A stretch of DNA of 31,364 bases from a virus. The position numbers and the translations under genes are program-made. The stretch is from positions 1-31,364 of the IMG/VR virus record IMGVR_UViG_3300045922_000418; one strand, given 5' to 3'. A model generated the notes under the pieces. The model was not told where the DNA came from, did no database searches, and saw nothing but the letters and a program-made list of their open reading frames with translations. Within the stretch, counting starts at the first letter, position 1. The number at the start of each line of letters is the position of its first letter. Positions 1-31,364 of this stretch are shown in pieces.

Positions 1-127
1 ACGCGTAAATTCTGCCCTAGAAGGCCTGAAGTCACCTTCCGTTGTTTTTATAAACGCCGCCTCAAGTGCCGCATCAAGCTCATCCGTAATGACACAATGC
101 AAAGTCTTAATCATTGGCCGTTTTTTA
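1..127. repeat. Direct terminal repeat, left copy
   Basis: The first 127 bases are identical to the last 127 bases of the window (31238-31364). The length of exactly 127 equals a k-mer size used by common assemblers, and the repeat cuts through a protein-coding gene that becomes complete only when the ends are joined. I infer that it is an assembly overlap of a circular or circularly permuted genome of 31,237 bp, not a biological terminal repeat. Confidence 0.95.
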
Positions 128-138
128 CTCTCTTTCAT
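1..138 (-). CDS. Ribbon-helix-helix-like small regulator, N-terminal part (continues at 31237 across the circular junction)
   Basis: The start codon is at 138-136 on the minus strand, preceded by an AGGGA ribosome binding site. The frame is open to base 1 and, after joining to base 31237, stops at 31184, giving 63 residues in total. The C-terminal two thirds (VITDELDAALEAAF ... RPSRAEFTRFVVRKGLEAL) has the layout of a CopG/Arc-type ribbon-helix-helix protein: a short strand, a helix, then a turn and a second helix with Arg and Glu. Such proteins bind DNA as dimers and often repress their own divergent promoter. The gene sits divergently from the early operon and shares a compact promoter region with it, which fits a transcriptional switch. 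Its last 62 bases overlap the RusA-like gene on the other strand. The family assignment rests on pattern only. Confidence 0.7.
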   Translation of the reverse strand, partial: MKESKKRPMIKTLHCVITDELDAALEAAFIKTTEGDFRPSRAEFTR

Positions 139-166
139 GTTTTTTCCCTTTTTTAAAAAAAACCGT

Positions 167-195
167 TTGACTAACAAACTAATATAAATTATAAC
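167..195 (+). promoter_or_regulatory. Rightward sigma70-like early promoter
   Basis: TTGACT (167-172) and TATAAC (190-195) have a 17-base spacer, about 40 bases upstream of the first early gene. The inverted repeat GTTTG-N5-CAAAC (165-179) covers the -35 box. Confidence 0.65.
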
Positions 196-216
196 AGAAT
201 ACTATTCATTGTTCAA
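188..216 (-). promoter_or_regulatory. Leftward sigma70-like promoter for the RHH-like gene
   Basis: Read on the minus strand, TTGAAC (bases 216-211) and TATAAT (193-188) are separated by exactly 17 bases. The -10 box overlaps the -10 box of the rightward promoter, so the two promoters are mutually exclusive or strongly coupled. The inverted repeat at 201-220 covers the -35 box. Confidence 0.65.
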
Positions 217-234
217 TAGTAGAAAGGAAAAAAA

Positions 235-654
235 ATGAATTTGGATGTCAAAAACACAGTGGAGGCTTTAGACGATGTCAAGGCTCAAATTGTCGAGTTA
301 AAAACACAATTAAGCGCTTATGAAGACCATCTTTTATCCTTGGTGAAAGAAGAGGCGGACGTGCATTTGTCTGATTGCGATTATGGCTGTGGAACAGCTA
401 TAGTTGATATTGAAGGCTACCGCGTTAAAGTTGAGGTATCAAAGGATGTCAAGTATGACGCCAGCGGCCTTCGCTCTTTATATGATCAAATATTGCAAAG
501 CGGTAAAGACCCAGAAGAATATATGAAGGTTAAGCTTGATGTGTCAGAAACGGCATATAAGAATTGGCCTGAACATATTCGTTCTTTCTTTGAGCCTCAC
601 CGCACGGTCAAGCAATCCAAGCCTAAATTATCTTACAAAAAACTGGGGGCATAA
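235..654 (+). CDS. Small early phage protein with N-terminal coiled coil, unknown function
   Basis: This 139-residue protein is the first gene of the rightward early operon. A strong AAGGAAA ribosome binding site precedes its ATG. Residues about 8-40 form a charged heptad-like helix (VEALDDVKAQIVELKTQL) that probably makes a coiled coil. The middle is a beta-rich stretch containing two cysteines close together (DCDYGCG), and the C-terminus is lysine-rich. I do not recognise a family. Its position, with its stop codon directly abutting the start of the Sak4-like ATPase, suggests a role accessory to recombination or replication. No signal peptide or membrane segment is visible. Confidence 0.75.
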   Translation: MNLDVKNTVEALDDVKAQIVELKTQLSAYEDHLLSLVKEEADVHLSDCDYGCGTAIVDIEGYRVKVEVSKDVKYDASGLRSLYDQILQSGKDPEEYMKVKLDVSETAYKNWPEHIRSFFEPHRTVKQSKPKLSYKKLGA

Positions 655-1326
655 ATGGAAATCAAGAAAACATCTGATGTTACCAATACCAAGATTAAAA
701 TATTGGTTCATGGACTAGCGGGCTCTGGCAAAACAAGGCTTTGTGCAACCGCCAAAAATCCAATTATCTTATCGGCTGAAAGCGGTTTGCTTTCTCTTCA
801 AGACTTTGACTTGCCTTATATTGAAATCGCGAATGTAGACGATTTAAGAGCTGCATACGCCTTTTTATCAAAAGACACGTCTTATGATTGGGTTTGCATT
901 GATTCGATATCTGAAATTGCTGAGGTTGTGTTGTCCTCTGAAAAGGCAAAAACGAAAGACCCCAGAAAGGCCTACGGTGAAATGCAGGACGTCATGATGG
1001 GGTTGCTTCGTTCTTTCCGTGATCTGGACAAGAACGTCTACTTCTCTGCCAAGCAAGATAAAGTCAAAGATGAGGCCACAGGCATGTTTTTCTACGGACC
1101 TTCTGCGCCCGGCACAAAAATCGGGCCGGCAATGCCTTACTTGTTTGATGAAGTATTTGCCCTTCATGCGTGGAAAGATGATGAAGGAAACTTACAATCT
1201 GCGTTGCAAACACAGCGTTGCGCTCAGTACGATGCCAAAGATCGAAGTGGCCGCCTTGATTTTCAAGAGCCAGCCGATTTAGACGCTATTTTAACTAAAA
1301 TTAAACAACCTAAAGAAGGAAAATAA
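655..1326 (+). CDS. Sak4-like RecA-type ATPase (single-strand annealing/recombination)
   Basis: This 223-residue P-loop ATPase has Walker A GLAGSGKT at residues 20-27 and a Walker B-like YDWVCIDSI at about 76-84. Its length and layout match the phage Sak4/AAA_24 nucleotide-binding family, distant RecA relatives that promote strand annealing during phage recombination and usually sit beside a phage single-strand binding protein. That is the arrangement here: the next gene is a DUF669 protein and the one after is an exonuclease. The start codon abuts the previous stop (TAAATG), so translation is probably coupled, with GGGGG just upstream as binding site. A simple metabolic P-loop protein is unlikely given the context. 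Confidence 0.85.
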   Translation: MEIKKTSDVTNTKIKILVHGLAGSGKTRLCATAKNPIILSAESGLLSLQDFDLPYIEIANVDDLRAAYAFLSKDTSYDWVCIDSISEIAEVVLSSEKAKTKDPRKAYGEMQDVMMGLLRSFRDLDKNVYFSAKQDKVKDEATGMFFYGPSAPGTKIGPAMPYLFDEVFALHAWKDDEGNLQSALQTQRCAQYDAKDRSGRLDFQEPADLDAILTKIKQPKEGK

Positions 1327-1329
1327 ACC

Positions 1330-1839
1330 ATGGTTATGTTACCTCAAGACTACACACAAGGCGTTTTTGACCCAGCAACCGGAGGCGGCAAACCTCTTAT
1401 TCCTGTTGGAACATATAAAGCAATGGTCGTTGATTCTGAATTAAAAGCAACAAGCTCGAACGGCTATATGCTTGTCCTTAAAGTTTTGATTGTTGATGGC
1501 GAATACAAAGGCACAGAACTTGTTGAACGCTTAAACCTTGTTCATAGCAATCAGCAAACTGTTCAAATCGCAGGGCGTACCCTTGATGCAGTTTGTGCGG
1601 CTGTTGGGTTGACCTCACGCCCCTCTGATTCATCAGCTATCCACAACAAACACTTTATGATTGAAACCAAAAATGTTAAATCTAAGGATTGGGTTGATGA
1701 CAATGGCCAAACCAGAGAAGGAACAGAAGGCACGGAAATTAAAAAGTACCTTCCATTGCCCAAATCTGGTATGCCGCCCTCACAGCCCTCAAAAGAAGTG
1801 CAAGCAACAGTCACCTCCATTGACAAATCTCCTTTCTAA
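1330..1839 (+). CDS. DUF669-family protein, putative phage ssDNA-binding protein
   Basis: This 169-residue protein has the DUF669 pattern: an N-terminal YTQGVFDPATGG, then a beta-rich body (PVGTYKAMVVDSELKATSSNGYMLVLKV ... GEYKGTELVERLNL). The tail is proline/serine-rich and ends in DKSPF, an acidic-aromatic end as in many ssDNA-binding proteins. DUF669 proteins are commonly found beside Sak4 or similar recombinases and are thought to bind single-stranded DNA. The gene follows the ATPase by 3 bases with an AAGGAAA binding site. Role assignment comes from family and neighbours, not from a measured activity. Confidence 0.8.
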   Translation: MVMLPQDYTQGVFDPATGGGKPLIPVGTYKAMVVDSELKATSSNGYMLVLKVLIVDGEYKGTELVERLNLVHSNQQTVQIAGRTLDAVCAAVGLTSRPSDSSAIHNKHFMIETKNVKSKDWVDDNGQTREGTEGTEIKKYLPLPKSGMPPSQPSKEVQATVTSIDKSPF

Positions 1840-1854
1840 AAAGTTGCTTGCACA

Positions 1855-1888
1855 GAACAGCCCCTCTTTTCCTTGGGAGGGGCTGTTC
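1855..1888 (+). other. Perfect 12-bp hairpin between the DUF669 and exonuclease genes
   Basis: The arms GAACAGCCCCTC (1855-1866) and GAGGGGCTGTTC (1877-1888) pair perfectly around a 10-base loop. No T-tract follows, so it is not a classic terminator. The right arm ends 3 bases before the GGAGG binding site (1892-1896) of the next gene. It may be an RNA-processing or stability element, a weak attenuator, or a translational control hairpin. Confidence 0.7.
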
Positions 1889-1901
1889 GCTGGAGGCAAT
1901 T

Positions 1902-2672
1902 ATGGCAGATTTAACCAAGCTAAACATCACAGACCCAACCATTCAAGCGATGAAAGCAAAGATTGTAGAGCTTCAAGACAAAAGAAGCCGCGATTATCTG
2001 GGCGCATCCTTGATCGGCAATCCATGCTCAAGGCAAATATGGTATGTTTATAACAAATATCCCAAAGCCGATTTTACAGCAGAAACGCTTTTGCGCTTTG
2101 AAGATGGTCACAGATCAGAAGATTTAACAGCGCAGCGGCTAAGGCTTGTTGATGGCATTGAATTGCACACACATAAGCCCGATGGCACTCAATATGGCTT
2201 TGTTGATTTTGATGGCAAGTTTAAGGGGCATATTGATGGGCTTATTCGTGGCCTAAAAGATTGTCCAAAGACGCCGCATATATGGGAAAACAAATCAGCT
2301 GGATATAAAAAGTTTAATGAGTTTGAAAAATGCTTGCGTGAATACGGCTCAAAACAGGCATTAAAAAACTGGAACGAGAATTACTACATTCAAGCCCAGA
2401 TTTATATGCACTATTTTGACATGAGGCGACACTATTTAACTGTTGGCTTATCTGGCGGCACTGATTACCTCGCTTGCCGTACCGAATACGATGAAGCAAC
2501 GGCTAAAATGGCGATCGAAAAGGCGAGATATATTATTGAGGCCACAGAGCCGCCAGAGAAAATATCAGAAAAGCCGGACTTTTATATCTGTTCATGGTGC
2601 GATTTTAAGGGGATTTGTCACAATGAAAACACCAAGGCCGTATCAGGAAGCCTGTTTGATTGCCCTTTTTAG
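1902..2672 (+). CDS. Cas4/RecB-like PD-(D/E)XK exonuclease with probable iron-sulfur cluster
   Basis: This 256-residue protein starts at the ATG at 1902, which has GGAGG six bases upstream. The nuclease motifs appear in order: GHIDGLI (catalytic Asp, about residue 109), IWENKSAGYK (E-x-K), and a helix QAQIYMHYF that matches the conserved Gln motif. One cysteine lies near the N-terminus (GNPCSRQIW) and three near the C-terminus (C-x2-C-x5-C in YICSWCDFKGIC). These are the four positions that hold a 4Fe-4S cluster in Cas4/AddB-like nucleases. With the upstream Sak4-like and DUF669 proteins it would form a phage recombination set, resecting ends to give single strands. The last 50 bases overlap the helicase gene. 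Confidence 0.85.
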   Translation: MADLTKLNITDPTIQAMKAKIVELQDKRSRDYLGASLIGNPCSRQIWYVYNKYPKADFTAETLLRFEDGHRSEDLTAQRLRLVDGIELHTHKPDGTQYGFVDFDGKFKGHIDGLIRGLKDCPKTPHIWENKSAGYKKFNEFEKCLREYGSKQALKNWNENYYIQAQIYMHYFDMRRHYLTVGLSGGTDYLACRTEYDEATAKMAIEKARYIIEATEPPEKISEKPDFYICSWCDFKGICHNENTKAVSGSLFDCPF

Positions 2673-4362
2673 GGATTTGGTCGAAACAAAAGATGATTTG
2701 CTTGTTGTCGCGCCAGTGGGTGCCGGCAAATCTTTAATTATTGCAGAGCTTGTGCGCCGTATGCATGAAAAATGGGGCGCGGTCAAGGTTGCGCAGCTTG
2801 CCCATGTCAAAGAGCTTCTTGTGCAAAATTGTGAGGAAATGCGCGAGCAGTACCCGACAGCTGATATTGGGTTTTATTGCGCCAAGCTTGGGCAAAAGGT
2901 TTTGCATCGTGATGTGACATTTGCCAGTATTCAGTCGATTAAGGGAAAAGCCCACCGCACGAACAGAGCCTTTGATCTTATCATTATTGATGAGTGTCAT
3001 TTGATATCTCACAAAGACGACACGATGTACCGCAAGTTTATCGCAGATTGCAAGGAGATAAATCCTAAATGCCGTGTTGTTGGCCTGACTGGAACGCCGT
3101 TTCGCTCTGATAGTGGCCGATTAGATGAGGGCGAAAACGCTTTGTTCCAGCGCGTTTCTTATGAAATACCTATTCGTTTTATGATTGATGAAGGCTATTG
3201 GGTTAAGCCTACCACCAAGAATAACAAAATTATTGATGCTTCTTTGGTTAAAACACGGGGCGGAGATTACATAGAAAAAGACCTTCAAAATCTTGTGGAT
3301 GATCCTGATAAAGTTAAAGCTTGCGTTGATCAGATATTACTAAATGGCGAGTTACGCAATAAAGCACTTATATTCACTGCCGGCGTTAAGCATTCTCATG
3401 ATGTTTGCGATGAATTTAAACGTAGGGGCGAGGCCGCGGAGGTTGTTACCGGTGATACACCTGATGATGAGCGCGATGAAATTATCGCCCGATATAAAAG
3501 CGGAGAATTCAAATACCTTGTTAATGTCGCTGTGCTAACAACCGGATTTAATGTTCCTGATATTGATATGATTGTTTTTTTAAGGCCAATGAAATCGCCT
3601 GTTCTTTACATCCAATGCCTTGGCCGAGGCGTTAGAGTGGTTTATGCGCCCAATCATGATTTAAGCACCAAAGAGGGGCGGTTGCAAGCCATTGCAAATA
3701 GCACCAAGCTAGATTGCTTTGTTCTTGACCTTGCGGGCGTTGTAGAAAATTTAGGCCCTGTAGATCAAATCGAAATTAGAAAGAGCTACACGGGAGAGAA
3801 AGAATTCGACGGGATAGGCCAAGCCCCTGTTAAGATGTGCCCTTCATGTTCTGCGGAGTGCGCGACGTCTCAAAAATATTGTTTCGAGTGTGGCTATAGT
3901 TTCTTGGCGGCAAGTTTAAGCACACAGCAAACAGATGCAATAATATTAAAACAAGATTATGAGCCACAAGAGTTTAAGGTTGATGATGTTTATTATTCAA
4001 TACACACCAAGAAAGGCGCTCCCCTTGATGCGCCAAAATCGTTAAAGGTGACATACATAACAGAGATGGGACCCTTTCATGAATTTGTTTGTTTTGAGCA
4101 TCATAAATATGATGCTGGCGATCGCAAGCGATTTGCATGGAATAAAGCCGTTGCGTTTTTCAAAGAAAGAATAATAGACGAAACCTTGCCAGTGCCGAAA
4201 ACTTGCGAAGATGCCCTTGCAATATCTGATCAATTTTTAAAGCCGGACTATATCGTGACCAAACATGATGGCAAATACTACTCAGTTATTAAGGCTTATC
4301 TTCCTGAAAAACCAATAGAAACTTATAAAGACGAAGAGCCTTATTACGAAATCCCTTTTTAG
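2623..4362 (+). CDS. SF2 DEAD/DEAH-box helicase with C-terminal zinc finger
   Basis: This 579-residue protein starts at the ATG at 2623, with AAGGGG nine bases upstream, inside the end of the exonuclease gene. The motifs are a Q-motif-like RPYQ at 5-8, Walker A APVGAGKS at about 30-37, DECH (motif II), GLTGTPFRS (motif III region), and a C-terminal RecA-like domain with TTGFNVPDIDMIVFLRP and QCLGRGVR (motif VI). A C-x2-C ... C-x2-C zinc finger follows (CPSCSAEC ... YCFECGYSF, about residues 406-427), then a roughly 150-residue C-terminal domain of unknown fold. The protein resembles RecQ/UvsW/restriction-type helicases of phage replication modules. It probably unwinds or remodels forks and branched DNA with the neighbouring recombination proteins. 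Confidence 0.87.
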   Translation: MKTPRPYQEACLIALFRDLVETKDDLLVVAPVGAGKSLIIAELVRRMHEKWGAVKVAQLAHVKELLVQNCEEMREQYPTADIGFYCAKLGQKVLHRDVTFASIQSIKGKAHRTNRAFDLIIIDECHLISHKDDTMYRKFIADCKEINPKCRVVGLTGTPFRSDSGRLDEGENALFQRVSYEIPIRFMIDEGYWVKPTTKNNKIIDASLVKTRGGDYIEKDLQNLVDDPDKVKACVDQILLNGELRNKALIFTAGVKHSHDVCDEFKRRGEAAEVVTGDTPDDERDEIIARYKSGEFKYLVNVAVLTTGFNVPDIDMIVFLRPMKSPVLYIQCLGRGVRVVYAPNHDLSTKEGRLQAIANSTKLDCFVLDLAGVVENLGPVDQIEIRKSYTGEKEFDGIGQAPVKMCPSCSAECATSQKYCFECGYSFLAASLSTQQTDAIILKQDYEPQEFKVDDVYYSIHTKKGAPLDAPKSLKVTYITEMGPFHEFVCFEHHKYDAGDRKRFAWNKAVAFFKERIIDETLPVPKTCEDALAISDQFLKPDYIVTKHDGKYYSVIKAYLPEKPIETYKDEEPYYEIPF

Positions 4363-4364
4363 TG

Positions 4365-4393
4365 TTGCAAAGTGTTTTTATCTGTATTATATT
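4365..4393 (+). promoter_or_regulatory. Sigma70-like promoter for the DUF6745 gene group
   Basis: TTGCAA (4365-4370) and TATATT (4388-4393) have a 17-base spacer, placed directly after the helicase stop codon and about 40 bases before the next start. The stretch TGTTGCAAA...GTGTTTTT resembles the direct repeats in the putative origin region (27673-27752). Confidence 0.55.
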
Positions 4394-4432
4394 ATAGTTA
4401 TTGTTTATGTTGCCAGTAAAGGAAGGTTTGAA

Positions 4433-5923
4433 ATGAGAATTCAGAAGTTAACACAAGAGCAGAAAGAATATTTGCCTATATTCCGCGAAGAATATTTGTC
4501 CGCGGCGATTGGTGGTAAGAGAATTGATCGCAAAAACTTGGAAGCGGCGATTGGTGATGCATATGCTGAGATTGGCAAAGAAAAGCCGATATTAATTATT
4601 CTGCAAAGCCCATTGCAAGCCATGATGGCCATTCAATTCATGAAGAGCTTTTGTGAAACAATTGATTTATCAAGTCCGCTATCGGATCAGCTAAAAAGTC
4701 CGCTATCGGATCAGCTACGCGCTCAGCTAGGGGCTCAACTAGGGGGGCAGCTATCGGCTCAGCTAATGGATCAGCTATGGACTCAGTTATTGGCTCAGCT
4801 ATGGGATCAGCTACAGGATCAGCTAAGGGCTCAGCTAAGTGGGCAGCTATGGGATCAGCTAAAAAGTCCGCTATCGGATCAGCTAGGGGGGCAGCTAAGT
4901 GGGCAGCTACAGGATCAGCTAGGTGCTCAGCTAAGGGCTCAGCTAGGGACTCAGCTAGGGACTCAGCTAAGAGGGCAGCTAAGGGCTCAGCTAGGGGCTC
5001 AGCTAGGGATTCAGCTAGGGACTCAGCTAAGAGGGCAGCTAAGGGCTCAGCTAGGGGCTCAGCTAGGGGGGCTAAGAGATCAGCTAGGGACTCAGCTATG
5101 GACTCAGCTAAGTGGGCAGCTAGGGGGGCTAAGAGATCAGCTAGGGGCTCAGCTATGGACTCAGCTAAGAGGGCAGCTAAGTGGGCAGCTACAGGGTCAG
5201 CTATGGGACCAGCTATGGGGTGCGCTATCAGCTCAGCTAAGAGATCAGCTAAGTGGGCAGCTAGGGGGGCAGCTAAGAGAGCGTGACATTTACGACCCTC
5301 ATTATCTTTTGGGTTCACAAGATTTATACTGGATCGCTTGGGCAAAATTTGCAGAACATATTGGCGTTAAATTCACAGGGCAGCAATCCAAACGCCTTGA
5401 CATTATGAAGCGCATTGGCTTTGAATGTGAATGGTGGTGGCCATATGATGGCATTTGCTTTGTATCGGAAAAGCCAATTGAAGTGCATTGGAATAGCGAT
5501 AATGTTCTTCACAACGAAAATGGAAAATCTGTTGCTTACGCAGACGGCTACGGCATATATTCATTTAACGGCGTTTCAGTGCCGAGGGAATGGATTGAAG
5601 ACAAGGAAAACCTAAGAGCCGACACAGTTCTAAAATGGGAAAACATAGAGCAAAGAACAGTTGGTTGCGAAATACTTGGATGGAATAACATCTTAAAAGA
5701 GCTGGGCGCCGTAACCATCCAAAAAGACGATGATCCCATGATCGGCGAGCTTCTTGAAGTAGAAATACCAGAGGTTGGCAAAAGAAAATTCCTGCGTGTA
5801 TTGTGTGGGACTGGCAGAGAGTTCGCTTTAAGTGTACCATCTCATATGCAAACAGCTCTTGAAGCAAACGCTTGGTCGTACAATATACCGCCTGAATTAT
5901 TTAACATCGAAGTAAGAACTTAA
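4433..5923 (+). CDS. DUF6745-type protein with about 50 tandem xQLx repeats
   Basis: This 496-residue protein has a GGAAGG binding site. Residues 1-80 form a helical start. Residues 81-282 are tandem tetrapeptides of the form (D/A/G/T)QL(G/R/W/S), such as DQLW, AQLG, GTQL and RGQL. Residues 288-496 match the DUF6745 pattern as I know it: YWIAWAKFAEHIG, CEWWWPYDGICFVSEKPIEVHW, LHNENGKSVAYADGYGIYSFNGVSVPREWI. DUF6745 proteins of actinobacteria and other bacteria often carry the same DQLxDQLx tracts, so the repeat is part of the family style but is strongly expanded here. Function is unknown. No catalytic motif, signal or membrane segment is seen. The next gene, with a GHNHAI motif, resembles a usual DUF6745 neighbour. 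Confidence 0.8.
   Translation: MRIQKLTQEQKEYLPIFREEYLSAAIGGKRIDRKNLEAAIGDAYAEIGKEKPILIILQSPLQAMMAIQFMKSFCETIDLSSPLSDQLKSPLSDQLRAQLGAQLGGQLSAQLMDQLWTQLLAQLWDQLQDQLRAQLSGQLWDQLKSPLSDQLGGQLSGQLQDQLGAQLRAQLGTQLGTQLRGQLRAQLGAQLGIQLGTQLRGQLRAQLGAQLGGLRDQLGTQLWTQLSGQLGGLRDQLGAQLWTQLRGQLSGQLQGQLWDQLWGALSAQLRDQLSGQLGGQLRERDIYDPHYLLGSQDLYWIAWAKFAEHIGVKFTGQQSKRLDIMKRIGFECEWWWPYDGICFVSEKPIEVHWNSDNVLHNENGKSVAYADGYGIYSFNGVSVPREWIEDKENLRADTVLKWENIEQRTVGCEILGWNNILKELGAVTIQKDDDPMIGELLEVEIPEVGKRKFLRVLCGTGREFALSVPSHMQTALEANAWSYNIPPELFNIEVRT
4673..5278 (+). repeat. 12-bp tandem repeat tract within the DUF6745 gene
   Basis: About 50 units of 12 bases with a near-constant CAGCTA core encode xQLx tetrapeptides. 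Palindromic AGCT recurs about every 12 bases. Longer blocks of about 48 bases are themselves duplicated (for example near 4964-5012 and 5012-5060). Two units have lost one codon (GGQL to GGL near 5070 and 5127), which marks in-frame slippage. Other reading frames are also largely free of stops because of the composition. Confidence 0.95.
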
Positions 5924-5943
5924 CCAAACAAAGGAAAATGAAC

Positions 5944-6291
5944 ATGACGAAAACTTTTAAGAATATTGCTGCTCAAGGTGACATGATTTTGCGCCGCATT
6001 GATTGCTTGCCAGAAGGATTGAATAAGGAAAGTCCACTAAATGGCGAATACATTTTGACTCACTCTGAAACCGGTCATAATCATGCGATCAAAGAACGTG
6101 AAGACGTCCAAGTGTATCAGTCAAATGACAATTTTTTAGCATATCTTGTTGTTGGCATGGAAAATGCGTTATTGGAGCACCACCGCTCTTACAAACAGCA
6201 TGAAACAATTGTCGTTCCTCCCGGCATTTATGAGGTTCGCCGCCAGCGGGAAGAAGATGTTTTCGGAGATATTCGTCGCGCATTGGATTGA
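5944..6291 (+). CDS. Small QGD...GHNHAI protein, companion of DUF6745
   Basis: This 115-residue protein starts at the ATG at 5944, eight bases after AAGGA; an ATG at 5938 is too close to the binding site. The visible pattern is AAQGDMILRRIDCLP near the N-terminus, YILTHSETGHNHAI in the middle and HETIVVPPGIYEVRRQREED near the C-terminus. I recall this order (QGD start, GE-TGH-H, LPPG-Y-V-RQRE end) from small bacterial proteins often encoded beside DUF6745 genes. The histidines of GHNH could bind a metal in a small beta-barrel, but that is inference. The gene directly follows the DUF6745 gene by 20 bases and is probably co-transcribed and co-functional. Confidence 0.7.
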   Translation: MTKTFKNIAAQGDMILRRIDCLPEGLNKESPLNGEYILTHSETGHNHAIKEREDVQVYQSNDNFLAYLVVGMENALLEHHRSYKQHETIVVPPGIYEVRRQREEDVFGDIRRALD

Positions 6292-6307
6292 GAAAAGAAG
6301 GTGAATA

Positions 6308-6604
6308 ATGACAATAAATCTTGATTATCTTTTTAACAGCTTTATAGCCGACGAGGAAATACAAACAGGCGATTACTACCCAGCCAAAAAAATGCTTCTT
6401 TGGCTGGGTCAGAAAGACTTTATTGGTATATCTAAATGGTTTCGCAATACACCATTAAGTTACCATAAACAAATGACCATAGATGAAATGAAAGCGCTTT
6501 TAGAGGGTATGAAAAAAGAAAACAAAGAAGTCCTGTCAGCCATACATTGGCTTGAAGGTTTAATCAAATTCAAAGAGATTGAAAATGGCTGTGAAAATAG
6601 TTAA
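6308..6604 (+). CDS. Hypothetical protein, last gene of the rightward group
   Basis: This 98-residue protein has a GGTGA binding site upstream of its ATG and starts 16 bases after the previous stop. It is mostly helical, with aromatic residues (KKMLLWLGQKDFIGISKWF) followed by a charged amphipathic helix (DEMKALLEGMKKENKEVLSAI). No signal peptide, membrane segment or catalytic motif is visible, and I do not recognise a family. It may belong functionally with the DUF6745 pair because it shares their transcript. Confidence 0.65.
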   Translation: MTINLDYLFNSFIADEEIQTGDYYPAKKMLLWLGQKDFIGISKWFRNTPLSYHKQMTIDEMKALLEGMKKENKEVLSAIHWLEGLIKFKEIENGCENS

Positions 6605-6871
6605 ATATACAAAGATGATACACAAGCTGTAAAGAAAAGCGGTGAGTGATGATGCGGCAACGGTTGCTTGGCATCATTTGGGTTGGAAACCGCAAAGGCT
6701 TTAATTTACACAAGCTATTTATAATCAGGGCCGCTCACTGGAATGAGCGACCCTGATAGCATGTAGAATCAACCAACATCACTTGGCTCTAATCAGAGTA
6801 AAGTGTAAACAGCTCTTTCTTTTTTGTCAAATAATTTTTTGTGCACCACTCTTTCCAGCTGGCATAAATTA
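6605..6871. other. Convergent intergenic region between early (+) and late (-) genes
   Basis: This 267-base stretch has no convincing gene. It holds two hairpins. At 6649-6677, ATGATGC/GCATCAT encloses an inner GGCAA/TTGCT stem. At 6724-6757 is a 14-bp stem. A 35-codon frame (6649-6756) spans both hairpins, but I see no reason to call it a gene. The tail (6800-6860) is T-rich. Confidence 0.7.
6724..6757. terminator. Strong hairpin, candidate bidirectional terminator
   Basis: The arms ATCAGGGCCGCTCA (6724-6737) and TGAGCGACCCTGAT (6744-6757) pair at 13 of 14 positions around a 6-base loop. It lies between convergent operons, where a bidirectional terminator is expected. It lacks a clean T-tract on either side, so efficient termination is uncertain. 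Confidence 0.45.
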
Positions 6872-7069
6872 TTATTTACGCTTGCTTTCTAGCGTTTCAT
6901 TATGGATGACAACCTGTTTTTGCGTTTCAAGCGTATCTTTTTTGCTTATCCATATATAATCAATGCCGTAGCATGCATCAATATATTGCTTATTCGGAGC
7001 GCAACCAACGATCACGGCGCACAAAAAAAGCGTCATCACTAAGACTGCGTATTTCTGTTTTAATCGCAT
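6872..7069 (-). CDS. o-spanin-like lipoprotein (Rz1-like)
   Basis: This 65-residue protein has a signal of the form MRLKQKYAVLVMTLFLCAVIVGC. The hydrophobic core ends in a lipobox-like IVGC, so Cys23 is the probable lipidated residue that anchors it in the outer membrane. The mature part (SKKDTLETQKQVVIHNET) resembles the D-T-x-T-x-x-Q-hydrophobic-x-x-H-N pattern of short phage lipoproteins in lysis cassettes. An AGGAAAG binding site precedes the ATG. The gene overlaps the 3' end of the i-spanin-like gene in another frame, the classic Rz/Rz1 arrangement. With that partner it would fuse inner and outer membranes at lysis. Confidence 0.75.
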   Translation of the reverse strand: MRLKQKYAVLVMTLFLCAVIVGCAPNKQYIDACYGIDYIWISKKDTLETQKQVVIHNETLESKRK

Positions 7070-7250
7070 TTGCTTTTCTTTCCTCTTTTACACGTGCATC
7101 ACGTTGCTCTATTAACGCCCTATTTTCGCTCTGTAGGCGTTCTGATAAATTAATGGCGTGATTGTACCGCCAGATCAACAAAACCACCACAGCGACTGCA
7201 AAAACGCCCAGAATAAGCTTTATCTTTTTGGACATTAAAAAAAGCGGCAA
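6990..7250 (-). CDS. i-spanin-like protein (Rz-like)
   Basis: This 86-residue protein starts at a TTG (7250-7248) with GGAGG six bases upstream. The next in-frame ATG (7235) is 21 bases from that site and fits less well. One N-terminal membrane segment (IKLILGVFAVAVVVLLIW) is followed by a periplasmic charged coiled-coil helix (INLSERLQSENRALIEQRDARVKEERK) and ends RRDRWLRSE. This is the usual i-spanin layout: an inner-membrane anchor, a coiled coil, and a C-terminus that contacts the o-spanin. It sits directly after the amidase and overlaps the o-spanin-like gene. Confidence 0.78.
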   Translation of the reverse strand: MPLFLMSKKIKLILGVFAVAVVVLLIWRYNHAINLSERLQSENRALIEQRDARVKEERKANAIKTEIRSLSDDAFFVRRDRWLRSE

Positions 7251-7260
7251 ATTGTGCCTC

Positions 7261-7704
7261 CTATAGCTTCACTGTTTTTAACCACTCTTGCACATCAAAA
7301 GACGGACAAGCCTTGTTTGCAAATTCCCTATGACCGTGAACAGTCATATGCGGATGATCTGCTTTAATGACCCGAATAAGTTTTTCCAAGGCCTTGAATT
7401 GTTCTGGCGTAAAATTGTTTTCTGGCTGCCCAGATTTGCCCCTGCCGCCAATAAGGCAAATACCAACGGAAATAGCGTTTTTTCCGGCTGTATGCGCCCC
7501 AATCTCTTCAAAGTAATCGCCGTCATTGTCCAAGTCGCGACCACCTTCGACAACGCCATTGCGCCGAATAACCCAATTATAACCAATATCACGCCAGCCG
7601 CGCTCTTGTACGTGCCAGCGCCTAATCTCTTTAACGCCAATATCCATATGCTCAAAAGTATCGCTGCAATGAATGATAATTAAAGTTTTATTTGTTTTTG
7701 ACAC
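7261..7704 (-). CDS. N-acetylmuramoyl-L-alanine amidase, T7-lysozyme-like endolysin
   Basis: I place the start at GTG (7704-7702), which has a GGAGG eight bases upstream. This gives 147 residues, close to the 151 of T7 lysozyme, with the core strand LIIIHCSDT at once after the start. A longer frame reaches 7788 but adds only a lysine-rich extension without a good binding site. Residues match the amidase_2 family: zinc ligands His12, His123 (HGH) and Cys133, Tyr42 (IGYNW), and Lys131 in NKACPSFD, the equivalents of T7 H17, H122, C130, Y46 and K128. It cleaves the amide bond between N-acetylmuramic acid and L-alanine. No signal peptide is visible, so it depends on a holin. T7 lysozyme also inhibits T7 RNA polymerase, but no such polymerase is encoded here. 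Confidence 0.9.
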   Translation of the reverse strand: MSKTNKTLIIIHCSDTFEHMDIGVKEIRRWHVQERGWRDIGYNWVIRRNGVVEGGRDLDNDGDYFEEIGAHTAGKNAISVGICLIGGRGKSGQPENNFTPEQFKALEKLIRVIKADHPHMTVHGHREFANKACPSFDVQEWLKTVKL

Positions 7705-7867
7705 TTTTTTTTCCTCCGTGCGTTGAGAAGAAACAGCTGATATTATTTTCTTTATCAATTGTGCGACAAGCTTTTTCAATTGTTTCAATCCCTCTTTTTC
7801 GCATGGCTTCCATCTCCGTAATTTTTTTACGGCAAGGAAACATAAAATCTAAAATAAAATTAACCAT
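7688..7867 (-). CDS. Small overlapping frame between holin candidate and amidase
   Basis: This 59-codon frame starts with ATG at 7867, one base after the stop of the upstream gene (TAAcATG), so re-initiation is possible. It ends inside the 5' end of the amidase gene. It encodes a short hydrophobic start (MVNFILDFMFPC), then a charged helix (KKITEMEAMRKRGIETIEKA). It fills the otherwise empty 160 bases before the amidase binding site. Without homologues I cannot tell whether it is a real lysis-accessory gene or only spacer. Confidence 0.4.
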   Translation of the reverse strand: MVNFILDFMFPCRKKITEMEAMRKRGIETIEKACRTIDKENNISCFFSTHGGKKSVKNK

Positions 7868-7868
7868 G

Positions 7869-8108
7869 TTATCTTCTGTCTTTTACAAGATCGACCAAAT
7901 GATTCAATGTGGTTTGTATGGCGGCCATAAGTTTGTTGTTATCCGCGCCAATATCTATAAGCTTTACTCTTGTTTCTTTAAGCTCTTTAAACAAAACCCA
8001 ACAGCAAAACACTAAGCCAATCATTATTAATAGCATTAAAGCGGCAATTGCACCTAATTCTATAATGGGCTCTAAAATTCTGTTTACATTTATATCTGTT
8101 ACGCCCAC
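7869..8108 (-). CDS. Holin candidate, single-membrane-segment protein
   Basis: This 79-residue protein starts at a GTG (8108) with GGAGGG four bases upstream. It has a short polar N-terminus, one long membrane segment (IIELGAIAALMLLIMIGLVFCCWVLF, about residues 15-40) and a charged, helical C-terminal half (KELKETRVKLIDIG ... TTLNHLVDLVKDRR). Size, topology and place just upstream of the endolysin fit a small phage holin that opens the inner membrane to release the amidase. The neighbouring multi-span protein is an alternative holin or antiholin. Confidence 0.6.
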   Translation of the reverse strand: MGVTDINVNRILEPIIELGAIAALMLLIMIGLVFCCWVLFKELKETRVKLIDIGADNNKLMAAIQTTLNHLVDLVKDRR

Positions 8109-8678
8109 TTACCCTCCAATAATTTTAAATATAATTATTGATATTCCTGCCCCTGCTCCAGCCAACAGCTCTGAAAATTTGTGATCTTTTAACCTTGCTC
8201 CGATTTCATACCCTAAAGGCCACATGATAGCCAAAGGAATTCCACCAAGAGGAAGGCCGATTAAAAAACCTTTTACAGCCATAAATAAGCGGCAATAATT
8301 TATGGTTCGGCTGTAACCGTCCTCTTTGAATTTTTCTATCTTTAATATTTTTGCAATAAAGGTAACAGCCGGTGTTAAAAATTGACTCCGATCTTTAATT
8401 TCAGCAGCTGATTTTTCACCCCATGGAAGCACAGTTCCATGGCCTGTTTGCATCCACAAATATGACCAAGCCCAGCACATCAATGATATCAATAGCCCAT
8501 ACACTGGATAAACAGCAAAAGCAATGACACCTGCAAAAGCAAGCTCAGGAAGAAAAGAAAGATTTATAGGCATTACACCTTTGCCAACACCTTTTTTTTC
8601 TAAGTATGGTGCAAAAAACCCACCGCCAGATGCGCGGGAAAGCAGGGACATTAAAAATATTATTAAAAGGTTTATCAT
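8109..8678 (-). CDS. Multi-span phage membrane protein
   Basis: This 189-residue protein is hydrophobic, with about four to five likely membrane segments (residues near 1-13, 43-60, 62-78, 128-150 and 170-187). It is separated by short loops rich in Gly and conserved-looking polar patches (LSRASGGGFFAPYL, MQTGHGTVLPWGEKSAAEIKDRS). The start codon directly follows the tail-fibre stop (TAAATG), so translation is coupled. Similar multi-span proteins sit near the tail fibre in other podoviruses, but I cannot assign a function. A role in lysis or in superinfection exclusion is possible. Confidence 0.6.
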   Translation of the reverse strand: MINLLIIFLMSLLSRASGGGFFAPYLEKKGVGKGVMPINLSFLPELAFAGVIAFAVYPVYGLLISLMCWAWSYLWMQTGHGTVLPWGEKSAAEIKDRSQFLTPAVTFIAKILKIEKFKEDGYSRTINYCRLFMAVKGFLIGLPLGGIPLAIMWPLGYEIGARLKDHKFSELLAGAGAGISIIIFKIIGG

Positions 8679-10112
8679 TTATGACTCATAAGAAATGTTA
8701 ATTAAGCCACCGGTAAATGTGTTAGTTGATTCGTTTCCTATGCGCACCATATCTAAAACCCCTGAAAGCTCTACGAAGCCTTCAATACGTGCCGTAGTAG
8801 AATGATCACCAGAAAGGCTGCATCCACCCGTAATAAGCCAAATATTACCACTTATTTTATTCAACACGAAAGTGCCGAAACGCTCGGCTGTGCTAGTGTC
8901 TAGAAATGTAAAACCTAATAGAAATTCAGTTAACGAACTTACTGTAAAGAATTCGGCAGATGCTCTGAGTGTCGTTGCTCTACTTTTATAACCTGATGTT
9001 TGCGGCGTTCCAGACGAGCCTAACCGGATAATAACCCGTGATGAGCCACTCAATCTAACATTGTGAAATAAAATCGTAATTCTTTTTGCTGTTGAAGGTA
9101 TCCCTGTAAAGTCAATATACGTTCCTGATGTTGATGCAACAGCCGTTTCAAGCACTATTCCGCCAGCAGATAAATTTGTTAATAAACTTCCGTCAACCGC
9201 AGGCAATCTTGCTGACCCATCCAATTGAACAACGTTTCCAGCCGACGTTCCTACATTTTCAACCGCAGCTGTTCCCAATTGTTCAAATGCGTCTTGTACA
9301 TTGGTAGCAGATACAGGCGTATTTGTAGGGTCTAAACTTACACTAGAAGCCGCACCTAACGAAAAATCCTTTGCCTTTTCCGCCCAATGAAACGCGCTAA
9401 ACCCAACGGGATTAACACCGTCATTTACCTGCACATCCTCGGCTTCTGTTGCCCACAACCTAGAGGCGTCCCTCGCATCTGCCGATTCACCAGCAGACGT
9501 TGCAGAGTTTCCAGCTTGTGTGGTGGCAATTCCGGCCTGAGTCGTGGCAATTCCAGCTTGCGTGGTGGCAATACCAGCTTGTGTTGTAGCTGTTGCCGCT
9601 GAAGCAGCAGCTTGTGCAGCAATATCATCAGGATTGTTTAAGGTATTTTCCAATCCTGTTCCGGAGGCGTTCCACTTAATTCCTCTGTTTGCAACCGCAG
9701 TGGGCAGCGATAATGAAGAAAAAGGGCTTTCAACATTAAGCTTTACAGATCTTTCGATATCCCGTCTATTCTCTTGTAAAATAGTTGTAATCCGATCAAG
9801 ATCACGCTCTAAAGGCGCGGCATCAAACCTGCCGTCTTGCTGGTATTGGCTTTCCCTTTTAATGATAGTAGACCGAAACGCTGTGAACAATTCTCCACCT
9901 GTTGCGGGTGTCACCAGCGTTATGGTCGCTCCGTCTTCGTTTGCCAACCCTGAAACAGTATAATCAGTCGTTAAGGCAAGCTCTGTACCGTCTACAACAA
10001 CAACAACGTCTTCTGCATTAAATATAATCCAATCGGTAAAAATATTTGTTTGACCGTTGGATAAAATGACTTGGGTTCTAGGGTTATTGCTGTTAATATC
10101 TATGTTTGGCAC
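8679..10112 (-). CDS. Tail fibre protein with T7 gp17-like N-terminal domain
   Basis: This 477-residue protein starts at a GTG with a GAGGG binding site. Residues 1-125 resemble the T7 tail-fibre attachment domain (TDWIIFNAEDVVVVVDGTEL ... FRSTIIKRESQYQQDGRFDAAPLERDLDRI). Next comes a low-complexity, collagen-like or triple-helical linker with four ATTQAGI repeats (about 175-201). FHWAEKAKDF near 241-250 is a common phage tail-fibre motif. The C-terminal 220 residues form the probable receptor-binding tip and look unrelated to T7. No chaperone or peptidase motif is visible. It determines host recognition. Confidence 0.85.
   Translation of the reverse strand: MPNIDINSNNPRTQVILSNGQTNIFTDWIIFNAEDVVVVVDGTELALTTDYTVSGLANEDGATITLVTPATGGELFTAFRSTIIKRESQYQQDGRFDAAPLERDLDRITTILQENRRDIERSVKLNVESPFSSLSLPTAVANRGIKWNASGTGLENTLNNPDDIAAQAAASAATATTQAGIATTQAGIATTQAGIATTQAGNSATSAGESADARDASRLWATEAEDVQVNDGVNPVGFSAFHWAEKAKDFSLGAASSVSLDPTNTPVSATNVQDAFEQLGTAAVENVGTSAGNVVQLDGSARLPAVDGSLLTNLSAGGIVLETAVASTSGTYIDFTGIPSTAKRITILFHNVRLSGSSRVIIRLGSSGTPQTSGYKSRATTLRASAEFFTVSSLTEFLLGFTFLDTSTAERFGTFVLNKISGNIWLITGGCSLSGDHSTTARIEGFVELSGVLDMVRIGNESTNTFTGGLINISYES
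9510..9590 (-). repeat. 21-bp tandem repeats in the tail-fibre gene
   Basis: Nearly four units of 21 bases encode ATTQAGI (residues about 175-201). The units differ by a few bases, mostly at third positions, which suggests selection on the protein repeat rather than recent slippage. The repeat probably forms the flexible or fibrous shaft next to the attachment domain. Confidence 0.9.
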
Positions 10113-10114
10113 TT

Positions 10115-10444
10115 TTAATCCCTCGTTGCTAAAAGAGTGAATACTCTATTTGCACCTTCCGTACTACCTGTTCTAACGCGGACATATTTAAAACCTGCAC
10201 ATATACTTGGATTAATCTGGTGCATAGATGCGCTGCCAGCCGTTTTTGTAACAAGTATATTTGCATTGGCAGTAGTCTTGTAAGTAAACCAATTTTGCCC
10301 ATCATCTGAAACCTCAAAACTGATTGATGTGCTTGCGGTTATTGGGCAAAGAATTTCTGTTATCCTATATTCGCCCAGATAAATTCCATTTGAAAGCGTT
10401 GTGCTTGCCAATACAGTTGCCTCAAAGCTTTTTTTCCTAGACAT
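10115..10444 (-). CDS. Small beta-rich virion-associated protein (hypothetical)
   Basis: This 109-residue protein has a GGAAC binding site and lies between the gp16-like ejection protein and the tail fibre. It is beta-strand rich with a pattern SISFEVSDDGQNWFTYKTTANA ... GFKYVRVRTG, which resembles short phage proteins that describe a sample-versus-background signal domain and discoidin-like folds. No hydrophobic segment is present. A tail or fibre-associated structural role is likely from position, but no family is firmly recognised. Confidence 0.6.
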   Translation of the reverse strand: MSRKKSFEATVLASTTLSNGIYLGEYRITEILCPITASTSISFEVSDDGQNWFTYKTTANANILVTKTAGSASMHQINPSICAGFKYVRVRTGSTEGANRVFTLLATRD

Positions 10445-10455
10445 TTTCGTTCCTT

Positions 10456-13400
10456 TTACTGGTTGTTAAACGTTGGTATTCCGTTGCCTTGAGTTGCTGG
10501 AGCGGTTCTTATCATTAGGTTATCAATCTCTTTTTCTCTTTGTTTTTTAACTGCGTCCGCTCTTAAATCTGGGTATTTGTCAATAACTTTTTGAAGTGCT
10601 GCCTTTCTAGCGCTTGTTATGACACCGCCAACGTTTTTATCGTTTCTTTCGACCATGCCATTCTCTGCATTATACACAAAAGAAGGGTTAAAAACAATTG
10701 CAGAAAGTCGTTCTTCAATGTTTTGCTGCTTCAAAAATTTGTGATAATCATCCCACATATTTTTCTCAAGCCTTATTTTAACCGCAGGTTTTCCAGCTTC
10801 ATAATACAGTTGTTCAAATTTGGCCGGTCTAAAATCAAAATTTTCACTCGTATATTTGTATATTAACATCTCAATATCTTTTTGTTTCTGCGTCGTTCCC
10901 CGCAATAAATACCTTGCATCTGTTTTAATAGGGTTTCCCATAATGTCATATGCCGTGTGATTCTCATATGGATAAAACTGTTGCATAAAGGTTTCAAGCA
11001 AGCCATTTGCGCGCTTGGACTCATCCATAACTATTTGTGATAATTGCCGCTGTGCCGAGCTGTACGGAACCAAGTTTCCTGCGATTTGCGCAAATTGTTC
11101 TTGAAGCTTTTGAACACGGCTTTCATCTGTGGGATCAGTTTCAAGCCAATCAATAATTGTGTCAAACCCTGTCATGAACGGCTGTTCACGCATGACCTCC
11201 ATAACAGATGCGACATTGAACAAGACGTTATCAGAAAACTTATTCAATTCCTCATCTGACATGTGAGAAGCTTTTTGGCCTATTTGGTTTTCGAAGTGAT
11301 AAGCCAATGCACCAACATTCATTAAAACGCCAGCAGGACCAAGAGTTGAAATGATATAATTTTGATCGCCAACCGCGATGCTTCCGGGCGGAATTTGCAA
11401 AGTTTGGCTCAATGTGGCGGCATCTTTGTTATCGTGCGGAATGGCGGTAAGTTTACCTTCTTTCGCCAAATTGTACCCCAAAAAAGCAATAGCGTTTCCT
11501 GTCAATGCCTTGGCAACCGCCTCTTGTCGTCTTTCTCCACCAGCCATAAAATCAGCATAAAATCTAGGATGAATTGGTATACCTAATGTGCCGGCCTCCC
11601 CGATCGGAATAACAGGCATCCGCTGCAAGGCATCGTCAATAATATTCGCTGGAGTTTGAAAGAATGGGAATATAAACTTGCCGCCATACGGTATTCCTTG
11701 CGTGGCTTTTTGCAAGCTCTTAAAGCCAGCCCCAAGCGGTTGCTGCATTGCCCCACGCACAGCCCAATCAGATGCCCCTTCGCTAACATTTGCACGCCAG
11801 CTTGCTAACTGCATTGACAAAGCCTCTGGTGACTTAAAGCCGCCTTTTGCTATTTCCTCTGGCGTTAAAACATCTCTGCCACTTCTGAAGAGATTGTTCA
11901 TAATCTTTTGTGCTTCAACGGGATTAGATGCGTTTTCTGCTAACTTAAAAATGTCATCCACATATAAAGCCGTATCCCATCGCCCATTGAGATATGCCCT
12001 TGCGCCGGCCATTTTGGTTACCGCATCTTGCCCAGCGATAAAATCCATAATTGGCCTTGCGGCAAAAACGCGCAGAGCCGGACTCTGGTCTATGTAATCA
12101 TTCACAGTGTTGTTTCTGTTTGATGACATATCCGGCTTGCGCATCCGAAACATAGATTCGCGTTGAGCCATTTCCATCTCAGGAAGGTTTGAAACAGATT
12201 TCATAAAAGAGGATTTTGTCCCTCCTGTTAAGGCTTCTTTCGCAGATTTGGCAGCGAGATAAACTGCTGTTAAATGATTTTCCCATACGCCCTTAAACTG
12301 AATTGCCGCCTCTGTGAAAGTCGGGTCTCCAGCCTTTCTTCCGACTGTCCTAGATATGCCCGCCCTAAACATAGTGTCGGCAACCTGCATATTAAGCTGT
12401 GTAAAAGAGCCAAGTGTGTTTTGCATCAGTGTTGGCACGCCTGACAAAAGATTTGCTTGATAAGAGGTTGCAAATGCATCGGCAACCTCTTTTGCAATAT
12501 CTTTGTTTGTCTTGGCTGGGTCTGCCTTATTGAGTGCTTTTGTAAAGCTTTTTTGAATTTCCTCAATAGTATCACCTTTAAGATTAGCTGCTCTTAATGT
12601 GTTTGCCATAGACTGGGAAAACACCTTTAAAGATTCTGGGTCATCAATGACACGGCCATAGGCTTGACGAATAGCATCTGATTGCGCAACATTTTTTTTG
12701 ATTTGTTTTTGAGAACGCTTTATGCCTTCGGGCAATTCTTGCCCAATACGTAATGTTGTTCCCGCTTTTGATAACAGCGCATCTCTTTGTAAAATTGTTG
12801 TGTGAAAGCCTTTGGCGGCCTTGAGGAAGTCTTCTTCCGTAATAATACCTTTTTGTAAATTGGAATCAGCAAGAATAAACTTTGTCATCTGCTGTTCGTA
12901 AAGAAGGTTGTGCGCCTGAGCCTTTAACGCTTCCTTAAATTTTTCCTCTGTAAGCTGGTCGGCCTCTTTAATCCCTAAGGCTTTTGCATATTTATAAAGC
13001 TCACCTTCTTCGGCCACGCCTCTTGATTTTGCCATCTTAACGACATCGCCATAAATTTGAGGCGCAAGCTCTTCTAATTTTTTTTCGTAATCTCCCACCG
13101 CCCGCGTATAATCAGTAGCGTTATTGACCGATGTATCAATGCTATGATTAATTGTAACGCTCTGCCGCAAGTTTTCACTAGGCGAGGCTTCGGGGTTTAT
13201 CGCGCCCTTGTTATATGTGATTTTTACCTCGCCTTGTTCAAACGTACGAACGGCATCCTCAAATGTTCCCTTTTTCCCGTTCTTGATGTAATCCTTCGCG
13301 GCTCTGGCCTGCATCATTAATTGACCAAACGAACGAACAATGGGGGCTTTAAATTCTTCTGGCAAATGCTTTCCAGCTGTTTCTACGGCTTCTCCAATAC

Positions 13401-14124
13401 CCTTGGAAACAGAGCTTGCACCCGCCTTAACAATAGGTGCGGCCGCATCAAATACTTTTTCCCCTGCAGCAGAAAGCGCACCGATTTCAACGCCGGACAT
13501 AACCCTGCGAATAAGATCTTTGGCAATGCTTGGGTCTGTGTTTGGGTCCATTGCTTTTTCAAGGTCTGTAACCCTGTCTGGCGCAACCAATCCGACTGTA
13601 GCTTTAAGCATTTTATCCAAGCCTATAAGTTCGCGATCTGGGTCGTTTGTCGCCCCTTCAAGTCCACCAGCGGCTATAATCTTTGTTGTTTTAGATACGC
13701 CAAGCTTTGATAGGCTCTTAAAAAAGAAAGCATATTTTCCAATAGATTCAACAGCGTTCATTGTAAAATTGGCAATCTTATCGTCGCTTTCTTCTGAGCG
13801 AATATAGCTTGTCAATTTATCCCTGTCTTTTTGTAACATTTTATATGCTTTGTTGATATCAAGGTCTTCGTCAAACATGTTTCTAGTAGACAGGCCAGCA
13901 ATAAAACCGGCATCCGTTAAGGTGTCGAATAAATCAGCGCCCATGTTTCCAACGCCGCGACCAGCACCAGTAGCAATAGAGCCAACGGTTTCATAAGATG
14001 ATGTAAACAGGCTTTTTTGATGCGCCTTTTCAACAGCATCAACATTGGCCTGTAAATGCTCGGGCAATGGCTGAGCCATAAACTCTTCAAAAGAAGGTTT
14101 TTTTGTTTCATTATTCAAAGGCAT
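10456..14124 (-). CDS. Large internal virion (DNA-ejection) protein, T7 gp16-like position
   Basis: This 1222-residue protein is the largest in the genome, third of three consecutive genes between tail tube B and tail fibre. That is exactly the T7 gp14-gp15-gp16 order. It is mostly alpha-helical with Gly/Ala-rich patches (SSYETVGSIATGAGRGVGN, near residue 45) and long charged helices. I see no lytic transglycosylase motif near the N-terminus, so it lacks the murein hydrolase domain of T7 gp16. It probably forms part of the channel that carries phage DNA across the cell envelope. Its start overlaps the previous gene by 14 bases. Confidence 0.78.
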   Translation of the reverse strand: MPLNNETKKPSFEEFMAQPLPEHLQANVDAVEKAHQKSLFTSSYETVGSIATGAGRGVGNMGADLFDTLTDAGFIAGLSTRNMFDEDLDINKAYKMLQKDRDKLTSYIRSEESDDKIANFTMNAVESIGKYAFFFKSLSKLGVSKTTKIIAAGGLEGATNDPDRELIGLDKMLKATVGLVAPDRVTDLEKAMDPNTDPSIAKDLIRRVMSGVEIGALSAAGEKVFDAAAPIVKAGASSVSKGIGEAVETAGKHLPEEFKAPIVRSFGQLMMQARAAKDYIKNGKKGTFEDAVRTFEQGEVKITYNKGAINPEASPSENLRQSVTINHSIDTSVNNATDYTRAVGDYEKKLEELAPQIYGDVVKMAKSRGVAEEGELYKYAKALGIKEADQLTEEKFKEALKAQAHNLLYEQQMTKFILADSNLQKGIITEEDFLKAAKGFHTTILQRDALLSKAGTTLRIGQELPEGIKRSQKQIKKNVAQSDAIRQAYGRVIDDPESLKVFSQSMANTLRAANLKGDTIEEIQKSFTKALNKADPAKTNKDIAKEVADAFATSYQANLLSGVPTLMQNTLGSFTQLNMQVADTMFRAGISRTVGRKAGDPTFTEAAIQFKGVWENHLTAVYLAAKSAKEALTGGTKSSFMKSVSNLPEMEMAQRESMFRMRKPDMSSNRNNTVNDYIDQSPALRVFAARPIMDFIAGQDAVTKMAGARAYLNGRWDTALYVDDIFKLAENASNPVEAQKIMNNLFRSGRDVLTPEEIAKGGFKSPEALSMQLASWRANVSEGASDWAVRGAMQQPLGAGFKSLQKATQGIPYGGKFIFPFFQTPANIIDDALQRMPVIPIGEAGTLGIPIHPRFYADFMAGGERRQEAVAKALTGNAIAFLGYNLAKEGKLTAIPHDNKDAATLSQTLQIPPGSIAVGDQNYIISTLGPAGVLMNVGALAYHFENQIGQKASHMSDEELNKFSDNVLFNVASVMEVMREQPFMTGFDTIIDWLETDPTDESRVQKLQEQFAQIAGNLVPYSSAQRQLSQIVMDESKRANGLLETFMQQFYPYENHTAYDIMGNPIKTDARYLLRGTTQKQKDIEMLIYKYTSENFDFRPAKFEQLYYEAGKPAVKIRLEKNMWDDYHKFLKQQNIEERLSAIVFNPSFVYNAENGMVERNDKNVGGVITSARKAALQKVIDKYPDLRADAVKKQREKEIDNLMIRTAPATQGNGIPTFNNQ

Positions 14125-15865
14125 TGTAAATCTCCATCATTACTTCTTTGCTATAAACTGGCGATTGTCCTGCCTTTAATGCAGCAAGGTTTTGGGCTCT
14201 CATCATTTCTATTCGCTCTTGATAGTTCTCGTATGACCAAGGCTCATCACTTACTATTTTAACCTGTTTCTGGCCAGAGGGCGACACAGTTATTAAAGCA
14301 AATTCTTTATTTCTTATGATGCTTGATACGGTTGAATAAACAGGGGAATTGGTATTAAGATTTAGAAGAGCGCCTTGCGTGTCACGCTTTTCAGATTCTT
14401 TTTGTATGCGTTCGTTTCTTAAAACTTGGTCAATTTGGGATGTGGTCATGCCGTTTACCACCATATCACCAATTCTGCGCTTGTATTCTTGAAGCGCAAC
14501 CTTTTGCGCTGCGACTTTATCTTTGGTAATGTTAGCGCCTGAACCAGCCATAAAATCCGCTTCTGCTGCGGGCATGTTAGCATAAGGCGCTTCTGTTTGC
14601 ACAAAGTAATTCAAGTGAGCTTTTATGCGGTTGTCTGTTAAAACATCTGCTGTAGCGGTGGAAAGCTCGTTAAGTTTTTTTAATCTTGTCTGTGGGGTTA
14701 ATAAACCATTTTGAAACATTTGGTCAATGCGATTAAAGGCATCTTTATTGCCATCAAAAATCATTTGATCAATAATGAGCAATGCCTCGTCAGAATCTTC
14801 ACCCATTGTGTAATAGCTCTCGGTCATTGATTTTCTCAGGCTTTTAATTTCCTTGACCGTTGCGCCAGAGGCTCGCATGTCCCTCATCGCATTTTCAAGA
14901 TTAAGATTAAAGTCTTCTTCGCTGCCGCCCTTAATTTGCATATCATATGCGCTGAGCATATAGTTGTTCATTTTTGCGTCTATGGCTCTTTGCTTGGCTC
15001 TCTGTGTAAGTTCGTATTGGCGTTCTTGATAGTTAATTTTTAAAGAAGCTGCAGAATATATCTGATTGAGTTCCGAAGAATTCATGATATAGCCATTGGC
15101 TTCCATTTCCCGCTGAAACTCAAATGGGGCAATTTCGCCCTTGGAAACACGATTATAGCCATCGTTAAAGATAATATCGCGCACAACCTCATCACGCTTG
15201 GCCGCTTTACCTTGTGGGGTTATGTAGGTAATGCTGTTTTCAAGTTGTGATTCAATCTTTGCCATTAACTCTTGCTTTTTCTCCGGCGTATAAGCCAAAG
15301 ATAAACGCTCTGTTAGCTGCTCAAGCCTTGCATTTTCTGCACGCTGTGTTTCTTCAATAATGCGGTTTTGCATATTAATTTGTAGTTTGGAATGCTTGGC
15401 GTTTATATCGCCCAGCACCATTTTGCTTACACCGTTTTTTAATTCCTGAGGAAGGCTTTGCGTTACGGATGTGGCATAAGCATCAGCTTTTTGCCTGAAC
15501 CCTGTTGGGTTTAGAAGATTTTCTGCGTAAAGCTTGTTAATATTTTGTTCGACATCATTTTCAAGCTGAATGGCATAAGTGCTCAGCGCGGACTCGCGGA
15601 ACACAGTATCGGCCATTGTTATGGGCTCTTTAAGCTTTGAAGGGTCGAACCCCTTGGATAAGGCAACCTCTTGGCCTTGCCGCTCCATTTCACGGGCAAC
15701 GATCTGATCAGCTTTTTTATTTGCAATCTCTGCTACTTGATCAAAAACAGAGCCGACACGTTGCATTGAGTTTGCAAAAGCGCGATCGCCTGAGTGCTCG
15801 ACAATACCCATACTAGGTATGCTGGTAACGCGATCGCTCTGAAATGTCGGAATTCTTTGAACCAT
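14111..15865 (-). CDS. Internal virion (DNA-ejection) protein, T7 gp15-like position
   Basis: This 584-residue, strongly helical protein is rich in Glu, Gln, Lys and Arg. Long coiled-coil-like stretches (INMQNRIIEETQRAENARL, YELTQRAKQRAIDAKMNNY) occupy the middle. There is no signal peptide and no membrane segment. It lies between the gp14-like and gp16-like genes and starts two bases after the upstream stop. In T7-like phages the middle ejection protein forms the periplasmic tunnel. Assignment is from position, size and composition; sequence similarity to T7 gp15 itself is not evident to me. Confidence 0.72.
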   Translation of the reverse strand: MVQRIPTFQSDRVTSIPSMGIVEHSGDRAFANSMQRVGSVFDQVAEIANKKADQIVAREMERQGQEVALSKGFDPSKLKEPITMADTVFRESALSTYAIQLENDVEQNINKLYAENLLNPTGFRQKADAYATSVTQSLPQELKNGVSKMVLGDINAKHSKLQINMQNRIIEETQRAENARLEQLTERLSLAYTPEKKQELMAKIESQLENSITYITPQGKAAKRDEVVRDIIFNDGYNRVSKGEIAPFEFQREMEANGYIMNSSELNQIYSAASLKINYQERQYELTQRAKQRAIDAKMNNYMLSAYDMQIKGGSEEDFNLNLENAMRDMRASGATVKEIKSLRKSMTESYYTMGEDSDEALLIIDQMIFDGNKDAFNRIDQMFQNGLLTPQTRLKKLNELSTATADVLTDNRIKAHLNYFVQTEAPYANMPAAEADFMAGSGANITKDKVAAQKVALQEYKRRIGDMVVNGMTTSQIDQVLRNERIQKESEKRDTQGALLNLNTNSPVYSTVSSIIRNKEFALITVSPSGQKQVKIVSDEPWSYENYQERIEMMRAQNLAALKAGQSPVYSKEVMMEIYNAFE

Positions 15866-15867
15866 TA

Positions 15868-16389
15868 TTAACTTGTCCTGCTTCTTTCATACTCTCTATT
15901 CAATTGGCCAACCGTCGTAGATGCAGCAGAACTAAGGCCAGATATAAGACTTGCCCTACCAGCCCTTCTCGCCTGTGAGGCGGTGAATTGAAGCTGATTT
16001 TGTCTAAACTGAGAATCCATAGAAGCTATATCGCTCTCGCGTCTGGCTTCTTCAATTGAGAAGTCGGCTATTGCAATATCAGAACCAGAACCCAGCTGAA
16101 TACCTCTGCCGGCTGTCTGCGCCATCTGAGTGCTCAGTATTTCAGAAAGCTTGGCTTGTCTATTGGCCTCTTCTTGTTTGGCTCTTAATGCTTCAAATTG
16201 CCTTTGCTGGTTTATTTGTGCGGCTTCAGCATTACTGGCTCTCATGCCTTGTACTCCGCCAAAAACCGACAAGGCCGCACTGCCAAAACTAAATACGCTA
16301 GAGAGAGTCGCGAAGATACCGCCACCGGCTGCTGCGCCGCCCACCCCTTTACCTGCTGTCATTAATAAGGGTACCGCTGCTCCTGCCAT
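15868..16389 (-). CDS. Internal virion protein, T7 gp14-like
   Basis: This 173-residue protein has an N-terminal Gly/Ala-rich hydrophobic region (GKGVGGAAAGGGIFATLSSV ... ALSVFGGVQG, about residues 13-48), then a long helix rich in Gln, Arg and Glu (NAEAAQINQQRQFEALRAKQ) and a Ser/Ala tail. T7 gp14 and its relatives, which insert into the outer membrane during ejection, show the same design. The start overlaps the tail tube B stop (TAATG). Order and size support the call. Confidence 0.78.
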   Translation of the reverse strand: MAGAAVPLLMTAGKGVGGAAAGGGIFATLSSVFSFGSAALSVFGGVQGMRASNAEAAQINQQRQFEALRAKQEEANRQAKLSEILSTQMAQTAGRGIQLGSGSDIAIADFSIEEARRESDIASMDSQFRQNQLQFTASQARRAGRASLISGLSSAASTTVGQLNREYERSRTS

Positions 16390-18101
16390 TATATTGTTAC
16401 CTCTATGCTTACTGATAAAATATGCAGATCTATAGGGTTTTCCTGCCTTACCTCTATATAAGGCTGGCGACTGTAGCCCCTGTTATAAATTTTACGCCAC
16501 CCTGTTATTTTAGGCAACGGCTGATTAAAGGTAACATTGCCAAAGGAATTGACGGTCGCAATGGAGCTTTCCCTTTCGTTCAATACGGTAAAGCCATTTG
16601 ATTTGTTTAGATTAAAGTTAGAGCTAACTATTCTGCGGCGCTTGCCAGATAAAGACCTTGAGCCTGCGTCTTCAGGCGATAATATTCTAATAATCGGCGT
16701 AAACGGAATACCCACTTGTATACTTAATTCAGGTCTTTCTGTTTCTATTTCGCCATCCACAACCATATTGCTAAGCAACGGTGACCCGTCACTTGCCCTG
16801 ACGTTTACCGTCTCGCCCTCTAAATAATCAAGATTGTCCCACGTAGCATTGGCAGGGCTTTGTGATAGCACTACACCTGCATCAACGTATAAGCTTTCAT
16901 CAAATTTTTCAATAAAGCGAACATCGGCTCCGTCAATCTCTCTTAACACGGAAACATAAACATCATTGCCAACCACAGCTACATCTTCATATTTTCCCTT
17001 GGTTTCAAACAAAGTCCAAGCAATAAAGTTTTGACTTCTTCGTCTATTCAAAACAGCCATTGTGCCGTCTTGATTTACGAAATAAGAATATTCACCTGAT
17101 AAGTTGTTACTGCGCTGGATAGCGGCTGAAACGGGATTGCGGATAAGGTGTGAGCTTAAAAACGATATATCTTCTGCAATATATGATTGCTCTAAATCTA
17201 GGAATACATATTCCCTGATTGTCTGGCCTCCACGCTGGACAAAGATAGTCGCGCCATCAGTAGAGAACGGTCTGACGTTTGCGCTTCCGTGTCTGGTTGC
17301 TTTCTCCAAAGAGATGGTCTTTGGTGTAACTGCTGTGCCCACTGAAATAGGCGTGAAGAATTCACCGCCTGTTGTAAGCACCTGTAATGTTCTGCCGGCA
17401 AATATATTAACGATTGCGTTAACTTCATCATCATCAATGGTAAATTCAATGGCATCATCATCAGCGCCCGTTCCAAAGCTAAAGTTAAAGAACCCTGCAA
17501 TCCTAGAACCCCAAACAGTTTGCGGTCTTGATTTTGAACCACCGAACCATAATCTTTGCTGCCAAAAGGTAACTGATCTTGGCCAACCCCTGCTCGTTGA
17601 CCAAACGGCCTCTGTACCGCTGCCAAAGTCAAACGCTGGTATGTTTGAAAAAGTAACCTCAACGGCCGTCCAATTCGTATCACTTGTTCGCGTAATCCTA
17701 ATGGGTTTCAAGTCTGGATGCACAATAATCAGGGTATCGGCTGATTGAGTCCAGTTTAATTCTGGCAGCATAGACGCTGTAATATTGCTAATTGGACTAG
17801 ATGTTACTGTTGCTTGCAAAACGCCATTTTTATAAACCTTAAATTCGCCTTGGGCAAAGACAAGAAGATAAGTCTGTATGACGTTAAATTGAAACGATAT
17901 CATCCGGCAACGAGCATTATTTGTTGTGCTGTCTATCTTTTCAGTGCCACCGCGCCTGATAACGCCACCCAAAGGCGTTACATAAACATTGCGAAGCTTG
18001 GCCGCTCCGTTATAATAAATATCACGATCAACACGGCCATAAATAAATGGAGTAACTTCACCACTTGCGAAGCTCGTTTGTAGGGTATATGTCTTGGCCA
18101 T
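16389..18101 (-). CDS. Tail tubular protein B (nozzle), T7 gp12-like
   Basis: This 570-residue, beta-rich protein begins KTYTLQTSFASGEVTPFIYGRVD and continues GAAKLRNVYVTPLGGVIRRGG, the typical start of T7-like nozzle proteins. Further conserved-looking stretches are GWPRSVTFWQQRLWFGGSKSRP and RFVWS-type GSRIAGFFNFSFGT. It forms the distal part of the short tail and attaches to the tail tube A ring. It overlaps the tail tube A stop by TAATG and is translationally coupled. No truncation is apparent. Confidence 0.88.
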   Translation of the reverse strand: MAKTYTLQTSFASGEVTPFIYGRVDRDIYYNGAAKLRNVYVTPLGGVIRRGGTEKIDSTTNNARCRMISFQFNVIQTYLLVFAQGEFKVYKNGVLQATVTSSPISNITASMLPELNWTQSADTLIIVHPDLKPIRITRTSDTNWTAVEVTFSNIPAFDFGSGTEAVWSTSRGWPRSVTFWQQRLWFGGSKSRPQTVWGSRIAGFFNFSFGTGADDDAIEFTIDDDEVNAIVNIFAGRTLQVLTTGGEFFTPISVGTAVTPKTISLEKATRHGSANVRPFSTDGATIFVQRGGQTIREYVFLDLEQSYIAEDISFLSSHLIRNPVSAAIQRSNNLSGEYSYFVNQDGTMAVLNRRRSQNFIAWTLFETKGKYEDVAVVGNDVYVSVLREIDGADVRFIEKFDESLYVDAGVVLSQSPANATWDNLDYLEGETVNVRASDGSPLLSNMVVDGEIETERPELSIQVGIPFTPIIRILSPEDAGSRSLSGKRRRIVSSNFNLNKSNGFTVLNERESSIATVNSFGNVTFNQPLPKITGWRKIYNRGYSRQPYIEVRQENPIDLHILSVSIEVTI

Positions 18102-18667
18102 TAGCCCCTCACAGTGAGAAGTGTAAAGTTCCTATCAGGAATTGCCTGTAATGGTTTTTGTTGTGAATCTATGTTTCTGGCCCTCGCCGTTTCTTTATCT
18201 GCCATGCTCTCAAACATCTGCGCTTTACTCATGTTATCAGATAAGGACACGGCAAATTTTTTAGCAAGGTGAAGTTCTAAAGATGAAATAAAGTATGAAG
18301 GCATCTTATCTTCAGTGATATCTAACTGACAAACAATACGCGCTGGACTGCTAACATCAGTATAAAGCTGTCGCCCGTATATCTCGTAATCTTCACTGTT
18401 TTCTAGCGCAATAACGCGAAGAAGATTGGCGGGGAGCTGGTATTTATATCTCCACTTAAAAAGGGGGTCATCAACCAATTCCCCGCCCAAGTCCAATTGA
18501 ATCAAGGAAAAGCTCCACGGATGCTGCTGTAACAATGTCTGCTTCGTCGTTGCATAAACGCTTCTTGCAATCCTAGCTTCATCAATAGCGTCGTCAAAGG
18601 AATTAATATCCCCAGCACCTGCCATTAGCAAAGCCGTGTTACATATGCTTAAATCCGTGTTCGCCAT
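18101..18667 (-). CDS. Tail tubular protein A (gatekeeper), T7 gp11-like
   Basis: This 188-residue protein has the N-terminal pattern of the family: ICNTALLMAGAGDINSFDDAIDEARIARSVYATTKQTLLQQHPWSFSL split over residues 8-55, including a conserved HPWSF. It forms the ring between portal and nozzle. The gene is directly followed by tail tube B and preceded by an AGGG binding site. Size matches T7 gp11 (196 residues). Confidence 0.88.
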   Translation of the reverse strand: MANTDLSICNTALLMAGAGDINSFDDAIDEARIARSVYATTKQTLLQQHPWSFSLIQLDLGGELVDDPLFKWRYKYQLPANLLRVIALENSEDYEIYGRQLYTDVSSPARIVCQLDITEDKMPSYFISSLELHLAKKFAVSLSDNMSKAQMFESMADKETARARNIDSQQKPLQAIPDRNFTLLTVRG

Positions 18668-18681
18668 GCACCCTAATGTCC

Positions 18682-19047
18682 TTAATCCTCAACCACGCTG
18701 TCTTCAATAACTACTTCAGCCTCTGCTTCAGCTACAGCTTCAGGTACTTCTACATTAGCTTCTGCTACATTAGCTTCAGCTTCTGCTTCTGCTTCTACTT
18801 CTACTTCAGCTACAGCTACTTCAGCTTCTGCTTCTGCTACTTTAGCTTCTACTACAGCTACTTTAGCCTCTACTTCAGCCACTTTAGCCTCTACTTCAGC
18901 CACTTTAGCCTCTACTTCAGCTACTTTAGCTTCTGCTACAGGTGCGTTGGTGACCAAGGCATCTGGTAAACCAGAAACGCCGAGAGCGTCCGCATTAACA
19001 ACAAGTGTATTAAGCTCTTTAATAGCTCTTTTGATTGGTAAAGTCAT
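18682..19047 (-). CDS. Acidic heptad-repeat protein between capsid and tail genes
   Basis: This 121-residue protein has an excellent GGAGGT binding site. Residues 1-33 look like an ordinary short phage domain (IKRAIKELNTLVVNADALG). Residues 36-110 consist of VEAKVAE-type heptads that drift into EAEAEV and EAEVVIE. Glu and Ala dominate and Val recurs at coiled-coil positions. A long coiled coil or a disordered acidic tail is likely. The place between the decoration-like gene and tail tube A suggests a head or head-tail joining role. I know no named family. Confidence 0.65.
   Translation of the reverse strand: MTLPIKRAIKELNTLVVNADALGVSGLPDALVTNAPVAEAKVAEVEAKVAEVEAKVAEVEAKVAVVEAKVAEAEAEVAVAEVEVEAEAEAEANVAEANVEVPEAVAEAEAEVVIEDSVVED
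18835..18945 (-). repeat. 21-bp repeats encoding VEAKVAE heptads
   Basis: About four to five near-identical 21-base units (core CTACTTCAG ... TTTAGC on the plus strand) encode VEAKVAE. The flanking sequence (18715-18835) keeps a degenerate 6-base rhythm of Glu/Ala/Val codons. Slippage expansion is probable. Confidence 0.85.
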
Positions 19048-19059
19048 TTAGACCTCCTT

Positions 19060-19314
19060 TTAGGTTAAACCTGTAAAGGCTCCGACCGTAACAGTTGTAG
19101 CCCCTGTCGCAGAAGTTACCTGCGCTAAAGCTGTCCCGTTACTGCCGCGAATAACCAATACATCGTATTGTTGTAAAGTTTTCGTTGCCGCGTTGAAATA
19201 ACCGCTCGCTGCGATTGTCGCAACCGTTGCATTTTCTTTATATTCCCAAAAGCCGCCAAGCAAGCTATTTGCGTGACCAGAAACTTTTGTTAGTGTACCA
19301 TCTGCAAAGGCCAT
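19060..19314 (-). CDS. Head decoration-like small protein
   Basis: This 84-residue protein has an AGGAGT binding site. The pattern VSGHANSLLGGFWEYKENATVATIAASGYFNAATKTLQQYDVLVI resembles a widespread small phage protein found next to capsid genes (GQANS ... W-Y-T-D--A-I---GYF--A---L--GD-I). Such proteins are thought to decorate heads or form head fibres. Its position one gene after the major capsid gene fits. Rich in Thr, Ala and Gly, with beta character and no membrane segment. Confidence 0.68.
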   Translation of the reverse strand: MAFADGTLTKVSGHANSLLGGFWEYKENATVATIAASGYFNAATKTLQQYDVLVIRGSNGTALAQVTSATGATTVTVGAFTGLT

Positions 19315-19336
19315 TTTTAATACTCCTCATAAAAGA

Positions 19337-20203
19337 TTAAACGGAAGGTTGGTTTAGAGAGATTTTAACAATGCCTGTCGGGTCAACGGCAACCGCACCA
19401 GAGGAAAACTTAACCGTTGACAAGAACGCCAGTTTCTCAGGGATGTAGTTTGTTTCGCTCGACATGTCCATGTTAAAGCCCAAGCCCAAAGCGTCACGAT
19501 GGAAAGCAAAAGCAGTAACAGTATTGCTTGTTTTCGGGAGACCTGTTGAGCTACCGTCTTTTTCCAGACGATCGGCAATCGTTACGATATTAAAGCGCAA
19601 GAACGGCTGCTTGTTGCCTTGGCCTGTTGTATCGAAACGGCGCTGCCCGTAATCAGAGTTAATAAACTCGTCATCTTTCAAAAGACTGGCATAAGCTTTG
19701 TGATTAATCAAAAGCGTACGACCTTCTTCATCAACACCAGCTTCGTCAAGGGCTGTCATTGCGGCCAAGAATTTATCGTAGTTCATGTTTGTGTTTGTGC
19801 CACCAACATCAATACTAACTGTGCCTGTTCCTGTTGCATTATTGAGGGCATCAATCAAGATTTTATCTTGACGGCGGCCGCAAGCATACATCAGGGCTTT
19901 TGACAATTCGGTGATTTCATCAAAGTTGATTTGTTTGTTTTTGAAGATGTCAGTATAATCAGACGCGTACCAGTCTTGCATGGTTGCAGTTACCGGGTCA
20001 TGACGAACATCAGATGGAACGACATCTGCATGAATTGCCTTTTGACGCGCCAAGCCTTGCCCCATAACTGGGAATTGGATTTGGTTTGCGCCCTTAACAG
20101 ACTTTTCACGCACCAAACCGCGCAGCTTGTAACCTTCTTGGTATACATGCTTGACTGTATTATCAAACATCTTTACAGCGGAATTATTGATAAAAATAGA
20201 CAT
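19337..20203 (-). CDS. Major capsid protein
   Basis: This 288-residue protein has a perfect AGGAGG binding site and its own promoter. It follows the scaffold gene and precedes the decoration-like gene. Patterns typical of phage capsid proteins of this group are an extended start (FDNTVKHVYQEGYKLRGLVREKSV), then DVVPSDVRHDPVTATMQDWYASDYTDIFKNKQINFDEI (in pieces), the ALMYACGRRQDKILIDAL helix, a DEEGRTLLINHKAY region and a terminal strand VDPTGIVKISLN. The HK97-type fold is expected. No internal protease is encoded, in line with a T7-type unprocessed shell. Confidence 0.85.
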   Translation of the reverse strand: MSIFINNSAVKMFDNTVKHVYQEGYKLRGLVREKSVKGANQIQFPVMGQGLARQKAIHADVVPSDVRHDPVTATMQDWYASDYTDIFKNKQINFDEITELSKALMYACGRRQDKILIDALNNATGTGTVSIDVGGTNTNMNYDKFLAAMTALDEAGVDEEGRTLLINHKAYASLLKDDEFINSDYGQRRFDTTGQGNKQPFLRFNIVTIADRLEKDGSSTGLPKTSNTVTAFAFHRDALGLGFNMDMSSETNYIPEKLAFLSTVKFSSGAVAVDPTGIVKISLNQPSV

Positions 20204-20360
20204 AGTTTTTCCTCCTCAGGAACAAATTAAAGTTGATTACAGATATAATCGACCTGTGGTTGTTCCTCAAAAGAGGGCCGAACGGTCTGAAAGGGTAACG
20301 CCCTAACTTCGTTTGGCTATTATGGCTCAGAAGAGTTATTCATAAAAAGCGCACGGTATT
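20204..20360 (-). promoter_or_regulatory. Structured leader of the capsid gene
   Basis: The roughly 150-base leader has an 8-bp inverted repeat (AGGAACAA 20218-20225 with TTGTTCCT 20260-20267). Nested inside it is GATTA-N6-TAATC (20235-20250). The outer stem ends two bases from the AGGAGG site (20211-20216). Such a stem could stabilise the transcript or expose the site for very strong translation of capsid protein. Confidence 0.55.
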
Positions 20361-20374
20361 ATAGTAACGTGGGC
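20344..20374 (-). terminator. Imperfect hairpin with T-tract, possible attenuator
   Basis: On the minus strand, GC-CACG-TA pairs with TA-CGTG-GC, with two mismatches, and is followed by five Ts. It overlaps the -10 box of the capsid promoter. It could end most read-through from the scaffold gene. The design resembles the stronger terminator at 27304-27335, which shares the CGCACG..TA core. Confidence 0.4.
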
Positions 20375-20389
20375 AATAGGTGATGTCAA
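20361..20389 (-). promoter_or_regulatory. Capsid-gene promoter, sigma70-like
   Basis: Read leftward, consensus TTGACA (20389-20384) and TACTAT (20366-20361), followed by AAT, have a 17-base spacer. It lies directly after the scaffold stop codon and is the best promoter seen inside the late operon. It would boost capsid protein over scaffold and portal. Confidence 0.65.
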
Positions 20390-21103
20390 TTAGAAAATTT
20401 GAGAGGCAATCTTTTCAACACGTTCTTTTTCAGCAGCGCTTAAGCCCTGTTTAACGTGCTTGGACATAAGTCCGTTGTATTCCACCTGCAATTCTTCATT
20501 GGTTTTGACAGATTCAACCTTGCTTGGAATACCTGAATTTTGGGATGCGCGCACCAGTTTATTGATAAGCTTGGCCTGATCTGCTGAATAAACCATTGTT
20601 TCAAGCGTTGCGCGCTCAGCGTCATTGAGCTTTGCTTGTGCAAAACTTGTAATGGTTTTGATAATTTCACCATCTGGTCCACCAATTTTTTCCAGCTCGG
20701 CTTCATAGTCTTGATTACCTAACAGATCACTTTTTAGCGCGAAGGATATTATCGCGTTATACTGGTCGTTTGTCAGGTTGGCCTCTTTTGCCAAGGTATT
20801 AAACGCTTCAAGTGTTTCATCAGGCTCAAGCTTAATATCTTCAGAAAGCTCATAAACATCAGGGGCGACCCTGCCTTTTTCACGCAAGGTTTTTTCAAGC
20901 TCTCTATAAGACTTGGCCAAATCTTCCGGTGTCTTAAACTTCTCGTCTAACCATTCAGGGCGCTCAGCTGCGCTTTCCTGCTTGTCCTTATTAAGGGCGG
21001 CGTCTTCCGGATTAATCGCATTGCCGTCATTATCAACAACCACGCCCTCATCAGTAACGCCCTCATCATTTTGAGTCTCTTCATTCATCGCTTGTTGTGT
21101 CAC
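20390..21103 (-). CDS. Capsid assembly scaffolding protein, T7 gp9-like
   Basis: This 237-residue, very acidic protein has a disordered N-terminus (EETQNDEGVTDEGVVVDNDG), then WLDEKFKTPEDLAKSYRELEK, a pattern usual for podovirus scaffolds, and a helical C-terminus (KQGLSAAEKERVEKIASQIF) that probably contacts the capsid protein. It lies between portal and capsid genes as in T7. It is expected to shape the procapsid and then leave. The start overlaps the previous gene by 23 bases. Confidence 0.85.
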   Translation of the reverse strand: MTQQAMNEETQNDEGVTDEGVVVDNDGNAINPEDAALNKDKQESAAERPEWLDEKFKTPEDLAKSYRELEKTLREKGRVAPDVYELSEDIKLEPDETLEAFNTLAKEANLTNDQYNAIISFALKSDLLGNQDYEAELEKIGGPDGEIIKTITSFAQAKLNDAERATLETMVYSADQAKLINKLVRASQNSGIPSKVESVKTNEELQVEYNGLMSKHVKQGLSAAEKERVEKIASQIF

Positions 21104-21335
21104 TTCTTCCTACCTCTCTTTTTACTAAAGAATCAATATATCTGATAACATTCTCTTCACCAACGCGCATCTGCGTCAATGCCATAAGCGCCATTCCATC
21201 TGAACAGCTTCCGGGAGTCATGGGTGGCGCTCTGAAACGATTGCACAAGACATCATAAACATCTTTTCCGTCTTCTGTTTCAAACAGACGTTTAAACAAA
21301 AGCGCTACCTCATTGTTGTTATTATATTTTTTCAT
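21081..21335 (-). CDS. Small protein between portal and scaffold, Bbp19-like
   Basis: This 84-residue protein has the layout LFKRLFETEDGKDVYDVLCNRF ... DGMALMALTQMRVGEENVIRYIDSLVKRE. Short proteins of this shape (F--LF-T-dGr-VL--L ... G----A---G---vv--I) are encoded beside the portal or scaffold genes of Bordetella BPP-1-like podoviruses (Bbp19 family). Function is not established; a virion or assembly role is likely. It starts at the last base of the portal stop codon. Confidence 0.6.
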   Translation of the reverse strand: MKKYNNNNEVALLFKRLFETEDGKDVYDVLCNRFRAPPMTPGSCSDGMALMALTQMRVGEENVIRYIDSLVKREVGRSDTTSDE

Positions 21336-22906
21336 TATTGCACTTGCGGTGATGCTTGCTGTTGCTCGGGAACAGCTTCCATAAGCTGTTTCATTTTTGA
21401 CATTGCTTCTAACTTATCTTCTTCGCTCATGAATATACCACTAGAAACATTCAAGCCATCGCCGATAAATTTAAGAACCTCTGCTGGTTTAATCTCCGAC
21501 ATCGTGATATCAGGTCCAAACACTCCCATTGCAAATTCAATCAATCGTGTCATGTTATTAATATCTTCTTGCTGCTGGCTTTGCGCCAGAGGAGAAACAG
21601 CCTCAATGGCAATGTTATGACCGTCAACTTTAAAATCATTCATGCTAATGATATTAAACTTATCTAACTGATACAAGCAGATATTTACAAATTGCTTTGT
21701 AAACTCATATTGGAATCGGCCATAGGCTGAGCCAATGCGCTTGGCCAGTTCTTGTTGACGGATAGATATCTCTGTCGCCGTTTTAACAGGCAAAGTAATT
21801 GGCCCTAAAGCCTCTGTATAAAGCTGATCGTTGATGCTAGCTTCTAGGCGCTGGACTTCAATCTGGCTTGCCTGAAGGTTAGTCCCTGAGTCCAAGCTTT
21901 TGATAGTAGGTCCAAACGCTCCATCGTTTGCAGATACAGGCAAAAAGACTCCGGGCTTTATCTTAATGTTTTGAACATTGATTACGCCATCATCAACGAT
22001 TGTGTAAACCTTGTGCACATTAAGCTGCATAGATTGCATGTGAAGTTTGATAAACTCATTGAGCGTTTGGGCATCATCATAGCAGATAATTGCAGGGCCT
22101 CGACCCCATACATCGCCGGAAAACAAAGACCACCTGACAACAATCCAAGGGTTAATAGGCATGTCGCGTTCTACAATGTACCCATTGCTTGAACCCTCAA
22201 TACAGACGTAATAACCATACCCGTCAATCTCTTCTTCTCGCCCAGTCTTGATGTTAAACATCTTAACTTTTTTAGGGACAGTGCCTTCGATCACCTCAAT
22301 TTCCTTGTCAGGATTTGACTTAATCGCTTCGGCCAAGTCTACGCCTATCTTTGCATCTTCCCATGTTTTTTCAATATTCCTATGGGCGATTTTGTATTTT
22401 CTAAAGACAGTGTCAACTGTGTTCATCTCTCCGGGCAGGATAAACAGCTCGTGCAATGGAATAGTCGTAAACATCAATGGGTTTTTTTCAGTACCGTTCA
22501 CCAATATAGCGCCTGTGCCTATGTTGAGGTCTTTATAAAACTCGGACACAGCAAGGTCAAAATTGGATGCATTGATGTGATCAAACAAGGTGTTTGTGAT
22601 TTCCTGCAGGTCTTGATTTGCTTTTTCTTTCTGATCATCAGGAATAAGACGTCCTGCTCTTAAGTTAACCCAGCGCCTTTGATGCGGCGTCATAACCGAA
22701 TGCATGTTATTTGCGGATTTTTCTAGTGCAATATATGGGGATGATGACCATACATTGCGCCCTTTTTTCTCTCCCGACTGGCGATTGTAAAAATTCTCCC
22801 GATGCGGGCAGAACAATTCCATGGTATTCCGGTAAAGGGTTTCCCAATTTACCTGTTTGATTGTCTTTGCTTCTTGAAACTTCTTTTTGAAGTCATTGAG
22901 GTTCAT
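21335..22906 (-). CDS. Portal protein (head-tail connector), T7 gp8-like
   Basis: This 523-residue protein matches the podovirus head-to-tail connecting protein pattern: WETLYRNTMELFCPHRENFY near the N-terminus, WSSSPYIALEKSANNMHSVMTPHQRRWVNL (in parts), LNIGTGAILVNG, and RIGSAYGRFQYEFTKQFVN in the C-terminal third. Length agrees with T7 gp8 (536). It forms the dodecameric ring through which DNA is packed and ejected. Bases encoding residues 1-3 and 42-46 recur in the scar at 23122-23160. Confidence 0.9.
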   Translation of the reverse strand: MNLNDFKKKFQEAKTIKQVNWETLYRNTMELFCPHRENFYNRQSGEKKGRNVWSSSPYIALEKSANNMHSVMTPHQRRWVNLRAGRLIPDDQKEKANQDLQEITNTLFDHINASNFDLAVSEFYKDLNIGTGAILVNGTEKNPLMFTTIPLHELFILPGEMNTVDTVFRKYKIAHRNIEKTWEDAKIGVDLAEAIKSNPDKEIEVIEGTVPKKVKMFNIKTGREEEIDGYGYYVCIEGSSNGYIVERDMPINPWIVVRWSLFSGDVWGRGPAIICYDDAQTLNEFIKLHMQSMQLNVHKVYTIVDDGVINVQNIKIKPGVFLPVSANDGAFGPTIKSLDSGTNLQASQIEVQRLEASINDQLYTEALGPITLPVKTATEISIRQQELAKRIGSAYGRFQYEFTKQFVNICLYQLDKFNIISMNDFKVDGHNIAIEAVSPLAQSQQQEDINNMTRLIEFAMGVFGPDITMSEIKPAEVLKFIGDGLNVSSGIFMSEEDKLEAMSKMKQLMEAVPEQQQASPQVQ

Positions 22907-23121
22907 TACATGACTCCCATTTCGTTACCCATTCCGCCTAATAAACCTCTGCGACCTGTGCGTTTGGGTTTTTTAAATTCTCCTAGAGCCACGTTTTCAT
23001 TTGCACGCTCTTGTTCTTCTTTTGCCAAATGCGCTTGTTTTTGTAAGCCTGAACTTTGTTGTTCTAAGGCCGAATTTTGTTGTAAGCCTGAATTATTAAC
23101 CTTTGGTTTTATGCCGCCCAT
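22906..23121 (-). CDS. Small repeat-copy protein ending KRTGRRGLLG...EMGVM
   Basis: This 71-residue protein starts ATG with GGAAAGG eight bases upstream. It begins GGIKPKVNNSGLQQ and ends KPKRTGRRGLLGGMGNEMGVM, split by a charged Gln/Glu helix. The C-terminal 70 residues of the next upstream gene have the same beginning and end, so this is a paralogous free-standing copy made by tandem duplication. Its stop codon overlaps the portal start. The function is unknown; the conserved basic KRTGRR-(S/G)LLG tail may bind DNA or the portal. Confidence 0.75.
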   Translation of the reverse strand: MGGIKPKVNNSGLQQNSALEQQSSGLQKQAHLAKEEQERANENVALGEFKKPKRTGRRGLLGGMGNEMGVM

Positions 23122-23160
23122 ATCAACTACCTTTCCTCTCTCCCGACTGGCGAAGGCTCA
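23122..23160 (-). repeat. Duplication scar containing portal-gene remnants
   Basis: On the minus strand this 39-base spacer begins GTGAGCCTT, the near-copy of the portal start ATGAACCTC, and at once continues with 17 bases (TCGCCAGTCGGGAGAGA, 23137-23153) identical to portal codons around residues 42-46 (22768-22784). It reads as a duplicated portal 5' end from which about 115 bases were deleted. Confidence 0.7.
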
Positions 23161-23775
23161 CTACATGACCCCCATCTCGTCACCCTCTGTGCCTAATAAA
23201 GACCTGCGGCCTGTGCGCTTACGCTTCATGAGATCTTCTTGACGCTTCTTTTCAGCTTCCTCACGCTCTTTCGCTTCTTTTGCACGCTGTTCCGCTTCTC
23301 TTGCCAAACGCGCTTGTTCTTGTTGCGCCAAAAGTGAGGCTGAATTATCAACCTTTGGTTTTAAACCGCCCATATCAACTGCCCCTTGTTTAATTAAATA
23401 TTTGTAATAACCATATGGTGTAAAGGAATGGGATGTTATCCCGATTAACCTTTGCGTCAAAGACACACAAGTTGGTAATATAGTACCTATTTTATTTTTA
23501 TACTGCAAGCTCAAATCTGTTTTAACCTCAACGATTGTGTATTCTGGGTTTTCGAGCAGGTGGTCTATTACAATCTTGATTTCAAATGGATAAATCCAAG
23601 TTCTGATACCATGCATAGATTGATTTATGTTCATTGTTGCGCCTTCGACGGCAAAGAAAACAGAGCAATGTCTGAAATTTTTGCGTGTAAACCAGCGCCA
23701 CGGGGCTTTGATTTGATCGCTGTCTTGAAACACAACGTAATAGGTATATTCTTCCGGTTCACCAGTCTGTGTCAT
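23161..23775 (-). CDS. Permuted papain-like phage protein fused to KRTGRRSLLG tail
   Basis: This 204-residue protein is placed at the ATG at 23775, with AAGG nine bases upstream; frames to 23784 use TTG. Residues about 1-130 have FRHCSVFF (possible catalytic His) and later LPTCVSLTQRLIGI ... FTPYGYYKYL (possible catalytic Cys). That His-before-Cys order is typical of circularly permuted NlpC/P60-like folds and is common in a phage family encoded next to terminase. Activity is not shown. The C-terminal 70 residues duplicate the neighbouring 71-residue protein and carry a charged helix rich in Ala, Glu and Arg. It overlaps the terminase end by 17 bases. Confidence 0.68.
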   Translation of the reverse strand: MTQTGEPEEYTYYVVFQDSDQIKAPWRWFTRKNFRHCSVFFAVEGATMNINQSMHGIRTWIYPFEIKIVIDHLLENPEYTIVEVKTDLSLQYKNKIGTILPTCVSLTQRLIGITSHSFTPYGYYKYLIKQGAVDMGGLKPKVDNSASLLAQQEQARLAREAEQRAKEAKEREEAEKKRQEDLMKRKRTGRRSLLGTEGDEMGVM

Positions 23776-26035
23776 ACTCAACAACCTTATAGTTTTGATT
23801 GTTTCTTTTCTTCATAATGTTTAGCTCACCTGTACCGGCCACAAGGTATTGTAGCGCGTCGTGAACGTGTGAGTATTCGTTCTTTTCAGGTTCAGGAAGT
23901 GTGCGTGCGGCGTCGCCGTGTCCTATTTTGCGATATCTGTAACCGCCATTAAAGCCTTGGCGTAGTCTTTTGCATTTGTTGCCGACAATCATAGCCGGCT
24001 GGCCGTGCACCATGCGTGATAGTATGCTGTTTACGCCTTCAAGTCTTTCCTGAAACCTGAATCCGGGGGAGGGGTAAACCTCAATGCCTTCGCCTTTCAG
24101 GATGTCGAAATAAGTTCGTTCGTCTGTTTGTGATTTGTGACCGCCGGCAGGGTCTCCCCACCATCTAATGTTATGGGTTGGAAAATCGGCGGATATTTGT
24201 TGCTTGAGAAACCTTGAAAATCCAACGGCGCCAATGTCTGATGCGCATAGCTCCCATATAATTTGATACTGCCCCGTTGCTGTTTGCTGTGCTATAACCG
24301 CCGCTGGGCTACGGCCTGATGCATCAAGGCCGCCGATTAACAATTTGCCTGGTATGATTGATATGTTTTTATCAGTGTAGTGCGTATCGTCATTCCACAC
24401 GCCTTCATAAACGGATGCCCCGTCATGGAAGTAGCCGTATTTGCCGTGGACGTATACATTGACCCATTCTTTGGGCTTGCCGATCGACATGTTCTCATAA
24501 TATCCATCGGGCAGGTTTTTCTTATTCTCGGCCTGTGCGGATGTTCCGCTTGGCTGTTTATACATGGATACATTCGACGGCTTTAGCTCTTCGCATAGCT
24601 TATATATCCAGCCACCAACATCAGGCGGGTTTGTATCGGCAATGATACCCGACCAGAAGGGCTGGTCTACTGATTTTTTTTGAGGGAAGCGCCCCGGGCG
24701 GGTTTGCGCTTCACGGAATACGGTTTCATCAATGTATCGCAATTCATTAAACCAGATTCCGGTGCATTCTAGTGACATAAGTTTGCCGATATCCAATGGC
24801 CCATCAAGTGCCATGAATATCATTTCCAGCTTTAGCGTTGTGCCGTCTGTCATGGGGTGTTCTATAAGCTGTCTATACGGTGAACGGCCTGTAATTTCAG
24901 CGCCCTTGAATACATGAGGGCCGAACCAGTCTTTCCATGTTGCCATTGTTGTTGTTTCCAGCTGTGGCAATGTGTTACGCACAACAACCCACCTTGAATG
25001 ACGCACGCCTTTTTTATTGGCGGGCATGTTCATAGCACGCATATAGATTTCCCAGCAGCATCCTACTGATTTGCCGCTATTGTGGTGTATTGCCCCGTCC
25101 TCTGTTATATAATTGTTTACATCCAACACTTGAATATCCCAATAAATTTGCTTGACCGGCAATCTTTCTATTTTTAATATAGCCCCTTCGGATAAGGGTG
25201 TAGGGTATGAATGAGAATACGAGGAAGATTTTAAGTCTTGCAGATGGTGTTTTAACATCAACCGAGATTGCAAGGCAGGTTTGTTTAAGCCCTCGTTATG
25301 TTCGCAGAGTTCTTTTGAGGCATGATGCCCCTCGCCCGAATCAGGGCGCTCAATCAGGGCAGAAAAATCATCAATGGAAATCGGGAAGGCGGATTGATTT
25401 GGACGGCTATGTGACAGTAACATGTCAATCAGATCATCCTTATGCGCGTCATCGTTCCAATCGGGAGCAGAAAATAATCTTTGAACATCGTCTTGTGATG
25501 GAACAAATTCTGGGAAGGTATCTTGAACCTCAAGAAGTCGTTGACCATATTGACGGGCTAACTTTGCATAACCACCCATCAAATTTAAGAGTTTTCGAGA
25601 ATAACGCGGCGCATTTGAGAGTAACTCTTGCAGGGAAATGTCCAAAGTTTTCTGCTCTTGGAGCGAAAAATGTAGGAACACGCTCTGACCTTGGCAAAGA
25701 GTATCAACCCGTTGATATGTATGGTCGGCGCAAAGCAGCAGGTGATGTCCGCTTGCGACAAATTTTCCTTGCGTGGTTGTCACTTGATAAAGATAGTCCC
25801 TACCTTTTGGGAACGCACCACCTGTTGGAGAAAATTGGTATTGACCCCTATCAGCGTTCCAGCTTAGAACGCGCATTGGCCGATCTATCTGCTCGATGGG
25901 CATAGAGCCGTATTCTGTAACAACCTTTGTGTCACCGGCCAAGCATCCCACAGGACCCATAACAATCCGTATGAAATTATTGTCTTTATGAAACTGCGCC
26001 ATGGTTGGCGAGCATGAGTACTCTAGGTTCGTCAT
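23759..26035 (-). CDS. terL: Large terminase subunit precursor with intein in Walker A
   Basis: This 758-residue frame contains the terminase ATPase and nuclease and, from Cys31 to Asn319, an intein. After splicing, a 469-residue TerL remains. The extein halves GPVG (27-30) and SGKS (320-323) rebuild the Walker A motif GPVGSGKS. LECTGIWFNEL (about 422-432) is the Walker B/catalytic Glu region. The RNase H-like nuclease acidic residues are Asp571 (GGLDASG), Asp628 (WGDPAGG) and Asp726 (HDALQY). The enzyme pumps and cuts DNA during head filling. The start overlaps the HNH-like gene stop (ATGA). Without splicing the ATPase cannot work, so the intein must be active for phage growth. Confidence 0.93.
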   Translation of the reverse strand: MTNLEYSCSPTMAQFHKDNNFIRIVMGPVGCLAGDTKVVTEYGSMPIEQIDRPMRVLSWNADRGQYQFSPTGGAFPKGRDYLYQVTTTQGKFVASGHHLLLCADHTYQRVDTLCQGQSVFLHFSLQEQKTLDISLQELLSNAPRYSRKLLNLMGGYAKLARQYGQRLLEVQDTFPEFVPSQDDVQRLFSAPDWNDDAHKDDLIDMLLSHSRPNQSAFPISIDDFSALIERPDSGEGHHASKELCEHNEGLNKPALQSRLMLKHHLQDLKSSSYSHSYPTPLSEGAILKIERLPVKQIYWDIQVLDVNNYITEDGAIHHNSGKSVGCCWEIYMRAMNMPANKKGVRHSRWVVVRNTLPQLETTTMATWKDWFGPHVFKGAEITGRSPYRQLIEHPMTDGTTLKLEMIFMALDGPLDIGKLMSLECTGIWFNELRYIDETVFREAQTRPGRFPQKKSVDQPFWSGIIADTNPPDVGGWIYKLCEELKPSNVSMYKQPSGTSAQAENKKNLPDGYYENMSIGKPKEWVNVYVHGKYGYFHDGASVYEGVWNDDTHYTDKNISIIPGKLLIGGLDASGRSPAAVIAQQTATGQYQIIWELCASDIGAVGFSRFLKQQISADFPTHNIRWWGDPAGGHKSQTDERTYFDILKGEGIEVYPSPGFRFQERLEGVNSILSRMVHGQPAMIVGNKCKRLRQGFNGGYRYRKIGHGDAARTLPEPEKNEYSHVHDALQYLVAGTGELNIMKKRNNQNYKVVEYDTDW
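25152..25180 (+). promoter_or_regulatory. Promoter-like boxes for the antisense HNH gene
   Basis: On the plus strand TTGACC (25152-25157) and TAATAT (25175-25180) have a 17-base spacer, within the DNA that encodes the C-terminal splicing domain on the other strand. The start of the HNH gene lies 27 bases downstream. A small hairpin CCCTT-N5-AAGGG (25184-25198) holds the Shine-Dalgarno-like AAGGG in one arm. Confidence 0.5.
25207..25905 (+). CDS. HTH + HNH homing endonuclease, antisense inside the TerL intein
   Basis: This 232-residue protein starts at ATG 25207, with AAGGG (25194-25198) eight bases upstream. Residues 15-37 form a helix-turn-helix (LTSTEIARQVCLSPRYVRRV). Residues about 62-140 are a canonical phage HNH domain: GYV, EHRLVMEQILGR, VVDHIDGLTLHN, HPSNLRV and a final AAH; the likely catalytic and metal residues are His114, Asn122 or Asn126, and His136. 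It is wholly contained in the terminase precursor gene on the opposite strand (precursor residues 44-277). Such enzymes cut intein-free alleles and drive the element into them. The C-terminal 70 residues run antisense to the essential N-terminal splicing domain. Codon first positions of the two genes face each other. Confidence 0.88.
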   Translation: MNENTRKILSLADGVLTSTEIARQVCLSPRYVRRVLLRHDAPRPNQGAQSGQKNHQWKSGRRIDLDGYVTVTCQSDHPYARHRSNREQKIIFEHRLVMEQILGRYLEPQEVVDHIDGLTLHNHPSNLRVFENNAAHLRVTLAGKCPKFSALGAKNVGTRSDLGKEYQPVDMYGRRKAAGDVRLRQIFLAWLSLDKDSPYLLGTHHLLEKIGIDPYQRSSLERALADLSARWA

Positions 26036-26292
26036 GTTTTGATTAAGCTTTTTTTCTTAGCCGTTTTTGTTCTGGCAAAAGACCTGTTTGTGCTTTTGTC
26101 TTGAACCCTTAAATTCGATTTGCTGTTGTCTTTGGGGTTACCGTTTTTATGATCGACATCTTTGCCATCACCTTTGCGAACCTTGCCTTCTTTTTCCAAT
26201 AAAGAGCGAGCCTTGTTACGGCTGGCGCGGTTTTTTTTCTGTTCAGGCTTGCTATGATAATTGTCATATTCTTTTTTATAGTTTCTTGCCAT
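26032..26292 (-). CDS. Small HNH-like phage protein upstream of TerL
   Basis: This 86-residue, very basic protein has the layout YDNYHSKPEQKKNRASRN then GDGKDVDHKNGNPKDNSKSN then LRVQDKSTNRSFARTK. This is a common phage protein encoded beside terminase genes; it carries an HNH-like VDHKNGN...N...NRS core. Many phages need an HNH protein near the terminase for efficient packaging cuts, and that role is plausible. Its stop overlaps the terL start (ATGA). It is not a relative of the HNH in the intein beyond the shared fold. Confidence 0.8.
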   Translation of the reverse strand: MARNYKKEYDNYHSKPEQKKNRASRNKARSLLEKEGKVRKGDGKDVDHKNGNPKDNSKSNLRVQDKSTNRSFARTKTAKKKSLIKT

Positions 26293-26728
26293 CTATTACA
26301 ATGTCCCCTTGTATTGATTCAGGCTGATCGAGAGAGATATTGATTGTAACGGGGGCTTGTTTTTGTTTGTTGTCTTTTTCAAACAGCCCTAACATTCTGT
26401 ATTCCAATTCGTGTGTCTTAACCAAGGCAGAAGCTACGCTGTATTCTCCCGAGGATAGGGCGTCTTGCAATACGGATTGGGTCTCTTTGAATTTGCCGAC
26501 GGCTTGTTCTATTTCACGGCCGGCAATAACATCAAGCGCGTTGTTTATTATTTTTTTGCACTGGCTTGTGAATTCTGGATCCTTCTCTAGGGTCATCAGC
26601 TGTTTCCTCGATATGTTCAGCCGCTTTGCTGCTGCTTTCAGATCGAAGTCCTTGGCCAGTTCCTTCAGGAGCTGTGTCTTCATGCTGGATTTCGCTATCT
26701 TCACATCGTCCGGATTTTTGTAAGCCAT
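26276..26728 (-). CDS. terS: Small terminase subunit
   Basis: This 150-residue protein is placed at the ATG at 26728, preceded by a weak GAGAGA binding site; the frame opens 72 bases earlier. An N-terminal helix-turn-helix (KELAKDFDLKAAAKRLNISR then KQLMTLEKDPEF) would bind the pac site, and a long helical part (ALDVIAGREIEQAVGKFKETQ) would form the ring. The C-terminus is short and polar. Position two genes before TerL and this domain order support TerS. It overlaps the next gene by 17 bases. Confidence 0.78.
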   Translation of the reverse strand: MAYKNPDDVKIAKSSMKTQLLKELAKDFDLKAAAKRLNISRKQLMTLEKDPEFTSQCKKIINNALDVIAGREIEQAVGKFKETQSVLQDALSSGEYSVASALVKTHELEYRMLGLFEKDNKQKQAPVTINISLDQPESIQGDIVIDGKKL

Positions 26729-26891
26729 TATTGTTCTCTCTCTTTTTTTCCTGAATACGCTGGCGGGCTTTTTCACGCCTGATGATTTCCATGGCCTCAA
26801 ACTGTGCTAAATGCGGGTCTTGTCCGGCCTGAATAGCATCAGATACTCTTGTATCAATAAATCTTCTAGGATGTTTGATCGACATATTCAC
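26532..26891 (-). CDS. Hypothetical protein overlapping the TerS gene
   Basis: This 119-codon frame starts at GTG 26891 (AAGGA five bases upstream) or ATG 26885. The first 54 residues, before TerS begins, look like a real small protein (RRFIDTRVSDAIQAG, then a charged helix EAMEIIRREKARQRIQEKKR). The rest is in a different frame within TerS and is low-complexity and charged. It may be a genuine gene with a long overlap. It starts inside the end of the preceding zinc-finger gene. Confidence 0.5.
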   Translation of the reverse strand: MNMSIKHPRRFIDTRVSDAIQAGQDPHLAQFEAMEIIRREKARQRIQEKKRENNNGLQKSGRCEDSEIQHEDTAPEGTGQGLRSESSSKAAEHIEETADDPREGSRIHKPVQKNNKQRA

Positions 26892-27228
26892 TTAAGTCCT
26901 TATAAATGCTTGGCAATAGTTTACCTATTTCAGCGGTGAATACAACGGTATGGTTTTCAGGCAGGGACACAATGCCTAGCGAGGTTTTGAACAATTCTTT
27001 TGTGTCTTCATTGCGGATGACATGGGTGTAGGCGAGCTTGTCGGGCTTGCCTTTGTATTGGGTTTTGCGGCGCTCTCGTCTGACAGCATTGTCGCAGTCT
27101 TTACAGCGTTTGTGAGTGTGGTAATGATATTGGCCGCACATACCGCACCGCCTTTTTTTAAGGCTGGTATCGTTGGGCTTGCGCTCGCCGTTTTCATCTA
27201 GCCAATGTGGTCTTTTCCAATTTATCAT
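26866..27228 (-). CDS. Small zinc-finger-like phage protein
   Basis: This 120-residue protein has a C-x2-C ... C-x2-C knuckle (CGMCGQYHYHTHKRCKDC, residues about 28-45) with an HxH between the pairs, followed by a basic stretch RRERRKTQYKGKP. The C-terminal half is beta/alpha without a known motif. No good Shine-Dalgarno precedes the ATG. Zinc knuckles of this sort bind DNA or partner proteins. It is the first gene of the unbroken late operon, so a late regulator is one option. Confidence 0.65.
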   Translation of the reverse strand: MINWKRPHWLDENGERKPNDTSLKKRRCGMCGQYHYHTHKRCKDCDNAVRRERRKTQYKGKPDKLAYTHVIRNEDTKELFKTSLGIVSLPENHTVVFTAEIGKLLPSIYKDLSEYVDQTS

Positions 27229-27303
27229 AGAGGAATGGTATCATGGCATTGGGGCATTGTTCAAGCAGATTGTATTGCCGGTTTTATGATAGTACCCCAG
27301 CAC

Positions 27304-27335
27304 AAAAAACGCACGATATCAAAGTACCGTGCGTT
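27304..27335 (-). terminator. Rho-independent terminator, leftward
   Basis: On the minus strand an 11-bp stem with one mismatch (AACGCACGGTA / TATCGTGCGTT, loop of six) is followed by six Ts. It ends the transcript of the small membrane protein gene at 27355-27534 and separates it from the main late operon. Confidence 0.75.
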
Positions 27336-27354
27336 ATAATGTTGGTGGAATTGG

Positions 27355-27534
27355 TTATTGATATGTATCGCAGCTTAATTGCATTTCCTCCATTTGCGCA
27401 GGTGTCCAATCATAGATCGGGCGACACAATTCTTTTTCAAGCCCTTTGTAAAAGGCGGCTGACAAGATTGCGAAAACCGCTGCGAAAAATACGGTTGTGA
27501 TTGTTATGTCTTTAAAGTTCATTGTTTTTTCCAT
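27355..27534 (-). CDS. Small single-pass membrane protein
   Basis: This 59-residue protein starts at the ATG at 27534 with GGAGA seven bases upstream; the frame opens at 27573 but without a site. One membrane segment (ITITTVFFAAVFAILSAAFY, about residues 10-29) is followed by a short polar tail with two cysteines. It is set apart from the late operon by its own terminator, so it is probably an early or constitutive leftward gene. Function is unknown. Confidence 0.6.
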   Translation of the reverse strand: MEKTMNFKDITITTVFFAAVFAILSAAFYKGLEKELCRPIYDWTPAQMEEMQLSCDTYQ

Positions 27535-27672
27535 GTCAAATCTCCATTTGTTACTGGTTATATTTTTCAGCATAACATATTTGTATCAGTTTAATACAGA
27601 TAATATTGCATATCAGCCATGCAAGTATTACATGGCTTGTGAATATAAAGCCAGCGGCCAGAAACGAGGCAC

Positions 27673-27692
27673 TGTTGCAAAAATGTCACAGT
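27673..27692. repeat. Origin-region direct repeat, copy 1
   Basis: A 20-base word beginning TGTTGCAAAAA and ending TGTCACAGT is identical to the copy at 27721-27740, with 48 bases between starts. A shortened version occurs in the promoter at 4363. Confidence 0.9.
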
Positions 27693-27720
27693 AATTTTGT
27701 AGTTTTGGAAAATGAGATAG

Positions 27721-27752
27721 TGTTGCAAAAATGTCACAGTGTTTTTGTAACA
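27721..27752. repeat. Origin-region direct repeat, copy 2, within a dyad
   Basis: The second copy of the 20-base word (27721-27740) is extended by TTTTTGTAACA (27742-27752). This pairs with TGTTGCAAAAA (27721-27731) at 10 of 11 positions, making a dyad of about 32 bases. Initiator or repressor binding is plausible. Confidence 0.85.
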
Positions 27753-28228
27753 GTATTTGGAGGGTAGGGGTTTTCCTTAAACCAAAGCTTTAACGCGCTA
27801 CCCCGCCACACTTTTCATAAAATTGTGTGATAACGTTTATTGTGTAAAATAAACGATCGTTTAACATCAATGACTTAGCTCATTATTGGGGTAAAAACAG
27901 CAATTGCTACGGAAAACAGGGGGGGGTGTTCTCGCAATATGAAAAAAACGACCCCCGAAAGGCCGAGGTTTTTTGCGCGTATATCTATCCCCCCGACATT
28001 TTTTGCCTCACGCGCGATTTTCCTTACGCGCTATTTGAATGTGCTTTTATTTGCGATATGAACCGCGCTGAATGCGATTGTTTTGTTTTTATATACCATG
28101 GTAGCGGGGAATATTACACAGCACTCAGCGTGGCTTAAATCGGCTTATTTAGCAGTGTCATTTTATGACAAGAGGGTGCTTTTATAGATCATAATTATTT
28201 ATTGTTATAAATCAATTACTTAAAGGTC

Positions 28229-28314
28229 ACGGTTTTCTGAAACCGTTGCTCAGCCTATTTTAGCGAGGACTTTGAATCAAAAAACGAATATTATAAAATT
28301 AAAACCGTTGCTCA
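28229..28314. repeat. AAACCGTTGCTCA repeat pair with hairpin
   Basis: The 13-base word AAACCGTTGCTCA occurs at 28240-28252 and 28302-28314, 62 bases apart. The first copy is also one arm of a hairpin, ACGGTTT-N4-AAACCGT (28229-28246). Confidence 0.85.
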
Positions 28315-28627
28315 CTGCGACTTACAGAATAAAATTTATTTTAGGTGGGGGTGGGGGGTGTGTATACCAGAGGGGGGGTCTCCTATACATAATATATATA
28401 TTATATATATATATCTCTTATATTAAATAAATTCGTAAATTAGGCTCAGCAAGGGTTAGAATATTTTAAAATACAAAATTAAATTCCATTTTTGAAAAAA
28501 AATAACACTTTGTATTACTTTTTCATTGTATTACTTTGTTTCATATTTTATGTTTGTTTTTGATACATTCTGTATTGACTTTTCTTTTACCGTGGTTGAT
28601 TCTAGAAACCTGTCTTTGGAGGGGCAT

Positions 28628-30865
28628 ATGGTTGATTTAACGAAATTCTATTCTGGTGACTTTGAGCGCGACTATGCTTATGGGGATAGTCGTGTGATGT
28701 TTTTGGACGCTATGGCTTCTCATGGTTACGGTTCACTGCCTGTTGTGTTGAAGGTTGGGCAGTTTGGCAAGATTGATAGCCCTTTGGATAATCGTAAGGG
28801 TAAGGGTTCTGCTTGGTATATTTATAATGAGGTTGATGTTGACGGCTCTGTCTTGGGTTTTGGCACATATGGGTGTTGGAAATCGGGAGATAGGTTTGTT
28901 TGGTGTTCCAAGAAGGTTGCCGGTATGAACTTTAGAGAGAGGGCGCAGTATAATGTCGAGCGTGAGGCGATGCGTCAGCGTGAGGAGGAGTTGGAAAAGC
29001 TGCGCCATGCCGAGGCGGCTGCTGAGTGTCAGGCTATTTATGAAGGCGCCTCTGATGCCTTGGAGCATGGGTATTATATAAAGAAGGGTATCAAGCCTGT
29101 TGTTGGTGTCCGGCTTGATGGCAAGGGGCGGCTTATTGTGCCTGTATTGAATGAGGATGGCCATATCATGTCCTTGCAAAGGATTGATAAAAATGGCGGG
29201 AAGTACTTTTATGGCGGTGGCCGGTCAAAGGGTGGATACTTTGTTATTGAAGGGGATGCTTCTCTTGTTATGGTGACAGAAGGCTTGGCGACCGGTCAAA
29301 GCGTTCATGAGGCCACCAATGCTACTGTTTATGTCGCATTTAATGCGGGCAATCTATATCCCGTATGCTCTGTTGTGGCAAAGAGGTTCGGAAATACCGC
29401 AAAGATTACAGTGTGCGCGGATAATGATGAAAACACAGCCGGCAATCCGGGTGTTACCAAAGGGGCGCAAGCCGCAACCGCCCATGGCTTTGATATCGTT
29501 TATCCCGATACGCATGGAGATTGGAATGATATTCATAATCAGCATGGATTGGATTTTATCAAGTCTAAGCTTGTAAAGACAGTGCAGGCCTATGAAAAGA
29601 AAAAGGTGGTTGAAAGCGACACGCCTAAGCCGCTGGGCTTTATGGCAGATGTTATTAATTATTATAATGCAACCGCTGGAATAGATCAGCCGGGCTTTGC
29701 CGTGCAAACAGCACTGGCCGTTGCTTCTGTTGTGTGTGGGCGGTGGTACAAAACCAGCTATGAAAACTACACCTCGCTTTATCTGCTCAATGTTGGAAAG
29801 TCATCCACCGGCAAAGAACATGCAAAGACAGTGGTTGAAAGAATACTTTATGCCGCTGGGCAGGATGCACTTATTGCTGGGGACGGATATACATCAGCCG
29901 GTGCAGTCTTTACAGCCCTGCTGAATAAACCAAGGCATATTACAGTGATTGACGAGCTTGGGCGTTATTTAGAGGCCGGTAAAACAGGCGGCGTGTCCAA
30001 CCAAAGGGAAGCCAATACAAAGCTCATGGAAAGCATTACAAGGGCGCACTCTGTTTTAAGACCGCCCACATATTCGACAATGTCAGCCGGAAAAAATCAG
30101 GACTTAAACACCGGACGAGTCATTCATAATCCCTGCGTGACCATGCTGGCCATGACAACGCCCGTCACCTTGTTTGATAGCCTTGATGCCAAAGCCATCA
30201 AGGACGGCTTTATCGGGCGTTTCATTATATCCATGTCTAATGTTGACAGGCAAGTCAGGATACACAAGCCGGCATTGGAAGTACCGCCCGCTATCGTGCA
30301 ATGGATTGATGCGATCAATAAAAGGGCAGGTAGTAATAACGAAACAGCATCCGAGCCGACAAAACCACAAGTCCTTGAACTAACATCCGGCGCCCATGAT
30401 ATGCAAGTCGATTTTCAAAAGTTTTGCATGGACCAATGCAATAAACTTGAAGCCTTCGGCATGGAAGAGCTACCTAGCAAATCAAACGAAATGGCCTTGC
30501 GCGTAGCCCTTATTCATGCCCTGTCCCGTGACCCGCAAGCAACATCTGTAGAAACGCCGGACATGGACTTTGCAATAGCCTATGTTAAAAAATGCCTCAT
30601 GGAAACCATAGCAGCCCTAAAGCTATCAATCTCATCAAGCGATTACGAGGCCGCCAAAAAGGAAATACTCATCGACTTGCGAAATCGCGGCCAAAATGGT
30701 ATAACTTGGGCTTCAATGCAAAAAAATGCCCCTTATTCAAAGCACAAACAAAAAGACCTCAAAGATATACTCAATGCGCTGAAGGATGCAGAGCTGGCCA
30801 TTGATGAATTATATCAACCACCGCAACGCGGAAGACCAACAACACGATGGATTGCTATAAAATAA
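28628..30865 (+). CDS. TOPRIM primase with C-terminal DUF3987-like ATPase domain
   Basis: This 745-residue protein starts at the ATG at 28628 with GGAGGGG upstream; the frame opens 102 bases earlier but that part is low-complexity. The TOPRIM part has VTEGLATGQS (catalytic Glu) and CADNDENTAG (Asp-x-Asp-like) at about residues 215-275. The C-terminal part is DUF3987-like: NVGKSSTGKEHA is a P-loop in which GKE replaces the usual GKS/T, and ITVIDELGRYL is Walker B. A linker region follows the N-terminal 170 residues, which carry a charged helix. It probably primes and unwinds at the phage origin just upstream. The last 19 bases overlap the RusA-like gene. Confidence 0.83.
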   Translation: MVDLTKFYSGDFERDYAYGDSRVMFLDAMASHGYGSLPVVLKVGQFGKIDSPLDNRKGKGSAWYIYNEVDVDGSVLGFGTYGCWKSGDRFVWCSKKVAGMNFRERAQYNVEREAMRQREEELEKLRHAEAAAECQAIYEGASDALEHGYYIKKGIKPVVGVRLDGKGRLIVPVLNEDGHIMSLQRIDKNGGKYFYGGGRSKGGYFVIEGDASLVMVTEGLATGQSVHEATNATVYVAFNAGNLYPVCSVVAKRFGNTAKITVCADNDENTAGNPGVTKGAQAATAHGFDIVYPDTHGDWNDIHNQHGLDFIKSKLVKTVQAYEKKKVVESDTPKPLGFMADVINYYNATAGIDQPGFAVQTALAVASVVCGRWYKTSYENYTSLYLLNVGKSSTGKEHAKTVVERILYAAGQDALIAGDGYTSAGAVFTALLNKPRHITVIDELGRYLEAGKTGGVSNQREANTKLMESITRAHSVLRPPTYSTMSAGKNQDLNTGRVIHNPCVTMLAMTTPVTLFDSLDAKAIKDGFIGRFIISMSNVDRQVRIHKPALEVPPAIVQWIDAINKRAGSNNETASEPTKPQVLELTSGAHDMQVDFQKFCMDQCNKLEAFGMEELPSKSNEMALRVALIHALSRDPQATSVETPDMDFAIAYVKKCLMETIAALKLSISSSDYEAAKKEILIDLRNRGQNGITWASMQKNAPYSKHKQKDLKDILNALKDAELAIDELYQPPQRGRPTTRWIAIK

Positions 30866-31245
30866 CACTCCCATTCCCGCCATCCGTCAACGGACTGTTT
30901 GGCGGAGGCTCTCAACAAAAAAGATTTCCCAGTAAACAATATAAAGCATGGCTCTCCGGTTTGCCGCGCCTTGCACCCCTTAATATCTCAAATCCATGCC
31001 ATATCCATTATAAGTTTTATTGGCCGGACAATCGCATCAGAGACGGCCAGTCTTATTTTAAGGCCACAACGGACTATCTCGTCAAACAAAAGGTTATTGT
31101 TGACGATAACTGGAAAATTCTCGCAAGCGAATCATGGTCACACGGCGGAGTCGATAAACAAAACCCCAGAGTGGATATAACAATTATGCAGACGCTTGAC
31201 CTTGACCAAGTGCTTCTAAACCCTTGCGCACAACAAAACGCGTAA
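30847..31245 (+). CDS. RusA-like Holliday-junction resolvase
   Basis: This 132-residue protein has the RusA pattern: LPFPPSVNGLFGG at the start, then DNRIRDGQSYFKATTDYL and KQKVIVDDNWK, which hold the acidic residues that bind metal and cut (RusA D70, D72 and D91 equivalents). RusA dimers resolve four-way junctions. In phages it is often the last replication gene, used to clear branches before packaging. The start lies inside the primase end without a clear binding site, so translation is probably coupled. The 3' end enters the repeated 127-base segment and overlaps the leftward RHH-like gene. Confidence 0.85.
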   Translation: MDCYKITLPFPPSVNGLFGGGSQQKRFPSKQYKAWLSGLPRLAPLNISNPCHIHYKFYWPDNRIRDGQSYFKATTDYLVKQKVIVDDNWKILASESWSHGGVDKQNPRVDITIMQTLDLDQVLLNPCAQQNA

Positions 31246-31364
31246 ATTCTGCCCTAGAAGGCCTGAAGTCACCTTCCGTTGTTTTTATAAACGCCGCCTC
31301 AAGTGCCGCATCAAGCTCATCCGTAATGACACAATGCAAAGTCTTAATCATTGGCCGTTTTTTA
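31184..31364 (-). CDS. Ribbon-helix-helix-like small regulator, C-terminal part (continues at base 128)
   Basis: This is the other piece of the gene described at 1-138. Read leftward it covers residues 4-63; only three codons plus the start lie beyond the window end and are supplied by bases 128-138. The stop codon is at 31186-31184. It overlaps the 3' end of the RusA-like gene by 62 bases, tail to tail. Confidence 0.7.
   Translation of the reverse strand, partial: KKRPMIKTLHCVITDELDAALEAAFIKTTEGDFRPSRAEFTRFVVRKGLEALGQGQASA
31238..31364. repeat. Direct terminal repeat, right copy
   Basis: Identical to bases 1-127. See the left copy for interpretation as a circular-assembly overlap. Confidence 0.95.

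Follow-up and report, generated by a model that had tools for sequence, protein, structure and literature searches.

An intein in a viral terminase gene with a putative homing endonuclease encoded on the opposite strand

The terminase gene terL in the viral DNA studied here, an IMG/VR virus record of 31,364 bases that we refer to in its entirety as the window, is interrupted by an intein, and the opposite strand of this intein carries a gene for a helix-turn-helix and HNH (HTH+HNH) protein. We infer splicing, transcription, cleavage and homing, and consider it very probable that the element is a homing intein with an endonuclease expressed independently from a gene antisense to it; this DNA-cutting gene is probably what spreads the intein. 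The HNH frame is under purifying selection, while most of the intein linker opposite it is hardly conserved as protein and yet is kept free of stops, and the part of the gene that overlaps the splicing domain is dual-coding.

The intein and the gene opposite it

The features of the locus are collected in Table 1. The match of the window extein to TIGR01547 is weak (E 0.005), and a profile-profile comparison of the window extein family with an alignment of TerLs supported by Pfam or PHROG gave a probability of 99.6 (E 7e-24). The intein matches Pfam Intein_splicing (E 5e-4) and TIGR01445 (E 0.03). In an alignment of 20 divergent members of the family (A4) the first residue, C1, is invariant, as are G60 and H68 of block B (20/20) and the terminal H288-H289-N290 (20/20); block B mostly follows the pattern [TSN]xxH, and the +1 residue is Ser, Thr or Cys in all 91 loci whose intein ends could be parsed. 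In an AlphaFold2 (AF2) model the HINT domain spans residues 10-100 and 261-298 of the segment modelled and has a pLDDT of 83-94, and a Foldseek comparison with solved mini-inteins placed the NpuDnaB mini-intein 4o1r first (E 1.5e-8, TM 0.85). Judged by its motifs and its predicted fold, the TerL intein looks functional in splicing.

Table 1. Features of the terL locus (positions in the window)
Feature	Position	Strand	Remarks
terL precursor, 758 aa	23759-26035	-	N-extein 25946-26035, intein 25079-25945, C-extein 23759-25078
Intein Cys31-Asn319, 289 aa	25079-25945	-	Within Walker A: GPVG/CLAGDT...AIHHN/SGKS
Intein blocks F-G	25079-25144	-	YWDIQVLDVNNYITEDGAIHHN, then +1 Ser
Intein block B	25733-25768	-	GKFVASGHHLLL, [TSN]xxH; beneath the C-terminal part of the antisense HNH
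Sigma70-like promoter	25152-25180	+	TTGACC-17-TAATAT, score 9/12; inside the intein
Weak Shine-Dalgarno-like AAGGG	25194-25198	+	8 nt 5' of the HNH ATG; from sequence
HTH+HNH endonuclease gene, 232 aa	25207-25905	+	Antisense, entirely within the intein; phrog_10730, HNH_3
N-terminal helix-turn-helix, HNH residues 8-38	25228-25320	+	Pfam HTH_29 E 1.9e-4, under the curated cut-off
HNH catalytic core, residues 94-136	25486-25614	+	HNH_3; alignment A5
Dual-coding zone, HNH residues 186-232	25762-25902	+	Opposite the interval between intein blocks A and B
Second small HNH_3 protein, 86 aa	26032-26292	-	phrog_4590; directly upstream of terL, 4-nt overlap with its start

The linker between the two parts of the HINT domain has a pLDDT mostly of 33-50 and is probably disordered. 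A canonical large intein carries its endonuclease as a domain of its own chain, in the region that separates blocks B and F; the window intein does not, because the sense linker is predicted to be disordered and is nearly unconstrained in sequence, and the HNH is antisense. As in other inteins, the insertion is in frame at a functional motif, here Walker A, and is missing from intein-less alleles (the empty sites of PHB10 and ET729).

The protein encoded on the opposite strand matches phrog_10730, an HNH endonuclease family, over residues 6-231 (E 2.6e-46) and Pfam HNH_3 over residues 94-132 (E 6.5e-7). Seven residues of the core are invariant in the 42 HNH sequences of alignment A5 (D113, H114, N122, N126, R128, N133 and H136). 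Its AF2 model has a mean pLDDT of 88, with helices at residues 3-11, 18-25 and 29-38 in the N-terminal region, and the helix-turn-helix predicted there from profile and model likely serves in DNA binding. Sequence profiles thus find both the HNH motif and the DNA-binding module of an HNH homing endonuclease; the assignment as a nuclease rests on these profiles, since Foldseek returned no convincing global match in the PDB for the model. The C-terminal part of the protein (residues ~176-232) is antisense to block B and to the greater part of the stretch between blocks A and B. The preliminary description of this DNA had reported an intein from Cys31 to Asn319 with good splicing blocks, the lack of an in-frame endonuclease, and a complete 232-residue HTH+HNH gene lying wholly inside the intein on the other strand, and all three observations are borne out here.

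Because the surroundings of terL are otherwise read from the minus strand, the HNH gene would be expected to be transcribed independently, and candidate signals for its expression lie within the intein coding sequence. Shine-Dalgarno cores precede the HNH start in 60 of 92 homologous loci, against 7.6% of control windows within the gene, and the former figure is probably an underestimate because a simple choice of start codon mispicked the start in some loci. Promoter-like sites scoring at least 9/12 lie upstream of the HNH gene in 48 of 85 loci, where 16.5 are expected from sense-synonymous shuffles, with p-values for this enrichment that are only indicative because the loci are related. The putative promoters usually have a 17-base spacer, their -10 box lies 17-78 nt (in many cases 42-57 nt) from where the HNH match begins, and the sigma70 consensus is perfect at L040, L041 and L155 among the loci listed. 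Part of the promoter-like signal could be due to intein residues conserved in the sense frame; the enrichment survives sense-synonymous shuffling.

Selection on the two strands and conservation among homologues

The register of the two genes sets HNH codon positions 1, 2 and 3 opposite intein positions 1, 3 and 2, so that selection on the two frames is separable. Over HNH residues 1-135, 14 disjoint pairs differ at 245 first, 175 second and 665 third positions (p 6e-68 for third versus second); over residues 186-232 the corresponding counts are 35, 62 and 42, i.e. all positions are similarly constrained. Identity in the sense frame between distant pairs was then set against the value that HNH conservation alone would yield once synonymous codons are shuffled. 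Opposite HNH residues 1-90 it is 0.175-0.195 (0.156-0.184 expected), opposite residues 91-135 there is a modest excess (0.331 versus 0.232), and opposite residues 186-232 the excess is large (0.586 versus 0.188). Codon positions and sense identity together indicate that the nuclease frame is conserved, that the linker mostly is not, and that the overlap is dual-coding. The preliminary description had called for selection to be tested in each frame and had named a conserved sense linker above a broken antisense frame as one outcome that would speak against it; the opposite was found.

The sense frame is nonetheless kept open. When the HNH codons of 66 genes were shuffled synonymously, 435 sense-frame stops were expected and none is observed; for the window gene the same shuffle predicts ~8 sense stops, and none of 2000 shuffles was stop-free. 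As a control, the same antisense register was read over the first 232 codons of 63 other long open reading frames of these contigs, and it is open in none of them. The shuffles, the control frames and the HNH profile match rule out a chance antisense open reading frame. The earlier view of the linker as simply the stop-free antisense translation of the HNH gene holds with regard to the missing stops and falls short in one respect, in that the HNH gene also overlaps block B and the A-B interval.

Homologues were collected by similarity to the HNH protein and not by openness of the opposite strand. They come from IMG/VR, from Pectobacterium/Dickeya phages and Pseudoalteromonas phage PHS3, and from genome contigs of Enterobacter cloacae, Acinetobacter, Desulfobulbaceae and actinobacterial origin. 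Among the matches listed, all 94 distinct HNH homologues are encoded opposite an open TerL-intein frame and always in this register, as the search for homologues proposed at the outset was meant to ascertain, and in each of the 91 loci with parsed ends the intein sits at Walker A (the P-loop). The extein families are widely divergent. Among 4095 extein pairs, 1589 lack a BLAST match at 1e-3; all HNH pairs match. Near full-length HNH matches in the phage collection comprise nine records, from the Pectobacterium/Dickeya and Pseudoalteromonas phages, with none from actinobacterial phages. A single-protein search of viral_contigs with the window intein returned no relatives, while a search with alignment A4 did. 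Near-full HNH genes are retained in 68 of 74 distinct intein loci.

Neither free-standing nor in-frame members of the HNH family were found in viral_contigs, genome_contigs, the phage collection or 369+176 bacterial genomes, using two HNH alignment scans (best 80 of each), one single-protein scan of viral_contigs and, for the bacterial genomes, a threshold of E<=1e-20. The other matches were distant HNHs covering the protein only in part, and those inspected (H10, H20 and H36) are ordinary genes that share the strand of their neighbours.

Several loci show further peculiarities. The enterobacterial HNH frames are longer (L164 3638-4678 and L168 1604-2644, 347 codons from stop to stop), the additional N-terminal segment resembling a further HTH, and the intein there has 336 aa. 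The TerL of E. coli MEI003 (L168, 1480-3885, +) contains an exact tandem duplication of ~29 residues, VVVNSSNPPVKDRVNSMNAMFCNANGERR, near its C-terminus. An apparent second, canonical intein is present in the C-extein of L048 (988-3372, -; LAGLIDADG_3 E 5e-10), so that from its sequence this TerL appears to hold both kinds, an antisense-HNH intein at Walker A and an in-frame LAGLIDADG intein downstream. The C-extein of L077 (1003-3300, -) likewise has an apparent second canonical intein (Hint_2 E 1.5e-7), and the TerL frames of L055, L081 and L084 are also unusually long.

Mobility and competing explanations

The inteins of the E. cloacae DSM 26481 and E. coli MEI003 prophages share 92.2% identity over 1008 bases, against 69.9% for the C-exteins. 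Escherichia phage PHB10, intein-less exactly at the junction, has a C-extein with 92.4% identity to the E. cloacae one. PHB10 and ET729 provide exact empty sites: they are close terL relatives with an intact terL and neither intein nor HNH at this position. In a second case, the HNH of L025 is 94% identical to that of L017 and its extein 92% identical to that of L032. Both cases show the spread into empty alleles, together with the intervening element, that is expected of a homing endonuclease. Purely horizontal spread was dropped as an explanation: overall, distances between HNH proteins correlate with those between exteins (r 0.81), so that a large share of the history reflects co-divergence inside phage lineages and transfer is shown in a few cases only.

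Decay is also seen, in each case with the sense frame still open. The HNH gene is broken in L241, has lost its N-terminus in L243 and L255 (inteins of 207 and 224 aa), and in L273 is reduced to the part over blocks A-B, leaving a mini-intein of 146 aa. From their sequences, the empty allele, the transfers and the decayed and mini-intein forms are consistent with a homing cycle. The proposal, put forward when the locus was first described, that an intein captured an HNH gene in reverse agrees with the arrangement in all 94 homologues, with the exact empty site, with the decay products and with the promoter and ribosome-binding signals.

We envisage that TerL would be produced late, its P-loop interrupted by the intein, and that self-excision would be needed for ATP hydrolysis and DNA packaging. 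The HTH-HNH protein would be expressed separately from the late operon, possibly earlier, under a promoter and ribosome-binding site of its own. Its target for cleavage would be the conserved P-loop codons of an intein-less terL, carried by a co-infecting phage or prophage, and repair off the occupied copy would then install intein and endonuclease together. The linker would have little or no sequence function of its own, being the antisense text of the HNH gene, kept stop-free and forming a disordered loop at the usual position of the endonuclease.

Phages commonly have HNH genes beside terL, and the window has a second small HNH gene immediately upstream of it (Table 1), which would suit a role of the antisense HNH as an accessory packaging nuclease, a function that HNH proteins neighbouring terminases can have, nested by happenstance and kept for a benefit in packaging rather than for homing. 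We regard this as improbable, as PHB10 and ET729 keep an intact terL with neither intein nor HNH at the site, the HNH decays or vanishes while TerL stays open, it was not found outside the intein among the matches listed, and the element moves among TerL backgrounds.

It is less probable still, and indeed very unlikely, that there is no splicing and that TerL tolerates the insertion as a loop or acts as fragments, as has been proposed for the ShiLan methylase insertion. This would accord with GenBank/RefSeq, where terL is given as incomplete or a pseudogene in E. coli MEI003 (L168 1480-3885) and as split in PHS3 (L008 1194-3317), the HNH gene being the sole gene annotated at both intein sites. 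We attribute these annotations to the intein, and the arrangement accounts for such terL genes being recorded as split or as pseudogenes. Against the absence of splicing stand the invariant C1, block B His and His-His-Asn, the Ser, Thr or Cys at +1 in all parsed loci, and the confidently predicted HINT fold that matches mini-inteins; moreover, an unspliced TerL should be dead because the insertion divides the Walker A ATP-binding loop.

The antisense HNH might instead be mostly a fossil of a former homing endonuclease in vertically inherited inteins. The overall co-divergence of HNH and extein, as well as the broken and truncated copies, lend themselves to such a history, which we hold to be just as improbable in view of the near-full HNH in most distinct intein loci (68/74), the strong purifying selection on it and the recent transfer involving the E. 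cloacae and E. coli prophages. A functional linker, e.g. a degenerate in-frame endonuclease with the HNH frame as a by-product of codon pattern, would explain a sense frame open at every locus and is hardly conceivable, being ruled out by the profile match of the HNH (E 2.6e-46), codon positions that favour the HNH frame (p 6e-68), sense identity near the HNH-only expectation opposite residues 1-90, the predicted disorder and the mini-intein L273 that dispenses with the linker.

Relation to known systems

A homing intein with an antisense endonuclease would breach the working rule by which the endonuclease of an intein belongs to the polypeptide that is spliced. The open-access papers searched contained no account of an intein with an antisense endonuclease, and the arrangement is likely novel. 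One source (PMC11855218) cites Gosselin, Arsenault and Gogarten 2025 (bioRxiv 10.1101/2025.01.02.630785) and Gorbalenya 1998 in connection with overlapping reading frames and actinobacteriophages, and these works on non-canonical inteins may describe out-of-frame endonucleases in inteins. On balance we lean towards an undescribed, widespread class of selfish element in which splicing and homing, both indispensable to it, are placed on opposite strands in the most restrictive register, with the promoter and ribosome-binding site of the HNH gene inside the intein coding sequence.

If this is true, the opposite-strand endonuclease is freed from the timing of the host late gene, and a long-standing question, namely when in infection homing pays most, becomes testable. 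The locus also offers a natural and deeply sampled instance of antisense dual coding with both frames selected, splicing blocks on one strand and a nuclease domain on the other. In practical terms, it is a source of small inteins that insert at a P-loop and of HNH nucleases whose predicted target is the conserved P-loop of terL.

In-frame endonucleases are a familiar feature of TerL inteins, including those of mycobacteriophage (Kelley et al. 2016, PMC5050341), and intein endonuclease domains have been described as nested at one conserved insertion site (CDC21 inteins, PMC6801210). The element described here resembles canonical LAGLIDADG or HNH homing inteins in its HINT domain, in its location at a functional motif, be it in TerL or in another P-loop protein, in endonuclease-driven mobility, which we infer in the present case, and in decay to mini-inteins. 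It differs in that the canonical endonuclease belongs to the same polypeptide, whereas here it is a separate gene on the opposite strand that has its own putative expression signals and overlaps block B.

ShiLan-domain insertions in phage methylases, reported in 2025, hide an HNH on the same strand and have no splicing domain (Arsenault et al. 2025, PMC11855218). Both elements conceal an HNH within an insertion that is open in the frame of the host gene, and both spread among phages. The ShiLan HNH lies in another frame of the same strand, with no ribosome-binding site detected, whereas the window element has its HNH on the opposite strand and possesses a HINT domain, and so is not of the ShiLan type.

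A parallel in strand arrangement is provided by the antisense homing endonuclease genes of group I introns, I-DsqI of Didymium squamulosum (PMC9548176) and Dir.S956-2, where the gene likewise lies opposite both the host gene and the splicing element. Independent expression and cleavage of the empty site are features of these endonucleases that the antisense HNH would share. The window element is nevertheless probably no ribozyme intron, since all 91 parsed loci show an open protein frame bearing intein motifs, and a HINT fold is predicted. A group I intron is spliced at the level of RNA and need not be translated, whereas in the antisense-HNH intein the strand opposite the endonuclease must remain an open protein frame that is competent in splicing.
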